NCBI RefSeq assembly: GCF_001426435.1
Contig: NZ_LMER01000016.1
Coordinates: 70,925-134,924, forward strand
Direction of reading: 5' to 3'
Source: Angustibacter sp. Root456
GTDB taxonomy: Bacteria > Actinomycetota > Actinomycetes > Actinomycetales > Angustibacteraceae
Length of the DNA stretch: 64,000 nt
The position numbers were made by a program, and so were the translations under genes. The notes under the pieces were generated by a model. That model worked only from the letters and a program-made list of their open reading frames with translations. It had not been told where the DNA came from and made no database searches. Below, in pieces: positions 1 to 64,000 of the stretch (positions are counted from its first letter, which is position 1; every line of letters starts with the position of its first letter).

Positions 1-1100
1 AGCTGCCACCCCTCGGTGACGTCACGTCCGCCCGCCGTCGGGTCATCGACGCGGTCGCCGGCTTCGGTGCCCTGCAACCGTTCCTGGACGACCCAGCGGT
101 CGAGGAGATCTGGATCAACGAGCCGGGGAAGGTGTTCGTGGCCCGGGCCGGGGTCGCGGAGCTGACGACGACGATCCTCGGCGCTGCTGAGGTCTGCGAC
201 CTGATCGAGCGCATGCTCAAGTGGTCGGGCCGACGCATTGACCTGTCGTCGCCGTTCGTGGACGCGATGCTCCCCGACGGATCGCGGCTTCACGTCGTGA
301 TCCCTGACGTCACGCGAGAGCACTGGGCGGTCAACATCCGCAAGTTCGTCGTGCGCGCCAAGCACCTGGACGACCTCGTCGGGCTCGGCACGCTGACTCC
401 GCAGGCCGCCCGGTTCCTGACCGCCAGCGTCGCCGCCGGTCTGAACGTCCTGGTCTCCGGCGGCACCCAGGCAGGAAAGACCACCCTCCTGAACTGCCTC
501 GCAGCGGCCGCGGGTCCACGCGAGCGCATCGTGACCTGTGAGGAGGTGTTCGAGCTGCAGATCGACGCCCGTGACGTCGTGGCCATGCAGTGCCGTCAGC
601 CCAGTCTCGAAGGCACAGGCGAGATCCCCTTGCGGCGCTTGGTCAAGGAGGCGTTGCGCATGCGCCCCTCGCGGCTGGTCGTGGGTGAGGTGCGACAAGG
701 CGAGAGCCTCGATCTGCTGCTGGCGCTCAACAGCGGGCTGCCCGGCATGGGAACGGTCCACGCGAACAGCGCGCGGGAGGCGCTGACGAAGATGTGCACC
801 TTGCCTCTGCTGGCCGGTGAGAACGTCAGCGCCCGCTTCGTCGTGCCCACGGTGGCCGCCAGCATCGACCTCGTCGTGCACGTGGCCTTGGAGCCGTCCG
901 GTCGGCGTCGGGTACGCGAGGTCGTCGCCGTACCGGGACGGGTCGAGGGGGACGTCATCGAGACCACCGACCTGTTCAGCACCCGGGGCGGACGGCTGGA
1001 GCGCGCCAACGGGTTCCCACCGCACGTCGAGCGGTTCGAGCGAGCGGGCATCGACGTGGCGGCCCTGCTCGCTGCCGACGGCGAGCTGGTGGCCTCGTGA
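1..1100 (+). CDS. TadA/CpaF-type pilus assembly ATPase (5' truncated by window)
   Basis: This is a secretion ATPase of the type II/IV family that powers assembly of Flp/Tad pili at the inner face of the membrane. The reading frame is already open at base 3 and runs 365 residues to TGA at 1098-1100, so the start lies outside the window. The GTG near 132 is internal, because the sequence before it codes for family-like residues ending in EEIWINEPGKVF. A Walker A motif (GGTQAGKTT) is encoded near 460-486. The Asp/Glu-rich and RPSRLVVGEVR segments that follow are typical of the CpaF group, and the HANSAREAL segment matches the His box. It is followed at once by tadB and tadC, the usual order. The family call is firm; the N-terminus is missing only because of the window edge. 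Confidence 0.93.
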   Translation, partial: LPPLGDVTSARRRVIDAVAGFGALQPFLDDPAVEEIWINEPGKVFVARAGVAELTTTILGAAEVCDLIERMLKWSGRRIDLSSPFVDAMLPDGSRLHVVIPDVTREHWAVNIRKFVVRAKHLDDLVGLGTLTPQAARFLTASVAAGLNVLVSGGTQAGKTTLLNCLAAAAGPRERIVTCEEVFELQIDARDVVAMQCRQPSLEGTGEIPLRRLVKEALRMRPSRLVVGEVRQGESLDLLLALNSGLPGMGTVHANSAREALTKMCTLPLLAGENVSARFVVPTVAASIDLVVHVALEPSGRRRVREVVAVPGRVEGDVIETTDLFSTRGGRLERANGFPPHVERFERAGIDVAALLAADGELVAS

Positions 1101-1113
1101 GCGGCGGTGGGTG

Positions 1114-1968
1114 GTGACGGCACTCGGACTCGGGCTCGTGCTGGGCTGCGGTCTGTTCTGCCTGTGGTGGTCGTGCTGGTCAGTCCCCGCGCGCTCATCG
1201 AGGCGACGACCTTCACGGTTGCGTGAGCTCGTGCACCAGGCCGGGCTGCCAGAGCTCGCGCCGCGGGCCGTCCTGGCGGCATGCGTCCTGTGCGCCGGCC
1301 TGGTGCTCGTTCTGGCTGCAGCCATCACTCGCACGCTGCCCGTGGCGGCCTGCCTCGCCCTGCTCGCCGGTGGCTCACCGCTGATGGCCCTGCGCGCGCG
1401 AGCGCAGCGGCGCCAGACCGACCTCCGACACGCCTGGCCGGACGCCGTCGACCACCTGGCCTCGGCGGTGCGCGCCGGGCTGTCGCTGCCGGAGGCGCTC
1501 GCAGCGCTGGCCGTGCGCGGTCCCGCCGACCTGCGCGCCGGCTTCGCGGCCTTCGAGGTGGACTACCGCGCGACGGGGCGCTTCGATCTCGCGCTCGACG
1601 AGCTGAAGGTCCGGCTCGCGGACCCGGTCGCCGACCGCGTGGTCGAGTCACTGCGCCTCGCCCGACAGGTCGGTGGCACCGACCTGGGGCGCCTGCTGCG
1701 CACGCTGGCGGACTTCTTGCGCTCTGACGCCCGGCTGCGTGGCGAGCTCGAAGCGAGACAGAGCTGGACCGTCAACGCGGCCCGCCTGGCCGTCACGGCG
1801 CCGTGGGTCGTCCTGTTGGTGCTCGCCACGAGGCCCGAGTCGTTGGCGGCGTACTCACGCCCGGCCGGCGTGGTCGTACTGGGCGTCGGGGCCGCGGTGA
1901 GCGCCACCAGCTACGCCCTGATGCGGCGCATCGCGCGCTTGCCCGCTGAGCGGAGGGTCCTGCGGTGA
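1114..1968 (+). CDS. TadB-like type II secretion F-domain membrane protein
   Basis: This is an inner-membrane platform protein of the Tad pilus, 284 residues from the GTG at 1114 (a GTG at 1111 is equally possible). The frame stays open far upstream, but that stretch overlaps tadA and is antisense-like filler, so a start just after the tadA stop (1100) is preferred. It has an N-terminal hydrophobic segment, a second membrane pair, a central cytoplasmic T2SSF segment (about residues 100-230, including LADFLRSDARLRGELEAR) and C-terminal membrane helices. The stop overlaps the start of the next gene (GTGA at 1965-1968), which points to translational coupling with tadC. The exact start is uncertain by one codon or more. 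Confidence 0.82.
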   Translation: MTALGLGLVLGCGLFCLWWSCWSVPARSSRRRPSRLRELVHQAGLPELAPRAVLAACVLCAGLVLVLAAAITRTLPVAACLALLAGGSPLMALRARAQRRQTDLRHAWPDAVDHLASAVRAGLSLPEALAALAVRGPADLRAGFAAFEVDYRATGRFDLALDELKVRLADPVADRVVESLRLARQVGGTDLGRLLRTLADFLRSDARLRGELEARQSWTVNAARLAVTAPWVVLLVLATRPESLAAYSRPAGVVVLGVGAAVSATSYALMRRIARLPAERRVLR

Positions 1969-2909
1969 CGCCGACGGGCTTGCTGATCACGGGTTCCCTC
2001 GTGGGTGGTCTGCTCGGGCTGGGCCTGGCCGTGGTCGTCCGCTACCTGCCCCTCCTGCGCCGGCCGTCGCTCGAGGCCCGGCTCGCGCCGTACGTGGCCG
2101 ACGTGCTCCCAGAGAGTCGCTTGCTGGTCCCGCACGGCGTCGGGAGCGCTGTTCCGGTGCTGCAGCGCCTTGTCGCGCGAGGCGCGAGACGTGTCGCCGC
2201 GCGCCTGCAGCTGCTGCTCGGCGGTGCGTCGTCGGTGCAGCGCCGCCTCGACCGGGCGGGCCGAGGGGTGGACGTCGAGTCCTTTCGCGCCGAGCAGGTC
2301 GTCTGGGGCGCGCTCGGTGGGCTCGCGGGTGGCGTCGTCGCTGGCGCGCTGTGGTGGGGACGCCAGGCAGCCCCGGTCGCGTTGTCAGTGCTCGTGCTCG
2401 CGGCTGTAGGCGGTGGGTTCGCGGCTCGCGACTGGGCCCTCACGCAACAGGCACGTCGACGCGAACGACTGATGATGGCGGAGTTCCCCACCGTCGCCGA
2501 GATGCTCGCTCTCGCCGTCGGTGCCGGGGAGGGACCGGTCGCGGCCTTGGAGCGCGTGGCCCACCTGTCGCACGGCGAGCTGGCGGCGGAGCTGCGTCGC
2601 ACCCTCGCCGATGCCCGCGCAGGGGCGTCGTTCGTGCAGGCCCTGCAGGGACTGAGCACCCGCACTGACCTCGCACCGCTGGTGCGGTTCGTGGACGGCG
2701 TCGTCGTAGCGGTCGAGCGCGGCACGCCGCTGGCGGAGGTGCTGCGAGGGCAGGCCCAGGACGTCCGCGAGGCCGGACACCGCGAGCTGACGGAAGCCGC
2801 CGGCCGCAAGGAGATCGCGATGATGGTTCCGGTGGTCTTCGGGGTGTTACCCGTGACCGTGCTGTTCGCCGTCTATCCCGGTTTCGCGTTCCTGCGCATG
2901 GGCTGGTGA
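1965..2909 (+). CDS. TadC-like type II secretion F-domain membrane protein
   Basis: This 314-residue integral membrane protein starts at a GTG overlapping the tadB stop. It has an N-terminal membrane helix, a central helix pair (about residues 110-150), a T2SSF segment (about 165-290, with EFPTVAEMLALAVGAGEGPV and a later glutamate-rich helix) and a C-terminal hydrophobic helix ending PGFAFLRMGW. TadB and TadC form the membrane base on which the ATPase acts. It is the last gene of the closely packed tadABC part. The next gene follows after an 87-bp leader of unusual composition. Confidence 0.87.
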   Translation: MTPTGLLITGSLVGGLLGLGLAVVVRYLPLLRRPSLEARLAPYVADVLPESRLLVPHGVGSAVPVLQRLVARGARRVAARLQLLLGGASSVQRRLDRAGRGVDVESFRAEQVVWGALGGLAGGVVAGALWWGRQAAPVALSVLVLAAVGGGFAARDWALTQQARRRERLMMAEFPTVAEMLALAVGAGEGPVAALERVAHLSHGELAAELRRTLADARAGASFVQALQGLSTRTDLAPLVRFVDGVVVAVERGTPLAEVLRGQAQDVREAGHRELTEAAGRKEIAMMVPVVFGVLPVTVLFAVYPGFAFLRMGW

Positions 2910-2943
2910 CCGTGAGGACACCCGACGACATGACGACACGACT

Positions 2944-2983
2944 CGACACGACACAACACGGCACGGCACAACACGACACGAGG
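2944..2983 (+). repeat. Mirror-ordered array of 5-bp units in pilin leader
   Basis: Eight consecutive pentamers of the form C-R-R-C-A run in the order cgaca, cgaca, caaca, cggca, cggca, caaca, cgaca, cgagg. The order of units is mirror-symmetric around 2963/2964 and only the last unit is degenerate. The stretch has no T from 2944 to the start codon at 2997. It lies in the 5' leader of the pilin-like gene, just upstream of an AGGAG at 2981-2985. A transcript of it would be almost unstructured. Confidence 0.85.
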
Positions 2984-2996
2984 AGACGCACAGAGG

Positions 2997-3209
2997 ATGA
3001 CAAGGCAGCTGACGCACCGACTCCGGCGCGCCTGGATGACCCTGCTGCAGCGGGTGCTCGCGGGCGGCGCGGCCGACCGAGGCGACGTCCCTGGCTGGGT
3101 GCTCGTCACGATGATGACCGCAGGGCTGGTGGCCGGGCTCTGGGCCGTGGCCGGGGACGCGCTCAACGACCTGTTCCGCAACGCGGTGAACGGTGTCAGT
3201 GGTCCGTGA
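2997..3209 (+). CDS. Small Flp/pilin-like membrane peptide of the Tad locus
   Basis: This 70-residue peptide has a basic N-terminus (about residues 1-30), then the junction GGAADRGDVPGW and one hydrophobic helix (about 35-55). It fits the size and position of the Flp pilin subunit between tadC and the tadE-like genes. The canonical prepilin pattern, a Gly cleavage site followed by a Glu at +5, is not visible, so either it is a diverged pilin or processing differs. The ATG at 2997 is chosen because AGGAG lies at 2981-2985. The stop overlaps the next start (GTGA 3206-3209). The function is inferred mainly from context. Confidence 0.7.
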   Translation: MTRQLTHRLRRAWMTLLQRVLAGGAADRGDVPGWVLVTMMTAGLVAGLWAVAGDALNDLFRNAVNGVSGP

Positions 3210-3598
3210 AGCGCAGGGCGGGGGACGACGGCTCCGCGGCGGTCGACTTCGCCCTGGTGGGTGGGCTGCTCACGCTGGTGTTCATGAGCGTCGTGCAGCT
3301 CGGGCTGCTGCTGCACGTGCGGTCGACGCTCATCGACTGCACCGCGGAGGCCGCCCGGGCCGGCGCGCTGGCCGGGCACTCGGCGTCCGACAGCCCGATG
3401 CGCCTGCGCCAGCTGCTGGCTGCCGAGCTCGGGGCGGGCTACGCCTCGCGGGTTCGGGTGACCGGCGCGGAGCGGACGACGGTCGGAGACGTCGAGGTCG
3501 TGACCCTGACCGTCTCGGCGCCGGCACCGGTCGTCGGGCTGGCCGGGCCGACGCATGGCCTGGTCGTGACCGCACACGCCGTCGCAGAGCCGCGGTGA
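3206..3598 (+). CDS. TadE-like pseudopilin
   Basis: This is a 130-residue TadE family protein. After a short basic stretch comes the signature GSAAVDFALVGGLLTLVF, a prepilin-like helix whose acidic residue follows the small Gly/Ser positions (Asp here rather than the usual Glu). The remainder is a small extracytoplasmic domain. The GTG start at 3206 overlaps the previous stop by 4 nt; longer versions of the frame would run through the pilin gene and are rejected. TadE and TadF are minor pseudopilins matured by a prepilin peptidase, which is not encoded in this window. Confidence 0.85.
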   Translation: MKRRAGDDGSAAVDFALVGGLLTLVFMSVVQLGLLLHVRSTLIDCTAEAARAGALAGHSASDSPMRLRQLLAAELGAGYASRVRVTGAERTTVGDVEVVTLTVSAPAPVVGLAGPTHGLVVTAHAVAEPR

Positions 3599-4035
3599 CG
3601 ACGCCCCGCTGGGGCGCCGACGCGGGCAGCGCCCTCGTGGAGTTCTGCCTGCTGGTCGTGCTGCTGCTCGTGCCCGTCGTGTACCTGGTGGTGGCGCTGG
3701 GTCGGTTGGAGGCCGGTGCCTTCGCGGTGCACCGGGCGGCGCGAGAGGCCGGACGCGCGTTCGTCACCGGGGTCGACGACCGCGACGGGCGCTCGCGTGG
3801 ACGAGCGGCCGCCGAGCTGGCCTTCACCGATCTGGGCTTCGGCTCGGCAGAGCACGCGGTCGAGCTGGGATGCCGCCAGGCAGACTGCCACCTCCCCGAG
3901 TCTCGCGTCGAGGTGCTCGCCGTGCTCGACGTCCGGCTTCCGGCCGTGCCCCGGGGGCTCGACCGGGCGATCCCGCTGCATCTACAGCTCAGCGCGCACC
4001 ACGTGGTCACCGTCGACCGGTTCGTCGCTCGATGA
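3595..4035 (+). CDS. TadE/TadF-like pseudopilin
   Basis: This 146-residue protein starts at a GTG overlapping the preceding stop. The N-terminal helix carries GSALVEFCLLVVLLLVPVVY, with the Gly, Glu and hydrophobic order of TadE-like prepilins. The exported domain holds a Cys pair (LGCRQADCHLPE) that may form a disulphide. Its stop overlaps the next ATG (ATGA, 4032-4035). It is the second of three consecutive pseudopilin-type genes and probably acts as a minor subunit or assembly factor of the same pilus. Confidence 0.83.
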   Translation: MTTPRWGADAGSALVEFCLLVVLLLVPVVYLVVALGRLEAGAFAVHRAAREAGRAFVTGVDDRDGRSRGRAAAELAFTDLGFGSAEHAVELGCRQADCHLPESRVEVLAVLDVRLPAVPRGLDRAIPLHLQLSAHHVVTVDRFVAR

Positions 4036-4502
4036 GGTCACCCACTCGCCCCGACGACGACGGGCAGATCACCATCCTCGCGCTCGGGTTCGCGCTCATC
4101 GCCTTCGTCCTGGTCGCGGTGGTGGCGGACGTCGCAGCCGTGCACCTGGCGCGCACCCAGCTCACCGACGTCGCCGAGGCCGCTGCTCTCGACGCCGCCG
4201 ACGCGCTCGCCGACACCGCGTACCGAGACGGCATCGACGGGGCGCGCAGGTCGCCCGCCGTGCCGGTCACCGACGACTCGGTGCGCCGCCAGGTCGGGCG
4301 CTACCTCGCCACCTACGAGCCGACGTCCCGCCTCGAGGCCGTGCGCGTGCTGCCCGGCACCGGCTCGGCGGACGGTCAGAGCGCCACCGTGGCGCTGGCC
4401 GGTCGGGCGCGACTCCCGGTCGCCGCCTTCGTCGTCGCGTCGTGGAACACAGGCGTCACGGTGACGGCCACCGCGACGGCGCGGTCCCCGTTGCGTCGGT
4501 GA
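4032..4502 (+). CDS. TadG-like protein (pilus assembly, TadE/G N-terminal type)
   Basis: This 156-residue protein begins DDDGQITILALGFALIAF, the Gln-Ile-Thr variant of the TadG N-terminal helix, followed by an exported alpha/beta segment. The C-terminal stretch around FVVASWNTGVT is encoded at about 4426-4460. A diverged, frameshifted copy of this 3' end recurs at 11796-11876, just before prfB. The gene closes the tad operon. What follows (4503 onward) is different in character and looks inserted. Confidence 0.82.
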   Translation: MRSPTRPDDDGQITILALGFALIAFVLVAVVADVAAVHLARTQLTDVAEAAALDAADALADTAYRDGIDGARRSPAVPVTDDSVRRQVGRYLATYEPTSRLEAVRVLPGTGSADGQSATVALAGRARLPVAAFVVASWNTGVTVTATATARSPLRR

Positions 4503-4555
4503 AGGTGATGACGCCGCCCCTCGTGTAAGACGGCCCTCGAGATGTCCGCTGAAAT

Positions 4556-4569
4556 CACGGTCAGCCGTG
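4556..4569. promoter_or_regulatory. Inverted repeat upstream of PASTA gene
   Basis: The arms CACGG and CCGTG are separated by TCAG, about 140 bp upstream of the PASTA gene start. The 207-bp spacer 4503-4709 holds no convincing gene; this is its clearest symmetric element. It could be an operator or chance in GC-rich DNA. Confidence 0.25.
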
Positions 4570-4709
4570 CTTCTCGCGTGGCACGATCCTCCGGGGCAAG
4601 GAGCTCAGTCGATCTCGGCACCTTGGCCGGCGCGGACTGCGCGTCGTTGCGCTCGAGGGCGGGCGAGGTCACGGCGGCCATGAGATCGACACGAGAGCAG
4701 AGGAAGCGG

Positions 4710-5744
4710 ATGCCGGAGGAGAACGCTGCGGTCGAGACCCCGGCGCGCGCTGACCACCCGACACCTACGCCGCGCCCGCATGGTCGTCGTTGGCTCGTCG
4801 TGGCAGCGCTTTCGATGGCTGGCGCCATGGTGCTCGGGTCTGGCGCGGCTGGCTGGTGGCTGGCGAATCGAACGCTCGTTGCCTCGCACCACGACGCGCC
4901 CGACCCCAAGTCACCACCTCCTTCGCAGGACGTCTCGCCCGCTCAGATGCCCGACGTTCGGGGCCTTCGGGCGGCAGTCGCTCAGCAGGTCCTCGTCGAC
5001 GCGGCGATCCCGGTGAACGCGATCTCCACCCACGACGCGCCATCAGCCGCCACCCCCGGTGTCGTGGTCGAGCAGACTCCAGCCTTCGGTGAAGACGATG
5101 TCTCGAAGGTCGATCTCGGAATCGCCGTGCCGGTCACGATGCCCGACCTGGCCGGCAAGAGCCAGGACGAGGCCGTCGAGACCCTCTCGGGATTCGGCGT
5201 CGGCGTGAGCGTCGCCTACGCCTACTCGAAGGACGTCACCGCCGGCCGCGTCCTGTCGACGACGCCGGCGATCGGGAAGCGCCTGGGTCCGACGGCGTCG
5301 ATCACGGTCGCGACGAGCGGGTCGACCCTTCCCCTGTCGCAGGTCAACACCGTCGCCGGGGGATGCGACTCCGCGCAGAACGTGGCGGTCAACGGCCACG
5401 ACTACGCCACGGCGTTGGGGTGCTCGACCGACACGACTGCTGCCGCCAGCACCACGTGGGTGCTGTCGAAGACGGTTGATCGCTTGGTCGCGACGGTCGG
5501 CATCGCGGACGACGAAGCGCCGGGTGCGTCCGCGCCCTACGCGGTCATCGTCGACGGCAAGGTCGTCGCCAAGGGGACAGCAGCATTCGGCGCATCGACG
5601 AAGATCGACGTGCGTTGCACCGGTGCGATCCAGCTCACGATCCGCGTCGGCCCGGCCTCCGCCGAGGACGTCACCGTGGAGTTCGGCGACGCCGTGGTCT
5701 ACGGGTCCGACCAGGGCATCGCGCGGCTGGCGAAGCTTCAGTGA
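4710..5744 (+). CDS. Membrane-anchored PASTA-domain protein with NPCBM-like C-terminus
   Basis: This is a 344-residue single-pass protein. A short cytoplasmic tail (about 1-26, Pro-rich) precedes one membrane helix (about 28-50) and an extracellular Pro-rich linker. Two PASTA repeats follow (about 80-140 and 142-206, beginning MPDVRG and MPDLAG). The C-terminal domain (about 210-340) resembles NPCBM/NEW2 carbohydrate-binding modules. PASTA domains usually bind muropeptides or lipid II. Here there is no kinase or transpeptidase domain, so the protein looks like a cell-wall sensor or scaffold. The ATG at 4710 is preferred because AGAGG lies just upstream; an earlier in-frame ATG at 4680 is weaker. 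Its stop overlaps the GTG of the VWA-SGNH gene, so the two are probably made together. Confidence 0.8.
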   Translation: MPEENAAVETPARADHPTPTPRPHGRRWLVVAALSMAGAMVLGSGAAGWWLANRTLVASHHDAPDPKSPPPSQDVSPAQMPDVRGLRAAVAQQVLVDAAIPVNAISTHDAPSAATPGVVVEQTPAFGEDDVSKVDLGIAVPVTMPDLAGKSQDEAVETLSGFGVGVSVAYAYSKDVTAGRVLSTTPAIGKRLGPTASITVATSGSTLPLSQVNTVAGGCDSAQNVAVNGHDYATALGCSTDTTAAASTTWVLSKTVDRLVATVGIADDEAPGASAPYAVIVDGKVVAKGTAAFGASTKIDVRCTGAIQLTIRVGPASAEDVTVEFGDAVVYGSDQGIARLAKLQ

Positions 5745-8197
5745 GGGTCAGGGGGATCCTGGCCGCCGCTGCTCTGGCTGCGCTCGCCGTCGCAGGAGGG
5801 GCCGCGGCGGGCCACCAGACGGCGAGCGCGACACCCACTGCGACGACGGCCTCAGACGTGGTGCCGCCCGTCGTGGTCGTCCTCGACCTGTCGGGCTCGA
5901 TGAATGATGACGACGGCACGGGACTCATCAAGCTGACAGGTGCGAAGAAGGCCGTCGACGAGGTGATCCGAGGCCTCCCGTCGTCGCAGCCCTTTGGGTT
6001 GTGGACGTATCCCGGGGGAGCCGACGACTGCGGGTCGGGCTCCTTCGCCATCACGCCGGGAACCATCCGCGACCTGGCCGGGACGATCGCCCGGGCCGAC
6101 GCCCTGACCGCCGACGGTGGCACCCCGACCGGTCCAGCCCTGCAGAGCGCAGCCGACGCCCTGACGTCGCAAGGCACCAGCAAGGCGACGCTGGTGCTGA
6201 TCTCCGACGGAGAGAGCAACTGCGGCGACAGTCCCTGCACGGTGGCGAAGGACCTCGTCACCAAGGGCTTCGACGTCACGATCCACACCGTCGGGTTCCG
6301 GGTGTCCGCGCAGGGACGCAGCGAGCTCAACTGCGTGGCGTCGGCCACCGGGGGCACCTACGTCGACGTCGACAACAGCAAGGAGCTGAACCAGACCCTC
6401 AAGCGCCTCACCCGCGCACGGCTGCGGATTCAAGCTGCGGGCCAAGCCGGTCAGCTCGACCTCGCACTCGGTCGGCTCACGGTCACGGTCTCCAACGACT
6501 CCGCGGTGACGGCGAACGACGTCCAGCTTCTCCTGACGCTCGACCGCAACGCCCCGGCCATCGGGAACACGCTGCTGCGGATCGGCAACCTCCTGCCCGG
6601 AACGTCGGTCGTCCGAACATGGAGCGTGGGTTCGCCTGTCCGCTCGCCCGGCGCAGCCATCGGCCAGAACGACGCGACAACGACCAAGTTCGCCCTGCGC
6701 GCCTGGGCCAGGAACGCCGACGAGGTGTCCGCCAACGGAGTGGTCGGTCGCCGTGGCGCCGACAGCGGTCAGGTCACGATGAAGGACGACCTCGGCGACG
6801 TCTTTCGCAGACCTCTCGACGCTGGGCACCCCATCGTGATCCTCGGGGACTCGTACTCGGCCGGGGAGGGGACCTTCGACTACGTCGCCGCACCGCGCGG
6901 CGTCTCGGCCGCATGCCACCGAAGCAACAAGTCGTATCTCATCGCCGAGCTCGACCCAGGAGACGTCGTGAACCTGGCCTGCTCGGGTGCGGTCAGCTGG
7001 GACTTGTACTACGAGGACGGGCGATCCACCCCGCCACAGCTCACCCAGCTCGACGACCTCGATCGCGCCCCCGGAGCGGTGGTGATGACGCTTGGGGGAA
7101 ACGACATCGGCTTCGCGGACATCGTCAGGGAGTGCGTGGTGAACAGCTGCGACGCGGACGCGGCGCAGATCGAGTCCTGGAACGACTCCGCTGACTCCCT
7201 TCGCACCTGGCTCGGGCCGGTCTACGAGGATGTGTGGAAGACCATCAACATCGAACGGCGACGCAAGCAGCGGAACGGGGCCTACGCGCCGGTCGTCGTC
7301 CTGGCGTACCCGCAGGTGACTCATGCGACGAAGTTCGGTGCGTGTGGGCGGATCGCGGGAGTCAAGCACACGATCGGTGCCGGCGAAGTGCGGGTGGCCA
7401 ACAACCTGGTCGCGCACCTCAACGCGGCGCTGCGAGCTGCAGTCGCAGACGCCCGGAGTGCTGGGTACGAGGTGTACTTCGTGCAAGAGACCGCGGACGC
7501 GATGCTTCCGAACCACACCCTCTGCGATGGCCGCAACGCCTACGTGAACGACGTCCTCCCGATCCCCGCGGCCAAGTGGCCGCCGATCGATGCCAGGCCC
7601 GAGTCCGTCCACCCCAACATCTCCGGCTACGCGGCCGAGACCGGCGCGATCGTGGGTTGGTCAGCCGTCGTGACCCCCGTCCCGCCCGACACCAGCTCCC
7701 ACGGCCCCACCGCCACGAAGGTGACGGACACGCCCTGGTCTCTCCTCCCGTTCGGCACCCCGTCGGTCGACGTCTCCGCACAACACACGGTCGACGGCTC
7801 GCTCCTCGACGGCGGACCAGTCATCATCCAGGGCACCGGCTACGAGCCGGGTGGGCCCGTCATCGTCTCGATCCACTCCACGCCTGCCGTCCTCGGAACG
7901 CTCATCGCTGACGAGGACGGAGACATTCGCGGCACGCTCCACCTACCTCCGAGGCTCGAGCTGGGCAGGCACGAGATCGTGGCATCCGGCAAGGGCGCCG
8001 ATGGGACGTTCCGACAGGATCGTGTCGCTGTGTCGGTGCTCGCCCGTGCGCCGGCGTGGGTGCAGCTGGCGCTCGTCGGAACGTGTCTGCTCCTCGTCGT
8101 GGCTGTCGTGTGCACCGCCCTCTGGCGGCGGGGCTCGCGCGGGGGTCGGTCCACTGCGGAAGACTCGCCGAGAGCTCAGCCGAGCCGTCAGCCGTGA
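5741..8197 (+). CDS. Secreted, membrane-anchored VWA + SGNH/GDSL hydrolase fusion
   Basis: This 818-residue protein starts at a GTG overlapping the PASTA gene stop. In order it has a signal peptide (about 1-24) and a von Willebrand A domain (about 42-225) with MIDAS motif DLSGS at 49-53, the TPTG loop and the LISDGES strand. A beta-rich linker follows (about 250-365), then an SGNH hydrolase domain with GDSYSAGEG (nucleophile Ser371), GGND (Asn454) and ESVHPN (His624). An Ig-like segment (about 680-765), one membrane helix (about 770-792) and a basic cytoplasmic tail complete it. The residue three before the catalytic His is Glu rather than the usual Asp. The hydrolase could be a lipase or a polysaccharide/peptidoglycan esterase; the VWA domain would bind a protein or matrix ligand with a metal. 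This fusion is unusual to me. Confidence 0.85.
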   Translation: MRVRGILAAAALAALAVAGGAAAGHQTASATPTATTASDVVPPVVVVLDLSGSMNDDDGTGLIKLTGAKKAVDEVIRGLPSSQPFGLWTYPGGADDCGSGSFAITPGTIRDLAGTIARADALTADGGTPTGPALQSAADALTSQGTSKATLVLISDGESNCGDSPCTVAKDLVTKGFDVTIHTVGFRVSAQGRSELNCVASATGGTYVDVDNSKELNQTLKRLTRARLRIQAAGQAGQLDLALGRLTVTVSNDSAVTANDVQLLLTLDRNAPAIGNTLLRIGNLLPGTSVVRTWSVGSPVRSPGAAIGQNDATTTKFALRAWARNADEVSANGVVGRRGADSGQVTMKDDLGDVFRRPLDAGHPIVILGDSYSAGEGTFDYVAAPRGVSAACHRSNKSYLIAELDPGDVVNLACSGAVSWDLYYEDGRSTPPQLTQLDDLDRAPGAVVMTLGGNDIGFADIVRECVVNSCDADAAQIESWNDSADSLRTWLGPVYEDVWKTINIERRRKQRNGAYAPVVVLAYPQVTHATKFGACGRIAGVKHTIGAGEVRVANNLVAHLNAALRAAVADARSAGYEVYFVQETADAMLPNHTLCDGRNAYVNDVLPIPAAKWPPIDARPESVHPNISGYAAETGAIVGWSAVVTPVPPDTSSHGPTATKVTDTPWSLLPFGTPSVDVSAQHTVDGSLLDGGPVIIQGTGYEPGGPVIVSIHSTPAVLGTLIADEDGDIRGTLHLPPRLELGRHEIVASGKGADGTFRQDRVAVSVLARAPAWVQLALVGTCLLLVVAVVCTALWRRGSRGGRSTAEDSPRAQPSRQP

Positions 8198-8211
8198 ACT
8201 CGGGAGGTGAC

Positions 8212-9153
8212 ATGAGCAGTGCGGGCTCGCCGGCCGGATGGGACAGCGGGGCGGACGTCGGGCTGATCGTTGCCTCGCCGGACTCGCAAGGAGTCCATCC
8301 CGACCACGAGATCACCGAGGTCGTGGGTGCGCTGGAGGCCGCTGGGCTACGGACGATCGTGGTGCCCTGGACGGCGCGGGTGGACTGGGGCAACGTCCGC
8401 GCCCTGGTTCTCAAGTCTCCCTGGGACTACTCCATGCGATCCGAGGAGTTCGCACGCTGGCTCGACCACGTGGAGGACCAGGCCGTCGTCCTCAACCCTC
8501 CGGCCATCGTCCGCTGGAACTACGACAAGCGGTACCTGCGCGCACTCCTTGCGGGTGGTGTCAACGCGACGCCGTTCGTTACGGTCGACTCCCTCGACAG
8601 GGCGAAGGAGGCACTCGGCGACCTCGGTCGTGCCCGGGTCGTGGTCAAGCCGACGGTCTCGGCGGGGTCACGTCACACCGGTCTGTTCGAGGCGAGTGAC
8701 CTCGCCGCGCTCCAGCTGGTAGCTCGCATCCTGGAGCTGGGGAAGACGCCCATGCTGATGCCCGCGCTCGATGCGGTCGAGCGGGAGGGAGAGCGGGGGC
8801 TCGTGTTCTTCGGAGGTGAGTTCTCCCATTGCGGGCGTAAGGCGCCCATCCTGGCCCGCGGGGGCGGATATCTCGGTGGCCAGTACACCGAGATCGTCGA
8901 TCGTGACGAGCCGGACGCTGATGAGATCGAGCTGGGTGCGCATTGTCTGCGGTTGATCGCGGATGTAGCGACCGGCCTGGGGGTAGCGCCCCGGCACGCG
9001 ACGCCGCTCTACGCGCGGATCGATGTCGCGCGCGGTCAGGACGGTCGCCCGTGCATCCTCGAGGCAGAGCTCTTCGAGCCCAGCTACTTCACCGGTCTCG
9101 ATCCTCGGGCCGCGCCGCGGTTCGCGGCCGCCCTCCAGAGGTATCTGGGCTAG
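8212..9153 (+). CDS. ATP-grasp superfamily protein (RimK/glutathione synthase-like)
   Basis: This is a 313-residue cytosolic protein with a strong RBS (GGGAGGTG, 8202-8209) before the ATG at 8212. The N-terminal part (about 15-100) is a pre-ATP-grasp alpha/beta domain. The central part carries VVVKPTVSAGSRHTGLF (nucleotide-binding Lys and Gly-rich loop). The C-terminal part has ARIDVARGQDGRPCILEAEL and ends near EPSYF, matching the metal-binding Glu positions of ATP-grasp ligases. Such enzymes join a carboxylate to an amine or thiol using ATP; the substrate cannot be told from sequence. It follows the VWA-SGNH gene by 14 nt, so it is probably co-transcribed. Its TAG stop interlocks with the opposite-strand GNAT stop (CTAG, 9150-9153). 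Confidence 0.82.
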   Translation: MSSAGSPAGWDSGADVGLIVASPDSQGVHPDHEITEVVGALEAAGLRTIVVPWTARVDWGNVRALVLKSPWDYSMRSEEFARWLDHVEDQAVVLNPPAIVRWNYDKRYLRALLAGGVNATPFVTVDSLDRAKEALGDLGRARVVVKPTVSAGSRHTGLFEASDLAALQLVARILELGKTPMLMPALDAVEREGERGLVFFGGEFSHCGRKAPILARGGGYLGGQYTEIVDRDEPDADEIELGAHCLRLIADVATGLGVAPRHATPLYARIDVARGQDGRPCILEAELFEPSYFTGLDPRAAPRFAAALQRYLG

Positions 9154-9602
9154 GTGCGGCTGAGGCGCATGAACTGCGTGCCCGCTGGCTGTGCAAAGCC
9201 GAGCTGCGCGTAGTACCCCACCAGCTCCGGGTCGCAGTAGAGCTCGAAGTCGTCCACCCGCCCGAGGGCGGGGTGGTTGAGGAGAGTGGAGACGACGCGT
9301 CGGCCGAGGCCCGCACGGCGCAAGGACGCGTCGACGATCACGTCGACGATGACGGCCTTGAACTCGAAGTCGGAGATGGCGCGGGCGAAGGCAACGAGCT
9401 CTCCCTCGACGAGCAGGCCTGCGTTGGCGGGCGAGGAGTCCAACATGGCGGCGACTCGGGCACGAGGTCGTTCGCGGGTCCACCACGCTTGGGCGAAAAG
9501 GTCCATCACGTCGTCGAGGTGTTCCACCGTGATCGTCGTGATCGTCGTGATCGCGTCGGCGGCAACGGGTTCCGTCCGGCGTGGACGTGCTGCGTGTGGC
9601 AC
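9150..9602 (-). CDS. GNAT family N-acetyltransferase
   Basis: This 150-residue protein has a GNAT fold: an N-terminal helix region, the core VDASLRRAGLGRRVVSTLL (the R/Q-x-x-G-x-G/A acetyl-CoA loop) and a C-terminal YCDPELVGYYAQLGF strand. The substrate is unknown. The GTG start at 9602 shares its G with the TAG stop of the upstream dehydrogenase. Residues about 12-19 are the repetitive ITTITTIT, encoded by a 9-bp tandem repeat. It is the last gene of the TIR operon, so it may modify or neutralise something linked to the TIR protein, but that is only inferred. An internal start after the repeat cannot be excluded. Confidence 0.83.
   Translation of the reverse strand: MPHAARPRRTEPVAADAITTITTITVEHLDDVMDLFAQAWWTRERPRARVAAMLDSSPANAGLLVEGELVAFARAISDFEFKAVIVDVIVDASLRRAGLGRRVVSTLLNHPALGRVDDFELYCDPELVGYYAQLGFAQPAGTQFMRLSRT
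9529..9553. repeat. 9-bp tandem repeat within GNAT coding start
   Basis: The unit gtgatcgtc occurs at 9529-9537 and 9538-9546, with a 7-bp partial copy at 9547-9553. On the coding strand it writes Ile-Thr-Thr repeats. Because the unit is a multiple of three, copy-number change would alter length without changing frame. Confidence 0.85.
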
Positions 9603-10519
9603 TAACCCTCTCCTTCCAGGTCGACGTGCAGTGGTGGGCGGACGCCGCGCGCCAGCTCCGCGAACGTCGTGGCGATGGCTTCGACGACGTCGTCCACAGT
9701 GCTCAGGGCGCCCACGTGTGGCGTGATGCGCACCTGGGGGTGCGCCCACAGCCAGGATGCTGCCTCCAGTGGTTCGACCTCGAACACGTCCAGGTCGGCC
9801 TGGACGACCGAGCCTCGGGTCAGCGCCGACTGCAGGGCGCTGAGGTCCACGGTGCTTCCCCGGCCAACGTTGATGAACTGGGTTTCGCGAAGCGATCCGA
9901 GCACGGTGTCGCTGATGATGCCCTTGGTCGCCGGCGAGGCGGGCAAGGCCGATATCAGGACCTGACACCCGTCGAGGGCCGCGTCGATGTCGCGCCACGG
10001 GTAGACGGTGTCGAAGTCGCTTGCGAGTCTTCCCGACCGGTTCACTCCGGTCACGTGAACTCCGTGTAGGCCAAGGGCTCTGGCGATGCCGGACGCAATC
10101 TGGCCGGTCCCGAGCACCACCGCACGGCTCGGCAGCGGGGCCGGCCCCAGAGGACGCCACTGCCGTCGTCGCTGGGCTTCGGCGTAGGCGGTGAGATGGT
10201 GCGCGTGGTCGAGAAGCAGAGCGAGGACGAACGTGCCCATCCTCTCGGGCATCCCTCCGATGGTGCGGGTGAGCAGCCCGATCTGGCTGGAGTGATCGAC
10301 GAAGTCGTCGACGCCCGCGCCCATGGCATGTACCCATTCGAACGCGACCGGACCGGGTACCTGCGGCCACATGAACCCGGTGTAGGCCTGCGCCCACCCG
10401 ACGTCATCGGAGTCAGGGTGTTCGCGGACCCGGACCGAGACCTGAGGGAGAAGGTCCGCCAGAGCGACGGCCACAGGCTGCCCCAGTCGGCCCGAGAGCA
10501 GCAATCGGCGAGGCGTCAT
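9602..10519 (-). CDS. D-2-hydroxyacid dehydrogenase-like NAD(P)-binding protein
   Basis: This is a 305-residue protein of the D-isomer 2-hydroxyacid dehydrogenase family. The Rossmann loop is VVLGTGQIASGIA. The catalytic triad of the family can be seen: Arg in NVGRGSTVD, Glu in DVFEVEPLE and His in ITPHVGA. It would oxidise or reduce a 2-hydroxyacid/2-ketoacid pair in the cytosol; the substrate is unclear, and glyoxylate/hydroxypyruvate-type reductases are the nearest group. The ATG at 10519 overlaps the TIR gene stop (ATGA), so translation is coupled. The start is firm because longer frames lose similarity. A metabolic dehydrogenase between a TIR-SBP fusion and an acetyltransferase is an odd grouping and suggests that a small acid is part of the system. 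Confidence 0.85.
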   Translation of the reverse strand: MTPRRLLLSGRLGQPVAVALADLLPQVSVRVREHPDSDDVGWAQAYTGFMWPQVPGPVAFEWVHAMGAGVDDFVDHSSQIGLLTRTIGGMPERMGTFVLALLLDHAHHLTAYAEAQRRRQWRPLGPAPLPSRAVVLGTGQIASGIARALGLHGVHVTGVNRSGRLASDFDTVYPWRDIDAALDGCQVLISALPASPATKGIISDTVLGSLRETQFINVGRGSTVDLSALQSALTRGSVVQADLDVFEVEPLEAASWLWAHPQVRITPHVGALSTVDDVVEAIATTFAELARGVRPPLHVDLEGEG

Positions 10520-11676
10520 AGCACCTGCAGCATGCCTGCGTAGTCCTGTTCGAGCTGCCGCTGCGCCTCTTCGAGCGTGGTTCCGGATCGTAGGGCCTGC
10601 AGGCGCTCGGTCAAGTGGTCCCGCAACGTCTCTCGGCCCTTCATCATCAGCAGGCCGATGTGCCCGACGTAGAGCGGGAAGGTGCTGAACTCGTGCCGAA
10701 CTGACGGTCCGATGGACTGCGCGACGATCCGACAGGTGATGTTGTCGGTGATCGCGGCGTCGGCGACGCCGGCCTGCACCATCCGGCCGACGTTGCCCAC
10801 GTCGGTGGTGTCGAGCTCGACGAGGCGCGCGGACCCTCGGGCGGCGCCGAACACGTCGACGGCCAGCTCGGCGCCGATCTCGCCCCGGCACACAGCGATC
10901 CGCACGTCCGACCTCATCAGGTCGCCGTGAGATTTGATGCGGGTGTCGTCTGCTCTGACGATCGCACCGATCGTCGACGCGAAGAGGCAGGCGGCGAAGT
11001 CGAACTCGTGTTCTCGTCGAGGCGTGCGGTACAGGCAGGCGACCGCGTCCAGCTCCCCTGACCGCAGGCCCTGAGCAGCTGCGTCGTTGGTGACATCGGT
11101 ATAGCGCACAGCGATCCCGGTCTCGACTGCGAACTGGTCGAGAAGCTCGACGAAGAGGCCGCTGGAGGGCTTACCGTCGACGCCGTGGCAGGAGAACGGC
11201 GGCCACGGGATGACGCCCACCTTGAGGGTGTCGCTGCTCGCGGCGGCTGTCTGGCTCTCCGGCGGCGCGGCGGGTACGGGTACCGGTGCTTCGTCGCCTG
11301 CCTGCCGGAAGTGCCGCACGACGTCGGCGACGATCGACTGCTCGCTCCCCATGATGCGGTGGAGGGCGCCCAGGTAGTAGTCGAGGTCTTCGGAGGTCGC
11401 GCCGTCGACGACGATGGGCAGGACGGACTTGCGGTGCCGCGCCGCCTGCTCCAGTTCGCGCAGGACGTGGTCTGACTGCGCCGAGGCAGGCGTCACCAGG
11501 ACGACGAAGTCGGAGCACTCTTGGATGGCGTGAACGAGCTGGCGGGGGTAGTTGATGCCGGACACCACGTCGCGTGGGGCGACCCAGCAGGGAAAGCCGG
11601 CGGCTTCGAGCTCGTTGACGATCTGTTGCGCGAGCGCAGCGTCGACCGAGCTGTGGCAGAGGAAAGCGCGCTGCAT
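10516..11676 (-). CDS. TIR domain fused to type 3 solute-binding domain
   Basis: This 386-residue protein has no signal peptide. Residues about 2-125 form a bacterial TIR_2-type domain: AFLCHSSVDAALA (box 1), CWVAPRDV (BB-loop region) and SDHVLRELEQA, where Glu74 sits at the position of the catalytic Glu of NAD-cleaving TIR enzymes. A Pro/Ala linker (about 129-150) leads to a full SBP_bac_3-like domain (about 150-386). It starts LKVGVIPWPPFSC and contains GELDAVACLYRTPRRE and GVADAAITDN, the hinge and ligand-pocket signatures of amino-acid-binding proteins. SBP domains normally act outside the cell; here the domain must sit in the cytosol beside TIR, so it probably senses a small molecule and controls TIR activity. 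The ATG at 11676 follows a G-rich stretch 8-12 nt upstream. It is first of three overlapping genes. Confidence 0.87.
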   Translation of the reverse strand: MQRAFLCHSSVDAALAQQIVNELEAAGFPCWVAPRDVVSGINYPRQLVHAIQECSDFVVLVTPASAQSDHVLRELEQAARHRKSVLPIVVDGATSEDLDYYLGALHRIMGSEQSIVADVVRHFRQAGDEAPVPVPAAPPESQTAAASSDTLKVGVIPWPPFSCHGVDGKPSSGLFVELLDQFAVETGIAVRYTDVTNDAAAQGLRSGELDAVACLYRTPRREHEFDFAACLFASTIGAIVRADDTRIKSHGDLMRSDVRIAVCRGEIGAELAVDVFGAARGSARLVELDTTDVGNVGRMVQAGVADAAITDNITCRIVAQSIGPSVRHEFSTFPLYVGHIGLLMMKGRETLRDHLTERLQALRSGTTLEEAQRQLEQDYAGMLQVL

Positions 11677-11701
11677 CGTTGATGGCCCCCTATTCGCAGA
11701 A

Positions 11702-11731
11702 ATTCTAGCCGCGCGGTCTGCGGTGATGTGA
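11702..11731 (-). promoter_or_regulatory. Candidate promoter of the TIR operon
   Basis: On the minus strand a TAGAAT (11707-11702) matches a -10 box and lies about 25 nt before the TIR start. A TCACAT (11731-11726) 18 nt upstream is a poor -35. The AT-rich patch stands out in the 235-bp spacer 11677-11911, which otherwise holds only the tadG remnant and the prfB leader. Confidence 0.4.
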
Positions 11732-11795
11732 CGCGTTCGCGAGTGTGGGCGCCGTTCGCCTAGATCGGGCAGCAGGAACGGGCCGGGTGGTCTTC

Positions 11796-11876
11796 GGGCG
11801 TGGCTCGCGATCACTACTGTCGTCGTCGCGTCGTGGAACGGCGGTGTCACCGGCGGGCCACCGCGACGGCGCGGAG
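11796..11876 (+). pseudogene. Remnant of tadG 3' end
   Basis: The stretch aligns with the end of the TadG-like gene at 4403-4486. Two blocks are identical: 20 bp (4429-4448 and 11820-11839) and 19 bp (4466-4484 and 11856-11874). Between them there are substitutions and a 1-nt deletion that breaks the frame. Upstream the similarity weakens but still reads RAWLAITTVVVASWN against RARLPVAAFVVASWN. It has no start and no intact frame, so it is a displaced gene fragment. It marks the right edge of the inserted block and suggests that tad and prfB were once adjacent. Confidence 0.75.
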
Positions 11877-11911
11877 CCTCCGGCCCCCGGACTGCCGTAA
11901 CCTGAGGTCTC

Positions 11912-13027
11912 GTGGCTGCCACCGACTTCCCCGCTGAGCTCAAGGACCTGCACACGACCATCGGGTCGATCCAGCAGGTGACGGACGTCGACCGCCTGCG
12001 CGCCGACATCAAGGACCTCGAGCAGCAGTCCGCCGCGCCCGACCTGTGGGACGACCCCGAGGCCGCGCAGAAGGTCACCAGCCGGCTCAGCCACCTGAAC
12101 GCCGAGCTCGAGCGCGTCGAGTCCGTCGCCCAGCGCGTCGATGACCTCGAGGTGCTCGTGCAGATGGCCCAGGAGGAGGACGACGCCGCCACCCTCGCCG
12201 AGGCCGAGGCCGAGCTGGAGGCGCTGAAGAAGACCGTGGGCGAGCTCGAGGTGCGCACGCTGCTCAACGGTGAGCTCGACCAGCGCGAGGCCCTCGTGAC
12301 GATCCGCGCCGAGGCGGGCGGGGTCGACGCCGCCGACTTCGCCGAGATGCTCATGCGCATGTACCTGCGCTGGGCCGAGCGCCACGGCTACCCCACAGAG
12401 GTCATGGACACCTCCTACGCGGAGGAAGCCGGCCTGAAGTCGGCCACCTTCGCCGTCCACGTGCCCTACGCCTACGGCACGCTGCAGGTCGAGCAGGGCA
12501 CCCACCGCCTGGTGCGGATCAGCCCGTTCGACAACCAGGGCCGGCGCCAGACCAGCTTCGCCGGCGTCGAGGTGCTGCCCGTCACCGAGTCCACCGACCA
12601 CATCGACATCCCCGAGTCGGAGATCAAGGTCGACGTGTTTCGCTCGTCCGGCCCCGGTGGGCAGTCCGTCAACACCACCGACTCCGCCGTGCGGATGACG
12701 CACATCCCCACCGGCATCGTCGTCTCGATGCAGAACGAGAAGTCGCAGATCCAGAACCGCGCCGCCGCCCTCAAGGTGCTGCAGTCGCGGCTGCTGCAGG
12801 TGCGCAAGGCCGAGGAGCGCGCCGCCATGGACGCGCTCAAGGGCGACGGCGGGTCGAGCTGGGGCAACCAGATGCGCTCGTACGTGCTCCACCCGTACCA
12901 GATGGTCAAGGACCTGCGCACCGACTACGAGGTCGGCAACACCTCCGCGGTGTTCGACGGCGACATCGACGGCTTCCTCGAGGCCGGCATCCGCTGGAAG
13001 CGCACGGCCGAGCGCGACGACGCCTGA
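11912..13027 (+). CDS. prfB: Peptide chain release factor 2 (RF2)
   Basis: This 371-residue factor reads UGA and UAA stop codons and triggers peptide release on the ribosome. The stop-recognition tripeptide SPF (in [13 protein letters not shown]) marks RF2 rather than RF1, and the catalytic GGQ is in [15 protein letters not shown]. Unlike many RF2 genes there is no in-frame UGA and no programmed +1 frameshift; one uninterrupted frame gives the full length. The GTG start at 11912 follows GAGG (11904-11907) and a TAACCT -10-like box at 11898-11903, so the mRNA may have almost no leader. It stands upstream of ftsE, the standard actinobacterial neighbourhood. Confidence 0.96.
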
Positions 13028-13159
13028 GCCGACCACCCGTCGTCCGCGCCTGCGCCGCTCAGGCCGCGGCGGGGCGGCGCAAACCGGCTTGGGTGGCGGA
13101 AAGCGGGTTGGGCGGCGGAGGCGTCGGCGTGGTTACCCGCCGTACCCAGGTCTGCGACG

Positions 13160-13172
13160 TACAGTGAGCCGG
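13160..13172 (+). promoter_or_regulatory. Leaderless-type -10 element of ftsE
   Basis: TACAGT (13160-13165) lies 6 nt before the GTG start and no ribosome binding site is present. This matches the TANNNT-then-start pattern of leaderless genes in actinobacteria. The 144-bp prfB-ftsE spacer also holds two imperfect copies of a GGCGG(N)GCGGGTTGGG-like block around 13071-13118, of unknown meaning. Confidence 0.5.
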
Positions 13173-13861
13173 TGATCCGGCTCGACAACGTGACGAAGAC
13201 CTACGCCTCCGGTCAGCGCCCGGCGCTCGACAAGGTGAGCGTCGAGGTGGAGCGCGGCGAGTTCGTCTTCATCGTCGGCGCCTCCGGCTCGGGCAAGTCC
13301 ACGATGCTGCGCCTGGTGCTCAAGGAGGAGAAGGCGACCACCGGCACGGTGCAGGTGGCCGGCCGCGACCTCGCGACGCTGTCGAACTGGAAGGTGCCGC
13401 AGCTGCGCCGCCAGATCGGCGCGGTGTTCCAGGACTTCCGCCTGCTGCCCGCCAAGACGGTGTTCCAGAACGTCGCCTTCGCGCTGCAGGTGATCGGCAA
13501 GCCGCGGCACGTGATCGCCCAGGTGGTGCCCGAGACCCTCGAGCTCGTGGGCCTCGACGGCAAGGAGAACCGCCTGCCGCACGAGCTCTCCGGTGGTGAG
13601 CAGCAGCGCGTCGCGATCGCGCGTGCCTTCGTCAACCGGCCGTCGATCCTGCTCGCCGACGAGCCGACGGGCAACCTCGACCCCACCACGAGCATCGGCA
13701 TCATGCGCCTGCTCGACCGGATCAACCGCACCGGCACCACGATCGTCATGGCGACGCACGACGACGAGATCGTCGACCAGATGCGCAAGCGCGTCGTCGA
13801 GCTCGAGGACGGCCGCCTGGTGCGCGACCAGGCGCGCGGCGTCTACGGGTCCCAGCGCTAA
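13172..13861 (+). CDS. ftsE: Cell division ATP-binding protein FtsE
   Basis: This is a 229-residue ABC ATPase. Walker A is GASGSGKST (about 36-44), the signature is [14 protein letters not shown], Walker B is [12 protein letters not shown], and the switch His is in MATHDDE. With FtsX it forms the divisome complex that activates peptidoglycan hydrolases across the membrane. The GTG start has no Shine-Dalgarno sequence; a TACAGT -10-like box at 13160-13165 ends 6 nt before the start, so the transcript is probably leaderless. ftsX follows after 43 nt, and an M23 hydrolase of the EnvC/RipC type comes next, making a complete functional set. Confidence 0.97.
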
Positions 13862-13904
13862 CCGGCCCGCACCCTGACGAGAAGGTCCAAACCAGAAGGA
13901 AGTC

Positions 13905-14813
13905 ATGCGCCTGCAGTTCGTCCTGAGCGAGATGGCCATCGGCCTGCGCCGCAACCTGTCGATGACGGTGTCGGTGGTGCTGGTCACGATGGTCTCGTTG
14001 GTGTTCTTCGGTTTCGGGCTGCTGTCGAGCATGCAGGTCGGGGCGATGAAGGACTTCTGGTACGGCAAGGTCGAGGTCTGGATCGCGCTGTGCCCGGCAC
14101 GTTCGGCCGAGCCTTCGTGCGCCGCCGGTGAGGTCACCCAGGCGCAGAAGGACGCCATCTCCCAGCAGCTGGAGTCGCTCAAGCCGCTGGTGAAGACGGT
14201 GTACTTCGAGTCCAAGCAGGAGGCCTACGACCACTTCGTGGAGCAGTTCAAGGACTCCGCGATCCGCGACAGCGTCAAGCCCGACCAGATGCAGGAGAGC
14301 TACCGCGTCAAGCTGACGAACCCCAAGAAGTACGACGTCGTAGCCAGTGCCTTCGAGGGCGCGCCCGGCGTCGAGAAGGTGATCGACCAGCGCAAGCTGC
14401 TCGGCACGCTCTTCACCGCGCTCAACCGGATGTCGCTCGCCGCGTGGGGCTTCGCGATCGCGATGACCTTGTCGGCGGTGCTGCTGGTGGCGACGACGGT
14501 GCGCCTGTCGGCGTTCAACCGACGGCGCGAGATCGGCATCATGCGCCTGGTCGGGGCGTCGAACCTGCTGATCCAGCTTCCGTTCCTGCTCGAGGCCGTG
14601 CTGGCGACGGTGCTGGGAGCCGGCCTGGCGGTCGGCATCCTGTACTCGTTCGTGCACTTCGCGGTGCAGGGCTGGTTGGCCCAGAAGCTGCAGTTCATCC
14701 CGTTCGTCACGGGCGCGGACGTCGCCACGATCACGCCGCTGGTGGGCGGCGTCGGCCTGGTGATCGCCGTCCTGGCGTCGTTCTTCACCATGCGCCGCTA
14801 CCTGCGGGTGTAG
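13905..14813 (+). CDS. ftsX: Cell division permease-like protein FtsX
   Basis: This 302-residue membrane protein has four membrane helices: one after the short N-terminal tail (about 20-45) and three in the C-terminal half (about 175-300). A large extracellular loop (about 50-165) contains two Cys residues (LCPAR and PSCAAG) likely to pair. The loop of FtsX contacts a coiled-coil hydrolase activator. It has a clear RBS (AGAAGGAAG) before ATG 13905. It follows ftsE and precedes the M23 hydrolase. Confidence 0.96.
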   Translation: MRLQFVLSEMAIGLRRNLSMTVSVVLVTMVSLVFFGFGLLSSMQVGAMKDFWYGKVEVWIALCPARSAEPSCAAGEVTQAQKDAISQQLESLKPLVKTVYFESKQEAYDHFVEQFKDSAIRDSVKPDQMQESYRVKLTNPKKYDVVASAFEGAPGVEKVIDQRKLLGTLFTALNRMSLAAWGFAIAMTLSAVLLVATTVRLSAFNRRREIGIMRLVGASNLLIQLPFLLEAVLATVLGAGLAVGILYSFVHFAVQGWLAQKLQFIPFVTGADVATITPLVGGVGLVIAVLASFFTMRRYLRV

Positions 14814-14875
14814 CCGGAAAAGGCTCAAGCCGGGCGTTCGCCTCCCCGATGTCACGTGGGACCTGTGATACCAAT

Positions 14876-14894
14876 GTGACGTCTGAGTTGTCAC
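14876..14894. promoter_or_regulatory. GTGAC/GTCAC inverted repeat upstream of M23 hydrolase
   Basis: The arms GTGAC (14876-14880) and GTCAC (14890-14894) flank 9 nt, with a further GTCAC at 14851-14855. The 118-bp spacer between ftsX and the hydrolase gene is otherwise featureless. The pattern recalls GTNAC half-sites of MtrA-type regulators that control wall hydrolases, but spacing and orientation do not match well, so the regulator is open. Confidence 0.35.
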
Positions 14895-14931
14895 CCTGCG
14901 TGCGCGTACGGGTACGGAACCGAGGAGCTGC

Positions 14932-16263
14932 ATGCGCTTCCCCCGCATCGCCCGCGTCGCCGTGGCCTCGCTCGCTGTCGTGCTGACGAGCTCGCTCCTC
15001 TCACCGGCGGCGCAGGCCGGCACCGACCCCAAGCACCGCAAGAAGCAGGTCGACTCCTCGATCACCCGGCTGGAGTCCGACCTCGAGGACACCTCGGCGG
15101 AGCTGTCGTCGGCGTACCTGCGCCTGCGGGGAGTGCAGGCCAAGCTGCCCGGCGCCCAGGCCGAGCTCGCCACCGCGCAGCACCGCCTGGACGCCGCCCG
15201 CGAGCGCGACCGGCAGCTCGCCCAACAGCTCAAGGTGGCCCAGGCCCAGGAGGGCAAGGCCACCGACGACCTCGCGGCCACTGCGGCCTCCACGCGCGAC
15301 ACCACGGCGACCCTCGGCACGATCGCCCGCCAGGCCTACCAGACCGGCGGGGTGGGAGAGCTGTCGGTGGCCCTGCAGGCGCAGAGCGCCGACGACTTCG
15401 CCCAGCGCGTGGCGTTCGTCGACACCGCCATGCAGCTGCAGGGTCAGGCGCTGGCGCAGCTGCAGGTCGACCGCGCCCAGACGGCCGCCAAGCAGGCCCG
15501 GCTCACCGCCGTCCGCCAGCAGATCGCGCTGCTCAAGGCGCAGGCGGCCGCCAACGTCGTCAAGGCGCAGCAGCTGGAGCAGGCCGCCGCGGCCGCGAAG
15601 GCGCGCGTCGAGAGCCTGATCCGTCAGCAGGCAGCCGAGGTGCGCACCATCTCGGCCCGCAAGGCCGCGGAGAAGCAGCGTCTCGACGCGCTGCAGGCCG
15701 AGCAGCGCAAGCTGCAGGCCCAGCTGGCCGCCATCGCCCGGGCCGAGAAGCTCGCTGCCGCACGGGCTGCGGCCCGTGCCGCCGCCCGCGCCCGCGCCTC
15801 GCGCCAGCACCGCAGCACCAGCTCGCCGCCGTCGTCCGGGTCGAGCAGCAGCAGCAGTTCGGGCTCGTTCCTCTCGCGTCCGGTCAACGGCGCCTGGGTG
15901 TCGTCGGAGTTCGGCATGCGGTTCCACCCGATCCTGCACTACTGGCGCCTGCACGCCGGCATGGACTTCGCGGTCGCCTGCGGCACCCCGGTGCACGCGG
16001 CGGCCTCAGGCCGGGTCATCAGCGCCGGCTGGGGCGGCGGGTACGGCAACCGCATCGTCGTCGGCCACGGCATCGAGCGCGGCGTCAGCCTGGCCACCAC
16101 CTACAACCACCTGTCCCGCATCGTGGTGTCGGGCGGTTCGGTGAGCCGCGGCGAGCTCATCGGCTACTCGGGCACCACCGGCAGTTCCACCGGGTGCCAC
16201 CTGCACTTCGAGACGTACGAGAACGGCACGCCGGTCAACCCGCGGCGCTGGCTCAACCCGTGA
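14932..16263 (+). CDS. Coiled-coil M23 family peptidoglycan endopeptidase (FtsEX partner)
   Basis: This 443-residue secreted protein has a signal peptide with AQA cleavage (about 1-29). A long Gln/Ala-rich coiled coil follows (about 35-290), then a Ser-rich linker (about 295-312) and a C-terminal LytM/M23 domain (about 320-443). The zinc ligands are seen in HAGMD (first His and Asp) and CHLHFE (HxH). All are present, so it is probably active and not a degenerate activator. The layout matches EnvC/RipC-like proteins gated by FtsEX through the coiled coil. It stands directly after ftsX. The AGGAG of GAGGAGCTGC precedes the ATG at 14932. Confidence 0.93.
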   Translation: MRFPRIARVAVASLAVVLTSSLLSPAAQAGTDPKHRKKQVDSSITRLESDLEDTSAELSSAYLRLRGVQAKLPGAQAELATAQHRLDAARERDRQLAQQLKVAQAQEGKATDDLAATAASTRDTTATLGTIARQAYQTGGVGELSVALQAQSADDFAQRVAFVDTAMQLQGQALAQLQVDRAQTAAKQARLTAVRQQIALLKAQAAANVVKAQQLEQAAAAAKARVESLIRQQAAEVRTISARKAAEKQRLDALQAEQRKLQAQLAAIARAEKLAAARAAARAAARARASRQHRSTSSPPSSGSSSSSSSGSFLSRPVNGAWVSSEFGMRFHPILHYWRLHAGMDFAVACGTPVHAAASGRVISAGWGGGYGNRIVVGHGIERGVSLATTYNHLSRIVVSGGSVSRGELIGYSGTTGSSTGCHLHFETYENGTPVNPRRWLNP

Positions 16264-16394
16264 CGAGGCGGATCACTCGCTGAGGGCACCGCGGAACGCA
16301 GTGGGGCTCGGCGACGTCCGACAGGTAGCGTGTGCGCGGACCTGCGCCGACCCGGCGCGGGCAGCAAGCGCACCAAGGCTCCTGAGGTGAGGAC

Positions 16395-16901
16395 GTGGCG
16401 AAGCAGGGCGGCAAGGCGGGCGCCAAGGCCGACAAGGCGGGTGGCCGCAAGCTGGTAGCGAGCAACCGCAAGGCCCGTCACGACTACCACATCGAGGACG
16501 TGTACGAGGCGGGCCTGGTGCTCACCGGCACCGAGGTGAAGGCGCTGCGTGCCGGACGCGCCTCGCTGGTCGACGGTTTCGCCACGATCAGTGACGACGG
16601 CGAGATGTGGCTCGAGGGCGTGCACATCCCCGAGTACGTCTCGGGTACCTGGACCAACCACGCGCCGCGCCGCCGGCGCAAGCTGCTGCTGCACCGCCAC
16701 GAGATCATCCGGATCAGCCAGGACACGTCGTCGACCGGCCTGACCATCGTGCCGCTCTCGTTGTACTTCGTCGACGGGCGCGCGAAGGTCGAGATCGCCG
16801 TCGCGCGGGGCAAGAAGCTGTACGACAAGCGCCAGGCACTGCGAGAGCGCCAGGACAACCGCGAGGCGCAGCGCGCCATGTCGCGCAAGGAGGCCATGTG
16901 A
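16395..16901 (+). CDS. smpB: SsrA-binding protein SmpB
   Basis: This 168-residue protein binds tmRNA and brings it to stalled ribosomes. The core (about 20-140) includes [20 protein letters not shown], the EVKALRAGR loop and the KLLLHRHEI segment; the C-terminal tail ([14 protein letters not shown]) is the Lys/Arg helix that enters the decoding centre. An N-terminal Lys/Ala extension of about 20 residues is typical of actinobacteria. The GTG start at 16395 follows GAGGTGAGGA. Its tmRNA partner is about 8.6 kb downstream at 25479. The stop overlaps the DUF2207 gene start. Confidence 0.97.
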
Positions 16902-18808
16902 CCAGCCGTCATCGGGTGCGCGTCGCGGCGCGTGCTCTTCTCGTGGTGGTGGCTGCCGCCGTCCTGAGCGGGGCGGCGGCCAGCGCTGCCGCGGCCAAGG
17001 TGCCGGCCGCCGCCACGGCGGAGGTCGTGCGCTCGTATCGCGCGAGCGTGGACGTCGACGCGTCGGGGCAGATGCGGATCAGGGAGACGATCGAGTACGT
17101 CTTCTCGGGCAACGACCACCACGGCATCTACCGCGACCTGCGCACCCGCTTCACCTACGACCCCAACCGCAGCGGCAGCGACAAGGTGCGCGCCTACCCG
17201 GTGTCGGACGTCGAGGTGTCGAGCCCCACCGGTGCGCCGACCGACGTCGAGGTCACCGACACGGGCTCGATCACGCACATCCGCATCGGTAACGCCGACC
17301 AGAAGGTCAGCGGCACCCAGACGTACGTCATCTCCTACACGGTGAAGGGCGCGTTCAACCGCTTCACCACAGAGCAGACCGACACCGACGGCACGGTGAC
17401 GCCGCCGCACGACGAGCTCTACTGGAACATCACGGGTGACGAGTGGGACGTGCCGATCCAGTCGGCGCAGGTGGAGGTGACGGCGCCGAAGCCGGCCACG
17501 CAGGTGCGCTGCTTCCGCGGCGAGCGGGGTTCCACCGACCGCTGCCAGGGGACGGCGGGGGCGACGTCCACCTTCAGTGCGCAGGGGCTGGCCGTCGGGC
17601 AGGGCATGTCGATCCTGCTGGCCTACCCGCTGAACACGGTGAGCGACGTCAGCCCGATCATCGAGGACGCGCCCGTGCAGGGCCTGCAGCAGCTGTTCCG
17701 CATCTCGCCGTTCTCGCTGGGACTCGGCGCGCTGATCCTCGCGGGCGTGGGCGGCGGCATGGCCTGGCTCGTGCGCCGTCGCGGCCGTGACTCGATCTAC
17801 ACCGGCCTGACGCCGGGCCTGCTGCCGGTGTCGGGCCAGGCCACCCAGGAGGCGGTGGTGACCAGCCACCCCAAGGACGTGGCCGTGCAGTTCACCCCGC
17901 CCAAGGGCATGCGTCCGGGTGAGATCGGCACGCTGATCGACGAGGTGGCGAACCCGGTCGACGTCACCGCCACGATCATCGACCTGGCGGTGCGCGGGTT
18001 CCTGCGCATCGAGGAGATCACCAACGACAAGGGCACCAAGGTCAAGGACTGGCGACTCGTCGTCGTCCTGCCGGCTCCGCAGGAGGAGCTGCTGCCGTAC
18101 GAGCTCGAGCTGATGCAGGCGCTGTTCAAGGGCCGCAACGAGGTCGAGCTGAAGGGCGAGCTGCGCAACACCTTCGCCAAGGACCTCAAGGCGACCCAGA
18201 ACGAGCTCTACCGCGAGGTCACGGGGCGCGGGTGGTTCCGCGGCAACCCGCAGTCGGTGCGAGGCCTCTACCGGGGCATCGGCATCGCCTTGATGGTCGT
18301 CGGGTTCGCGATGGTGTGGCTCGGCGGACTCGCGGTGGTCAACCTGCTGCCGATCGCGGGCGCGCTGTTCCTCAGCGGCCTGGTGGTGCTGGTGCTGTCG
18401 GGTCGGATGCCGGCCCGCACCGCCGCGGGGTCGGCCGTGCTCATGCAGGCGCGGGGCTTCCAGCGCTACCTCGAGACCGCCGAGGCCGACCAGATCAGGT
18501 TCGAGGAAGGGCAGGACGTCTTCAGCCGGTACCTGCCGTACGCCATCATCTTCGGCGTGGCTGACCGCTGGGCGCGGATCTTCGACGAGCTCGCCCGCTC
18601 CGGCGCCGCCGTCACCCAGCCCACCTGGTACGTCGGGCACACGCCGACGTGGAGCTACCTGGCGCTGGGCAGCAGCATGGACTCGTTCGAGACGACGTCG
18701 AACAGCTCGCTCGTGTCGACGCCGTCGTCGTCCGGCTCGAGCGGCTTCGGCGGCGGTGGCGGCTTCAGCGGCGGCGGTGGGGGCGGCGGGGGCGGCGGCT
18801 CCTGGTAG
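16898..18808 (+). CDS. DUF2207 family membrane protein
   Basis: This 636-residue protein has a signal peptide (about 1-33), an extracellular DUF2207 domain (about 40-260), a membrane helix near 270-290, a cytoplasmic part, a helix pair (about 460-505) and a Gly/Ser tail ending in runs of Gly and SW. The family has no assigned function; members are membrane proteins with this Gly-rich end. The GTG at 16898 overlaps the smpB stop, and a start further upstream would lie inside smpB. It is the last gene of the forward run; a strong hairpin follows. Confidence 0.88.
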
Positions 18809-18822
18809 CCCCAGACGCCCTG

Positions 18823-18852
18823 GTCGACATCGCAGTAGTCGACATCGCAGTA
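18823..18852. repeat. Perfect 15-bp tandem duplication
   Basis: The unit gtcgacatcgcagta occurs twice without a gap (18823-18837 and 18838-18852). It lies between the DUF2207 stop and the terminator hairpin, overlapping the first bases of the hairpin. It looks like a recent duplication. Confidence 0.9.
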
Positions 18853-18887
18853 GTGGCCCATCGCGACGGCTCGCGGTGGGCCACTAC
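18850..18887. terminator. Bidirectional terminator between convergent genes
   Basis: A perfect 11-bp stem (18850-18860 with 18877-18887) has a 16-nt loop that can itself pair (CGCG arms). It lies between the convergent DUF2207 (+) and DUF3592 (-) genes. There is no U-run, as usual in such GC-rich genomes. Confidence 0.7.
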
Positions 18888-18909
18888 CGCGTTCTCGCTG
18901 CGGCGCGAG

Positions 18910-19272
18910 CTAGAGGAGGAGTCCGGCGACGACGAGGGCCGCGCCGACCCCCATGACCACCCAGTGCAGCGACCCGTCGAGCCCGTCGGTCTTGCGCGCG
19001 GTGCCGGCGGGGTCGGAGGGCGAGTAGGCCACCGCCACGGGCGTGCCGACGGCTCGACGGCGAGCGCTGGTGAGCGGCGGCTGGAACCGCCGGACGGCGC
19101 CGGCGGAGTCGTGGAACTCGATGGTGCACACCCAGGCCGGGTCGCCCAGCGCGTACCCCGACCCCGACTCGACGACGGTACCGGTCGCGCGCCGCTCGTC
19201 CGGCCGCGGCCGCGGCCGGATCAGCGCGCCGCCGATGACGAACAGCGCGCCGACCGCCACCAGGGGCACCAT
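18910..19272 (-). CDS. DUF3592-like small membrane protein
   Basis: This 120-residue protein has an N-terminal membrane helix (about 1-18), an extracytoplasmic beta domain (about 25-90, GTVVESGSGYALGDPAWVCTI) and a C-terminal helix (about 100-120). The pattern matches DUF3592, a family without known function. It begins 4 nt after the pyruvate carboxylase stop on the same strand, so it probably shares that transcript. Confidence 0.75.
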   Translation of the reverse strand: MVPLVAVGALFVIGGALIRPRPRPDERRATGTVVESGSGYALGDPAWVCTIEFHDSAGAVRRFQPPLTSARRRAVGTPVAVAYSPSDPAGTARKTDGLDGSLHWVVMGVGAALVVAGLLL

Positions 19273-19276
19273 CGCG

Positions 19277-22200
19277 TCAGCCGATCACGAGCAGCAGGTC
19301 GCCGCCCTCCACCTGCTGCTGGCCGCCGATGGCCAGGCGCTGCACCGTGCCCGCGACCGGTGCGGTGATCGCCGCCTCCATCTTCATCGCCTCGATCGTC
19401 GCGACGGTGTCACCCGCCGCCACCTGGGCGCCGGGCTCGACCGCCAGCGACACCACGCCGGCGAACGGCGCCGCCACCTGGCCGGCCTGCGCCGGGTCGG
19501 CCTTCTCGGTGGCCCGGACGTCGACGTCCGCGTGCTCGTCGCGGGTGAGGATCGGCCGCAGCTGGCCGTTGAGCGTGCACATCACCGTGCGCATGCCCCG
19601 CTCATCGGCCTCGCTCACCGACTGCACGCCGAACAGCAGCCGCTTGCCGGGCTCGATCTCGACCTCGACCTCCTCGCCCGGCCGCAGGCCGTGCAGGAAC
19701 TGGGCAGTCGGCAGCACCGACAGGTCGCTGTAGGTGTCGCGCGAGGTGGTGAAGTCCTTGGTGGGCCCGGGGAAGAGCAGCCGGTTGAGGGTGGACCGCC
19801 GGTCGGTCGTCAGGCCCGAGCGGTCGTCGTCGGTCAGCTCGGCGACGCGCGAGCGGGAGGTGCTGCGGCCGGCGAGCGCCTTGCTGCGGAACGGCTCCGG
19901 CCACCCACCCGGCGGGTCGCCGAGCTCACCCTGCAGAAAGCCGATCACGGAGTCGGGGATGTCGTACGCGCCAGGGTCGGCCTCGAAGTCGGCCGGGTCG
20001 ACGCCGTGCCCCACGAGGGCCAGCGCGAGGTCGCCGACGACCTTGCTGCTCGGCGTCACCTTGACGATGTTGCCGAGCATGCGGTTGGCCGCGGCGTAGG
20101 TGTCCTCGATCGCCTCGAACTTCTCGCCGAGGCCGAGCGCGATCGCCTGCTGGCGCAGGTTCGACAGCTGGCCGCCCGGGATCTCGTGGTCGTACACGCG
20201 GCCGGTGGGCGACGGCAGGCCCGACTCGAACGGCGCGTAGAGCCGGCGCACCGACTCCCAGTACGGCTCCAGGTCGCAGACCGCCCGCAGGTCGAGGCCG
20301 GTCTCGCGCTCGGTGTGGTCGGTGGCCGCCACGAGCGCCGACATCGGCACCTGGCTGGTCGTCCCGGCCATCGCGGCGCTCGCGACGTCGACCGCGTCGA
20401 CCCCGGCGTCGATGGCGGCCAGCAGCGTGGCGAGCTGGCCACCGGTGGTGTCGTGGGTGTGCAGGTGCACGGGCAGGTCGAACCGCTCGCGCAGCGCCGT
20501 GCCCAGGGTGCGCGCGGCGGGTGCGCGCAGCAGGCCGGCCATGTCCTTGATGGCGAGCACGTGCGCGCCCGCCTCGACGATGCGCTCGGCCAGCCGCAGG
20601 TAGTAGTCGAGCGTGTAGAGCCGCTCGCTGGGGTCGCTGAGGTCGCTGGTGTAGCAGAGCGCGACCTCGGCGACCGCGGTGCCGGTGGCGCGCACCGCCT
20701 CGATCGCCGGGCGCATCTGCTCGACGTCGTTCAGGGCGTCGAACACGCGGAAGACGTCGATGCCCGTGCGCGCGGCCTCCTCGACGAAGGCCTCGGTGAC
20801 CTCCAGCGGGTACGGCGTGTAGCCCACGGTGTTGCGACCGCGCAGCAGCATCTGCAGGCAGAGGTTGGGCATGGCCTCGCGCAGCGCGGCGAGCCGCTCC
20901 CACGGGTCCTCGGCGAGGAAGCGCAGGGCGACGTCGTATGTCGCCCCGCCCCAGGCCTCGACGCTCCACAGCTGCGGGGTCAGCCGAGCGACCGGACCGG
21001 CGGCGGCCACCAGGTCGCGGGTGCGCACGCGCGTCGCGAGCAGCGACTGGTGGGCGTCGCGGAACGTCGTGTCGGTGACGGCCACAGCGGTCTGCTCGCG
21101 CAGGGCTCGGGCGAAGGCCTCCGGGCCGACCCGGGCCAGCAGGTCGCGTGAGCCGGCCGGCGGCGGGGCGTCCAGGTCGAGGCTCGCCAGCTTGCTGCCG
21201 GGGTCGACGTGGTGCTCGCCCGGGCCGTGCGGCTGGTTGACCGTCATGTGCGCCAGGTAGCTGAGCAGCTTGGTGCCGCGGTCGGCGGGCACGCGCGGCC
21301 GGAGCAGCTGCGGCCGCTCGTCGATGAAGGACGTCGAGAGCCGGCCAGCGACGAAGTCCGGCTCGTCGATCAGGCTCTGCAGGAACGGGATGTTGGAGGA
21401 GACACCGCGGATCCGGAACTCCGCCAGCGCCCGGCGCGCCCGCCGCACGGCGGTGGGGAAGTCACGCCCGCGGCAGGTGAGCTTCACGAGCATCGAGTCG
21501 AAGTGCGCGCTGATCTCGGCCCCCACGAACGTCGTCCCGCCGTCGAGCCGGACGCCGGCCCCGCCCGCCGAGCGGTACGTCGTGATGATCCCGGTGTCGG
21601 GGCGGAAGCCGTTGGAGGGGTCCTCGGTGGTGATGCGGCACTGCAGGGCGGCGCCCTTGACGTGCACGGTGTCCTGCGAGAGCCCGAGGTCGGCGAGCGT
21701 CGCGCCGCTGGCGATGCGCAGCTGCGCCTGCACCAGATCGACGTCGGTGACCTCCTCGGTCACGGTGTGCTCGACCTGGATGCGCGGGTTCATCTCGATG
21801 AACACGTAGCGCCCGTCGGGGGCGAGCAGGAACTCGACGGTGCCCGCGTTGACGTAGCCGATCTGGCGCGCGAACGCCACCGCGTGATCGCACATCCGTT
21901 GCCGCAGAGCGGGATCGAGGTTCGGCGCCGGGGCGATCTCGACGACCTTCTGGTGGCGGCGCTGCACCGAGCAGTCGCGCTCGAACAGGTGGATGACGTT
22001 GCCGTCGCCGTCCGCCAGGATCTGCACCTCGATGTGCCGCGGCTTCACGACGGCCTGCTCGAGGAACACCGTGGGGTCGCCGAACGCGCTCTCGGCCTCG
22101 CGCATCGCGGCCTCGATCGACTCGCGCAGCGCGTCCGGCGTCTCGACCCGCCGCATGCCACGGCCGCCACCGCCCGCGACCGCCTTGACGAAGACGGGGA

Positions 22201-22657
22201 AGCCGATGCCGTCGGCGGCCGCGACGAGCTCGTCGACGTCGGTGCTCGGCGGGGCGCTCGCCAGCACCGGCAGACCGGCGGCGCGCGCCGCCTCGATGGC
22301 GCGCGCCTTGTTGCCGGTGAGCTGCAGCACCGAGGCGGGCGGGCCGACGAAGGTGAGCCCGGCGTCGGCGCAGGCCTGGGCCAGACCGGGGTTCTCCGAC
22401 AGGAAGCCGTAGCCGGGGTAGACGGCGTCGGCGCCGGACTCGCGAGCGACGCGGACGATCTCGTCGACGGTCAGGTAGGCGCGCACCGGGTGGCCGGGCT
22501 CACCGATGCGGTAGGCCTCGTCGGCCTTCGAGCGGTGCTCACCGTGGCGGTCCTCGTGGGCGAAGACAGCGACGGTGTGCGCGCCCAGCTCGGTGGCGGC
22601 ACGGAAGGCGCGGACGGCGATCTCGCCGCGGTTGGCGACCAGGACCTTGCGGAACAT
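19277..22657 (-). CDS. pyc: Pyruvate carboxylase
   Basis: This 1126-residue single-chain enzyme carboxylates pyruvate to oxaloacetate with ATP, bicarbonate and biotin. The N-terminal biotin carboxylase (about 1-450) includes KAVAGGGGRGMR and EMNPRIQVEH. The central carboxyltransferase (about 520-820) has the TTFRDAHQSLLATR metal-site signature. The C-terminal biotinyl domain has IEAMKMEA with Lys1092, 34 residues before the end. The start is the ATG at 22657 (MFRKVLVANRGEIA); upstream frame is not conserved. Together with the NAD-malic enzyme at 56323 it supplies or drains C4 acids. Confidence 0.97.
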   Translation of the reverse strand: MFRKVLVANRGEIAVRAFRAATELGAHTVAVFAHEDRHGEHRSKADEAYRIGEPGHPVRAYLTVDEIVRVARESGADAVYPGYGFLSENPGLAQACADAGLTFVGPPASVLQLTGNKARAIEAARAAGLPVLASAPPSTDVDELVAAADGIGFPVFVKAVAGGGGRGMRRVETPDALRESIEAAMREAESAFGDPTVFLEQAVVKPRHIEVQILADGDGNVIHLFERDCSVQRRHQKVVEIAPAPNLDPALRQRMCDHAVAFARQIGYVNAGTVEFLLAPDGRYVFIEMNPRIQVEHTVTEEVTDVDLVQAQLRIASGATLADLGLSQDTVHVKGAALQCRITTEDPSNGFRPDTGIITTYRSAGGAGVRLDGGTTFVGAEISAHFDSMLVKLTCRGRDFPTAVRRARRALAEFRIRGVSSNIPFLQSLIDEPDFVAGRLSTSFIDERPQLLRPRVPADRGTKLLSYLAHMTVNQPHGPGEHHVDPGSKLASLDLDAPPPAGSRDLLARVGPEAFARALREQTAVAVTDTTFRDAHQSLLATRVRTRDLVAAAGPVARLTPQLWSVEAWGGATYDVALRFLAEDPWERLAALREAMPNLCLQMLLRGRNTVGYTPYPLEVTEAFVEEAARTGIDVFRVFDALNDVEQMRPAIEAVRATGTAVAEVALCYTSDLSDPSERLYTLDYYLRLAERIVEAGAHVLAIKDMAGLLRAPAARTLGTALRERFDLPVHLHTHDTTGGQLATLLAAIDAGVDAVDVASAAMAGTTSQVPMSALVAATDHTERETGLDLRAVCDLEPYWESVRRLYAPFESGLPSPTGRVYDHEIPGGQLSNLRQQAIALGLGEKFEAIEDTYAAANRMLGNIVKVTPSSKVVGDLALALVGHGVDPADFEADPGAYDIPDSVIGFLQGELGDPPGGWPEPFRSKALAGRSTSRSRVAELTDDDRSGLTTDRRSTLNRLLFPGPTKDFTTSRDTYSDLSVLPTAQFLHGLRPGEEVEVEIEPGKRLLFGVQSVSEADERGMRTVMCTLNGQLRPILTRDEHADVDVRATEKADPAQAGQVAAPFAGVVSLAVEPGAQVAAGDTVATIEAMKMEAAITAPVAGTVQRLAIGGQQQVEGGDLLLVIG

Positions 22658-22787
22658 GGGGGCATACCTCCGGCTCGGGATCGCGACGAGCCTACCGATC
22701 CGTCCGAGGGGCGGGATCGCCGTCTCGCGTTGTGGATCATCGCGCCCCGCCATGCGCGTCGGTAGCGCCGGAGGCACACTCGCAGGT

Positions 22788-23252
22788 ATGGCCCGAACCA
22801 TCGCCACGAACACCGCCGTCAGCCGCGAGGAGCTCCTCGACTTCGTGCGCCCGCGCCACCACTTCGTGCTCATCACGCGCCGAGCCGACGGGAGCCCGCA
22901 GGCCTCGCCGGTCACCGGCGGTGTGGACGCCGAGGGCCGGCTCGTCGTCTCGACCTACCCCGAGCGGGCCAAGGTCACCAACGCGCGCCGCGACCCGCAG
23001 GTGAGCGTGCTCGTGCTGTCGGACGACTTCGGCGGCGCCTGGGTGCAGCTCGACGGCGAGTGCGAGGTGCTCGACCTCCCCGAGGCCCTCGAGCCGCTGG
23101 TCGACTACTACCGCGCCATCTCCGGCGAGCACCCCGACTGGGACGAGTACCGCGAGGCGATGCGCAAGCAAGGCAAGTCGCTGCTGCGCATCACGCCGAC
23201 GCGCTGGGGGCCGGTCGCCACCGGCGGCTTCCCGGCGCGCCTCGCCGACTGA
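22788..23252 (+). CDS. PPOX class F420-dependent oxidoreductase-like protein
   Basis: This is a 154-residue split beta-barrel protein of the pyridoxamine-oxidase-like class common in actinobacteria. Segments HHFVLITRRADGSPQASPV and VSTYPERAKVTNARRDPQVS match the F420/FMN-binding core. The ATG at 22788 follows AGGT; earlier in-frame ATGs lack similarity. It is divergent from pyc across a 130-bp spacer with no clear operator. The substrate is unknown. Confidence 0.85.
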   Translation: MARTIATNTAVSREELLDFVRPRHHFVLITRRADGSPQASPVTGGVDAEGRLVVSTYPERAKVTNARRDPQVSVLVLSDDFGGAWVQLDGECEVLDLPEALEPLVDYYRAISGEHPDWDEYREAMRKQGKSLLRITPTRWGPVATGGFPARLAD

Positions 23253-23291
23253 CCCCGCCGACGTTCTTACCCACCCCTTCGAGAGGACCCC

Positions 23292-24218
23292 ATGAAGGCC
23301 ATCACCATCAGCTCGTACGGCGGCGCCGACGTCATGGAGCTGACCGACCAGCCCGACCCGATCGTGGGGCCGGACTACGTGCTCGTGCGCGTCAAGGCGT
23401 CGAGCGTCAACCCGGTCGACTACAAGATCCGTGAGGGCTACCTGCAGGGCGCGTTCCCGTCGCACCTGCCGATGATCCTCGGCTGGGACGTCGCGGGCGT
23501 CGTCGAGAAGGTCGGGCCCGCCGTCCGCGAGTTCGCTGAGGGCGACGAGGTGATCGGGTACGTGCGCAAGGACTCCATCGAGCACGGCACCTACGCCGAG
23601 CTCGTCTCCGCCCACGTGCGCCACCTGGCCCGCAAGCCGGCGTCCGCCACGTTCGAGGAGGCGGGCGCTCTGCCGCTCGCCGGGCTGACCGCGCTGCAGT
23701 CGCTGCGCCTCGCCGAGGTCGGCGAGGGCGACACGGTGCTCGTGCACGCCGCCGCCGGGGGAGTGGGCTCGTTCGCCGTGCAGATCGCGAAGTCGCTGGG
23801 CGCGCGCGTCATCGGTACGGCGAGCGCCGCCAACCACGAGTACCTGCGCTCGCTCGGCGCCGAGCCGGTGGAGTACGGCGACAAGCTCGTGGCCGCCGTC
23901 CAGGAGCTCGCGCCGGACGGCGTCGACGCGGTGGTCGACTACGTCGGCGGCGACGCCCTGGCCAACAGCCCCGAGCTCGCCAAGAGCAACGACCGCATCG
24001 TCTCGATCGTCGACGCCGCCACCGTGCTGGGCTTCGGTGGCCGCTACGCGTTCGTGCGCCCTGACCCCGACGACCTCGCCGAGGTCGCGCGTCTGGTGGA
24101 CGCCGGTCAGCTGCGGGTCGAGCTGGCGCGCACCTTCCCGCTCGCCGAGGCGGCGGACGCGCAGCGCCTGGTCGAGGGCGGGCACGTCCGGGGCAAGGTG
24201 GCGATCAGCGTCCCCTGA
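23292..24218 (+). CDS. Zinc-free MDR-type NADP-dependent oxidoreductase (quinone oxidoreductase-like)
   Basis: This 308-residue protein of the medium-chain dehydrogenase superfamily has the GroES-like N-terminal part (about 25-120, SSVNPVDYKIREGYLQG and GWDVAGVVEKVG) and a Rossmann domain with VLVHAAAGGVGSFAVQIAKSLGA. No zinc-ligand Cys/His set is seen, as in quinone oxidoreductases. It sits 39 nt after the F420-like gene, with GAGAGGA before the ATG, and may be co-transcribed. A strong terminator follows. Confidence 0.9.
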   Translation: MKAITISSYGGADVMELTDQPDPIVGPDYVLVRVKASSVNPVDYKIREGYLQGAFPSHLPMILGWDVAGVVEKVGPAVREFAEGDEVIGYVRKDSIEHGTYAELVSAHVRHLARKPASATFEEAGALPLAGLTALQSLRLAEVGEGDTVLVHAAAGGVGSFAVQIAKSLGARVIGTASAANHEYLRSLGAEPVEYGDKLVAAVQELAPDGVDAVVDYVGGDALANSPELAKSNDRIVSIVDAATVLGFGGRYAFVRPDPDDLAEVARLVDAGQLRVELARTFPLAEAADAQRLVEGGHVRGKVAISVP

Positions 24219-24241
24219 CGGCGAGCGCTCAAGTCGAGAGC

Positions 24242-24285
24242 AGAGAAGTGGGGCACTTCCCGGACGGAAAGTGCCCCACTTCTCT
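24242..24285. terminator. Strong bidirectional terminator hairpin
   Basis: A 17-bp perfect stem (24242-24258 with 24269-24285) continues by two more pairs after one bulged A, closing on a 5-nt loop. It separates two convergent oxidoreductase genes. The arms carry AAG/CTT runs, so it could terminate in both directions. Confidence 0.88.
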
Positions 24286-24306
24286 CCTGTCGGTGGACCG
24301 GGCGCG

Positions 24307-25320
<1,014 letters not shown>

Positions 25321-25478
25321 GAAGTTCCCTTCGTCGTCCGGATGGGTCCATCGGCGGCAAGGACGGCGACCGCTCAGGCCTTCCCGCACCGGCTCGTGCT
25401 GATGATCACACGGCATATTCAGGTGGACGCCCGCGTTAGACTGAGTGCACAACTCAACAGCGCTGATGTCCCGCCCAT

Positions 25479-25846
25479 GGGGGTGATCGGTTTCGACGTT
25501 GGTCGTACTCCCAGGAGAAGCGGGTCGAGGACGCACGGTTATCTCGTAAACGATCCGTGCAAACCAACAGGTGCCGATTCTCACAGCACCGACTTCGCCC
25601 TCGCCGCCTGAGCGAGCGTAGAAGTCCGTCAGCCCGTGGTCGCTCTCGCCACGGTTCCTGGCGTCAGCTAGAGAGCCACTGCTTCCGCCGCACGCCGCGG
25701 GCGGCGGAGGGACACTTACGCGGCTGAGCCCGGCAGCGACTTGCCTGCGTGATCGCTGGGGCCGAGAAATCCCGTAGCAGGCTGCACCCGGAGAAGTCCT
25801 GGTTCTGCGCCAGCGGACGCGGGTTCGATTCCCGCCACCTCCACCA
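25479..25846 (+). ncRNA. ssrA: tmRNA (transfer-messenger RNA)
   Basis: The 368-nt RNA rescues stalled ribosomes with SmpB. The 5' end GGGGGTG (25479-25485) pairs with CACCTCC (25836-25842), followed by ACCA (25843-25846). The conserved TGATCGGTTTCGACGTTGG near the 5' end and the T-arm GCGGGTTCGATTCCCGC near the 3' end are both present. The tag reading frame (25573-25611) writes ADSHSTDFALAA and stops at TGA, a typical actinobacterial tag with the ClpXP-recognised ALAA end. A terminator hairpin follows at 25869-25901. A TAGACT at 25437-25442 is the best -10 candidate in the 158-bp upstream spacer. Confidence 0.97.
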
Positions 25847-25868
25847 CCATGGCGACATCAGCGCTCGA

Positions 25869-25901
25869 CGAGGGGCCCGGCCACTACGGTCGGGCCCCTC
25901 G
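25869..25901 (+). terminator. ssrA terminator
   Basis: A perfect 11-bp GC-rich stem (25869-25879 with 25891-25901) with an 11-nt loop begins 23 nt after the mature tmRNA end. The rest of the spacer (25902-26085) holds imperfect repeats of CGTGGTCTG-like units near 25921-25955 and no gene. Confidence 0.75.
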
Positions 25902-26085
25902 GCCGTTGTCTGCGGGGAATCGTGGTCTGTGGGGAGCCGTGGTCTGCGGAGCCGTTGACCGGCCTCCTCTCCCAGGCTCTTCAGAAGGCAGTGCTCGAAC
26001 AGCGCTGAACCGCCGTTCTCGTGGTTTCGGCAAAACGCTGCGCACAGGCACGCGTCGGGCGTAGCCTCCCGCTGTTCCGCTCGGG

Positions 26086-26101
26086 CGTGACCCACGTCAC
26101 A
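26086..26101. promoter_or_regulatory. CRP/GlxR-like operator
   Basis: The sequence CGTGA-N6-TCACA matches the CRP-family consensus TGTGA-N6-TCACA in 9 of 10 defined positions. It lies 28 nt upstream of the small membrane protein gene start, so it would overlap or flank its promoter. The match is good, but the regulator is not in this window. Confidence 0.45.
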
Positions 26102-26128
26102 CGCCCCGTCCCGATCAGGGGGAGAGTC

Positions 26129-26587
26129 ATGAGGTCTGCATATCGAGTCATCGCCGGTCTGATCTCGTTCGCCGTCGTCGTCCAGGCCGCGTCGATCGCC
26201 TACGCGATGTTCGCCATCTCGCACGAGATCGAGAACGGCACCGTCATCGACAAGAACTACGTCGAGAACTCCACCGGACCCGAGGGTGTCGGCTTCGCGA
26301 TCCACGCCATCGACGGGCAGATGGTGATCCCGTTGCTGGCGATCGTGTTGCTCGTCGTGTCCTTCTTCGCCAAGGTGGCCGGCGGGGTGCGCTGGGCGGC
26401 GTTCGTCCTGCTGGCCGTCGTGGTGCAGGTGGTGCTGGCGTTCGTGTCGTTCGGTGCACCTGTCGTTGGGTTCCTGCACGGCCTCAACGCGCTCGTCGTG
26501 TTCGGCCTCGCGGGCTTCGCGGCTCGACGCGCGACAGCCGTCGCCGAGCCGGTGACCGCGACGACCGCCGCCACCGCCACCGTCTAG
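26129..26587 (+). CDS. Four-helix small membrane protein (DUF6220-like)
   Basis: This 152-residue protein has four hydrophobic helices (about 5-27, 62-83, 88-110 and 113-132) and an Ala/Thr-rich tail. The conserved His residues near the second and fourth helices (AIHAIDGQM and FLHGLNAL) recall small haem-like or DUF6220 membrane proteins; the family call is tentative. The ATG at 26129 follows GGGGGAGAG. Its TAG stop interlocks with the response regulator stop on the other strand (CTAG 26584-26587). Confidence 0.68.
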   Translation: MRSAYRVIAGLISFAVVVQAASIAYAMFAISHEIENGTVIDKNYVENSTGPEGVGFAIHAIDGQMVIPLLAIVLLVVSFFAKVAGGVRWAAFVLLAVVVQVVLAFVSFGAPVVGFLHGLNALVVFGLAGFAARRATAVAEPVTATTAATATV

Positions 26588-27291
26588 CCCACGAGATCGG
26601 CCTCGTGAACCATCAGCGCCAGCGCGGTGCGGTTGGTGAGGCCGAGCTTGGCCAGCACACTCGAGACGTGCGCCTTCACCGTGGCGACGCTCATCAGGAG
26701 CTCGGCGGCGATCTGCGCGTTCGACCTCCCCCGAGCGACCGCCACGGCCACCTGCCGCTCGCGGTCGGTCAGCGCGCGCAGCGCATGCTGCGCGCGCTGG
26801 CGCACGTCGGTGCCGGCCACGGTCGCCTCCATCAGCCGGCGCGTGATGGACGGCGACAGGTACGGCTCGCCGGACGCCACCCGCCGCACCGCGTCGGCGA
26901 TCTGCGGCGGCGGGGTGTCCTTGAGCAGGAAGCCGCTCGCGCCGGCGTGCAGGGCGGCGAGGACGTCGCTGTCGGCGTCGAAGGTGGTGAGCACGATGAC
27001 CTGCGGCGGTCGCGGGCGCGAGCGCAGCCGCCGCGTCGCGGTGACGCCGTCGATCCGCGGCATCCGCAGGTCCATCAGCACCACGTGCGGTGCGTGCCGG
27101 TCGACCACCTCAGGCACCTGGTCGCCGTCCGACGCCTCGCCCACCACGCGCAGGCCGTCGGCGCCGTCGAGCATGAGGGTGAGCGCGCCGCGGACGAGCG
27201 CGTCGTCGTCCACCACGACGACCTTCACGACGTCCTTCACCGCGTCCTTCGCGACGTCCTTCGCGGCGTCCAGCGGCTCGGCCCCGGTCAT
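26584..27291 (-). CDS. LuxR/NarL-type response regulator
   Basis: This is a 235-residue regulator. The receiver (about 23-145) has the acid pocket VVVVDDD, phospho-acceptor Asp in VVLMDLRMPRIDG, Thr in VLTTFD and Lys in FLLKDTP. A C-terminal LuxR helix-turn-helix follows (about 165-230, LTDRERQVAVAVARGRSNAQIAAEL). The ATG at 27291 overlaps the kinase stop (ATGA). The first 22 residues are an odd Lys-Asp repeat (AAKDVAKDAVKDVVK); a GTG just before the receiver would remove it but has no ribosome binding site. It is paired with the kinase upstream. Confidence 0.93.
   Translation of the reverse strand: MTGAEPLDAAKDVAKDAVKDVVKVVVVDDDALVRGALTLMLDGADGLRVVGEASDGDQVPEVVDRHAPHVVLMDLRMPRIDGVTATRRLRSRPRPPQVIVLTTFDADSDVLAALHAGASGFLLKDTPPPQIADAVRRVASGEPYLSPSITRRLMEATVAGTDVRQRAQHALRALTDRERQVAVAVARGRSNAQIAAELLMSVATVKAHVSSVLAKLGLTNRTALALMVHEADLVG
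27229..27276. repeat. 12-bp tandem repeat in response regulator 5' end
   Basis: Four consecutive 12-bp units of the form (g/c)(a/g)cgtccttc(a/g)c run 27229-27240, 27241-27252, 27253-27264 and a degenerate 27265-27276. On the coding strand they give alternating Lys-Asp tetrapeptides. Frame is kept by any copy-number change. Confidence 0.85.
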
Positions 27292-28418
27292 GCGGGCCAC
27301 GGTAGCCAGGCCGTGACGACGAACGCGCCGTCGACGGCACCGTGCTCGGTACGGCCGCCGAGCAGCGCGACGCGTTCGGCGAGACCCACGAGACCGGTGC
27401 CCGAGCCGTGTGCCGGCTCGGGTGCGGGACTCAGCGCGTTGCGCACCTGCACCGCCAGCTCACCGCCGCGAGCGCCCGACACCCGGACGTCGACGGGCGC
27501 TCCGGGCGCGTGACGGCGGGCGTTGGTCAGGCCCTCCTGGACGACCCGGTAGGCGGTGCGCCCCAGCGTGTCGGGGACGTCGGCGGGGTCGACCGCGACG
27601 GTCAGGGTGACGTCGGTGCCGGCGGAGCGGGTCTCGTCCACGAGACGCGGCAGGTCGAGCAGCGACGGTTGCGGCGCAAGGGAAGCCGTGCCGCCCGGGT
27701 CGTCGTCGTCGCGCAGCACGGTGATCACGTCGCGCAGCTCGTCGAGGGCCTGGTGCACGCCGGCGCGGACGACGCCCGCGGCCGCGGCGAGCCGCTCGGG
27801 TGCGGCGTCCGGCCGGTACTCCAGCGCGCCCGCGTACGTGGCGAGCAGCGAGAGGCGGTGGGCCAGCACGTCGTGCATCTCGCGTGCGATGAGGGTGCGT
27901 TCGCTGCGCCGGGCCTCGGCGACGCGGGCCGCTTGCTGCTCCTCGGCGCGACGGGCCTTGTCGCGCAACGACTCCAACAGCATGCGGCGGGCGCGGGTGT
28001 AGCTGCCCCAACCGGCCAGCGTGGCGCTGCCGACGACGACGAGCACGACCCACCAGCCGAACGACAGCCCGGGCATCGGTCGCCACCCCCAGCGCACGAG
28101 GTGCGCGGTCACGTCCAGCGCGCCGACGGCGGCCGCGACCCGGAACCGGCGCTCGGACGAGACGCGGTACAGCCCGTACGACGCGGCGGGCGTGCCCGCC
28201 GGTGACAGGGCCGCGAGCGCCGACGTCACGACGGCCAGGGGCACTGGCAGGCGGTGCAGCACCACCACAGCGGCCACTGCGGCGACGGCGGTCGCGACGT
28301 CAACGATGGCCGTGCCCCGCGTGGGCTGCGAGAGCAGCAGGGCGGTGAGCTGCAGCGCGGTGAGCGCCCCGAGCGCGACCAGTGCGACGAGGCGTTCGAC
28401 GACGGCGCGGGACGGCAT
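27288..28418 (-). CDS. Sensor histidine kinase (HisKA_3 type)
   Basis: This 376-residue kinase has four to five N-terminal membrane helices (about 8-155) and a dimerisation helix with phospho-acceptor His in AREMHDVLAHRLSLL. The ATPase domain includes VVQEGLTNARRHAPG (N box) and GSGTGLVGLAERVALLGG (G box). There is no large extracellular domain, so it probably senses the membrane. It belongs to the DesK/NarX-like family that pairs with LuxR-type regulators; its regulator follows with a 4-nt overlap. The ATG at 28418 is preferred over a longer frame that lacks similarity. Confidence 0.92.
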   Translation of the reverse strand: MPSRAVVERLVALVALGALTALQLTALLLSQPTRGTAIVDVATAVAAVAAVVVLHRLPVPLAVVTSALAALSPAGTPAASYGLYRVSSERRFRVAAAVGALDVTAHLVRWGWRPMPGLSFGWWVVLVVVGSATLAGWGSYTRARRMLLESLRDKARRAEEQQAARVAEARRSERTLIAREMHDVLAHRLSLLATYAGALEYRPDAAPERLAAAAGVVRAGVHQALDELRDVITVLRDDDDPGGTASLAPQPSLLDLPRLVDETRSAGTDVTLTVAVDPADVPDTLGRTAYRVVQEGLTNARRHAPGAPVDVRVSGARGGELAVQVRNALSPAPEPAHGSGTGLVGLAERVALLGGRTEHGAVDGAFVVTAWLPWPA

Positions 28419-28548
28419 GCCCGGCAGGTTACGGGCCGCGCCGCGACGGTGGCACCGACCAAAGTCGGGGGTGGGCACACCTTCAGGCGCACCGGGTCTG
28501 GCCGCCGGGCCGATCTGCGCGACGGCACCCTCGGCCGATGCTCACCGC

Positions 28549-28998
28549 ATGACGAACACCACCTCGCAGACCTCCGCCCCCATCGACTGCCCCTGCCACG
28601 GCAGCGGCCTCGCCGGCCGGCGTCACCGCCGCCGGTGGTTCACCGTGCTGGCCGTGATGGCCTGCGCCACGGCGATGTGGGGAGTCCTCCACTCGCTGCT
28701 GCACATCGACCTCGCCGTGCGGCAGGGCGGTCGCGTCCAGCAGGTCGACTCGCTCGCCGTGACGCTGACCAGCCTGGTGGTCGGCCTGCTCGGCTGGCTC
28801 ACCCTCACGCTGCTCGAGCGCCGGACCCAGCGGGCCGTGCGGGTCTGGCGCCTGCTCGGGGCCGGCGTCCTGCTCGTGTCGCTGACCGGGCCGGCCGCAG
28901 CCGTGTCGCTGTCCGCGGGGTTGGCGCTGGTGTCGATGCACCTCGTCGTCGGAGTGGGGCTGCTGCTCGCGCTGCCCGGCCGCCGTCGAGAGCACTGA
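28549..28998 (+). CDS. DUF6069-like small membrane protein
   Basis: This 149-residue protein has a short Cys-containing N-terminal tail (IDCPCHGSG) and four hydrophobic helices (about 30-50, 67-87, 97-117 and 120-140). The order and the mid-loop LERRTQRAVRVWR fit DUF6069-type proteins. It is divergent from the kinase across 130 bp. The function is unknown. Confidence 0.6.
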   Translation: MTNTTSQTSAPIDCPCHGSGLAGRRHRRRWFTVLAVMACATAMWGVLHSLLHIDLAVRQGGRVQQVDSLAVTLTSLVVGLLGWLTLTLLERRTQRAVRVWRLLGAGVLLVSLTGPAAAVSLSAGLALVSMHLVVGVGLLLALPGRRREH

Positions 28999-29103
28999 CG
29001 CACCTGTCCGACGTCGCAGCTCTACCGGACGTGGTCACCCTGCCTCAGGTCGTCGGCCACCGTGCCTCCTGGGTCGTACGCCCCTTGCAGCCGCAACAGT
29101 CTT

Positions 29104-29132
29104 TGACAGGCCGGTTCGTGGCATCCATAGTT
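29104..29132 (+). promoter_or_regulatory. Sigma70-type promoter of ABC exporter operon
   Basis: A perfect -35 TTGACA (29104-29109) is followed after 17 nt by CATAGT (29127-29132), a good -10. It lies about 35 nt upstream of the ABC gene start at 29167, within the 168-bp spacer. This is one of the best vegetative promoter matches in the window. Confidence 0.65.
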
Positions 29133-29166
29133 CCGCGTCTCGGGCGCATCGCCCGATGACGACCTG

Positions 29167-29946
29167 ATGCGGGTGAGGTTGGTGCGAGAGCCGGGAACGA
29201 GCCCCGCTGAGCTGCGCGGCGTCAGCCACCGCTACGGGTCCGACCGCCAGGCCCTCACCGACGTCAGCGTGCAGCTGCAGCCCGGGGTGACGGCTCTGGT
29301 CGGCGTCAACGGGGCCGGCAAGTCGACCCTGCTGTCGATCCTCGCCGGTTCGCTGCGACCGACGGCCGGCTCGGTGCTCATCGGCGGCACCGACCTGAAC
29401 GGTCGTCGGCGCCGAGAGGTCATCGGCCGCGTCGCCCTGATGCCGCAGGCCCTGACCGTGCCGCCGAACCTCACCGCCTGGGAGGCGGTCGCCGTCATCG
29501 GCTGGATGCGTGGCTTGGCGTCCCGGGAGGCGGCCCGGCGAGCAGATCGCGCGCTGGAGGCGGTCGACCTCGCGAACCGTCGGGGCAGTGCGATCAAGGA
29601 GCTCTCGGGCGGGATGAAGCGGCGGGTCGCGCTGGCCCAGGCGATCGTCGCGGAGCCTGACGTGCTGCTGCTCGACGAGCCGAGCACCGGCCTCGACCCG
29701 CAGCAGCGGCGACGCATGGTCGACATCGTCAAGGCGCTGCACGGCACCGTCGTGTTCAGCAGCCATGTGATGGAGGACGTCGTCGACACGGCCTCGCGGG
29801 TGCTCGTGCTGCACGAGGGTGGAGTTCGTTTCGACGGCGACGTCGACGAGCTGAGCGCGCGAGCGCCGGCCGGTGCACCACCGGAGCGCCGCCCCGAGGC
29901 GGCGTTCCTGGCGCTGATCGGCGACGCGGAGGCGCGAGCCCGGTGA
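29167..29946 (+). CDS. ABC transporter ATP-binding protein
   Basis: This 259-residue ATPase has Walker A GVNGAGKST, signature LSGGMKRRVALAQA, Walker B VLLLDEPSTGLD and switch His in SSHVMEDV. It resembles the exporters with separate permease genes (ABC-2 type). The next gene overlaps its stop (GTGA 29943-29946) and encodes membrane protein. The transported substrate is unknown; the kinase-regulator pair just upstream may control it, as is common for lipid or antibiotic exporters. Confidence 0.92.
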   Translation: MRVRLVREPGTSPAELRGVSHRYGSDRQALTDVSVQLQPGVTALVGVNGAGKSTLLSILAGSLRPTAGSVLIGGTDLNGRRRREVIGRVALMPQALTVPPNLTAWEAVAVIGWMRGLASREAARRADRALEAVDLANRRGSAIKELSGGMKRRVALAQAIVAEPDVLLLDEPSTGLDPQQRRRMVDIVKALHGTVVFSSHVMEDVVDTASRVLVLHEGGVRFDGDVDELSARAPAGAPPERRPEAAFLALIGDAEARAR

Positions 29947-31139
29947 TCGTCCTGCGGGTGTGGATCCGCCGCTCGCTCGCGATCGTCGTCGCACCGGTGG
30001 TGGTCGTGCTGCTGACGCTCGGCGCGTGGTCGAGGGACGGCTGGCAGTTCGAGTCCCTGTGGGCGCTGCGCGCGGCGGTGCTGCTCGTGCCGCTCGTCTC
30101 ACCGGTGCTCGCCGCCGCGGTGGCCTTCGACGTCGCCCGCCGCTGGGGGCCGCTCGTGACCGTGCTCGGGCCGTCCACCGCGCGCTGGCGTCGGGCGACG
30201 CTCGCGCTGGTGGCCGTGCACGTCGGCTGGACGTTCGCCGCGGTGTGTCTCGTCTGGGCGGCGGCGGGCGTCCGGCTGGTGCTCGACGACGCGATCTGGC
30301 AGGCCGATCCCTGGTTGCCGGTGGAGGTGGTGTCCGCGCTGGGCGCCGCTGCGGCCGTCGGGTTGCTCGTCGCCACCCTGGTCAAGGGACTCGCCGCCCC
30401 GCCGCTCGCCGCCGTCCTGGTGTTCGGGGTCGAGGCGCTTGCCGGGCCGTACGGCTTGATGTCGCTCTTCAGCCCGATGGCCCTCGTCGACTCGGCGGTG
30501 GGGCTCGAGCGCGATCCCGCGGCGGCCGCCTGGGCCGTCGCCCTCAACCTCGCGGTGCTGGTGTGCTGCTGCGTGGTCGCGTTGCGCGGCGCGGTGACGA
30601 GCCGAGCCTGGGTCGCGCAGGTGACCCTGGGGTGCATGGTCCTCGGTGGGGTTCTGCTGGGGCACGGGCCGTCCTCCGCACTGGAGTTCCGTCCCTCCAC
30701 CCAGCCTCGGGCGTGCGCGCGCGCTGGTGCCGTCGAGGTGTGCGGCCCGGGCAACACCCAGCCCTTCCTGAGCGAGCTGGCCGGCGGCCTGGCGGGCGCC
30801 ACCGGGCAGCTGGCCCACTCGGGGCTCCCCCTGCCGCACGAGTTCGTGCTCGGCGTGCCGGGGGAGCAGGCTGCCGTGACGCCCGCAGCCAGCGTCGTCC
30901 ACGCCTACCCGGCGGGTCTGACCCGCAAGCGGCGCACGACGACTCTGGCCCGCGTGCTCGCCCTGCCGCAGATCTGCCCGCAGCTCCTCGACGCCGGACC
31001 CGACACCACCCCGCTCCTCGATCGCCAGGCGCAGGTGAGTGCGTGGATCCGGCAGGCTCTGGAGCGCGGCGGAAGCGATCCGGCACCGCCGGGTGTCGTC
31101 GCGGCCTACCGCGACCTCGAGACGTGTCGGGTCACATGA
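29943..31139 (+). CDS. Membrane protein, probable ABC exporter permease partner
   Basis: This 398-residue protein has about six hydrophobic helices in the first 240 residues. A C-terminal extracytoplasmic domain (about 245-398) has several Cys residues (RACARAGAVEVCG, ICPQL and ETCRV) that may form disulphides. The overlap with the ATPase gene and the ATGA overlap with the next gene mark an operon. It carries no known permease signature that I can name, so the role is inferred from context. Confidence 0.7.
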   Translation: MIVLRVWIRRSLAIVVAPVVVVLLTLGAWSRDGWQFESLWALRAAVLLVPLVSPVLAAAVAFDVARRWGPLVTVLGPSTARWRRATLALVAVHVGWTFAAVCLVWAAAGVRLVLDDAIWQADPWLPVEVVSALGAAAAVGLLVATLVKGLAAPPLAAVLVFGVEALAGPYGLMSLFSPMALVDSAVGLERDPAAAAWAVALNLAVLVCCCVVALRGAVTSRAWVAQVTLGCMVLGGVLLGHGPSSALEFRPSTQPRACARAGAVEVCGPGNTQPFLSELAGGLAGATGQLAHSGLPLPHEFVLGVPGEQAAVTPAASVVHAYPAGLTRKRRTTTLARVLALPQICPQLLDAGPDTTPLLDRQAQVSAWIRQALERGGSDPAPPGVVAAYRDLETCRVT

Positions 31140-31696
31140 GGGCAGTGGCGCTCGGGTGGTTGCGGTCGCGTGGCTTCGTGGGCGCGCTGGTCGTGGCGGC
31201 GGCGACCGCCATCGCCGGGGGCGTCGCCGCCGACACCACGTTGCAGCTTCCTCTCGTCCAGCGGTCGCTTCCGCTGCCGGTCGTGGTGCTGCTGGTCGCG
31301 GTGATCGTCGTCGTGACGCCGATCCAGGACCGCTTCGGCGGCCTGGAGGCCTCGCTCGAGCGCCGGCGAACGGACCGACTCCTGGCGGGCGCCCTCGCCT
31401 GCAGCCTGGCGGTTGTGGCGTGCGGCCCCGCGGCGATGTCGGCGCGGGAGCGGTTACCGTGGAGCGTGTTCGTCGGGCTGCTGGTCGTCGCGGTCATGGC
31501 GGTCGTCGTCGTGGGAGCCTTCGCGTGGCTCCCGACCGTCGTGGTGGGACTGGCGGTGACGTACGTCGACCTCGTCTACGGCCAACCCGTGCGTTCGGCG
31601 CTCGACACAGTGGGGCTACCGGTGCTGTCCGCTCTCCTGATGGCGGCTCTCGGCCTCTACGTGCTGCGTGGCCCATCTGATCTCGGCGCACACTGA
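31136..31696 (+). CDS. Hydrophobic membrane protein of ABC operon
   Basis: This 186-residue protein has about six membrane helices and few charged residues. The ATG at 31136 overlaps the previous stop. Its last codons contain the -35 box of the downstream sigma factor promoter (TGAACC at 31694-31699 includes the stop TGA). It may be a second membrane subunit of the exporter; no family is recognised. Confidence 0.65.
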   Translation: MRAVALGWLRSRGFVGALVVAAATAIAGGVAADTTLQLPLVQRSLPLPVVVLLVAVIVVVTPIQDRFGGLEASLERRRTDRLLAGALACSLAVVACGPAAMSARERLPWSVFVGLLVVAVMAVVVVGAFAWLPTVVVGLAVTYVDLVYGQPVRSALDTVGLPVLSALLMAALGLYVLRGPSDLGAH

Positions 31697-31719
31697 ACCG
31701 CAGCGGCGCCTGCTGCGTG
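31694..31719 (+). promoter_or_regulatory. ECF-type promoter of the sigma factor gene
   Basis: TGAACC (31694-31699), a 16-nt spacer and CGTG (31716-31719) lie 20 nt upstream of the GTG of the ECF sigma gene. The same three-part pattern occurs twice more, at 33348-33373 (-) and 33387-33412 (+). It matches the SigL-like ECF consensus (TGAACC, about 16 nt, CGT), so the sigma factor probably activates its own gene. Confidence 0.78.
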
Positions 31720-31738
31720 CAGAGGGTGAGGAGGTCCG

Positions 31739-32245
31739 GTGCCCGACGACGTCACGCTCATGCGGCAGCTGCACGACGAGCACGCCGCCGCGCTCTGGCG
31801 CTACTGCCTGCGCCTCACCGCCGGCGACCGCGCCCGCGCCGAGGACGTCGTGCAGGAAACGATGCTGCGCGCCTGGCGGCGGCTGCCCGACCTCGACGAC
31901 ACGCGGATGTCACTGCGGCCGTGGCTGTTCACCGTGGCCCGCCGCATCGTGATCGACGAGTGGCGCTCGCAGCGGGCGCGGCCCGAGGTGGCGGTGGCCG
32001 AGCTGCCCGAGTCGGCGTCGGACGACGAGAGCGACCAGCTGCTGCTGTCGTGGACCGTCGCCGAGGCCCTCACCCACCTCACGGCCGAGCACCGGGCGGT
32101 GCTGCGCGAGTGCTACTTCCGCGGGCGGTCGGTGGCCGAGGCGGCGCGACGGCTCGGAGTGCCGGAAGGCACGGTGAAGTCGCGCACGCACTACGCCCTG
32201 CGCGCCCTGCGGCTCGCCCTCGAGGAGATGGGAGTGACGTCATGA
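31739..32245 (+). CDS. ECF RNA polymerase sigma factor (SigL/SigK-like)
   Basis: This 168-residue sigma factor has only regions 2 (about 10-75, including DVVQETMLRAWR and WLFTVARRIVIDEWRS) and 4 (about 110-165, LTAEHRAVLRECYFRGRSVAEAARRLGVPEGTVKSR). It directs RNA polymerase to a small set of promoters. The GTG at 31739 follows GAGGTCC. The anti-sigma gene overlaps its stop (ATGA). Three promoters with TGAACC-N16-CGT surround it and define its probable regulon. Confidence 0.94.
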   Translation: MPDDVTLMRQLHDEHAAALWRYCLRLTAGDRARAEDVVQETMLRAWRRLPDLDDTRMSLRPWLFTVARRIVIDEWRSQRARPEVAVAELPESASDDESDQLLLSWTVAEALTHLTAEHRAVLRECYFRGRSVAEAARRLGVPEGTVKSRTHYALRALRLALEEMGVTS

Positions 32246-32946
32246 GCTGCCGCTACGCCCACCTGGACGGCGCGTACGTGCTGGGTGCGCTCGCGCCGGC
32301 CGAGCGCCAGGAGTTCGAGCAGCACCTGCGCGACTGCCCGGCGTGCGCCGCGGCGGTGCAGGACCTCGCCGGGCTGCCCGGCCTGCTCGCCCGGGTCGAC
32401 GCCGACGTCCTGGACGACGCACCGCTCGCCGACGAGCCGGCCCCCGACACGCTGCTGCCGTCGCTGGTGCGCGGCGTGCGCCACCACCGCAGGCGGCGCA
32501 CCGTCGTCACCGCGATGCTGGCCGCCGCGGCGGCGCTCGTCGTCGGTGGCGCCGGGGTGGCGGCGTCCCAGCTCGGGCAGCCGACCGACCGGCGTCCCAC
32601 CGCTGCGCCGACGACCTCGACGAGCCCGACGTCGACGCCGCGCCCGATGACCGCGGTGCAGCCGGCGCCGATGAGCGCGCGCCTCGCGGTCCAGCCCGTG
32701 GCCTGGGGCACCCGACTGGTGCTGACCTGCCGATACGACCCGGACGACACCCGCTACGGCGAGGCTGCCGAGTACGCGCTGGTCGTCCGCACGCAGGACG
32801 GCCGCACCGAGCAGGTGGCCACGTGGCGCGCACTGCCCGGCCAGCAGATGGAGCTCAGCGGAGCCACCAGCGCGCGGGCGGCGGACATCGCCGCGGTCGA
32901 GGTCAGGCTGACCGGCGGCGCGACGGTGCTACGACTGCAGAGCTGA
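32242..32946 (+). CDS. Membrane anti-sigma factor with zinc-finger (ZAS) domain
   Basis: This 234-residue protein has an N-terminal cytoplasmic ZAS domain (about 1-45) with HLRDCPAC, the H-x3-C-x2-C zinc signature, plus an early Cys and His (SCRYAH). One membrane helix follows (about 90-112), then a Thr/Pro-rich spacer and an extracellular domain of about 95 residues ending VLRLQS. It would hold the ECF factor inactive until a signal outside, probably redox or envelope stress, is sensed or the protein is cleaved. The last 44 nt overlap the opposite-strand gene. Confidence 0.9.
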   Translation: MSCRYAHLDGAYVLGALAPAERQEFEQHLRDCPACAAAVQDLAGLPGLLARVDADVLDDAPLADEPAPDTLLPSLVRGVRHHRRRRTVVTAMLAAAAALVVGGAGVAASQLGQPTDRRPTAAPTTSTSPTSTPRPMTAVQPAPMSARLAVQPVAWGTRLVLTCRYDPDDTRYGEAAEYALVVRTQDGRTEQVATWRALPGQQMELSGATSARAADIAAVEVRLTGGATVLRLQS

Positions 32947-33313
32947 GGGTGCGCGGCCTGAGCCGCGCGAGGACGGCCACGCCACCCAGCACCGCGACCA
33001 CCTCCGAAGCTGCGCTGACCACCTGCGCGGTGCCGGTCCACACCTCGTGGACGCCGAACAGCCCCACCGTCGCCGAGATGACGAAGGCCCCCAGCGTCGC
33101 CAGCCCGAAGCCGACCGCCAGCAGCGCGGGGAGCCAGTGTCGCCACGCCACGAGCAGGACGGCGATCGCCACCGCCCCGCCCGCGTTGAGCAGGAACGAC
33201 GGTCCGATCACCGCGATGTCGCGGAACCCGTCGAACCACAGCTTCAGGTGCACCGCCCCCGATACGAGCACCGCCACCGCCGTCAGCCACCGGATCGCCT
33301 GCTGCTGAGTCAT
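32903..33313 (-). CDS. Four-helix membrane protein, ECF regulon member
   Basis: This 136-residue protein has four hydrophobic helices (about 8-25, 37-57, 60-82 and 90-115) and a basic tail. It has a conserved-looking HLKLWFDGF loop after helix 1. It resembles small DoxX-like or haem-sensing membrane proteins, but I cannot assign it. The 3' end overlaps the anti-sigma gene by 44 nt in opposite orientation. Its promoter region carries TGAACC-N16-CGTG on the minus strand, so it is a likely target of the ECF factor. Confidence 0.72.
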   Translation of the reverse strand: MTQQQAIRWLTAVAVLVSGAVHLKLWFDGFRDIAVIGPSFLLNAGGAVAIAVLLVAWRHWLPALLAVGFGLATLGAFVISATVGLFGVHEVWTGTAQVVSAASEVVAVLGGVAVLARLRPRTLSSAVVAPSRRRSA

Positions 33314-33347
33314 CGCGTCCTCCCGCGTCGAAGGGTCCTGCCTGCTT

Positions 33348-33373
33348 CACGAGCCGCAGGGCGTCCCGGTTCA
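33348..33373 (-). promoter_or_regulatory. ECF-type promoter, minus strand
   Basis: Read on the minus strand, TGAACC (33373-33368), 16 nt and CGTG (33351-33348) lie 34 nt before the ATG of the membrane protein at 33313. It is back to back with the plus-strand copy at 33387. Confidence 0.72.
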
Positions 33374-33386
33374 GATCGAGGTGAGG

Positions 33387-33412
33387 TGAACCGGACGCCG
33401 GCTACCTGCGTA
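33387..33412 (+). promoter_or_regulatory. ECF-type promoter of Rieske gene
   Basis: TGAACC (33387-33392), a 16-nt spacer and CGTA (33409-33412) lie 39 nt upstream of the Rieske gene ATG. The -35 boxes of the two divergent promoters are 13 nt apart. Confidence 0.75.
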
Positions 33413-33451
33413 CCCGAGGGCAACGACCGCTCGAAGCGAAGGAGCACCGCC

Positions 33452-33901
33452 ATGGAGCAGCCCAGCCCCACGCCGTCCCGCCGCACGGTGATGCTGGCCG
33501 GAGCCGGTACAGCCGCCGGCCTCGCCGCCCTCACCGCATGCGGCAGCCCGTCGACGCCCGCGGCGAGCGCGCCGACGAGCGCGGGACAGCCGTCGAGCGC
33601 CGCGGGGGGCGGGCCGCTCGTGAAGCTGAGCGACGTGCCGGTGGGCGGTGCGGTGTCGGCCAAGGACGCCCAGGGCCGGTCGGTGATCGTGTCGCAGCCG
33701 AAGGCCGGCGAGGTCGTCGCGTTCTCGGCCATCTGCACTCACATGGGCTGCACCGTGGCGCCGGCCAAGGGCATCCTGCAGTGCCCGTGCCACGGGTCGA
33801 CGTACGACCTCGCGACGGGCAAGAACACCGGCGGCCCGGCGCCGCGCCCGCTGTCGCGGATCGACGTGCAGGTCACCGGCGGCGACGTCGTCGAGAGCTG
33901 A
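33452..33901 (+). CDS. Tat-exported Rieske [2Fe-2S] lipoprotein
   Basis: This 149-residue protein has a twin-arginine signal (SRRTVMLAG, Arg10-Arg11), then a lipobox-like LTAC. The Rieske domain (about 58-149) has CTHMGC and CPCHGS, the two Cys-His pairs that bind the cluster. It is much smaller than QcrA and is a soluble-type periplasmic electron carrier. The ATG at 33452 follows AAGGAG. As a member of the ECF regulon it may act in redox protection of exported proteins or in an electron-transfer step. Confidence 0.92.
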   Translation: MEQPSPTPSRRTVMLAGAGTAAGLAALTACGSPSTPAASAPTSAGQPSSAAGGGPLVKLSDVPVGGAVSAKDAQGRSVIVSQPKAGEVVAFSAICTHMGCTVAPAKGILQCPCHGSTYDLATGKNTGGPAPRPLSRIDVQVTGGDVVES

Positions 33902-33941
33902 ACGCGTCACGGCGTGCGCCTCGTGGAGATGAGTGCAGCCG

Positions 33942-33987
33942 TGGGTGCGGCCGGGTGGTCGCGATCACAGCGTCTTCGCCGCACCCA
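33942..33987. terminator. Candidate bidirectional terminator
   Basis: Ten-bp arms (33942-33951 and 33978-33987, TGGGTGCGGC type) with a 26-nt loop lie between the convergent Rieske and DUF4097 genes. The long loop makes it weaker than the other hairpins. Confidence 0.45.
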
Positions 33988-34038
33988 TGCCCGCACTGAT
34001 CCGCTCAGTGACCCGCCGGGTCAACCGCTCGGACCTCT

Positions 34039-34791
34039 TCAGGGCAGGTAGCCGACCCGCACCGAGCCCGCGCTGGAGTGGACGTCGATGACCCGGTCGG
34101 AGGCCGGGTCGGTGCGCACGTCGACGTTCTCCGAGCCCGCGCTGGTCTTCGCCGACACCCGGTAGGTCGCCGAACCCTGCGGCAGCAGCACCGTCACCGA
34201 CCCCGCGGACGACGACGCCGTCACGCGCGTCGGCTCGCTCGCCAGCTCGACCGTCACCGACCCGGCGGACGACGACGCGCGCACCTCGGACGACGACAGG
34301 TTCGTCGCGCGCACCGAACCCGCGCTCGTCGACAGGTCGAGCGCACCCGAGAGCCCGTCCGCCCGCACGGCACCGGCCGAGCTGTGCACCCGGACGTCGA
34401 CGCCGGACGGCACCTCCAGACGCACCCGACCACTGCAGCCGAGCCCGAAGCCGAACGGGCACGACGACCGCACGACCAGCCGGTCGCCGTCCAGGCGCTG
34501 AGTGAGTTGAGGAGCGCGCATCGACCACGTCGCCGTGCGGTCGAGCCGCGTGGTGTCGTCGGCGCTCGCCGTCAGCTCGACGGCCTCGGCGCTCACCTGG
34601 ACGTCGATGCTGCGTACGCCGGTGTAGGTGTGGGAGACGTGCTGGCTGCCCCGGCCGCCGACCGTCGAGGCGACGAACAGGCCCGCGACCACCACGATGA
34701 GCCCCACGATGACCACGGCGGCCACGATGGGTGCCGTGAGCCCGGAGCCGCGTCGGGGCGGCGATGCCTGGGGAGGTGCCGTGGTCGCCAT
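34039..34791 (-). CDS. DUF4097-type beta-repeat membrane protein
   Basis: This 250-residue protein has a membrane helix (about 20-45) after a Pro-rich tail. A beta-helix follows of about six repeats, each carrying the signature SAGS or SAGA (HSSAGAV, STSAGSV, SSSAGSV twice, KTSAGSE and HSSAGSV). Two Cys (SSCPFGFGLGCSG) may pair. The family has no known function and is often linked to envelope-stress systems. The ATG at 34791 begins MATTAPP. Confidence 0.85.
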   Translation of the reverse strand: MATTAPPQASPPRRGSGLTAPIVAAVVIVGLIVVVAGLFVASTVGGRGSQHVSHTYTGVRSIDVQVSAEAVELTASADDTTRLDRTATWSMRAPQLTQRLDGDRLVVRSSCPFGFGLGCSGRVRLEVPSGVDVRVHSSAGAVRADGLSGALDLSTSAGSVRATNLSSSEVRASSSAGSVTVELASEPTRVTASSSAGSVTVLLPQGSATYRVSAKTSAGSENVDVRTDPASDRVIDVHSSAGSVRVGYLP

Positions 34792-34884
34792 GCCTCCACG
34801 GTCGCGGGGCCACGGGTGGGCAGTCACGGGGCGAAGGTCCCCAAAACCGTTGCCGTAGAGCAAGTTCAGCGGTTCACTGGACGA

Positions 34885-36087
34885 GTGAGCACGCACGAGC
34901 ACATCGACCTCGTCAACCGCTACGCCGCGCACAACTACCACCCGTTGCCGGTCGTGGTGGCGTCCGCCGAGGGCGCCTGGGTCACCGACGTCGAGGGGCG
35001 CCGGTACCTCGACTGCCTGGCCGGCTACTCGGCGTTGAACTTCGGCCACCGCCACCCCGAGCTGGTGCGCGTGGCGCACGAGCAGCTCGACCGCGCGACG
35101 CTCACCAGCCGCGCCTTCCACAACGACCAGCTGGGGCCGTTCTGCCGCGACCTCGCGGCGCTCGCGGGTATGGACGTCGTGCTGCCGATGAACACCGGTG
35201 CCGAGGCGGTCGAGACGGCGCTGAAGCTCGCCCGCAAGTGGGCGTACGAGGTCAAGAAGGTGCCGGCCGACCAGGCGACGATCGTGGTGGCATCCGACAA
35301 CTTCCACGGCCGCACCATCACCATCGTCAGCTTCTCGACCGATCCCGTGGCGAGAGAAGGCTTCGGGCCGTTCACGCCGGGCTTCGTCGTCGTGCCGTAC
35401 GGCGACCTCGACGCCATGCGGGCCGCCGTCGACGACCGCACCGCCGCCGTTCTCGTCGAGCCGGTACAGGGGGAGGCGGGCGTGATCGTGCCCCCGCCCG
35501 GCTACCTCGCGGGCGTGCGCGAGCTGTGCACCGAGCGCGACGTGCTCTTCATCGCCGACGAGATCCAGTCCGGGCTCGGTCGCACCGGCACCACGTTCGC
35601 CTCCCAGCTCGAGGGCGTCGTGCCCGACGTCTACGTGCTCGGCAAGGCGCTCGGCGGCGGCATCGTGCCGGTGTCGGCGGTCGTGAGCCGCCGCGAGGTG
35701 ATGGAGGTGATCCGCCCCGGCAACCACGGCTCGACGTTCGGCGGTAACCCGCTGGCGGCTGCGGTCGGGCACGCGGTCGTGCGCCTGCTGCAGACGGGCG
35801 AGTACCAGCAGCGGGCGAAGGAGCTCGGCGAGCAGCTGCACGAGCGACTCGACGCCCTCGTCGGTCGGGGCGTGAGCGCGGTGCGCACCCGCGGGCTCTG
35901 GGCCGGCGTCGACATCGAGCCGTCGCTCATGAGCGGGCGCGAGGCGTGCGAGGCCCTGCTGGCGCGCGGGGTGCTGGCGAAGGAGACGCACGGCTCGACG
36001 ATCCGGCTCGCGCCGCCCCTGGTGGTGACGCCTGGCGAGGTGGACCTGTTGTGCGAGGAGCTCACGGCCGTGGTGGCGGGGCGCTGA
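34885..36087 (+). CDS. rocD: Ornithine--oxo-acid aminotransferase
   Basis: This 400-residue class III PLP enzyme converts ornithine and 2-oxoglutarate to glutamate semialdehyde and glutamate. Marks are FGHRHPELV near the start, MNTGAEAVETALKLARKW, DEIQSGLGRTG and the PLP Lys in VLGKALGGGIVP. Together these match the RocD group rather than acetylornithine aminotransferase. The GTG at 34885 has no clear ribosome binding site. It is divergent from the DUF4097 gene. No other arginine-pathway gene is next to it. Confidence 0.93.
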   Translation: MSTHEHIDLVNRYAAHNYHPLPVVVASAEGAWVTDVEGRRYLDCLAGYSALNFGHRHPELVRVAHEQLDRATLTSRAFHNDQLGPFCRDLAALAGMDVVLPMNTGAEAVETALKLARKWAYEVKKVPADQATIVVASDNFHGRTITIVSFSTDPVAREGFGPFTPGFVVVPYGDLDAMRAAVDDRTAAVLVEPVQGEAGVIVPPPGYLAGVRELCTERDVLFIADEIQSGLGRTGTTFASQLEGVVPDVYVLGKALGGGIVPVSAVVSRREVMEVIRPGNHGSTFGGNPLAAAVGHAVVRLLQTGEYQQRAKELGEQLHERLDALVGRGVSAVRTRGLWAGVDIEPSLMSGREACEALLARGVLAKETHGSTIRLAPPLVVTPGEVDLLCEELTAVVAGR

Positions 36088-36107
36088 GCGCGACGTAGCC
36101 TCGTGGG

Positions 36108-37184
36108 GTGAGAGCAGCCCGCACCCGCTTCGCCGCCAGCGTCCTCGCCGGGGCGGTGGTCGTCGGCCTCGCTGTCAGCGCCTGCAGTGGCGCACCGACC
36201 GCAGCGCGCCGCACGACGGCGAGCCCGACGGCGAGCCCCTCCACCACCGCCTCGCCCATGTCGGCCGCACCCGGCGTCGCGCCGTTGACCGGCCTCCATG
36301 TGGCGAAGGTCGCCGCGCAGCCGGCGCTCGTCGTCAAGATCGAGAACAGCAGTGCCGCGCGTCCGCAAGTGGGCCTCGACCGGGCCGACCTGGTGGTCGA
36401 GGAGCTCGTCGAGGGCGGCATCACCCGCTTCGCCGCGATGTTCCAGTCCCGTCGTGCCGCATCCGTCGGCACGGTCGGGCCGGTGCGGTCGCTCCGCGAC
36501 GTCGATGCCGCCATCGCCGGGCCGACGCGCGGGCTGCTGGCGTCGTCCGGCGGCGCCGCGGTGGTGCTGCGGCGGCTGCGCAAGGCGCCGGTGCAGCTCG
36601 TGCTGCCGTCGCGGTCGGCGTACTTCCGCAGCAAGAGTCGCCCGGCCCCGCACAACCTCTACGCGCGCGCCGACCGGCTCTGGGCCGCAGCCGACCGCGC
36701 CCACCGCGCGCCTCCGCCGCCGTACCTGCCGTGGGCCGCCGACGCGGCCACCGCCTCGACGTCCGGCGCCGGCAGCCGGCCGGCGTCGAGGCTGCTGCTC
36801 ACCTTCTCGCGGGCGGCCCATCCGCGGTGGGCCTACGACGCGGGCTCGCGGCGGTGGTTGCGCAGCGAGGGCGGCACGCCGTCGAAGGTGGTGTCCGGTG
36901 CGCGCCTTGCTGCGCAGAACGTCGTGGTGCTGCGGGTGCGCACGCGGGACGCGGGCTACCGCGACCCGGTCGGCAACCCCGTGCCCGAGACGGTGCTCAC
37001 GGGCACGGGCAGCGCGCTCGTGCTTTCCGGTGGCCGGCAGGTGGCGGGGCGGTGGAGCAAGGCCAGCCCCTACGCCCCGCTCACCCTGACGACGTCGAGC
37101 GGCGCCCCGCTCACCGTCGCCCCGGGCACCACCTGGCTCGAGCTCGTGCCGACGTCAGGCGGTGCGGGCGTGCAGGTGCGCTAG
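36108..37184 (+). CDS. DUF3048 domain lipoprotein
   Basis: This 358-residue protein has a lipoprotein signal with lipobox AVSAC (Cys25), a Ser/Thr/Pro-rich linker (about 28-58) and the two-part DUF3048 (about 60-200 and 250-355). Conserved pieces are VVKIENSSAARPQVGLDRADLV and VGPVRSLRDVD. The family (YerB-like) has no proven function. The GTG at 36108 lies 6 nt after a TAGCCT box (36096-36101), which again suggests a leaderless mRNA. Confidence 0.88.
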   Translation: MRAARTRFAASVLAGAVVVGLAVSACSGAPTAARRTTASPTASPSTTASPMSAAPGVAPLTGLHVAKVAAQPALVVKIENSSAARPQVGLDRADLVVEELVEGGITRFAAMFQSRRAASVGTVGPVRSLRDVDAAIAGPTRGLLASSGGAAVVLRRLRKAPVQLVLPSRSAYFRSKSRPAPHNLYARADRLWAAADRAHRAPPPPYLPWAADAATASTSGAGSRPASRLLLTFSRAAHPRWAYDAGSRRWLRSEGGTPSKVVSGARLAAQNVVVLRVRTRDAGYRDPVGNPVPETVLTGTGSALVLSGGRQVAGRWSKASPYAPLTLTTSSGAPLTVAPGTTWLELVPTSGGAGVQVR

Positions 37185-37197
37185 CCGGGCGGTCGGC

Positions 37198-37719
37198 TCA
37201 GGCCGCCGGGCCGCGCCGTCGCACCTCGCGCACCTGCTCCATGGCGTCGCGCAGCTCGCTCAGCCACTCGTCGGCGTTCTCGCCGACCAACCGCACGCAC
37301 CACGCGAGCGCGTGCGCTCGTGAGCGGGCGACGCCGGCCTCCACCAGCGTGTCGAGCACCTGGCGCTCGGGCTGGCGCAGCCGCGTCATCACCGGCACGG
37401 CGAGGTGGGTGAAGCGGTGCAGCTCGTCGCCGGTGCGCACGGCCCAGGCGACCTTGCGGTCGAAGCGGTGCTCGGCCTCGCGGGCGACGCCCACGCGCTG
37501 GTCGCGGGTCTGCTCGCGCCAGCCCTGCACGCGGCCGGCCAGGGCCTGCGCGCGCTCGGCCTCGGTGGCGTCGTCGTTGAGGCTCGGCGCCTCGAGCGGG
37601 ACGACGACGGTGATCTCCTCGCGGTCGACGACGACCTCGGCGGCGCCGTCGACGGTCCAGTCCTGTGGCAGGCGCCCGGTGAACCAGGCGCGGACCTCTG
37701 CCGCTGCTTCTGCAGTCAT
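37198..37719 (-). CDS. Hypothetical protein with ribbon-helix-helix-like C-terminus
   Basis: This 173-residue cytosolic protein is not matched to a named family. The first half is acidic with beta-strand-like stretches (WTVDGAAEVVVDREEITVVV). The C-terminal part (about 115-165) has VLDTLVEAGVARSRAHALAWCVRLV, which looks like the strand-helix-helix of an Arc/MetJ-type DNA-binding fold. An AT-rich palindrome (37720-37741) touches its start codon, as expected for a self-regulating repressor. The regulator role is inferred. Confidence 0.7.
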   Translation of the reverse strand: MTAEAAAEVRAWFTGRLPQDWTVDGAAEVVVDREEITVVVPLEAPSLNDDATEAERAQALAGRVQGWREQTRDQRVGVAREAEHRFDRKVAWAVRTGDELHRFTHLAVPVMTRLRQPERQVLDTLVEAGVARSRAHALAWCVRLVGENADEWLSELRDAMEQVREVRRRGPAA

Positions 37720-37741
37720 GTAAGCATGATTACTCGCTTAC
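37720..37741. promoter_or_regulatory. Candidate operator GTAA-CATG-TTAC
   Basis: Bases 37720-37733 form a 14-bp palindrome (12 of 14 symmetric, GTAAnCATGnTTAC), and GTAAGC (37720-37725) also mirrors GCTTAC (37736-37741). It is the only AT-rich patch for several kb and directly abuts the start codon of the 173-residue gene (minus strand). Confidence 0.55.
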
Positions 37742-37751
37742 ACCTGAGGGT

Positions 37752-38225
37752 CTAGCGGGGTTCGCTGTGGGCGAGCAGCACGTCACGGGTCACCTCGAGC
37801 TGGCCGCGATGCTGGGCCAGCTCCTCGTAGACGTGCAGGAACACCGCGCCCTGCGTCCGCGCGCGGAAGGCGTCGTCCCGCTCCGGGTCGGCCGGCGGGG
37901 CGGCCGGCGGCTGGTCGAGCCGGGCGGCCGCGAAGTCCTCGTGCAGCTGCCGCCGCGCCTGCTCCAGGCGGTCGAGCAGGCCCGCCACCTCACCGCTGGC
38001 CCGGAACTCGGCCGGGCGGTCGCGGTTGCTGGGCCGGCCGTGCACCACGTGGCCGCCCCAGAACTCCATCACGGCGAGGCAGTGCGTGACCACCGCGTAC
38101 GGCGAGTTGGCGCCCGGGGTGTCGAGCCGGCGTCCGGCGTGCGCGTCGCCGAGCTCGCGCAGGATCTCGGCGAGGCCGTCGAGGGCGTCGTCGACGAAGT
38201 GCAGGTAGCTCGTGGTGTCGATCAC
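37752..38225 (-). CDS. DinB-like metal-binding four-helix protein
   Basis: This 157-residue protein of the DinB/DUF664 type has three candidate metal His: one in VVTHCLAVMEFWGGHV and two in HVYEELAQHRGQLE (H-x-x-x-x-x-x-x-H). Such proteins are thiol-dependent transferases or isomerases, often using mycothiol in actinobacteria. The GTG at 38225 overlaps the stop of the acyltransferase gene (GTGA), so the two are coupled. Confidence 0.75.
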   Translation of the reverse strand: MIDTTSYLHFVDDALDGLAEILRELGDAHAGRRLDTPGANSPYAVVTHCLAVMEFWGGHVVHGRPSNRDRPAEFRASGEVAGLLDRLEQARRQLHEDFAAARLDQPPAAPPADPERDDAFRARTQGAVFLHVYEELAQHRGQLEVTRDVLLAHSEPR

Positions 38226-39322
38226 GAGGAGGCCTTTCGACGGAGCAGCCAGCGCTCGGTCCACGAGCGGGGTTCGACGAACGGCCCCGCCAGGAAGCGC
38301 ACTGGTGGCGTCACGAGGACCACGGCCATCACCAGTGCCGCGAGAACGGCGACGCTTGCCGCCACGGTCGGTGCCCCCTCGCGCGGCCACTCGGTCCAGC
38401 GCAGCACCGTCAGCAGGGGCAGGTGGATCAGGTAGGGGAACATCGTGTGGCGACCGGCCTCGGCGAACCAGCGCCCGACCGCCGTCGGTGCGCCGGGCTT
38501 GCCCGGCACCGCGAGCATCAGGCCGACGGCGAGCACCGCCGAGATCAGCAGCGCGCCGGTGCGGTAGACCATGCCGTGCAGCGCGCCCTGGTGCAGCGCC
38601 GCGTAGGAGTCACGACCGAAGAAGATCGTGCGGTCGAACCCGACCTCCTGCACGCCGACCCACACCGCGCCGGCGAGCAGCACGAGCAGGCCGCAGATGC
38701 GCGCCCCACGACGCTGCCGCCAGAGCGCCACGCGGTCGACGAGCCACGGGCCTGCGACGAAGAGCGGCAGGAAGAACGCGATGCGCGACAGCGACAGCAG
38801 GCCGCCGATCTTCGAGCTCAGACCCGCCAGCAAAGCGACCGCCAGCGCAGCGGCGACGGGCGCACGCAGGCCCTGGAACCACGGCATCAGCAGCCGCCAG
38901 CCCGCCAGCGCGACGAGGAACCACAGTCCGAAGGTCTGGCTGGTGAACGACCACGACGGGTGCGACCCCTCGAACACGTGATTGACCGCGAACGCGATGA
39001 GCTGGAACAGCACGTACGGCACGAGCAGCTGCCACACGATGCGGGTCAGCCCCTGACCCCTGGCCTGCAGGCGGCGCGCACCCCAGCCGGCCAAGAGCAC
39101 GAGCGCAGGGATGTGGAAGACGTACAGGTAGTCCGAGATCGCCACGGCGACACCGCTGCGCCCGCGCACGAGCCCGACGAAGTGCCCCGCGAGCACGAGC
39201 GCGATCGCCACCCACCGGGTCTGGTCGACCCACGTCTGACGCACCTTCGGTGGTGCGGCGGCGGGCGGCTCGGACGGCGCAGGGTCGGCCGCGCTCGTGG
39301 AGGGTGCGGTGTGGCTGCTCAT
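38222..39322 (-). CDS. Acyltransferase family 3 membrane protein
   Basis: This 366-residue protein has about ten membrane helices and the acyltransferase-3 start QTRWVAIALVLAGHFVGLVRG (His near helix 1). Such enzymes O-acylate cell-wall sugars, lipids or antibiotics. A Pro/Ala/Ser-rich tail (about 1-25) precedes helix 1. The ATG at 39322 follows AAGGA. It is the first gene of the pair with the DinB-like gene. Confidence 0.85.
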   Translation of the reverse strand: MSSHTAPSTSAADPAPSEPPAAAPPKVRQTWVDQTRWVAIALVLAGHFVGLVRGRSGVAVAISDYLYVFHIPALVLLAGWGARRLQARGQGLTRIVWQLLVPYVLFQLIAFAVNHVFEGSHPSWSFTSQTFGLWFLVALAGWRLLMPWFQGLRAPVAAALAVALLAGLSSKIGGLLSLSRIAFFLPLFVAGPWLVDRVALWRQRRGARICGLLVLLAGAVWVGVQEVGFDRTIFFGRDSYAALHQGALHGMVYRTGALLISAVLAVGLMLAVPGKPGAPTAVGRWFAEAGRHTMFPYLIHLPLLTVLRWTEWPREGAPTVAASVAVLAALVMAVVLVTPPVRFLAGPFVEPRSWTERWLLRRKASS

Positions 39323-39396
39323 CGGATCCTTCGTCGGCGATGCGGGCGAACCCACCCTAGGGGCGGTGGCCGTTCCCAGAAACCGGTGGCACAGTC

Positions 39397-40131
39397 ATGC
39401 CCGTGTTCTTGCGCCGCAAGCCCGCCGCCACGATGTCGCTGTGGTGCGTCGTCGGCGCGGCCGAGCTCGAGGCCCTCGCGGCCACCGGCTGGAGCACGTG
39501 GCCGCAGCGCGGTGCGGACGACGTCACGGTCGACGCCTTCACCCTGCGCACCGACGCGGTGCGCGTCCTGCGCGAGGAGGTCGTGCCGGCGCGCGGCGAG
39601 GGGTCGCTGGTCGTCTTCGACGTCCCGGCCGAGGTCACCTCGTGGTCGGGTGTCGCCGCCCACGACGGGCGCCTGAGCATCCCCAAGGGCCGGCGGCTCA
39701 CCAAGGCGATCGTCGGTGACATCTGCGAGGAGGCGCAGTACCAGCGCGGTGTGCCGCACGTGGAGGTCGACGCGGTGCGCGACGCCTTCGGCGAGCTGGT
39801 GCCCGACACCTGGCGGGCCATGGTGACGGCGCCGACGTGGCTGCGCCGCGGGTGGATGGCCACCGGCACCTACGTCGACCTGCACCCACCGCACGTGGCG
39901 ATCCAGGTCACCCAGGCGTGGATGCAGGAGATGGTGTTCCACCCCGGCGCGCTGGTGATCGGTGCGGACGGCCAGCACCGCCATCTCGTGATCGACCTGC
40001 GCGAGCCCGACCCGCCGGTGCACCTCGTCGAGGACTCCAGCACCGGCTGGGACGACACGGTGGTGCAGGCGCGCAGCGTCGGTGAGCTGGTGCGGCGGCT
40101 GGAGCAGGGCGACTTCCAGGTCGTCGGCTGA
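39397..40131 (+). CDS. Hypothetical protein, 244 residues
   Basis: No family is recognised with certainty. The protein is soluble, with an N-terminal alpha/beta part (about 1-100), a middle with many Trp (TWLRRGWMATGTYV and TQAWMQEMVF) and a C-terminal stretch (about 185-244, GADGQHRHLVIDLREPDPPV) that looks like the end of SMI1/KNR4-type domains. It stands divergent from the acyltransferase and 3 nt before a GNAT gene, so it may be co-transcribed with it. Confidence 0.72.
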   Translation: MPVFLRRKPAATMSLWCVVGAAELEALAATGWSTWPQRGADDVTVDAFTLRTDAVRVLREEVVPARGEGSLVVFDVPAEVTSWSGVAAHDGRLSIPKGRRLTKAIVGDICEEAQYQRGVPHVEVDAVRDAFGELVPDTWRAMVTAPTWLRRGWMATGTYVDLHPPHVAIQVTQAWMQEMVFHPGALVIGADGQHRHLVIDLREPDPPVHLVEDSSTGWDDTVVQARSVGELVRRLEQGDFQVVG

Positions 40132-40134
40132 GCC

Positions 40135-40986
40135 GTGGACGTCGTCACCGGCCACGACCCGCGCCGCTTCGCCGAGCGGGTGCGGGGCTTCCTGGCTGAA
40201 CGGCCGGCGCGGCACAGCGTCATCCTCACCCGCCTCGCGCGGGCCCTGGCCGGTGAGCGGGCGGAGCCGCCGCAGAGCGAGCTGTGGTGGTGGGTCGAGC
40301 AGCCGGACGGTGAGGTGGTGGGCGCGCTCATGCAGACGCCGCCCCATGGCGCCTACCTCACCGCGGACGACGACGCTGTCGTGCGCGCGCTGGCCCGCGC
40401 CGCGTGGGTGGCTCGTCCCGACCTGCGCTCGGTGGGTGGACCGGACCCCAGCGGCCAGGTCTTCGCCGACGAGTGGGTGCGGCGCGGCGGGCCGTCCGCC
40501 GAGGTCGTCATGCGCCAGCGGCTGCTGCAGGTCGACGAGCTCGTCGAGCCACCCGCCCCGCCTGGGCGACACCGCCTCGCTGGGCCTGCCGACGTCCCGT
40601 TGCTGCGGGGCTGGGGGGAGGCGTTCACCGACGAGGCGACGCCCGGGGGCGCCCGTATCGACCACGTCACTGCGCGCGTCGCGGCCGGTCTGCTGCACGT
40701 CTGGGAGGTCGACGGTCGTCCCGTGTCGATGGCCGCGGTGACCCTGCCGGAGGCCGGGGTCGCGCGCGTGCAGCTGGTCTACACGCCACCGCAGGAGCGC
40801 GGCCGGGGGTACGCAGCGGCGTGCGTCGCCGCCGTCACTCGCGAGCAGCTGGCCGAGCCCGGGCGCACGTGCATGCTCTACACCGACGCGGCCAACCCGA
40901 CGTCCAACGCGGTGTACGAGCGGTTGGGGTACCGCGTGATCGGGACGGCCACGGACCTCGCCTTTGCCGCTACCATCGACGCGTGA
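40135..40986 (+). CDS. GNAT family N-acetyltransferase
   Basis: This 283-residue protein has two GNAT-like halves; the C-terminal one (about 150-280) carries the acetyl-CoA loop QERGRGYAAACVAAVTREQ and YTDAANPTSNAVYERLGYRV. The substrate is unknown. The GTG at 40135 follows the preceding stop by 3 nt. Its stop overlaps the GTG of the Trp leader peptide (GTGA, 40983-40986). Confidence 0.9.
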   Translation: MDVVTGHDPRRFAERVRGFLAERPARHSVILTRLARALAGERAEPPQSELWWWVEQPDGEVVGALMQTPPHGAYLTADDDAVVRALARAAWVARPDLRSVGGPDPSGQVFADEWVRRGGPSAEVVMRQRLLQVDELVEPPAPPGRHRLAGPADVPLLRGWGEAFTDEATPGGARIDHVTARVAAGLLHVWEVDGRPVSMAAVTLPEAGVARVQLVYTPPQERGRGYAAACVAAVTREQLAEPGRTCMLYTDAANPTSNAVYERLGYRVIGTATDLAFAATIDA

Positions 40987-41021
40987 GCTGCACCCTGACG
41001 CGCCAGTGGTGGCTGCCGTAA
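40983..41021 (+). CDS. Tryptophan leader peptide upstream of trpS
   Basis: The 12-residue frame MSCTLTRQWWLP has two tandem Trp codons (41007-41012) and ends at TAA (41019-41021). It lies 120 nt upstream of the trpS start and is followed by alternative hairpins, the layout of ribosome-mediated attenuation. A TACCAT box (40971-40976) ends 6 nt before the GTG and there is no ribosome binding site, so the leader is probably translated from a leaderless mRNA or coupled to the acetyltransferase stop it overlaps. Confidence 0.82.
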   Translation: MSCTLTRQWWLP

Positions 41022-41023
41022 TC

Positions 41024-41067
41024 GGCGGCCGCTGACGCATTCCCTCATGGCCGCCGTCCGGCGGCCA
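41024..41067 (+). promoter_or_regulatory. Attenuator with mutually exclusive hairpins before trpS
   Basis: Segments S1 (41024-41030, GGCGGCC), S2 (41049-41055, GGCCGCC) and S3 (41060-41066, identical to S1) can pair as S1:S2 or S2:S3. S2:S3 has a 4-nt loop (GTCC) and an extra T-A pair (41048-41067). A ribosome stalled at the Trp codons would leave S1 free and favour S1:S2; one reaching the stop codon would cover S1 and favour S2:S3. There is no U-run after S3, so how S2:S3 lowers expression is open. Confidence 0.72.
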
Positions 41068-41140
41068 GGTCAGCTCGGCATCTCGCGCTCATCTCGCTCG
41101 CTGCGGCGGCGGTCGTCCCACTCGACGACTGGAGCCCGAC

Positions 41141-42199
41141 ATGACCACCTTCGCTGCCTCGACCCTCACGACGCCTTCCACCACCTCGCTGCTCGCGGAC
41201 CGCGCGGACGTCCTCGAGGCGCCCGACCGCTACCGCGTGCTCACCGGCGACCGGCCCACCGGCCCGCTGCACCTCGGTCACTACCTCGGCACGCTGCGCG
41301 AGCGCGTGCGCCTGCAGGACGCCGGAGTGCAGACGTTCGTCGTCATCGCCGACTACCAGGTCGTCACCGACCGCAGCGACACCAGCGAGGTGGCGGCGAA
41401 CGTCCGCGAGCTGGTGCTCGACTACCTCGCGGTTGGCCTGGACCCCTTGCGCACCAGCGTCTTCCGGCACAGCGCCGTGCCCGAGATCGGTCAGCTGATG
41501 CTGCCGCTGCTGTCGACGGCGACCCTGGCCGAGCTGCAGCGCAACCCCACGGTGAAGGCCGAGGCCGGGCACGCCGGGCCCCTCAGCGCGCTGATGCTCA
41601 CCTACCCGGTGCACCAGGCCGCCGACATCCTCGCGGTGGGCGGCACGCTCGTGCCGGTGGGCGACGACCAGCTGCCGCACCTGGAGCAGACGCGGGTCGC
41701 GGCCCGTCGGGTCAACGAGCGCTACGGCCGCGGCGCGAGCGTCCTGACGCCACCGCAGGCGCTGCTCACCGAGGCGCCGCGGCTGCTCGGCACGGACGGG
41801 CAGAAGATGTCCAAGAGCCGGGGCAACGCGATCGCGCTGGGCGCCAGTGAGGACGACACGGCGCGCCTCGTGCGGTCGGCGGTCACCGACTCCGAGCGGG
41901 AGATCACCTACGAGCCGCAGCGCCGTCCCGAGGTGTCGAGCCTGGTGCTGATGGCCGCGCTGTGCTCCGGCCGCACGCCGCAGGACGTCGCGTCCGAGGT
42001 CGGCAGCGGCGCGGCGCGGTTGAAAGCCGTGGTGGCCGAGGCGGTGAACGAGCACCTGCGGCCGATCAGGGCCCGGCGGCGTGAGCTCGAACGCCAGCCG
42101 GACGTCGTCGACGCCGTGCTCGCTGCCGGCCTGGAGCGGGCGCGTCCCCTGGCCGCTGCGACGCTGGCGCGCGTGCACGAGGCGATGGGTCTGACGTGA
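41141..42199 (+). CDS. trpS: Tryptophanyl-tRNA synthetase
   Basis: This 352-residue class I synthetase charges tRNA-Trp. The HIGH motif is HLGHY in TGDRPTGPLHLGHYLGTL, the KMSKS loop is GQKMSKSRG, and GDDQLPHLEQTR is family-typical. The TGDRPTG form differs from the common SGIQPTG and resembles the second, regulated TrpRS class of actinobacteria, which fits the attenuator upstream and hints that another trpS may exist elsewhere. The ATG at 41141 follows GGAG. Confidence 0.94.
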   Translation: MTTFAASTLTTPSTTSLLADRADVLEAPDRYRVLTGDRPTGPLHLGHYLGTLRERVRLQDAGVQTFVVIADYQVVTDRSDTSEVAANVRELVLDYLAVGLDPLRTSVFRHSAVPEIGQLMLPLLSTATLAELQRNPTVKAEAGHAGPLSALMLTYPVHQAADILAVGGTLVPVGDDQLPHLEQTRVAARRVNERYGRGASVLTPPQALLTEAPRLLGTDGQKMSKSRGNAIALGASEDDTARLVRSAVTDSEREITYEPQRRPEVSSLVLMAALCSGRTPQDVASEVGSGAARLKAVVAEAVNEHLRPIRARRRELERQPDVVDAVLAAGLERARPLAAATLARVHEAMGLT

Positions 42200-42270
42200 G
42201 CAGATCTCGCACTGCGAGACGCGGGGTCTCGACGCTTGGGCGTCGGCGCGGCCTGCCGATACGGTCGGCA

Positions 42271-42384
42271 GAGGTCATGAGCGCCAGCGCGAAGCCCCGG
42301 CTCGCTGGCCGGCAACCCTCCACCGCGGTGGGGTGCCCCGGGTGACGACCTGGCGTCGGCGAGGTGTCGGCGCAAGCGCGGGCT
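42271..42384 (+). ncRNA. SAM-IV riboswitch
   Basis: The segment shows the family core in order: GGTCATGAGCGCCAGCG, AAGCCCCGGCT, GCTGGCCGGCAACCCTCC, CGCGGTGGGGTGCCCCGGGTGA and GACCTGG. The outer stem GGTC/GACC closes the core. It matches the actinobacterial SAM-IV class, which binds S-adenosylmethionine and turns down sulfur genes. The expression platform probably lies in the following 42385-42420, which contains a CAGGGGT/ACCCTCTG hairpin next to the ribosome binding site of the gene at 42424. Confidence 0.93.
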
Positions 42385-42423
42385 CCGGCGACGGCAGGGG
42401 TCCCAGACCCTCTGGAGTACCTG

Positions 42424-43788
42424 ATGTCCAGTCCCATCGTCATCGAAGACCCCCGGGCCGCAACGGTTTCGGCGTCCTGCGACCAGCCCCTGCTCACCGT
42501 CGTCGGCGGTGACCTGCCGGTGCCGCTGCTCGACGGCTCGTGGAGGCGCTACGCGAACCTCGACTACGCCGCCAGCGCTCCGGCCCTGGCGGCCGTGGCC
42601 GAGCACGTGGAGCAGGTGCTGCCCTACTACGCCAGCGTCCACCGGGGGGCCGGGTACGCCTCGCAGGTGTCGACGGCGCTGCTCGAGGACGCTCGCGCTG
42701 CCGTGGGGGAGTTCGTGGGTGCCCGACCGGGCGACGTCGTCGTGTTCACGCGCAACACCACGGACGCGCTCAACCTGCTGGCGGGCTGCGTGCCGGCCTG
42801 GGGTGACGTGGTGTTCCTCGACCTCGAGCACCACGCGAACCTGCTGCCGTGGCAGCGGTTGCCGCACCGCTGCGTCGCCGTCGAGCGGACCGTCGACGCC
42901 ACGCTGGCCGCACTCGACGACGCCTTGGCGGCGCAGCCGGCGGCGCTGCTCGCCATCACCGGCGCGTCGAACGTCACTGGTGAGGAGCTGCCGGTCGAGC
43001 GCATCGTGCGCCTCGCTCATCGCCGCGGGGCTCGCGTGGTCGTGGACGCCGCCCAGCTGGCGCCGCATCGCGCGATCGACCTCGAAGCGACCGGCGTCGA
43101 CTACGTCGCCTTCAGCGGCCACAAGCTGTACGCGCCGTACGGCTGCGGGGTGCTCGTCGGACGACGCGACTGGCTCGACCTGGCGCAGCCGTACCTCGCA
43201 GGCGGGGGAGCCGTGCGCGAGGTGACGGTCGACTCGACCCGCTGGGCGCCCGTTCCGGCCCGGCACGAGGGCGGGACCCCGAACGTCCTCGGCGCGGTGG
43301 CGCTGGCCCGCGCGTGCCGCGAGCTGCGGGCGCTGCCCGAGGGGGCGCTCGAGGTGCACGAGGCGGCGCTGCGCGGTCGGCTCGTCGACGGGCTGAGCGC
43401 GGTGCCCGGCGTCGGGCTGCACCGGGTGTTCGACGACGCGCCCTCGTCGATCGGGGTCGTCACCTTCACGGTCGACGGCCACGACCCCGGCCTGGTCGCG
43501 GCGTACCTGTCGGCCGAGCACGGCATCGGCGTGCGCGACGGGCGCTTCTGCGCCCACCCGCTGCTCGCCCGGCTCGGGCTGGATGCGGCCGTACGGGCGA
43601 GCGTTGGCGTCGGCTCGCGGGCTGAGGACGTCGACCGCCTCGTCGCGGGGGTCGCGGCCCTGGTGCGGCGGGGAACCGGCGCCGAGTACGCGCTCGTCGA
43701 CGGGCGCTGGCAGCCGGTGTGCGACGTCCGGCCGCTGCCGGAGTGGGTTGCGCCGTCAGCGGCCGGCTCCTCGCCCTGCGGCGGCTGA
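42424..43788 (+). CDS. Class V aminotransferase (cysteine desulfurase-like)
   Basis: This is a 454-residue PLP enzyme. The PLP Lys is in AFSGHKLYAPYG and the substrate-side Asp in VVVDAAQLAPHR. A Cys lies in the mobile loop at DGRFCAHPLL, the position of the catalytic Cys of SufS/CsdA-type cysteine desulfurases. The SAM-IV riboswitch in its leader links it to methionine/cysteine supply. It lacks any SufBCD partner nearby, so it may act in sulfur mobilisation or be a selenocysteine-lyase-like enzyme. The ATG at 42424 follows TGGAG; an earlier GTG at 42364 would lie inside the riboswitch. Confidence 0.88.
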   Translation: MSSPIVIEDPRAATVSASCDQPLLTVVGGDLPVPLLDGSWRRYANLDYAASAPALAAVAEHVEQVLPYYASVHRGAGYASQVSTALLEDARAAVGEFVGARPGDVVVFTRNTTDALNLLAGCVPAWGDVVFLDLEHHANLLPWQRLPHRCVAVERTVDATLAALDDALAAQPAALLAITGASNVTGEELPVERIVRLAHRRGARVVVDAAQLAPHRAIDLEATGVDYVAFSGHKLYAPYGCGVLVGRRDWLDLAQPYLAGGGAVREVTVDSTRWAPVPARHEGGTPNVLGAVALARACRELRALPEGALEVHEAALRGRLVDGLSAVPGVGLHRVFDDAPSSIGVVTFTVDGHDPGLVAAYLSAEHGIGVRDGRFCAHPLLARLGLDAAVRASVGVGSRAEDVDRLVAGVAALVRRGTGAEYALVDGRWQPVCDVRPLPEWVAPSAAGSSPCGG

Positions 43789-43812
43789 GCGCCGTCGGGT
43801 CGGGGGTCGACG

Positions 43813-44220
43813 TCAGTCGCGCCCGATGCGCAGCGCCGCCAGCAAAGCGGTGCGCGCGAGGACGTGCGGAGGAGGTGGCAGGTGCGCGAGATCGCACCAC
43901 TTCAGGCCGTCGTGCTCCTCGGGGGCGGTGTTCGCGGGGGTGCCCTGCCACTCGCGCACGAGCCAGGCGCTGAGCACCGCTGGGTCAGCGGCGGGGCCGA
44001 CGCTCAGCCGGGTGAGGTGCGTCGCCGAGGCCGTCGCCACCTGCACCCCGAGCTCCTCGTGCAGCTCTCGGCTGAGCGCGTCGAGCTCTGACTCACCCGC
44101 CTCCATGGCGCCACCCGGCAGGTCCCAGAGGTCGGGGTAGGCGTGCTTGTCCGGGCGACGGTGCACGAGCAGCACCTGACCGTCCCGGACCAAGGCGCCG
44201 ACCACCACCACCGTGTGCAC
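43813..44220 (-). CDS. NUDIX hydrolase
   Basis: This 135-residue protein has the Nudix box GGAMEAGESELDALSRELHEELGV (G-x5-E-x7-RE-x2-EE-x-G). The N-terminal strand VHTVVVVGALVRDGQVLLV is typical of the fold. It would hydrolyse a nucleoside diphosphate linked to another group. The GTG at 44220 is the first plausible start after the stop of the upstream hydrolase gene, 31 bp away on the same strand, so the two may share a transcript. Confidence 0.87.
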   Translation of the reverse strand: MHTVVVVGALVRDGQVLLVHRRPDKHAYPDLWDLPGGAMEAGESELDALSRELHEELGVQVATASATHLTRLSVGPAADPAVLSAWLVREWQGTPANTAPEEHDGLKWCDLAHLPPPPHVLARTALLAALRIGRD

Positions 44221-44251
44221 TCGCGGATCAGAGCACAGCGCGATGCACCGG

Positions 44252-45097
44252 TCAAAGCAGACCGCGCACAGCCTCGACGACGGCGTCGGGCCGCTCGTCC
44301 GGGATCCAGTGCGAACCAGGCAAGGCCACGTGCTCGTACGGCGCGTCGACCCACTCCGCACACTCCTCGACGGCTCGCCGTCCGACGGCGAGGTCGTGGT
44401 CGGCCGAGAGGTAGACGGTCGGCACGCGCACCGGCGGGACGGCGGCGAACTGGGCGTCCATCGCGGCGTACCAGGCGAGGGGGCCGCGCAGCCGACCTGG
44501 CTCGAGCATCGGAGCGACGTAGCCGTCGACCACGTCCTTGCTCAGCGTCGAGCCGGAGAAGAACGCCCTCAGCCGGCGGCCGTCGTCGTCGAGCAGGACG
44601 CGTTCGGCGCGCTCGACGTCGCTCAGCAACCGCATGTACGCCGAACGCTCCTTCTGCTCGGCGTCCGACCGCAGCGCAGCGCCGAACGCGCCTGGGTGCG
44701 GCACCGACGCCGCGACGAGGCCGCGCACGCGCTGTGGGTGGTAGGCGGCCAAAGCCCAGGCCACCGCTGCGCCCCAGTCGTGCCCGACGACGAGCACCGC
44801 CTCACCCGCGGTCGTCGCGTCGAGCACCGCGACCGCGTCAGCCACCAGCTGGTCGAGGCGGTACGCGTCGATCGCGGTGGGCTGGGGGAGCGGGGAGTAG
44901 CCGCGCTGGTCGACGGTGACGCAGCGCAGGCCGAGCTCGCGGACACCGGGCAGGACGCCGTCCCACAGCGAAGCGTTCTGCGGGAAGCCGTGCAGCAGGA
45001 GGGCCGTCCCGTGGGCGGCCGCGTCGTCGTCCACGACGGCTCGCAGGTCGAACGCCTCGGCGCCGTGGCGGCGCTCGACCGAGATGACGGACACCAC
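44252..45097 (-). CDS. Alpha/beta hydrolase, epoxide hydrolase-like
   Basis: This 281-residue protein has HGFPQNASLWDGV (oxyanion HG), the nucleophile elbow VGHDWGAAVAWALA with Asp as nucleophile, and a C-terminal His in PGSHWIPDERPD. The Asp nucleophile points to an epoxide hydrolase or dehalogenase rather than an esterase. The GTG at 45097 (or the next GTG, 45094) is the start. The substrate is unknown. Confidence 0.88.
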   Translation of the reverse strand: MVSVISVERRHGAEAFDLRAVVDDDAAAHGTALLLHGFPQNASLWDGVLPGVRELGLRCVTVDQRGYSPLPQPTAIDAYRLDQLVADAVAVLDATTAGEAVLVVGHDWGAAVAWALAAYHPQRVRGLVAASVPHPGAFGAALRSDAEQKERSAYMRLLSDVERAERVLLDDDGRRLRAFFSGSTLSKDVVDGYVAPMLEPGRLRGPLAWYAAMDAQFAAVPPVRVPTVYLSADHDLAVGRRAVEECAEWVDAPYEHVALPGSHWIPDERPDAVVEAVRGLL

Positions 45098-45168
45098 TCA
45101 GGTCTACCGCACGTCCTGGTGAGATAGGACCTGCGGACGCGGTTTGCGCGGGGCTACGATCCGAGACG

Positions 45169-46602
45169 ATGACCGACTCCGAGCCGCACCCTGAGATGCA
45201 CCTGCCCGCTGCCGTCGAGCGCCTTCGCGCGCAGTACCGCGCCTTGCCCTCGGGGCAGCCGGTGCGGTTGGCGAAGACGACGAGCAACCTGTTCCGGCCA
45301 CGCGAACGTGGTGCGCGAGCGGGGCTCGACGTGTCGGGTCTCGACGAGGTGTTCTCCGTCGACCCCGTGGCGCGCACCGCCTACGTCGGGGGCATGACGA
45401 CGTACGAGCACCTGGTCGACGCGACGCTGGCCCACGGGCTGATGCCGCTGGTGGTGCCGCAGCTGAAGACCATCACCATCGGCGGGGCGCTCACGGGCCT
45501 TGGTATCGAGTCGTCGTCCTGGCGCGCGGGCCTCCCGCACGAGTCGGCGCTGTCGATCGACGTCCTCACGGGGGCGGGTGACATCGTGCGCGCGACGCCG
45601 GACGGCCCGGACGCCGAGCTCTTCACGACGTTCCCGAACTCCTACGGCACCCTCGGCTACGCCGCCGCGGCCACGATCGAGCTCGTGGCCGTGCACCCGT
45701 ACGTGCACCTGCGGCACGTCCGCTTCGAGGACCTCGACGAGCTGAGCGCCGCGATCGACAAGCTCGTCGGGGCGGGCGACGGCGAGCGCACCACCTGGGA
45801 CGGTGAGCCCGTCGACTTCATCGACGCCAGCGTCTTCCCGCCCCGCGACGACGACGGCCCCGCGCGGCTCGAGGCGTTCCTGACCCTCGGCACGTGGGCC
45901 GACGAGGCGCCGTACACCTCTGACTACACGGGGATGGGCGTCTACTACCGCTCGGTGCGCAGTCGGCACGAGGACTGGCTGACGGTGCGCGACTACCTGT
46001 GGCGCTGGGACACCGACTGGTTCTGGTGCTCGCGCGCGCTGGGCGTGCAGAACCCGAAGATCCGCCGGTGGGTGCCGAAGCGCCTGTTGCGCAGCGACAA
46101 CTACCAGCGGGTGATCGGGCTGGAGAACCGCTACCACGTCAAGGCGCGGATCGACGCGCGCCGCGGTCTGCCCGCGCGCGAGCGGGTCGTGCAGGACGTC
46201 GAGATCCCGGTGGAGCGGCTCGCCGAGTTCTTGCGGTGGTTCGTCGACACGGTGCCGATCGAGCCGATCTGGTTGTGCCCGCTGCGGTTGCGCCGTCCGG
46301 CACCGACCGCGAACGGGCAGTGGCCGTTGTACCCGCTCGCCCCGGACGAGCTGTACGTCAACGTGGGCTTCTGGTCGACCGTGCCGATCGCCGAGGGGGA
46401 CGTCGAAGGTGACGTCAACCGGCGGATCGAGGCCAAGGTCGCCGAGCTCGACGGACACAAGTCGTTGTACTCCGACGCCTACTACGGGCCGGAGGAGTTC
46501 TGGAAGCTGTACGGACGAGACCAGTACGAGCAGGCGAAGCGCCGGTACGACCCGGACTCGCGGTTGCTCGATCTTTACGACAAGGCGGTGAGAGGGCGAT
46601 GA
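45169..46602 (+). CDS. tmsA: FAD-binding oxidoreductase, 10-methylene fatty acid reductase
   Basis: This 477-residue protein has an FAD-binding PCMH-type N-terminal half (about 50-190, DEVFSVDPVARTAYVGGMTTYEHLV) and a C-terminal half with WLCPLRLR and VNVGFWSTVP. It is overlapped by an SAM methyltransferase gene, and the pair matches the tmsA-tmsB (bfaA-bfaB) operon that makes 10-methyl stearate-type lipids: the methyltransferase adds a methylene to oleoyl chains and this enzyme reduces it with NADPH. A TACGAT (45155-45160) 8 nt before the ATG suggests a leaderless mRNA. Confidence 0.85.
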   Translation: MTDSEPHPEMHLPAAVERLRAQYRALPSGQPVRLAKTTSNLFRPRERGARAGLDVSGLDEVFSVDPVARTAYVGGMTTYEHLVDATLAHGLMPLVVPQLKTITIGGALTGLGIESSSWRAGLPHESALSIDVLTGAGDIVRATPDGPDAELFTTFPNSYGTLGYAAAATIELVAVHPYVHLRHVRFEDLDELSAAIDKLVGAGDGERTTWDGEPVDFIDASVFPPRDDDGPARLEAFLTLGTWADEAPYTSDYTGMGVYYRSVRSRHEDWLTVRDYLWRWDTDWFWCSRALGVQNPKIRRWVPKRLLRSDNYQRVIGLENRYHVKARIDARRGLPARERVVQDVEIPVERLAEFLRWFVDTVPIEPIWLCPLRLRRPAPTANGQWPLYPLAPDELYVNVGFWSTVPIAEGDVEGDVNRRIEAKVAELDGHKSLYSDAYYGPEEFWKLYGRDQYEQAKRRYDPDSRLLDLYDKAVRGR

Positions 46603-47918
46603 GCGTGCTCGGCCAGTGGAAGCAGGACCAGGGCCGTCGAGGGGACATGACGATCGCCGAGGCGTACGACCTGCTCGTGGGAGCGAGCGACCAGGTGCAC
46701 TTCGAGGCCTACGACGGGTCGTCGTCCGGGCCTGCGGACGCGCGCTACCAGGTGCGGCTCAAGAACCCGCGGGGCCTGGCGTACGTCGCCGGCGCGCCGT
46801 CGTCCTTGGGGTTCGCAAGGGCCTACCTCATGGACGACCTGGAGGTCGACGGCTTCCACCCTGGTGACCCGTACGACCTGCTCGCGATCCTCGACACCCT
46901 GCTGGAGCCCCGCCGCCCACCGGCAGCCGAGGCCGTGCGCGCGTTGCGCGCGTTCGGTCGCGCGGCGCTGACCCTGCCGGCGCCCCCGCCGAACGAGGTG
47001 CCGAGCGGCGTGCACCGTGCGCTGCACGGGTTGCGGCACTCGCGCCGTCGCGATGCCGAGGCGATCCACCATCACTACGACGTGAGCAACCGCTTCTACG
47101 AGATGGTGCTCGGCCCGTCGATGGCCTACACCTGCGCCTGCTACCCCAGTGACGACGCGACGCTCGAGGAGGCGCAGGCCAACAAGTTCGACCTGGTGTG
47201 CCGCAAGCTCGGCCTCAAGCCGGGCATGCGCCTGCTCGACGTCGGCTGCGGCTGGGGCGGCATGGTGCGCCACGCGGTGCGCGAGTACGGCGTCACCGCG
47301 ATCGGCGTCACGCTCTCAGCGCAGCAGGCCGCATGGGCGCAGCAGGCCATCGAGGCCGACGGCATGAGCGACCGCGCGACGGTGCGCTACCAGGACTACC
47401 GCGAGGTCACCGAGTCCGGCTTCGACGCCGTGAGCTCGATCGGCCTCACCGAGCACATCGGGATCAAGAACTACCCGTCGTACTTCGAGTTCCTGTACTC
47501 CAAGCTCGTGCCGGGCGGCCGGCTGCTCAACCACTGCATCACCCGCGCCGACAACCTGCACCCCGGCATCAAGCGCCGCGGCTTCATCGACCGGTACGTG
47601 TTCCCGGACGGCGAGCTGGCGGGCGCCGGCACCATCATCGTGGCGATGCAGAACGCCGGGTTCGAGCTGCAGCACGAGGAGAACCTGCGCCGCCACTACG
47701 CGCGCACGCTGGCCGGCTGGTGCCGCAACCTCGTCGAGAACTGGGACGAGTGCGTCGCTGAGACCGACCTGCGCACCGCGAAGGTGTGGGGCCTGTACAT
47801 GGCGGGCTCGCGGCTGGCGTTCGAGCGGCGGCAGATCGAGCTGCACCAGGTGCTCGGCACGCGCACCGAGGAGGGTGGCGACCCGCACCTGCCGATGCGT
47901 CCCGACTGGGGCGTGTAG
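46599..47918 (+). CDS. tmsB: SAM-dependent fatty acid methyltransferase (cyclopropane-synthase-like)
   Basis: This 439-residue enzyme has an N-terminal unique part (about 1-140) and a cyclopropane-fatty-acid-synthase-like domain with HHHYDVSNRFYEMVLGPSMAYTCACY and the SAM loop LLDVGCGWGGMVRHA. It would methylenate phospholipid-bound oleate at C-10. The ATG at 46599 overlaps the tmsA stop by 4 nt, so the pair is coupled. In Mycobacterium the counterpart is the Rv0447c-type enzyme. Confidence 0.88.
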   Translation: MSVLGQWKQDQGRRGDMTIAEAYDLLVGASDQVHFEAYDGSSSGPADARYQVRLKNPRGLAYVAGAPSSLGFARAYLMDDLEVDGFHPGDPYDLLAILDTLLEPRRPPAAEAVRALRAFGRAALTLPAPPPNEVPSGVHRALHGLRHSRRRDAEAIHHHYDVSNRFYEMVLGPSMAYTCACYPSDDATLEEAQANKFDLVCRKLGLKPGMRLLDVGCGWGGMVRHAVREYGVTAIGVTLSAQQAAWAQQAIEADGMSDRATVRYQDYREVTESGFDAVSSIGLTEHIGIKNYPSYFEFLYSKLVPGGRLLNHCITRADNLHPGIKRRGFIDRYVFPDGELAGAGTIIVAMQNAGFELQHEENLRRHYARTLAGWCRNLVENWDECVAETDLRTAKVWGLYMAGSRLAFERRQIELHQVLGTRTEEGGDPHLPMRPDWGV

Positions 47919-47925
47919 GCGCCCC

Positions 47926-48519
<594 letters not shown>

Positions 48520-48526
48520 GCGCTCG

Positions 48527-48919
48527 TCAGCCGAAGAGCAGCATGAGGACGCCGGACGCCAGGTTGAGCGCGACGAACCCCAGGCCGATCACGGCGCCGA
48601 TGATCGCCGGGGTGCGGCCGTCGGCTCGGCCCAGGCGCACCGCGCGGCGCCCGAAGTGCACCGCCAGGACGCCGGGCAGCACGAACACCAGGATGGCGGG
48701 CGCGGCCGCGAGCAGCGCCTCCCACCACACGAGAGAACCGCTGTCTCCACCGAGCACGGAGGCCAACCCCTCCCCGATGACGAAGGCGGCGACGAACGAG
48801 ACCGGGTACAGCGCCAGCGACCACCACGCCCGCCGATACGCCCGGTCTGCCTCGGGCGAGTAGGTGGGCGCCGGTGGCGGCGGGCTCGGCCTGGGTGAGT
48901 TGATGCCTGAGGTCGACAT
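48527..48919 (-). CDS. DUF4190-like small membrane protein
   Basis: This 130-residue protein has a Pro-rich tail (about 1-25) and three hydrophobic segments (about 33-55, 65-88 and 103-128). The arrangement fits DUF4190/DUF4870-like membrane proteins. It is convergent with the TMEM175-like gene (7-bp gap). The function is unknown. Confidence 0.65.
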   Translation of the reverse strand: MSTSGINSPRPSPPPPAPTYSPEADRAYRRAWWSLALYPVSFVAAFVIGEGLASVLGGDSGSLVWWEALLAAAPAILVFVLPGVLAVHFGRRAVRLGRADGRTPAIIGAVIGLGFVALNLASGVLMLLFG

Positions 48920-49074
48920 GGCCTGCTCCTCTCGGCATCCCCACAGTGGCGCGCCTCAACGCCGGCGGGCAGAGGCGTTGGTCCCTGTGGGCAGACCAGG
49001 TGGGCAGAGCAGCCTGGCAAAGGGCGCGAGTTCTAAACCCGCCCTCTCAGGAAGGTGTCTGTCATGCTCGAGCG

Positions 49075-50277
49075 ATGGCTGAGGGGAACGGACCTGCCGC
49101 AGAGACGGCGGACGAATTCGATCCACGGGTAAGCATTCGTAATGCGGAGACTGGTGAGGTGAAACCAGTCCGCCGCGATGCCGTGGAGGGCTTGGACAAG
49201 TTCATTGAGGGGTGGGAGCACAACACCTACCTGCCGCATTCCTTGCGGTTCTCTGGCTGGCAGATGGCCGACGAGGCGCACCCAGCTGGGACGGGGACTC
49301 CCGGGTACCGTGTTGTTCACAAGACCATCCGCACCTTTGTGTTTCCGCAAGTCTCCATGACGTTCAGCAATCTGCAACTGAAATTTGGAACGGGACCAAT
49401 CACATGGGGAGAGCCCAGATTTCAGGGCGCCCTCAATGGCCGCACGCCCGGCACCTTTCTGTTGCCGGAATCGGGTGAGTTAGAAGTTCTCGCAAACAAT
49501 AAAGTCTCCTATAAGTGGCAGCCGAACGTGCAAATCAATATGACTGCTCACCAAGAAGACACCCCGAGTGTCAACCATATTGAGATCCTGTACGCCTTGC
49601 CCCAGGAGGCCGGGGACCAGTACGAAGACATGATCGCGGGCGGCCGAGCTGGTGTCGCGACCCTGACCATGATGATCGACCGGATCTACGGGGAACGCGT
49701 GCTTGGCCCTGTGATCACGGAAGAGGTCGGTGAGGTCTTCGAGGACTGGCACTGGAACCGGCTCTTGGGTGGGCGCTCCGTTGGCATGGAGAGTCAGGCG
49801 CGCTTGGAGCAGATCGATGGAAACAAGTTCGTCGAGAGGTTGTCTGAGGTCGTCGACGGCCACCTGCATCGGCCAGACAAGATTCGCAACCGAATCAAGA
49901 TTGCGTCGCAGTGGTATTGGCGCGCTGAGGCTGAGCCTGAACGGGTTCAGCAGTACATCGGGTACTGGCTTTGCATTGAGGCGCTGGAGTTGGAGGAGAA
50001 TTCGAATATCGCGCCGATCAAAAATCGGGTCGCTGAGTTGTTGAAGGTGGCCCGGGATACCGTGTCCGTGCCGATCGGCCGCATCTATTCCATCCGCAAT
50101 CGACTCGTTCACGGAACTGCGCGAGAGGTCGACGTCGAGCACGTGGAACGTGTGCGTGCGCTTGCCGTGGCTCTGCTGGAGTTCCACGGCTTGGGTCTCG
50201 TGACCCCAGGGTCAGGTGCGGGCCTGCGGTGGGCCGTGGGGCTCTGGGACGCTGAGGGCAGCGGCCCCGCGACTTGA
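49075..50277 (+). CDS. HEPN-domain protein (probable RNase; Apea-like)
   Basis: This 400-residue protein has a lower-GC gene than its neighbours. The C-terminal part (about 240-380) looks like a HEPN bundle with the catalytic motif R-x4-H: RNRLVH at 341-346 (Arg341, His346), preceded by an acidic helix KNRVAELLKVARDTV. The N-terminal half is a beta-rich unknown domain (about 60-180). HEPN proteins are metal-independent RNases in toxin and abortive-infection systems. No antitoxin is next to it. The ATG at 49075 is the likely start; a longer frame from 48946 lacks support. Confidence 0.78.
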   Translation: MAEGNGPAAETADEFDPRVSIRNAETGEVKPVRRDAVEGLDKFIEGWEHNTYLPHSLRFSGWQMADEAHPAGTGTPGYRVVHKTIRTFVFPQVSMTFSNLQLKFGTGPITWGEPRFQGALNGRTPGTFLLPESGELEVLANNKVSYKWQPNVQINMTAHQEDTPSVNHIEILYALPQEAGDQYEDMIAGGRAGVATLTMMIDRIYGERVLGPVITEEVGEVFEDWHWNRLLGGRSVGMESQARLEQIDGNKFVERLSEVVDGHLHRPDKIRNRIKIASQWYWRAEAEPERVQQYIGYWLCIEALELEENSNIAPIKNRVAELLKVARDTVSVPIGRIYSIRNRLVHGTAREVDVEHVERVRALAVALLEFHGLGLVTPGSGAGLRWAVGLWDAEGSGPAT

Positions 50278-50620
50278 CTTGAAGTAGCAACACAACTCGT
50301 ACGGCTCCCTGGCGGCCCCGAACGCTGACAGGCGGCGCTGGGTCCCGTCGTCCACATGGGGTCCCCGAGCGCTCGTGCGCTGGTCGCGGTGGTCGGCCGA
50401 GCGTGTGGTTGGCTCGGCCGTCCACGGCGACCGGGTTGCGCGCGTGCGGGCGGGGCATGTGGGCGAGGGGCCACGAGCTGCACGACGCGTCTTGACGGGA
50501 ATGACAGACGTGTCGTTTACTGCTGCCACTTGATTGACGCGCACCTACAGCCAACTCATCGGCGGCCAGAACCTCTCGGCTCTAGCTCGGTCGCCACCTT
50601 CACACACCGATATCGCGCGC

Positions 50621-50635
50621 CGCTGATACTCAGCG
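50621..50635. repeat. 6-bp stem hairpin, candidate origin element
   Basis: CGCTGA (50621-50626) and TCAGCG (50630-50635) are perfect complements around a TAC loop. It lies upstream of the rep gene in the gene-free segment. Confidence 0.4.
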
Positions 50636-50723
50636 TCTGACGGCCCTCCAGGTCGCCGCCGTCGGACTTCGCTTCTTGCGATGCGACCAGGTGTGCGAGG
50701 TCTGTGGGCCGTCCATGACTTCC

Positions 50724-50742
50724 CGTCGCCGTCACGGCGACG
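50724..50742. repeat. 8-bp stem hairpin near rep, candidate nicking-site structure
   Basis: CGTCGCCG (50724-50731) and CGGCGACG (50735-50742) pair around a TCA loop. HUH Rep proteins usually nick within or beside such a hairpin close to their own gene. Confidence 0.45.
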
Positions 50743-50785
50743 ACTCCGTGCACCGCTGTCCATTGGTGTCGGGGTTGGAGTCGTC

Positions 50786-51568
50786 ATGGTTGTTGAGCGG
50801 GGGGACGCGGTCGAGCGGTTGGCCCGTCCAGCGTTCGCCGGTTGGTCGCTGTCGCTGTATCCCGGGGCCGCTGAGGCTGGCGGCTGCTTCGTGTCTTCGC
50901 TGCCGCGAAAGCCGGTGATCCGTGGCGGTCCCACGGCTGACCCCGAGCGTGCGCGTGTCGAGGCGGGGCGTCGGGCGAAGGGTCGGCTGCGCAGGTATTG
51001 CGCGGCGAACCGCCTAAACCGCCTTGGCACGTTGACGTACGGGCCACCGCGAAGCACCGATCCTCGGGAGGTTCGCCAGCACGTTGGCATGTTCTTTCGT
51101 GAGCTGCGTTCCGAGCTCGGTGGCCAGCCGTTTCCCTACGTGTGGGTGCCAGAGCTGCACAAGGATGGGGTGCACTTCCACGTCCACTTTGCGGTCGGCA
51201 AGTTCATCCCCCGGCACCGCATCGTGTCGGCGTGGGGCCGCGGGTACGTGGGCATCAAGCTGCTCGGTGACCTGCCGGTCGGGTCCGGTGCGCTGGGTGA
51301 GGCCCGTAAGGCGGCGGGCTACCTGTCGAAGTACGTCGCGAAGTCGTTCGCTGATGACGCGGCTGGCGTGAAGCGTCCCAAGGGCTTGCACCGCTTCGAC
51401 GTCGGGGAGGGATTCGCTCCCACGGTCACCCGGTTGACGGCGACCACGGCTGACGGTGTGCTGGCTCGGGCGTGTGAGGTGATGGGGGCTGCGCCGGCGC
51501 TTCGGTGGAACTCAGCCGATGCCGAGGAATGGCGGGGTGCGCCGGCCATCTGGGCGCAGTGGGTGTGA
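50786..51568 (+). CDS. HUH-type replication initiator (Rep)
   Basis: This 260-residue protein has the three rolling-circle motifs: motif 1 LGTLTYG, motif 2 HFHVHFAVG (the two metal-binding His) and motif 3 AGYLSKYVAKSF with candidate nucleophile Tyr. It nicks a DNA origin and starts strand displacement. The ATG at 50786 follows TTGGAG; an earlier frame lacks support. In actinobacterial integrative elements such Rep proteins let the excised circle replicate. Confidence 0.88.
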   Translation: MVVERGDAVERLARPAFAGWSLSLYPGAAEAGGCFVSSLPRKPVIRGGPTADPERARVEAGRRAKGRLRRYCAANRLNRLGTLTYGPPRSTDPREVRQHVGMFFRELRSELGGQPFPYVWVPELHKDGVHFHVHFAVGKFIPRHRIVSAWGRGYVGIKLLGDLPVGSGALGEARKAAGYLSKYVAKSFADDAAGVKRPKGLHRFDVGEGFAPTVTRLTATTADGVLARACEVMGAAPALRWNSADAEEWRGAPAIWAQWV

Positions 51569-51572
51569 CCTC

Positions 51573-51827
51573 GTGTCCTCGAACCGACGACCGCCACCGC
51601 GACAGCCGCAACGGCTGGACGCTGACGTGGTGCGTGCCTGGCTGGAGGCCTCGTGCACCGCGCAGGGCGTCCCTGTGGTGGTTGAGGACGTGGTGGCGCT
51701 GCGGCGTGTGAGCGCCCTGCTGGGTGGGGGGACGGCGGGGGACCCCGGCGGCAAGCGCAGCGCGCCGGGTGCGCCGACCCCCGACCGGCGGCGTGAACCC
51801 GCTGCCTGTGGCTATACCCGCCAGTGA
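51573..51827 (+). CDS. Small hypothetical protein between Rep and integrase
   Basis: This 84-residue protein starts at a GTG 4 nt after the Rep stop. It has one helical core (DADVVRAWLEASCTAQGVPVVVEDVVALRRV) and a Pro/Gly-rich tail. The same place in related elements often holds a small protein of unknown role. Its last 16 nt overlap the opposite-strand integrase stop. Confidence 0.6.
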   Translation: MSSNRRPPPRQPQRLDADVVRAWLEASCTAQGVPVVVEDVVALRRVSALLGGGTAGDPGGKRSAPGAPTPDRRREPAACGYTRQ

Positions 51828-53209
51828 GCCTGCACCCGGTTCGGGTCCAGCGTTCGCTGGCCAGGCCCGACGGGCTGGATGACTGCGTGGTCCAGCAGCG
51901 TCCGCACCACTGCGGCTTGCCGGTCGAGGTTCAGATCTGCCCACCGCTGCTGAACGACCTCTAAGGGGCCGGTCAGGCCGTCGAGGGCGGCGGTGTTGGT
52001 GACGCGGGCCAACCTGCGCTCGAGGTCGGTGATGCGCGCCTGGATCGGATCGCGCGCGGTCAGCCACTCGGCCATGGTGATCGCCTTGGTCGCGTAGGCG
52101 GCGGCCAGTTCGTCGGCTCGGCCCCGCTCGTCGCTGAGCTGCTCGGCCAGGGCCGCTGATTCCTCGTCGCTGGTGCCGCCTGCAAGCTGCTGCATGAGCG
52201 CCGGGTTGGACAGGCGCATGAGCACCGCGTCGGCGATCAACTGCTCGACCGGCTCCGCGACCACGGTCAGCCGCCCGCAGCCGCCGTGGTCCGGGCCGGA
52301 GCTGCACACGTACCGGCGGGAGGCCTGCCGGGCTGCCGAGAACAGCCGAGTGCCGCACTTCCCACACCGCAGTAGGCCCGACAGCAGGTAGCGCCGTGGT
52401 GCACGACGACCTGACGCCGTCTGGCTCTCCATCCGCGTGAGGGTCCGCTGGCGCGTCTGCGGGGTGATGATCTGCGGCCACACCGCCTTGCCGACGACCT
52501 CGCCACGGTGCTCGCGCAGCCCCGCGATCCGCCCAGAGCGCAGGAGGTTTCGCAGCGTCGGCGTCCGCCACGGGCCACCTGCGACGGTCGTGATTCCCTC
52601 CGCGTCCAACCAGACGCACAGTGAGCGCAGCGACTCCCCGGCCAGGAACCGCTCGACCAGCGTGCGGATGACGGCGGCCTCGTCCTGGCGGACGGTCACC
52701 CGGTCCTTCTCGAACCCGAACGGGCGCAACGGGCCGCCGTTCGGGCGTCCCTGCTCGGCCAGCTCGGCGTGCTTGCGCAGGATGCGCCGCGACTTCGTGG
52801 CGGACTCGTGCGCGGCCACCGCGCCCATCATCCGCACCGCCATCAGGCCGTCGCCGGTCATGATGTCGCTGTCTCCCACCACAAACCGCACGTGCCGCAC
52901 CTTCGCCGCGTCCATCGCCGCGACGAACTGCTCCAGCTCGATCGGACGCCGCGTGAGCCGGTCCACGTGATAGACGATCACCGCGTCCCGGTGACCGTCG
53001 CGCAGGTCCTCCAGCATCCGCTCATATGCCGGACGCCGCTTACCCGAGTACGCCGAGATGTCGTTGTCGGAGTAGACCTCGGCCACCGACCAGCCAAGCC
53101 GCTCGGCCAGGGCCTCACAGTCCGCGACCTGGCGACCCACACCCAGACCCGCACCCTCGGCGTCGCTGCTGATGCGCGCGTAAATGGCCGCCGCCTTCAC
53201 CGTCGTCAC
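51812..53209 (-). CDS. Large serine recombinase (site-specific integrase)
   Basis: This is a 465-residue integrase. The catalytic domain (about 5-150) begins AAAIYARISS with nucleophile Ser14 and includes YHVDRLTRRPIELEQF. The recombinase domain follows, then a zinc ribbon (CGKCG with later Cys in YVCSSGPDHGGCG) and a coiled coil (about 350-420). It inserts or excises the element at an att site without host factors apart from an excisionase-type directionality factor, which is not recognised here. The ATG at 53209 lies at the element edge. Confidence 0.95.
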   Translation of the reverse strand: MTTVKAAAIYARISSDAEGAGLGVGRQVADCEALAERLGWSVAEVYSDNDISAYSGKRRPAYERMLEDLRDGHRDAVIVYHVDRLTRRPIELEQFVAAMDAAKVRHVRFVVGDSDIMTGDGLMAVRMMGAVAAHESATKSRRILRKHAELAEQGRPNGGPLRPFGFEKDRVTVRQDEAAVIRTLVERFLAGESLRSLCVWLDAEGITTVAGGPWRTPTLRNLLRSGRIAGLREHRGEVVGKAVWPQIITPQTRQRTLTRMESQTASGRRAPRRYLLSGLLRCGKCGTRLFSAARQASRRYVCSSGPDHGGCGRLTVVAEPVEQLIADAVLMRLSNPALMQQLAGGTSDEESAALAEQLSDERGRADELAAAYATKAITMAEWLTARDPIQARITDLERRLARVTNTAALDGLTGPLEVVQQRWADLNLDRQAAVVRTLLDHAVIQPVGPGQRTLDPNRVQAHWRV

Positions 53210-53229
53210 AAGAGGTCAGACTAGCGAGC

Positions 53230-53245
53230 CGTGCCAAAAGGCACG
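53230..53245. terminator. Hairpin between integrase and 13E12 gene
   Basis: CGTGCC (53230-53235) and GGCACG (53240-53245) pair around AAAA. Read on the minus strand it follows the 13E12 stop and has a T4 loop, so it may terminate that gene; it may also be part of the att site. Confidence 0.4.
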
Positions 53246-53256
53246 TCGGACTGTCC

Positions 53257-54666
53257 TCACTCTCGGCGCGGCACGAGCCACTGGCGGGTGAGCCGTTGCA
53301 GGTACTGGCGCTGCCAGCGTTGGGGGTCTGGTGGCGGGGACTCCGGTGGGCTTCCGGGCTCGGTCCAGATGATCTGGCCGTCGACGAGGCGGGCGGTGGC
53401 CCCGGTGGCGTGGACGTAGCGGTGGTGGCGGCCACAGAGCAGGGCGCCGCGAGTCAGGTCGGTGCGCCCGCCGTGCTCCCAGTAGTCGACATGGTGGGCG
53501 TCGCACCAGGAGACGGGCGCCGTGCAGCCGGGCCAGGTGCAGTGCCGGTCGCGTTCGATCAAGGCAGTGCGTTGGCGTGCGGTGTAGTCGCGCAGGGTGC
53601 GGCCGACCTCCAGGGGGTTGCCGAGGTCGTCGAGCAGCACCGGCACGAGGGCGGCTCCGCAGGACAGGCGGGCCAGCAGCTGCCGGGAGATGGGGGTGCC
53701 GTCGTCGAGCTCGGCCGGGGGCAGCCCGGTCGGCTTGATCTGGTCCGGCCCACTGGGGGCGATGGCGGCGGCGAGGGTCTCGCCGGTGACGCGGACGATG
53801 ACCTTGACGTGGCTGCCGTGGCTCGTGGGTACTTCGTCTCGGGCCAGGGTGGTCTCGGCGAGCCGCTGCAGGGCGTCGTGACGACGCTGGCCGGCGGTGC
53901 GCGGGTCGGGGGTGCCGTCGTCGGCGGGTTGAGGGGCGGACCACGCGTCGATGGCGGTACGCAGCGCCGCGCCGGCCTCCTTCGTGAGCAGGCCCTGCAG
54001 GAACGTCATGCCTGAGGCCTCGGTCGACAGGATGAGGCAGCGCTGGCGGTGCTGGGCCTTCTCGTCGCGGGCGAGGCGGTCGTCGGCGCTCGGGTCGAGG
54101 TGGTGGCGGATCGCGGTGGCGCACTTGGCCAGGTCGGCGGCAGGAAGGCGCGTGGCGTCGTCCAGGAGCATCACCTGGGCGGTCGTGACCTGGTCGGCGT
54201 CGATGGCTTCCGGGCCGTCGGCCGGGACGTGGGGTGGGGAGAGCTTCTCGATCGTGTCGGTGACCACGCGGGCCTGGCACACCCGCAGGGCGCCGGCCTC
54301 CGGCGCCCCGCGGGTCGGTGCCAGCTCGGGTGAGAGCGCGGAGCGGTAGAGGGTCTGGGCCTGCTTGCCCAGGCCTGCAGCCTCGGCCGGGCGCAGCGTC
54401 GGGCTCACCTTGCGCAGCCATGCCCCAGGCGACCCGGTGCCGTCCTGGCCCGGCAGCCCGCGCGAGTCGACCTCGCCGAGCAGGCGCACCGTCTGCCCGT
54501 CGGCAAGCCGGCGCACCTGGTCGAGCAGGCCCGCCACCTCGGCCAGCTCGCCGTCGCCGAGCGGCCACAGGGCGGCCCCGGCCAGCCGCTCGAGCCCCTC
54601 GGCCAGCGCGGACACCGCAGCGCGCGCGTCGCCCGCGCCGCCCGAAGTGCCCACTGTGTCCGTCAT
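53257..54666 (-). CDS. 13E12 repeat family HNH endonuclease (DUF222)
   Basis: This 469-residue protein has an N-terminal DUF222 domain (about 10-310) and a C-terminal HNH nuclease: CTWPGC, WCDAHHVDYWEHGG and LLCGRHHRYVH give the Cys-Cys-His-His zinc/metal set. The family is highly repeated in actinobacteria and probably mobile; no function is proven. The ATG at 54666 (MTDTVGTS) is chosen because upstream frame lacks similarity. Confidence 0.92.
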   Translation of the reverse strand: MTDTVGTSGGAGDARAAVSALAEGLERLAGAALWPLGDGELAEVAGLLDQVRRLADGQTVRLLGEVDSRGLPGQDGTGSPGAWLRKVSPTLRPAEAAGLGKQAQTLYRSALSPELAPTRGAPEAGALRVCQARVVTDTIEKLSPPHVPADGPEAIDADQVTTAQVMLLDDATRLPAADLAKCATAIRHHLDPSADDRLARDEKAQHRQRCLILSTEASGMTFLQGLLTKEAGAALRTAIDAWSAPQPADDGTPDPRTAGQRRHDALQRLAETTLARDEVPTSHGSHVKVIVRVTGETLAAAIAPSGPDQIKPTGLPPAELDDGTPISRQLLARLSCGAALVPVLLDDLGNPLEVGRTLRDYTARQRTALIERDRHCTWPGCTAPVSWCDAHHVDYWEHGGRTDLTRGALLCGRHHRYVHATGATARLVDGQIIWTEPGSPPESPPPDPQRWQRQYLQRLTRQWLVPRRE

Positions 54667-54899
54667 GCGACAACTCTGCCCGACGCCACCGACAGTCGGG
54701 TTGCGCCGCAACGCATCTGTGGACAAACCGACAACTCTCAGCACCTGTGGACCACCAGATCGTGCCGGTACACACCCGAATGGGTCGCCCAGAGCGCCGA
54801 ACGGGCGCACTTGGGCCAAACTCCTGACACCGAAGCCCGCCTGCGCTGAAGATCCCTGGTGGCGCAGGCAGGTGCCAGGGTCGACTCGAGGGGACGCGC

Positions 54900-56276
54900 A
54901 TGAGCGAGGTGTCGCAGGGGGCGCTGCCCGCTGCCCTCGACGTCCTCGTGTTCCGTCGCGTCGGCCGCCGCTGGACCCATCTCGGAGGGGAGGGGCGCGG
55001 CGCCGCCTGGGCCGGGTCGTTCGAGCTCGCCGATCTCGGGGACGCGCGCCTCGAACGGGCCCTGCAGACCGGACGGCCCGTCCGCCGGCACAGCCAGCGC
55101 CCCCACCACGTGATCGGGCCGTACTGGGCCTGTACGTCGGCCGTCGTGCGCGTGGACGGCGACCACGCCGTCGTCCTCGGCTCCGCGCACGCCGAGCCCG
55201 ACCTGCTGCGTCTCGCCGACGACCACCTCGTCGACGCCTGCGCGAAGGCCGCCGACGCGATCACGACCGTCTCGCCGGCCAAGCACCTCGCTGACGAGGT
55301 CGAGGTGCTCACCGCGCTGCGCCGCCTGACCCTCGGTGCCCCGCCCAGCGTCGCCTCCCTGCTCGACCACCTCGTCGCCACCGCTGCCGACGCCCTCAGC
55401 TGCGATCTCGCCGCCGTCTGGCTCGACGACGGCCGCCACGCCGTCGCCACCCCCTCGTGGTGCCCTCCGGGCGGCGCGCAACGGGCCGTCGTCACCGCCC
55501 GACAGCTCGCCGCCACCCTGCCCACCGCCACCGGCCGACCCGAGTGGCTCGTCGTGCAGGACGCCACCCAGCAGCCGCTGCCGATGCCGGTCGGCGCCGA
55601 CCCGGACGTCGCGTCGTACCTCGCGGTGCCCATGGCGGTCGACGGTGCGCACGGCTGCCTGCTGCTCGTGCACGCCACCCAGGCGGCGCGCGGCTTCACC
55701 AGCCTCTGCCAGAGCCTCGCCCTGCAGCTGAGCGAGGCGGGCGCCCGGCTCGTGGAGCGCGCCGGCCAGCGCGACGACCTGGTGCGAGAGCTGAAGTCGT
55801 CCCGCGAGCACGCCTTGCTCGACCCCCTGACCGGGGCGGCCAACCGCCGCGGCTGGGACGAAGCCGTCGCCCGAGCCCGTGAGCACGTCGCGGCCGGGGG
55901 AGCGGTCACGGTGGTCACGGTCGACCTCGACGAGCTGAAGCACGTCAACGACACCCACGGCCACGAGGCGGGCGACCGGCTCATCATCGAGTGCGCCGAG
56001 GCGTTGCGCCGTTGCGTGCGTGGCGAGCCCGACGTCATCGCCCGCATCGGTGGCGACGAGTTCGCGCTGCTGATCCGCGGCGACGAGGTCGACGCCGTCG
56101 ACATCGCGGACCGTCTACGGCTCTCGCTCGAGAGCACCACCACCGCGAGCGGCCTGCCCCTGCGCACGTCCGTGGGCGCCGCCCGGTGCGAGCCCGGTGG
56201 CTCGATCGAGGACGCCGCGCGGCAGGCCGACGTCGCGATGTACCAGGACAAGCGCGCCCGCCGGGGGAACGGCTGA
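54900..56276 (+). CDS. GAF-GGDEF diguanylate cyclase
   Basis: This is a 458-residue cytosolic protein with an N-terminal unknown part (about 1-125), a GAF-like domain (about 135-285) and a GGDEF domain (about 300-455) with ARIGGDEFALL intact, so it can make c-di-GMP. The inhibitory RxxD site before GGDEF reads GEPD, so product feedback is probably absent. No EAL domain is present. The 233-bp spacer upstream (54667-54899) contains an 8-bp inverted repeat, GCCTGCGC/GCGCAGGC, at 54839-54869, which could be an operator. Confidence 0.92.
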   Translation: MSEVSQGALPAALDVLVFRRVGRRWTHLGGEGRGAAWAGSFELADLGDARLERALQTGRPVRRHSQRPHHVIGPYWACTSAVVRVDGDHAVVLGSAHAEPDLLRLADDHLVDACAKAADAITTVSPAKHLADEVEVLTALRRLTLGAPPSVASLLDHLVATAADALSCDLAAVWLDDGRHAVATPSWCPPGGAQRAVVTARQLAATLPTATGRPEWLVVQDATQQPLPMPVGADPDVASYLAVPMAVDGAHGCLLLVHATQAARGFTSLCQSLALQLSEAGARLVERAGQRDDLVRELKSSREHALLDPLTGAANRRGWDEAVARAREHVAAGGAVTVVTVDLDELKHVNDTHGHEAGDRLIIECAEALRRCVRGEPDVIARIGGDEFALLIRGDEVDAVDIADRLRLSLESTTTASGLPLRTSVGAARCEPGGSIEDAARQADVAMYQDKRARRGNG

Positions 56277-56322
56277 GCCGAGGCTGCGCTTGAATGGTGT
56301 CGTTCCCGAGGGAGAGGCAACC

Positions 56323-57837
<1,515 letters not shown>

Positions 57838-57855
57838 CGACGCCATGAAGACGCC

Positions 57856-58407
57856 ATGAACCTGACGGGTCAGCTGCTGGTGGCGACGCCGTCGCTGCGC
57901 GACCCGACGTTCCATCGTGCGGTCGTGCTGCTGCTCGACCACGGCGCCGACGGCGGCCTCGGTGTCGTGCTCAACCGCCCGCTCGAGGTCGACGTCGAGG
58001 CCGTGCTGCCGCCGTGGCAGCCCTGGGTGACGGCCCCGGGTCGGTTGTTCCAGGGCGGCCCGGTGTCGCTCGACTCCGCCCTCGGCCTGGTCGGAGTGCC
58101 CGGTGACGGTCCCGAACCCACCGGTGTGCGGCGCATCAACGGCTCGCTCGGTCTGGTCGACCTCGACACCGACCCCGTCGACATCGTCTCGGTGCTGTCG
58201 GGCGTGCGGGTCTTCGCCGGGTACGCCGGCTGGTCGGCCGGCCAGCTCGAGCGTGAGATCGAGGAGGGCTCCTGGTACGTCGTCGACGCCGAGCCCCGCG
58301 ACCCCTTCGTCGACGAGCCCGAGCTGCTGTGGCGCACGGTGCTGCGGCGCCAGGTCGGCGAGCTCGCGTTCGTGGCGACGTTCCCCGACGACCCCGACCT
58401 GAACTGA
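57856..58407 (+). CDS. YqgE/AlgH family protein
   Basis: This 183-residue protein has the family start MNLTGQLLVATPSLRDPTFHRAVVLL and later VLNRPLEV, LFQGGPV and AGYAGWSAGQLEREI. It is widely conserved and its function is not settled; some members affect transcription or cell-envelope traits. It lies 18 nt after malic enzyme and is probably on the same transcript. Confidence 0.93.
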   Translation: MNLTGQLLVATPSLRDPTFHRAVVLLLDHGADGGLGVVLNRPLEVDVEAVLPPWQPWVTAPGRLFQGGPVSLDSALGLVGVPGDGPEPTGVRRINGSLGLVDLDTDPVDIVSVLSGVRVFAGYAGWSAGQLEREIEEGSWYVVDAEPRDPFVDEPELLWRTVLRRQVGELAFVATFPDDPDLN

Positions 58408-58457
58408 AGCGCACCCCGAGCGCGCACCCCGACCCAGATCGGGCCCCGAGGCGGGCG

Positions 58458-58817
58458 CTAGCTCTGCGGACGCCCCGTCTCCCCGCGCAGCCGTCGCACC
58501 TCCTGCGGCCAACCGCACGCCACGGCGATCTTGGCCGCCCAGTACCGCGCTTCCTCCTCGTCGGCGACATCGATGACGGCGAGGCCGCCAAGATGCTCCT
58601 TGGTCTCGACGAAGGGGCCATCGGTGAACAGCGGCGTGCCACTCGACGGGTCGACGCTGAACCCGGGGGAGTCGTCCACACCACCGGTGTAGATCAGGAC
58701 CCCGGCATCCTTCATCTCTGACCGCAGCGCCTTGACCGCGGTGAACCTCTCGGTCATCTGCTCCTCGGTGTCGTCGGGCACCCACTCGTCGTTGAACGCG
58801 ATGAGGAACTCGCTCAC
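58458..58817 (-). CDS. YCII-related protein
   Basis: This 119-residue protein has the YCII/DGPF fold: SEFLIAFNDEW near the start, then FTDGPFVETKEHLGGLAVIDVADEEEARYWA. Members are often next to ECF sigma factors. Here it is single and convergent with the AlgH gene. The GTG at 58817 follows AGGGAGAG. The function is unknown. Confidence 0.88.
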   Translation of the reverse strand: MSEFLIAFNDEWVPDDTEEQMTERFTAVKALRSEMKDAGVLIYTGGVDDSPGFSVDPSSGTPLFTDGPFVETKEHLGGLAVIDVADEEEARYWAAKIAVACGWPQEVRRLRGETGRPQS

Positions 58818-58951
58818 GGTCTCTCCCTGCTCTCCCGGCTCGGCGGTGGGCCGGTTGCCCACCCGCTACTGCACCACGAACGGGCGCCGCCCGGTTCGAC
58901 AGGCAACCTCGGGGCATCGCACGCTCGCTGCTGAGACCTAGACTGGCGCCC

Positions 58952-59272
58952 ATGAGCCACGACGACCCGTACGCCGACCCCGGCAGCCCCGCGGCGCCGT
59001 CCGAGCCCGCGGCGTCCCCGCAGCGCACCGCCGTGCTCGAGCGCGAGCTCGTCGAGCAGGAGCAGATCGAGCCGGGCGACCACGAGCGCTTCGCGCACTA
59101 CGTGCGCAAGGAGAAGATCCTCGAGAGCGCGCTGTCGGGCGAGCCGGTCAGGGCACTGTGCGGCAAGGTCTGGGTGCCCGGTCGCGACCCCCAGCGCTTC
59201 CCGGTCTGCCCGGCCTGCAAGGCGATCTACGAGGGACTGCCCCGCCCGGACGGCGGGGACGGCGACGAGTGA
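58952..59272 (+). CDS. DUF3039 protein
   Basis: This 106-residue protein has an acidic N-terminus and a zinc-ribbon-like C-terminus with Cys residues at RALCGKVWVPGRDPQRFPVCPACK. The family is actinobacterial and usually lies near the helicase seen at 60439. A TAGACT (58939-58944) 7 nt before the ATG and no ribosome binding site suggest a leaderless mRNA. The function is unknown. Confidence 0.9.
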   Translation: MSHDDPYADPGSPAAPSEPAASPQRTAVLERELVEQEQIEPGDHERFAHYVRKEKILESALSGEPVRALCGKVWVPGRDPQRFPVCPACKAIYEGLPRPDGGDGDE

Positions 59273-59390
59273 CCCGTCCGATCCTTTGCCAGAACTTGAC
59301 TCGTTGACGGACCGCGATCTACCTGCGCGGCAGTAGTTTCGGCCCACCGCCGCCGCACCCGACTGGTGGCACCGAGTCGCAGGGAGTCCC

Positions 59391-60335
59391 ATGAGGCCCA
59401 TGTCCCGTCCCCTGGTCGCCATCGCCATGGCTGCCGGCCTGGCCGCCGTACCGCTCACCGCGGCGTCGGCGAGCGCCGCGCCCGTGCCCCTGAAGGCGTC
59501 GGCCTGTGAGACGCACACCGATGCGGTCGGAGCGCGCGGCACGCACGGGCGCGCCGACGGCAACGAGCTGAGCGTCCGCCAGGCGGCGGCGATGGAGCGT
59601 GACCTCGCCAAGACCCTCGCGGCCAAGGGCGTCGACAGCTCCGCCGCACTGCGTGGCGGCAAGAAGCCGGGCGGCACGTTCTCAGCCACCACGGTGCCGG
59701 TGTACTTCCACCGCATCACCGACGGCACGAACGGCTACATCACCAGCAGCCAGATCAGCCAGCAGATCTCCGTGCTCAACAACGCGTACGCCGGCACGGG
59801 CCTGTCGTTCTCGCTCGTCTCCGTCGACACCACGGTCAACTCGTCCTGGTACAACGTCAGCCAGGGCAGCTCGGCCGAGAAGGCGATGAAGACGGCGCTG
59901 CGCCAGGGCGGGGCGAACGCGCTCAACCTCTACACCGCGAACCTCGGCGGCGGCCTGCTCGGCTGGGCGACCTTCCCCTCGTCGTACCGCAGCCAGCCGT
60001 CGATGGACGGCGTGGTCATGCTCGACGAGTCGGTGCCGGGCGGCACGGCCACGAACTACAACCAGGGCGACACAGCGACCCACGAGGTCGGTCACTGGGT
60101 CGGGCTGTACCACACGTTCCAGGGCGGCTGCTCGGGCAACGGCGACTACGTGAGCGACACGCCCGCCGAGGCGTCGCCGGCCTACCAGTGCCCCACCGGT
60201 CGCGACACGTGCTCCGCGCCGGGCACCGACCCGATCCACAACTTCATGGACTACACGTACGACTCCTGCATGAACACGTTCACCTCGGGGCAGGTGTCGC
60301 GCATGCAGGCGCAGTGGACGGCGTACCGCTCCTGA
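59391..60335 (+). CDS. Secreted zinc metalloprotease, M43 family
   Basis: This 314-residue secreted protease has a signal peptide (about 1-29), a propeptide-like segment (about 30-95) and a catalytic domain. The zinc site [11 protein letters not shown] (H-E-x-x-H-x-x-G-x-x-H) and the Met-turn [10 protein letters not shown] fit the pappalysin/M43 type. Several Cys ([18 protein letters not shown] and DSCMN) form the family disulphides. It stands between DUF3039 and its helicase, which breaks the usual neighbour pair, so it may be a later insertion there. A strong terminator follows. Confidence 0.93.
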
Positions 60336-60367
60336 GTGAGCACGTCGGCGACACGCCATAGCACGCT

Positions 60368-60401
60368 GCCGGGCCCCCGCGAAGCATCGCGGGGGCCCGG
60401 C
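60368..60401 (+). terminator. Strong terminator after M43 protease
   Basis: A perfect 15-bp stem (60368-60382 with 60387-60401) with loop AGCA is followed by a T-containing stretch. It ends the protease transcript before the helicase gene. Confidence 0.88.
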
Positions 60402-60438
60402 ATGTTGTTCCGCCCCAACGGTTACCCTCGCTGAACCG

Positions 60439-62196
60439 ATGAGTACCTCAGCCGCCTCCCACCTGCCTCCCGCGTTTCCCGGGCGGGCTCCGTGGGGTAC
60501 CGCCGCCAAGCTGCGCGCCTGGCAGGCGGCTGCCCTCGAGCAGTACCTCGCCGAGCGACCCCGCGACTTCCTGGCCGTCGCCACCCCCGGCGCGGGCAAG
60601 ACGACCTTCGCGCTGCGGGTGGCCACCGAGCTGCTCGACCGCGGCGAGATCACCCGCGTCGCCGTGGTGGCTCCCACCGAGCACCTCAAGCGCCAGTGGG
60701 CCGACGCCGCGCACCGGGTGGGCATCCGGATCGACCCGGAGTTCCGCAACGCCCACGGCACCCACGGGCGCGACTTCGACGGCGTGGCGCTCACCTACGC
60801 GCAGGTCGCGAGCCGCCCGCTGCTGCACCGTGCGCGCACCGAGGCCGCACGCACGCTCGTGATCCTCGACGAGGTGCACCACGGCGGCGACGCGCTGTCA
60901 TGGGGCGACGCCGTCCGCGAGGCGTTCGAGCCCGCCACCCGCCGGCTGAGCCTCACGGGCACGCCGTTCCGCTCCGACACGGCCGCGATCCCGTTCGTCA
61001 CCTACGCCGAGGACGCCGACGGCGTGCGCCGCTCGAAGGCGGACTACTCCTACAACTACGGCGACGCGCTGCGCGACGGCGTGGTGCGTCCGGTGATCTT
61101 CCTCGCGTACTCCGGCCAGATGCGCTGGCGCACGCGCGCCGGTGACGAGGTGAGCGCCCGACTCGGTGAGCCGCTGACGAACGACATGACCGCCCACGCG
61201 TGGCGCACCGCGCTGGACCCCAAGGGCGAGTGGATGGGGTCGGTGCTGCGCGCCGCCGACACCCGCCTGTCAGAGGTGCGTCGCGGCGTGCCGGACGCCG
61301 GCGGGCTGGTGATCGCCACCGACCAGACCCAGGCCCGCGCCTACGCCTCGCTGCTGCGGGGCATCACCGGCGAGCCGCCGGTCGTCGTCCTGTCCGACGA
61401 CACCGGTGCCTCCGAGCGGATCGAGCAGTTCAGCACCGGTGAGCAGCGCTGGATGGTGGCCGTGCGCATGGTGTCGGAGGGCGTGGACGTCCCGCGCCTG
61501 GCCGTCGGCGTCTACGCCACCTCGACGGCGACGCCGCTGTTCTTCGCCCAGGCGGTCGGCCGCTTCGTGCGGGCCCGGCGGCGTGGTGAGACGGCGTCGG
61601 TGTTCCTGCCGAGCGTGCCGACGCTGATGCAGCACGCCGGTGAGCTGGAGCTCGAGCGCGACCACGCCCTCGACCGCCCCCGTGCCGCCGACGACGACGG
61701 TCTGTGGTCGCCCGAGGACGCGCTCGTCGCCGAGGCGAACCGGCCCGAGAAGGCGTCCGGCGAGCAGGACCTGCTGCCGTTCGAGGCGCTGGAGGCCCAG
61801 GCGGAGTTCGACCGCGTGCTCTTCGACGGCGGCGAGTTCGGCACCGCGGCGCTCGTCGGCAGCGAGGAGGAGCAGGACTACCTCGGCCTGCCCGGGCTGC
61901 TCGAGCCCGACCAGGTGGCCGTGCTGCTGCGGCAGCGGCAGGCCGCGCAGCAGAAGGGCCGCGCGCGGCGCGGCGAGCCGGAGCCCGAGCGGGCGACCCA
62001 CCGCGAGGTCGCGGCGCTGCGCAAGGAGCTGCACACGCTCGTCGGCGCCTGGGCCAAGCGCACGGGGCAGCCGCACGCCACCGTGCACGCCGAGCTGCGG
62101 CGCACCTGCGGTGGCCCGGCGGTGCCCCAGGCAGGCGCGGAGCAGGTGCGCGAACGTATCGAGACGCTGCGGCGCTGGTTCGTCGGCAAGCGCTGA
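60439..62196 (+). CDS. DEAD/DEAH-box superfamily II helicase
   Basis: This 585-residue protein has motif I ATPGAGKTT, motif II DEVHH, motif III LTGTPFRSD and motif VI QAVGRFVRARRRGE. It resembles the SSL2-like helicases found next to DUF3039 in actinobacteria. A charged C-terminal region (about 430-585) may be a nucleic-acid-binding part. The role is unknown; the DUF3039 link suggests a DNA- or RNA-handling pathway of the group. A TACCCT box lies 11 nt before the ATG. Confidence 0.92.
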   Translation: MSTSAASHLPPAFPGRAPWGTAAKLRAWQAAALEQYLAERPRDFLAVATPGAGKTTFALRVATELLDRGEITRVAVVAPTEHLKRQWADAAHRVGIRIDPEFRNAHGTHGRDFDGVALTYAQVASRPLLHRARTEAARTLVILDEVHHGGDALSWGDAVREAFEPATRRLSLTGTPFRSDTAAIPFVTYAEDADGVRRSKADYSYNYGDALRDGVVRPVIFLAYSGQMRWRTRAGDEVSARLGEPLTNDMTAHAWRTALDPKGEWMGSVLRAADTRLSEVRRGVPDAGGLVIATDQTQARAYASLLRGITGEPPVVVLSDDTGASERIEQFSTGEQRWMVAVRMVSEGVDVPRLAVGVYATSTATPLFFAQAVGRFVRARRRGETASVFLPSVPTLMQHAGELELERDHALDRPRAADDDGLWSPEDALVAEANRPEKASGEQDLLPFEALEAQAEFDRVLFDGGEFGTAALVGSEEEQDYLGLPGLLEPDQVAVLLRQRQAAQQKGRARRGEPEPERATHREVAALRKELHTLVGAWAKRTGQPHATVHAELRRTCGGPAVPQAGAEQVRERIETLRRWFVGKR

Positions 62197-62283
62197 CTCC
62201 CAGCCGTGGCCCGGCGGGCACCCAGGTTCTTGACAGGTTGCGCGGCGCACGATCGTGGTGAGGTCCCGTCGAGGGGAGCCACC

Positions 62284-63471
62284 ATGTCGCTGCTCGGACG
62301 TCCGCTGCTCGTGCTGCTCACGCTGCTCGCCGTGGGTCTGCCCGTGGCCACCGCGCTGGTGTGGAACCGCCTGGGGCGGCGCCGGGTCGTGCGGTGGTCG
62401 GCGCGCACCGCGCTCCTGGTGGTCACCCAGCTGAGCGCGGTGCTGGTCGCCGGCGCCGCACTCAACGACTACGGCTACTTCTACGGGTCGTGGTCGGAGC
62501 TGTTCGCCGCGGGTGCGTCGTCGGCGCCGGTCCGCACGAGCGGCGGGCCGTCGCGCACGGCGGCCGCCGGCGGCCCTGCGGTCGTGTCGACGTCCGGGAT
62601 CCGGATCGTGGCCGACGTCGGCGCGCGGACGCCGGCCCAGTGGGCTCGCGTCGGGCGGACCCTCGCGGTGCGGATCTTCGGCGCGGCGTCACAGCTCGCC
62701 TCGCCCGCCTACGTCTGGTTGCCACCGCAGTACTTCGCCCCGGGCCGCGCCCGGGCCTTCCCCGCCGTCGAGGTGCTCGGCGGCTACCCCGGCAGCGCCC
62801 TCGGGCTCGTACGTCACATGGACTACCCCGGCGCGGTGCTGGCCGAGGTTGGCGCCCACCGCGCGGCACCGGTGGTGCTGGTGATGCTGCGCCCTGCCGT
62901 GGTCTACCCGCGCGACACCGAGTGCACCAACGTGCCGGCCGGACCGCAGGTCGAGACCTTCCTCGCTCAGGACCTGCCCGCCGCGATCGACGCCGGCCTG
63001 CGCGTGCGCCCGACCGCCTGGGGTGTCATGGGCGACTCCACCGGCGGCTACTGCGCCACCAAGATCACGATGGACCACTTCGACCGGTTCCGGGCGGGCG
63101 TCGCGCTGTCGGGCTACTTCACGGCGCTGCACGACCGCACGACGGGTGACCTGTGGGGCGGGTCGAGCACCTTGCGCCACCTCAACGACCTCGAGTGGCG
63201 GCTGCGGCACCAGCCGCCGCCGCCGACGTCGCTGTTCATCGCGATCTCGCGGGACGAACGGGGGCCGAACGGCTACGCCGACACCCGACGCTTCCTGGCG
63301 CTGGTGCACAGGCCGTTGCAGGTGACGACGATGGTGCTGGCGTCCGGCGGCCACAACTTCGGGTCGTGGGGCCGCGAGATGGGTCCGGCGATCGACTGGC
63401 TCTCGGCGCGGCTCGGGGGCTCGGTCACCGCGGTGACGACGTCAGGGCCGCCAGCACGAGCCGGGCGATGA
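62284..63471 (+). CDS. Membrane-linked esterase (alpha/beta hydrolase, esterase D/mycolyltransferase-like)
   Basis: This 395-residue protein has two N-terminal membrane helices (about 4-24 and 40-62), a Ser/Ala-rich spacer and a C-terminal hydrolase domain (about 105-380). The nucleophile is in MGDSTGGYCATK (G-x-S-x-G) and the likely acid and His are near SRDERGPNGYAD and GGHNFGSWG. It resembles esterases of the antigen 85 fold; the true substrate is unknown. Its end overlaps the opposite-strand SGNH gene by 47 nt. Confidence 0.88.
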   Translation: MSLLGRPLLVLLTLLAVGLPVATALVWNRLGRRRVVRWSARTALLVVTQLSAVLVAGAALNDYGYFYGSWSELFAAGASSAPVRTSGGPSRTAAAGGPAVVSTSGIRIVADVGARTPAQWARVGRTLAVRIFGAASQLASPAYVWLPPQYFAPGRARAFPAVEVLGGYPGSALGLVRHMDYPGAVLAEVGAHRAAPVVLVMLRPAVVYPRDTECTNVPAGPQVETFLAQDLPAAIDAGLRVRPTAWGVMGDSTGGYCATKITMDHFDRFRAGVALSGYFTALHDRTTGDLWGGSSTLRHLNDLEWRLRHQPPPPTSLFIAISRDERGPNGYADTRRFLALVHRPLQVTTMVLASGGHNFGSWGREMGPAIDWLSARLGGSVTAVTTSGPPARAGR

Positions 63472-64000
63472 GCGCGTGCCCCGCGGCGTTGGGATGGTCG
63501 CCGTCGTCGGCCAGCAGGCCTGTCGGGTCGCTGCGGCCTTCGGCGCCCTTGAAGGGTGCGTAGAGGTCGAGGCACGTGGCTGCGGCCGCGGTCACCTCGG
63601 GGCACAAGGCCGCGTTGAACGCGCGGGTCAGCCGGTCGCTCCAGGCCAGGTAGGCGGTGCCGCGGTCGTCGCGGCCGACGTCGCCGTCCTCGAACACGTT
63701 CCAGTAGTCGGTGACGATCACGCGGGTGGGGTGACCGACTCGCAGCGCCCGCACCTCGCGCACGACGTCCGCGACCCGCGACGTCACCGCCGCGACGTCG
63801 CGCTGTGCGCAGGCGTCGTCGCAGGTGCCGGCGTCCCACGCCTGCAGGGCCGGTGCGAGGTCGTTGGCGCCCACGGTGATCACGTCGGCGTCGGCGCGGC
63901 GCACGTCGGCCCGCACGCCGGGGTCGTGCCGCACCAGGTCGAGCAGCTGAGCGCTGGTCTGGCCGGGTCGTCCGCGGTTGGTGGAGCTCACCGGCTGTCC
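63425..64000 (-). CDS. SGNH hydrolase (5' end beyond window)
   Basis: At least 189 residues of an SGNH/GDSL hydrolase are visible: NRGRPGQTSAQLLDLV, VITVGANDLAPAL (the G-x-N-D block) and the C-terminal DDGDHPNAAGHALIARLV with the D-x-x-H pair (Asp then His). The GDS nucleophile block lies beyond 64000, so the gene is cut by the window. It probably acts on a secreted substrate and stands convergent to the esterase. Confidence 0.85.
   Translation of the reverse strand, partial: GQPVSSTNRGRPGQTSAQLLDLVRHDPGVRADVRRADADVITVGANDLAPALQAWDAGTCDDACAQRDVAAVTSRVADVVREVRALRVGHPTRVIVTDYWNVFEDGDVGRDDRGTAYLAWSDRLTRAFNAALCPEVTAAAATCLDLYAPFKGAEGRSDPTGLLADDGDHPNAAGHALIARLVLAALTSSPR

Follow-up and report, generated by a model that had tools for sequence, protein, structure and literature searches.

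Here, we describe a TIR-SBP fusion protein from Angustibacter sp. Root456, in which a TIR domain and a type 3 solute-binding protein (SBP) domain form one chain. The fusion is genuine, and a full-length relative in a second genus adjoins the same three enzyme genes. In our best reading, to which we assign a probability of roughly one half, the protein is a cytosolic ligand-gated TIR enzyme with an amino-acid-like ligand that the enzymes encoded alongside it produce or remove, likely serving as an abortive defence or island-guarding module.

Domains and functional residues of the TIR-SBP protein

The window, i.e. the whole stretch of 64,000 nucleotides that was analysed, encodes the protein as follows:

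10516..11676, minus strand: TIR-SBP fusion protein, 386 aa, with TIR domain (residues 1-123), variable linker (124-148) and type 3 SBP domain (149-386), as delimited by Pfam, the relative and dN/dS
11308..11676, minus strand: TIR domain, residues 1-123, with H8, S68 and Glu74 at Cat1 active-site positions (Pfam, alignments)
10519..11232, minus strand: SBP_bac_3 domain, residues 149-386, with R221 and D311 at canonical amino-acid-binding positions (Pfam, alignments)

By profile, the protein is both a TIR_2 and an SBP_bac_3 protein, with Pfam matches at residues 5-96 (65.8 bits, E 6.4e-18; cut-off 28) and 151-373 (58.2 bits, E 9.4e-16; cut-off 26.4), respectively. A sequence-only reading of this DNA had claimed that the two domains share a single chain devoid of signal peptide and membrane helix, and the claim held in all parts: the open reading frame lies at the position and on the strand given above, both domains exceed the Pfam cut-offs, and the hydrophobicity peak in a 19-residue window is a mean of 1.24 (Kyte-Doolittle), with no transmembrane helix or signal peptide. 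As this peak reaches only 1.24 and the N-terminus is itself the first TIR strand, the protein is predicted to be cytosolic. Profile searches against the PDB matched the TIR part to a TIR-STING fusion (best match), Cat1 and SARM1, while the best matches of the C-terminal part were the amino-acid SBPs AncCDT, AncQR and TcyA-like proteins, ancestral binders of Arg/Gln thus being among its nearest relatives; the NCBIfam cystine SBP model matched the SBP part at 9.4e-07, under its cut-off. Structure prediction from a two-row alignment only gave a pLDDT of 41.8 for the whole protein and 39.7 for the SBP domain, and a Foldseek search with this low-pLDDT SBP model weakly ranked amino-acid SBPs on top (E of at least 2.5e-03, query TM-scores of at most 0.27). 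Since only two alignment rows were eligible and the pLDDT values are this low, we make no claim on the interdomain arrangement.

Glu74 of the TIR domain, previously noted as kept, turned out to be invariant in 11 of 11 aligned TIRs, as are F5, A16, A33, P34, D36, A50 and S68, and it aligns with E74 of Cat1. The NADase site of Cat1 is lined by S7, H8, N9, N10, D33, S68 and E74 (PMC12162218). At these positions, TIR-SBP has C7, H8, S9, S10, A33, S68 and E74; Ala33 thus stands where Cat1 has the site-lining D33, and D36 is invariant among the relatives of TIR-SBP. In the SBP domain, R221 and D311 are invariant across the aligned rows; in AncQR, AncCDT and TcyA-like chains, they align with the TPER-motif Arg and the TD-motif Asp, respectively. 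In structures of LAO, HisJ and GlnH, this Arg binds the carboxylate of the ligand and the Asp its amino group. Whether the pocket keeps the pair had been posed as a question, and the alignment answers it in the affirmative. Other pocket features depart from the family: a loop that usually reads GTT(S)xE is GEIGAE in TIR-SBP, the usual Thr/Ser being missing, and Tyr216 occupies a position at which related SBPs have a small residue. Given the loop and Tyr216, the protein may bind an unusual amino acid or a ligand other than a standard one, or binding may have been lost.

The cassette and its genomic setting

The fusion gene lies in a block of atypical composition together with the following genes:

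4505..11905, no strand assigned: foreign six-gene block between Tad pilus genes and prfB (composition; absent from the congener's site)
9602..10519, minus strand: D-2-hydroxyacid dehydrogenase, GhrA-like, 305 aa (PF02826, E 2.7e-34; Arg220, Glu249 and His268 kept)
9150..9602, minus strand: GNAT acetyltransferase (PF00583, E 2.3e-07)
8212..9153, plus strand: ATP-grasp ligase, DcsG-related (NCBIfam DcsG, 192.6 bits; cut-off 360)
5738..8197, plus strand: vWA and GDSL/SGNH lipase protein, possibly secreted or of the envelope (PF00092, PF13472; start approximate)
4542..5744, plus strand: PASTA and NPCBM protein (PF03793, PF08305; start approximate)

The start of the dehydrogenase gene overlaps the stop of the TIR-SBP gene (ATGA), and the GTG start of the GNAT gene overlaps the stop of the dehydrogenase gene (TAGTG); in this arrangement, TIR-SBP heads a translationally coupled operon in the order TIR-SBP, dehydrogenase, GNAT. 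The ATP-grasp gene is convergent with the GNAT gene, the two touching each other. Against the NCBIfam models Dhydh_Halo and GhrA, the dehydrogenase scored under both cut-offs.

A full-length, tblastn-confirmed TIR-SBP relative is encoded by Actinotalea solisilvae, with 74-75% identity across both domains and a diverged linker. It is followed by the same genes in the same order and orientation, namely dehydrogenase (58-60% identity), GNAT (53-57%) and convergent ATP-grasp (61%), and the catalytic Arg, Glu and His of the dehydrogenase are invariant between the two genomes. As the relative in a second genus adjoins the same three enzyme genes, TIR-SBP may well be a genuine metabolite-triggered switch for defence or self-destruction. 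Comparison of the two fusion genes yielded dN/dS values of ~0.19 for the TIR domain (0.157/0.845), ~0.18 for the SBP domain (0.175/0.950) and ~1.0 for the linker over 21 alignable codons: purifying selection keeps each domain, while the linker drifts. An assembly chimera or frameshift is ruled out by the relative with both domains and by the per-domain dN/dS, and a dead passenger domain by the low values in both domains next to ~1.0 in the linker. The genes for the PASTA/NPCBM protein (~30% identity; 30% to the relative) and the vWA/SGNH-lipase protein (~30% identity; 31% to the relative) adjoin the cassette in both genomes, the pair being inverted relative to it between the two, and their role in the cassette is uncertain. 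Relatives of the ATP-grasp ligase are common elsewhere at ~40% identity and lack the cassette within 1.5 kb, as do the nearest other relatives of the dehydrogenase (35-43% identity).

The GC3 of the six block genes is 82-88% compared to 97-98% in the adjoining prfB, ftsE and ftsX, and the GC content of the block is 68.5% compared to 72.2% in the rest of the window. A congener (G001) shares the gene order of the flanking Tad genes and prfB and has two unrelated genes in the gap instead of the block. Elsewhere in the window, a tmRNA gene was found at positions 25479-25846, with the tag ADSHSTDFALAA. In A. solisilvae, the cassette sits between two related tyrosine integrases ~20 kb apart (L003:217-1059 and L074:13769-14965), and the island also holds a TIR-STAND protein as well as TrkA_N and RyR proteins; we infer that this setting resembles an accessory or defence island. 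Within the same island (L074:5080-10057), the TIR-STAND gene is directly followed by a D-2-hydroxyacid dehydrogenase gene, the product of which is 32% identical to the dehydrogenase of the cassette, and by a gene for a DegT-type aminotransferase, called by eye from sequence. A second TIR thus occurs next to a hydroxyacid dehydrogenase within a single island. A second TIR gene was also found near a TrkA/RyR-like gene in the genome to which the window belongs (contig 15, L006, ~444,550-444,860), and RyR and TrkA_N proteins occur near TIR genes in A. solisilvae, too.

No third TIR-SBP was detected in overlapping samples drawn from the order (396 genomes), the Actinotalea family (222), the class (395) and the phylum (396), all of them actinobacterial, in which 4-8 first-look candidates per genome were scored at cut-offs of 1e-8 to 1e-14. 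The plasmids and phages searched held no other TIR-SBP fusion, and IMG/VR yielded no further homologue by protein, alignment or DNA pattern; the single scan across all species was sensitive to close relatives only. Two members were hence found, and distant fusions may exist elsewhere. Among the other TIRs that we encountered, partners include apparent transmembrane segments, pentapeptide repeats and STAND; the TIR domain is thus reused in varied combinations, the SBP being one choice. The initial statement that no described system is known to pair TIR with SBP agrees with the literature searched, in which we found none.

Proposed function and alternative explanations

Why should a TIR protein be carried together with three metabolite enzymes? 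The sequence-only reading had pictured a ligand-switched TIR enzyme, and the pairing, the cytosolic location, the catalytic Glu and the ligand residues all fit this picture; however, it took the gene alone, whereas the gene turned out to be part of a conserved four-gene set. That this set is conserved, brings together three metabolite enzymes and lies on foreign DNA suggests that the ligand is handled by the cassette rather than that the protein keeps a general watch on a free amino acid.

We infer the activity as an NADase, the class of ligand, the direction in which it switches the protein and a role in defence as follows. An amino-acid-like metabolite would enter the SBP cleft, where R221 would hold its carboxylate and D311 its amino group. 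Closure of the SBP lobes would alter the association of protomers and, by analogy with Cat1, the TIR domains would probably stack upon ligand binding; through Glu74, the stacked TIRs could then cut NAD or generate a signal based on ADP-ribose, and either event would lead to arrest or death of the cell. Dehydrogenase, GNAT and ATP-grasp ligase would make, modify or remove the metabolite and thereby set the threshold. The cassette would travel as accessory DNA and act, most likely, as an abortive defence or island-guarding module. Only tentatively, and at less than even odds, do we extend this to a mobile module for immunity or self-destruction, in which an amino-acid-like metabolite gates a TIR NADase via a cytosolic SBP and which brings along its own enzymes for making or destroying the trigger.

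The switch might also work the other way round. The ligand would then hold the TIR off and be maintained by the cassette enzymes or by host metabolism, and the TIR would fire once the ligand is depleted, or the enzymes are halted, by an invader or by stress. Such a guarded toxin would match the tight translational coupling of TIR-SBP, dehydrogenase and GNAT, as found in toxin-antidote arrangements, and the mobile-type setting; we nevertheless consider it unlikely, as Cat1 and other characterised TIR effectors with small ligands are activated by the ligand (PMC12162218). We are equally doubtful about a purely metabolic role, in which dehydrogenase, GNAT and DcsG-like ATP-grasp ligase produce a metabolite that derives from an amino acid, for instance a cycloserine-like one, and that TIR-SBP monitors for regulation or self-protection, with no phage defence involved. 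The relatedness of the ATP-grasp ligase to DcsG (under the model's cut-off), the second hydroxyacid dehydrogenase and DegT-type aminotransferase in the A. solisilvae island and the kinship of the SBP to amino-acid and cystine binders speak for such a pathway. However, the genes are too few for a full pathway, the neighbourhood of the cassette yielded no further gene of the cycloserine pathway and relatives of the ATP-grasp ligase are common in other contexts.

Even more improbable, in our view, is a fusion without ligand switching, in which the TIR acts in assembly rather than catalysis, or the SBP has degenerated into a structural module. Some TIRs do serve as scaffolds and several SBP loop residues of the protein are unusual, but the invariance of Glu74, Ser68, R221 and D311 argues against this explanation, as does the low SBP dN/dS between genera. 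We thus favour the ligand-gated TIR enzyme with a cassette-handled ligand.

Comparison with known systems

The closest parallel is Cat1, a CRISPR-associated TIR-CARF protein, which likewise joins a TIR of this family at its N-terminus (PDB 9mud), with equivalents of S68 and E74, to a C-terminal small-ligand sensor. Upon ligand binding, Cat1 assembles into filaments and cuts NAD, the NADase site being built by stacking (PMC12162218). The sensor of Cat1, in contrast, is a CARF domain for cyclic oligoadenylate, and Cat1 requires type III CRISPR and has neither an SBP nor metabolite enzymes; a Pfam search of TIR-SBP gave no CARF match. The TIR-SAVED and TIR-STING effectors of CBASS also unite TIR and ligand sensor in one chain, and SAVED_TIR was the best PADLOC match of the TIR part (E 2.3e-08), yet TIR-SBP lacks SAVED and STING, its sensor being SBP_bac_3, and Pfam revealed no CD-NTase or cyclase among the identified neighbouring genes. 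ThsB of Thoeris is related through the TIR part (E 4e-05 or weaker against ThsB models) but has no SBP, and no ThsA-type SIR2, SLOG or Macro partner was found by Pfam among the neighbours. Anti-phage system models in general gave no match to full-length TIR-SBP and weak matches to its TIR part only. As the genes identified include neither the sensors nor the partners that define Thoeris, CBASS or Cat1, the system is none of these three.

The SBP part resembles the type 3 SBPs of amino-acid ABC transporters (AncQR, TcyA, LAO/ArgBP) in its profile and in the positions of the carboxylate-binding Arg and the amino-binding Asp. Unlike these exported or membrane-anchored proteins, it carries no signal peptide, is predicted to be cytosolic and is fused behind a TIR, and its gene has no ABC transporter genes among its neighbours (Pfam). 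The neighbouring ATP-grasp ligase falls into the same family as the D-cycloserine synthetase DcsG over nearly its full length, but reaches only about half of the curated equivalog cut-off (192.6 compared to 360 bits).

Judged by its domains and neighbours, TIR-SBP resembles a ligand-gated TIR effector, but belongs to none of the named systems compared. In the literature searched, the TIR effectors with small ligands answer nucleotide signals, cyclic oligonucleotides among them; under our reading, if true, a TIR pathway would be switched by a non-nucleotide small molecule. Gating by an amino-acid-like metabolite would couple immunity by NAD depletion directly to metabolism, be it central or specialised, and a fold that binds its ligands outside the cell would have been recruited as an intracellular immune sensor. 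The SBP fold lends itself well to a search for the ligand, and the three adjoining enzymes offer a route to its identity. The novelty lies in the SBP as the sensor within the design of a TIR plus a small-ligand sensor.

Follow-up and report, generated by a model that had tools for sequence, protein, structure and literature searches.

The closest described system to the locus analysed here is the SigL/RslA pair of Mycobacterium tuberculosis (Rv0735/Rv0736), an ECF σ factor and its anti-σ factor, and the purpose of SigL is poorly settled even in that species. As to the control of its activity, the oxidation of RslA is reported to release its zinc and to form a disulfide in the CxxC motif (PMC2877774), and SigL is reported to be among the regulatory targets of the M. 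tuberculosis protease Rip1 (PMC10449499). As to its promoters, the reported -10 consensus of M. tuberculosis SigL is TGN(C/A)AG with CG in front. Asp60 and His54 of SigL are reported to read positions -11 and -12, with His54 setting the preference at -12 in M. tuberculosis, and the -10 element of P-sigL in a published scaffold begins CGTGTCAG (PMC6372665). With a conserved promoter of fixed spacing, SigL targets could readily be recognised in many harmless actinobacteria, and the locus presented here, together with its relatives, supplies such a case.

A SigL/RslA-type pair in Angustibacter

The window, that is, the whole 64-kb stretch of Angustibacter DNA that was analysed, encodes an ECF σ factor of 168 aa (31739..32245, + strand) whose best match among solved structures is M. 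tuberculosis SigL (6dv9, E 1.9e-49). It matches PF04542 and PF04545 and, with 239.8 bits, lies above the cut-off of 202 of the NCBIfam model NF007227 (PRK09645), which we take to stand for SigL. Aligned to 6dv9, the protein keeps Asp60 of SigL and has Arg in the place of His54. Directly after this gene, and overlapping it, comes that of an RslA-like anti-σ factor of 234 aa (32242..32946, + strand), whose best solved-structure match is RslA (3hug_B, E 4e-14) and which scores 33.6 bits against PF13490 zf-HC2, above the cut-off of 22.2. Its HxxxCxxC zinc motif is formed by H28, C32 and C35 within the N-terminal anti-σ domain, and one membrane helix can be recognised by eye. An earlier note on this DNA had correctly seen an ECF/anti-σ circuit but had missed which one: judged by the best structure matches of both proteins, the pair is a SigL/RslA-type switch, so the type of switch is already a known one.

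Predicted promoters in the window and across the genome

There are exactly three TGAACC-N16-CGT sites in the window, TGAACC being presumably the -35 element of the SigL autoregulatory promoter. The first one (31694..31719, + strand; TGAACC-N16-CGTG, with the exact match at 31694-31718 followed by G) is the predicted SigL-type promoter of the σ/anti-σ operon, the second (33348..33373, - strand; TGAACC-N16-CGTG, exact match at 33349-33373, then G) that of a gene for a small membrane protein, and the third (33387..33412, + strand; TGAACC-N16-CGTA, exact match at 33387-33411, then A) that of a gene for a Rieske protein. The three sites, each with a spacer of 16, lie where the earlier note had placed them. 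Its description of the signatures as identical holds for the -35 boxes and is slightly too strong for the -10 elements, because the third carries A, at a position where SigL prefers G, and the other two carry G. The membrane-gene promoter leaves 35 nt between the end of CGT and the start codon, and stands back to back with the Rieske promoter, the two -35 boxes being 13 bp apart. The first -35 box was also rightly said to include the stop codon of the preceding operon: the ABC transporter operon (29167-31696, + strand) closes with an ORF (31136-31696) whose TGA, at 31694-31696, is part of the σ -35 box, so that read-through into sigL is possible. As for the -10 elements, the σ promoter at 31694 reads TGAACC-N16-CGTGCA, in which -10 positions 1-4 fit CG-TGN(C/A)AG and the last two do not; none of the three window sites matches the full published TGN(C/A)AG, and the sites of the relatives favour CGTGT.

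Dinucleotide shuffles of the 64 kb lead to an expectation of 0.46 matches, against the 3 found, and 3 was reached in one of 100 shuffles. The three sites fall within 1.7 kb, and a crude score based on codon positions rates all three as non-coding. The genome-wide search (3.84 Mb) that the earlier note had proposed does find sites but no enrichment, given that 30 matches at N16 compare with 38 and 43 at the in-frame control spacers N13 and N19. Since these controls match as often, the motif string alone predicts nothing genome-wide, its weight rests on clustering and conservation, and the exact string was dropped as a genome-wide regulon finder. The 27 other exact matches in the genome comprise 21 that score as coding and 6 that score as non-coding by the same crude measure. 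On reading, TGAACC appears to continue from a start codon in two of these six (L265 and L271), and none of the remaining four (L253, L264, L269 and L278) is convincing, the L253 match lying 171 nt upstream of an FlgB-like ORF. The regulon had been called self-contained, and for the exact form of the motif this stands, in that almost every exact match of this genome that is non-coding and is followed by a good gene lies at this locus.

Conservation of the motif upstream of sigL

A survey of the order covered 396 genomes, 91 of them with a match to the σ factor at E 1e-30 or better, from which 61 SigL-like loci were compared: the window and 60 of the next 62, among 103 places listed (G188 and G367 were left out). 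The exact motif lies up to 160 bp upstream of the σ gene in 32 of the 61 loci, belonging to 21 genera by their genus labels, always with a spacer of 16, whereas shuffles average 0.015; spacers of 15 or 17 in the same position were found in none of the 61. For 22 of the 32 loci, the distance from the first base of the motif to the σ start is 44-50 nt. Loosening the -35 box to (C/T)GAAC(C/G/T) raises the count at spacer 16 to 47 of 61 loci, against at most 6 at each of the other spacers between 10 and 22, and when all occurrences in the same loci are considered, spacer 16 appears 94 times and other spacers at most 15 times each.

More widely, the exact site precedes the σ gene in 22 of 80 named loci, mostly of closer relatives, and the named loci of Actinomadura and Streptomyces are mostly without an exact site at spacer 16. 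The Actinomadura loci (L209-L222) show TGAACC-N17-CGTACTG, in which the spacer has one additional base and which mostly lies some 185-205 nt ahead of the σ start; sigL of Kineococcus (L037-L048) mostly has CGAACC-N16-CGT upstream, while six unlinked Rieske genes keep TGAACC. A further group of loci has the motif about 740-810 nt upstream of the σ gene, before an operon-leading YceI gene (assigned by Pfam for L068).

The paired arrangement also recurs. Back-to-back motifs with at most 42 bp between the -35 boxes are present in 21 of the 61 order loci and in 7 of the 80 named loci. One Nocardioidaceae locus (L191) has the σ, anti-σ, membrane and Rieske genes in the order of the window, with exact motifs before the σ and Rieske genes, and in L182, L187 and L193 the Rieske gene is divergent from the membrane gene, with sigL after the latter. 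Taken together, these loci amount to a collection of naturally occurring bidirectional ECF promoters. In ten mostly Nocardioides-like loci (L173, L174, L176, L177, L178, L180, L181, L184, L185 and L208), two TGAACC-N16-CGT motifs face each other, their 5' ends being separated by 68-98 bp, and the four of these loci that were read have a gene for an MDR-like dehydrogenase at one side of the pair.

The Rieske and membrane genes

The Rieske [2Fe-2S] protein (33452..33901, + strand) scores 52.2 bits against PF00355 (cut-off 20.3), possesses both cluster motifs (CTH and CPCH) and matches solved Rieske structures. The twin-arginine signal SRRTVML and the lipobox LTAC, both predicted from its sequence, agree with its earlier description as a Tat-exported Rieske lipoprotein. 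Just downstream, on the opposite strand, a DUF4097 toastrack protein is encoded (34042-34791, - strand), apparently unrelated to the circuit.

Among relatives, Rieske genes linked to sigL carry the exact motif in 10 of 15 cases (6 of 11 in the order and 4 of 4 in the named loci), and with the looser -35 box (C/T)GAACN in 9 of 11 and 4 of 4, respectively. Unlinked Rieske loci were picked by score in two sets of 40, the first from genomes that match SigL at E 1e-30 or better and the second from 39 genomes scored as being without SigL; the second set retains G092, in which parts of SigL lie at contig ends, and G007, with a match of 1.0e-30. The exact motif is present in 9 of the 40 with SigL, the other 31 being without it, versus 1 of the 40 scored without SigL. 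For the looser form the figures are 14 and 2 of 40, and one of the latter two genomes does in fact hold SigL fragments at its contig ends. Exact boxes at spacers of 13, 15, 17 and 19 gave a single match across all these Rieske loci. The one-sided Fisher value of 0.007 for the Rieske comparison overstates independence, because the loci are related and the nine positives come from four genera, six of the nine from one genus. The motif is kept before a Rieske gene away from sigL in six Kineococcus loci and, in a genome of the same genus as the window (G001), before the best Rieske gene, which is unlinked (L095); no motif was found at the two other Rieske genes of G001 or at the second Rieske gene of the window genome. 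At one locus (L133), the motif precedes a Rieske gene whose genome gave no hit to SigL at E 1e-20.

The small membrane protein, encoded by a convergent gene next to that of the anti-σ factor (32903..33313, - strand), has no Pfam or NCBIfam family in profile searches. It has one invariant histidine (His22) across 35 aligned sequences, together with a near-invariant Asn43 and Glu104, and its AlphaFold2 model (mean pLDDT 92.9) consists of four helices (3-27, 36-56, 60-83 and 95-117). Foldseek returned no match to the model at E < 0.001 (the best being 0.71), and VIA-align 2 gave Z values of up to 12.2 to four-helix bundles from many unrelated families, a likeness that, for bundles of helices, may reflect no more than a widespread arrangement; no function is drawn from the fold. 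The motif stands upstream of the membrane gene in 13 of 15 loci where that gene is beside sigL (7 of 7 in the order and 6 of 8 among the named loci), and in 0 of 19 where it is away from sigL (9 in SigL genomes and 10 in genomes without SigL). In these 19 loci, where the membrane gene has no motif, it is still adjacent to the Rieske gene, from which we infer that the two products share a function and that the pair came under SigL control in some lineages.

Proposed circuit and alternative explanations

That a SigL/RslA-type ECF switch acts on its own operon and on the membrane and Rieske genes via TGAACC-N16-CGT is, in our judgement, highly probable, and the three predicted sites would then be transcription starts read by this σ factor. 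The membrane-held RslA-like anti-σ factor would keep the σ factor inactive until its zinc site is oxidised or the anti-σ factor itself is cut; the σ factor so freed would, together with the RNA polymerase, start transcription at TGAACC-N16-CGT promoters. By reading the promoter of its own operon it would establish a positive autoregulation, and by reading the back-to-back pair downstream it would bring about the expression of the four-helix membrane protein and the Tat-exported Rieske lipoprotein, which might work together at the membrane in quinone or other electron transfer. The earlier note had predicted this control of itself, a membrane gene and a Rieske gene by one ECF factor, and the comparison supports it well: the motif precedes sigL homologues in 21 genera of the order, Rieske genes that are linked to sigL as well as a number that are not, and the sigL-adjacent membrane gene. 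It is very likely that the circuit is real.

If the matches were chance strings near unrelated genes, genome-wide counts no higher at N16 than at N13 and N19 would be no surprise; however, three sites within 1.7 kb, all non-coding by the crude score, and a fixed spacer conserved in 21 genera leave this scarcely credible. Another ECF factor of the genome might instead read the three promoters, in place of SigL or in addition to it. At least one other ECF-like match (E 4.8e-16) and 40 first-look candidates were found in the genome, and L133 illustrates the motif in a genome without a SigL match at E 1e-20; on the other hand, the motif tracks SigL at unlinked Rieske genes (9 of 40 with it, 1 of 40 scored without it) and is carried by the membrane gene only beside sigL, and we regard a different reader as improbable. 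As for purpose, the circuit could exist as described and serve metal or lipid homeostasis or envelope repair, which several partner families without known function behind the motif would allow. This seems to us rather unlikely, in view of the release of zinc and the formation of a disulfide reported upon RslA oxidation (PMC2877774), and of the Rieske domain being an electron-carrier fold. For these two reasons the SigL/RslA-type circuit would rather represent, in the words of the earlier note, an envelope redox response.

What lies behind the motif differs from one relative to another, the cargo including Rieske proteins, the four-helix protein, YceI, Lipoprotein_15 and DUF2231. Lipoproteins of the Lipoprotein_15 type stand behind the motif near sigL in L058, L060 and L069 by Pfam, with other loci alike by eye, and DUF2231 membrane proteins do so in L081 (above the cut-off) and L060 (below it). 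The recurrent cargo (Rieske, YceI, DUF2231 and Lipoprotein_15) suggests that what is served is the outer side of the membrane, and perhaps electron transfer. A wider reading, in which the MDR-like dehydrogenase is counted with the five kinds of cargo named above, would be that actinobacterial SigL-type factors combine one rigid promoter, often paired, with swappable exported or membrane cargo in a so far unrecognised response that would serve electron transfer or quinone protection on the outer side of the membrane; this is put forward tentatively, with somewhat less than even confidence.

Comparison with known systems

The switch is ordinary and its cargo is new. Within the open papers searched, no title or opening of an abstract links SigL with Rieske, YceI or DUF2231, no paper brings ECF, SigL and Rieske together, and no SigL regulon of this kind was found described, the subscription papers of 2005 and 2006 with the original SigL regulon being outside this scope. 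The Rieske protein shares the fold and the cluster motif with the Rieske proteins of cytochrome b6f/bc1 and arsenite oxidase; it differs from them in being, by its signal, a free-standing Tat lipoprotein, and it scores below the cut-off of every NCBIfam family that it matched. The anti-σ factor is of the zf-HC2 type with HxxxCxxC, as are RsrA and ChrR (families according to PMC2877774), but its best solved match is RslA, and by eye its sequence continues through a membrane helix into a further part. With SigL/RslA of M. tuberculosis, the pair shares the sequence of both the σ and the anti-σ factor, the gene order, the HxxxCxxC motif and an autoregulatory promoter with CG-TG at the -10, and departs from it in the Arg that replaces His54. 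Unlike the targets named for M. tuberculosis SigL in PMC13002591 (pks7-pks10, Rv1138c-Rv1139c and recN), what lies beside the Angustibacter switch is a membrane protein and a Rieske lipoprotein.
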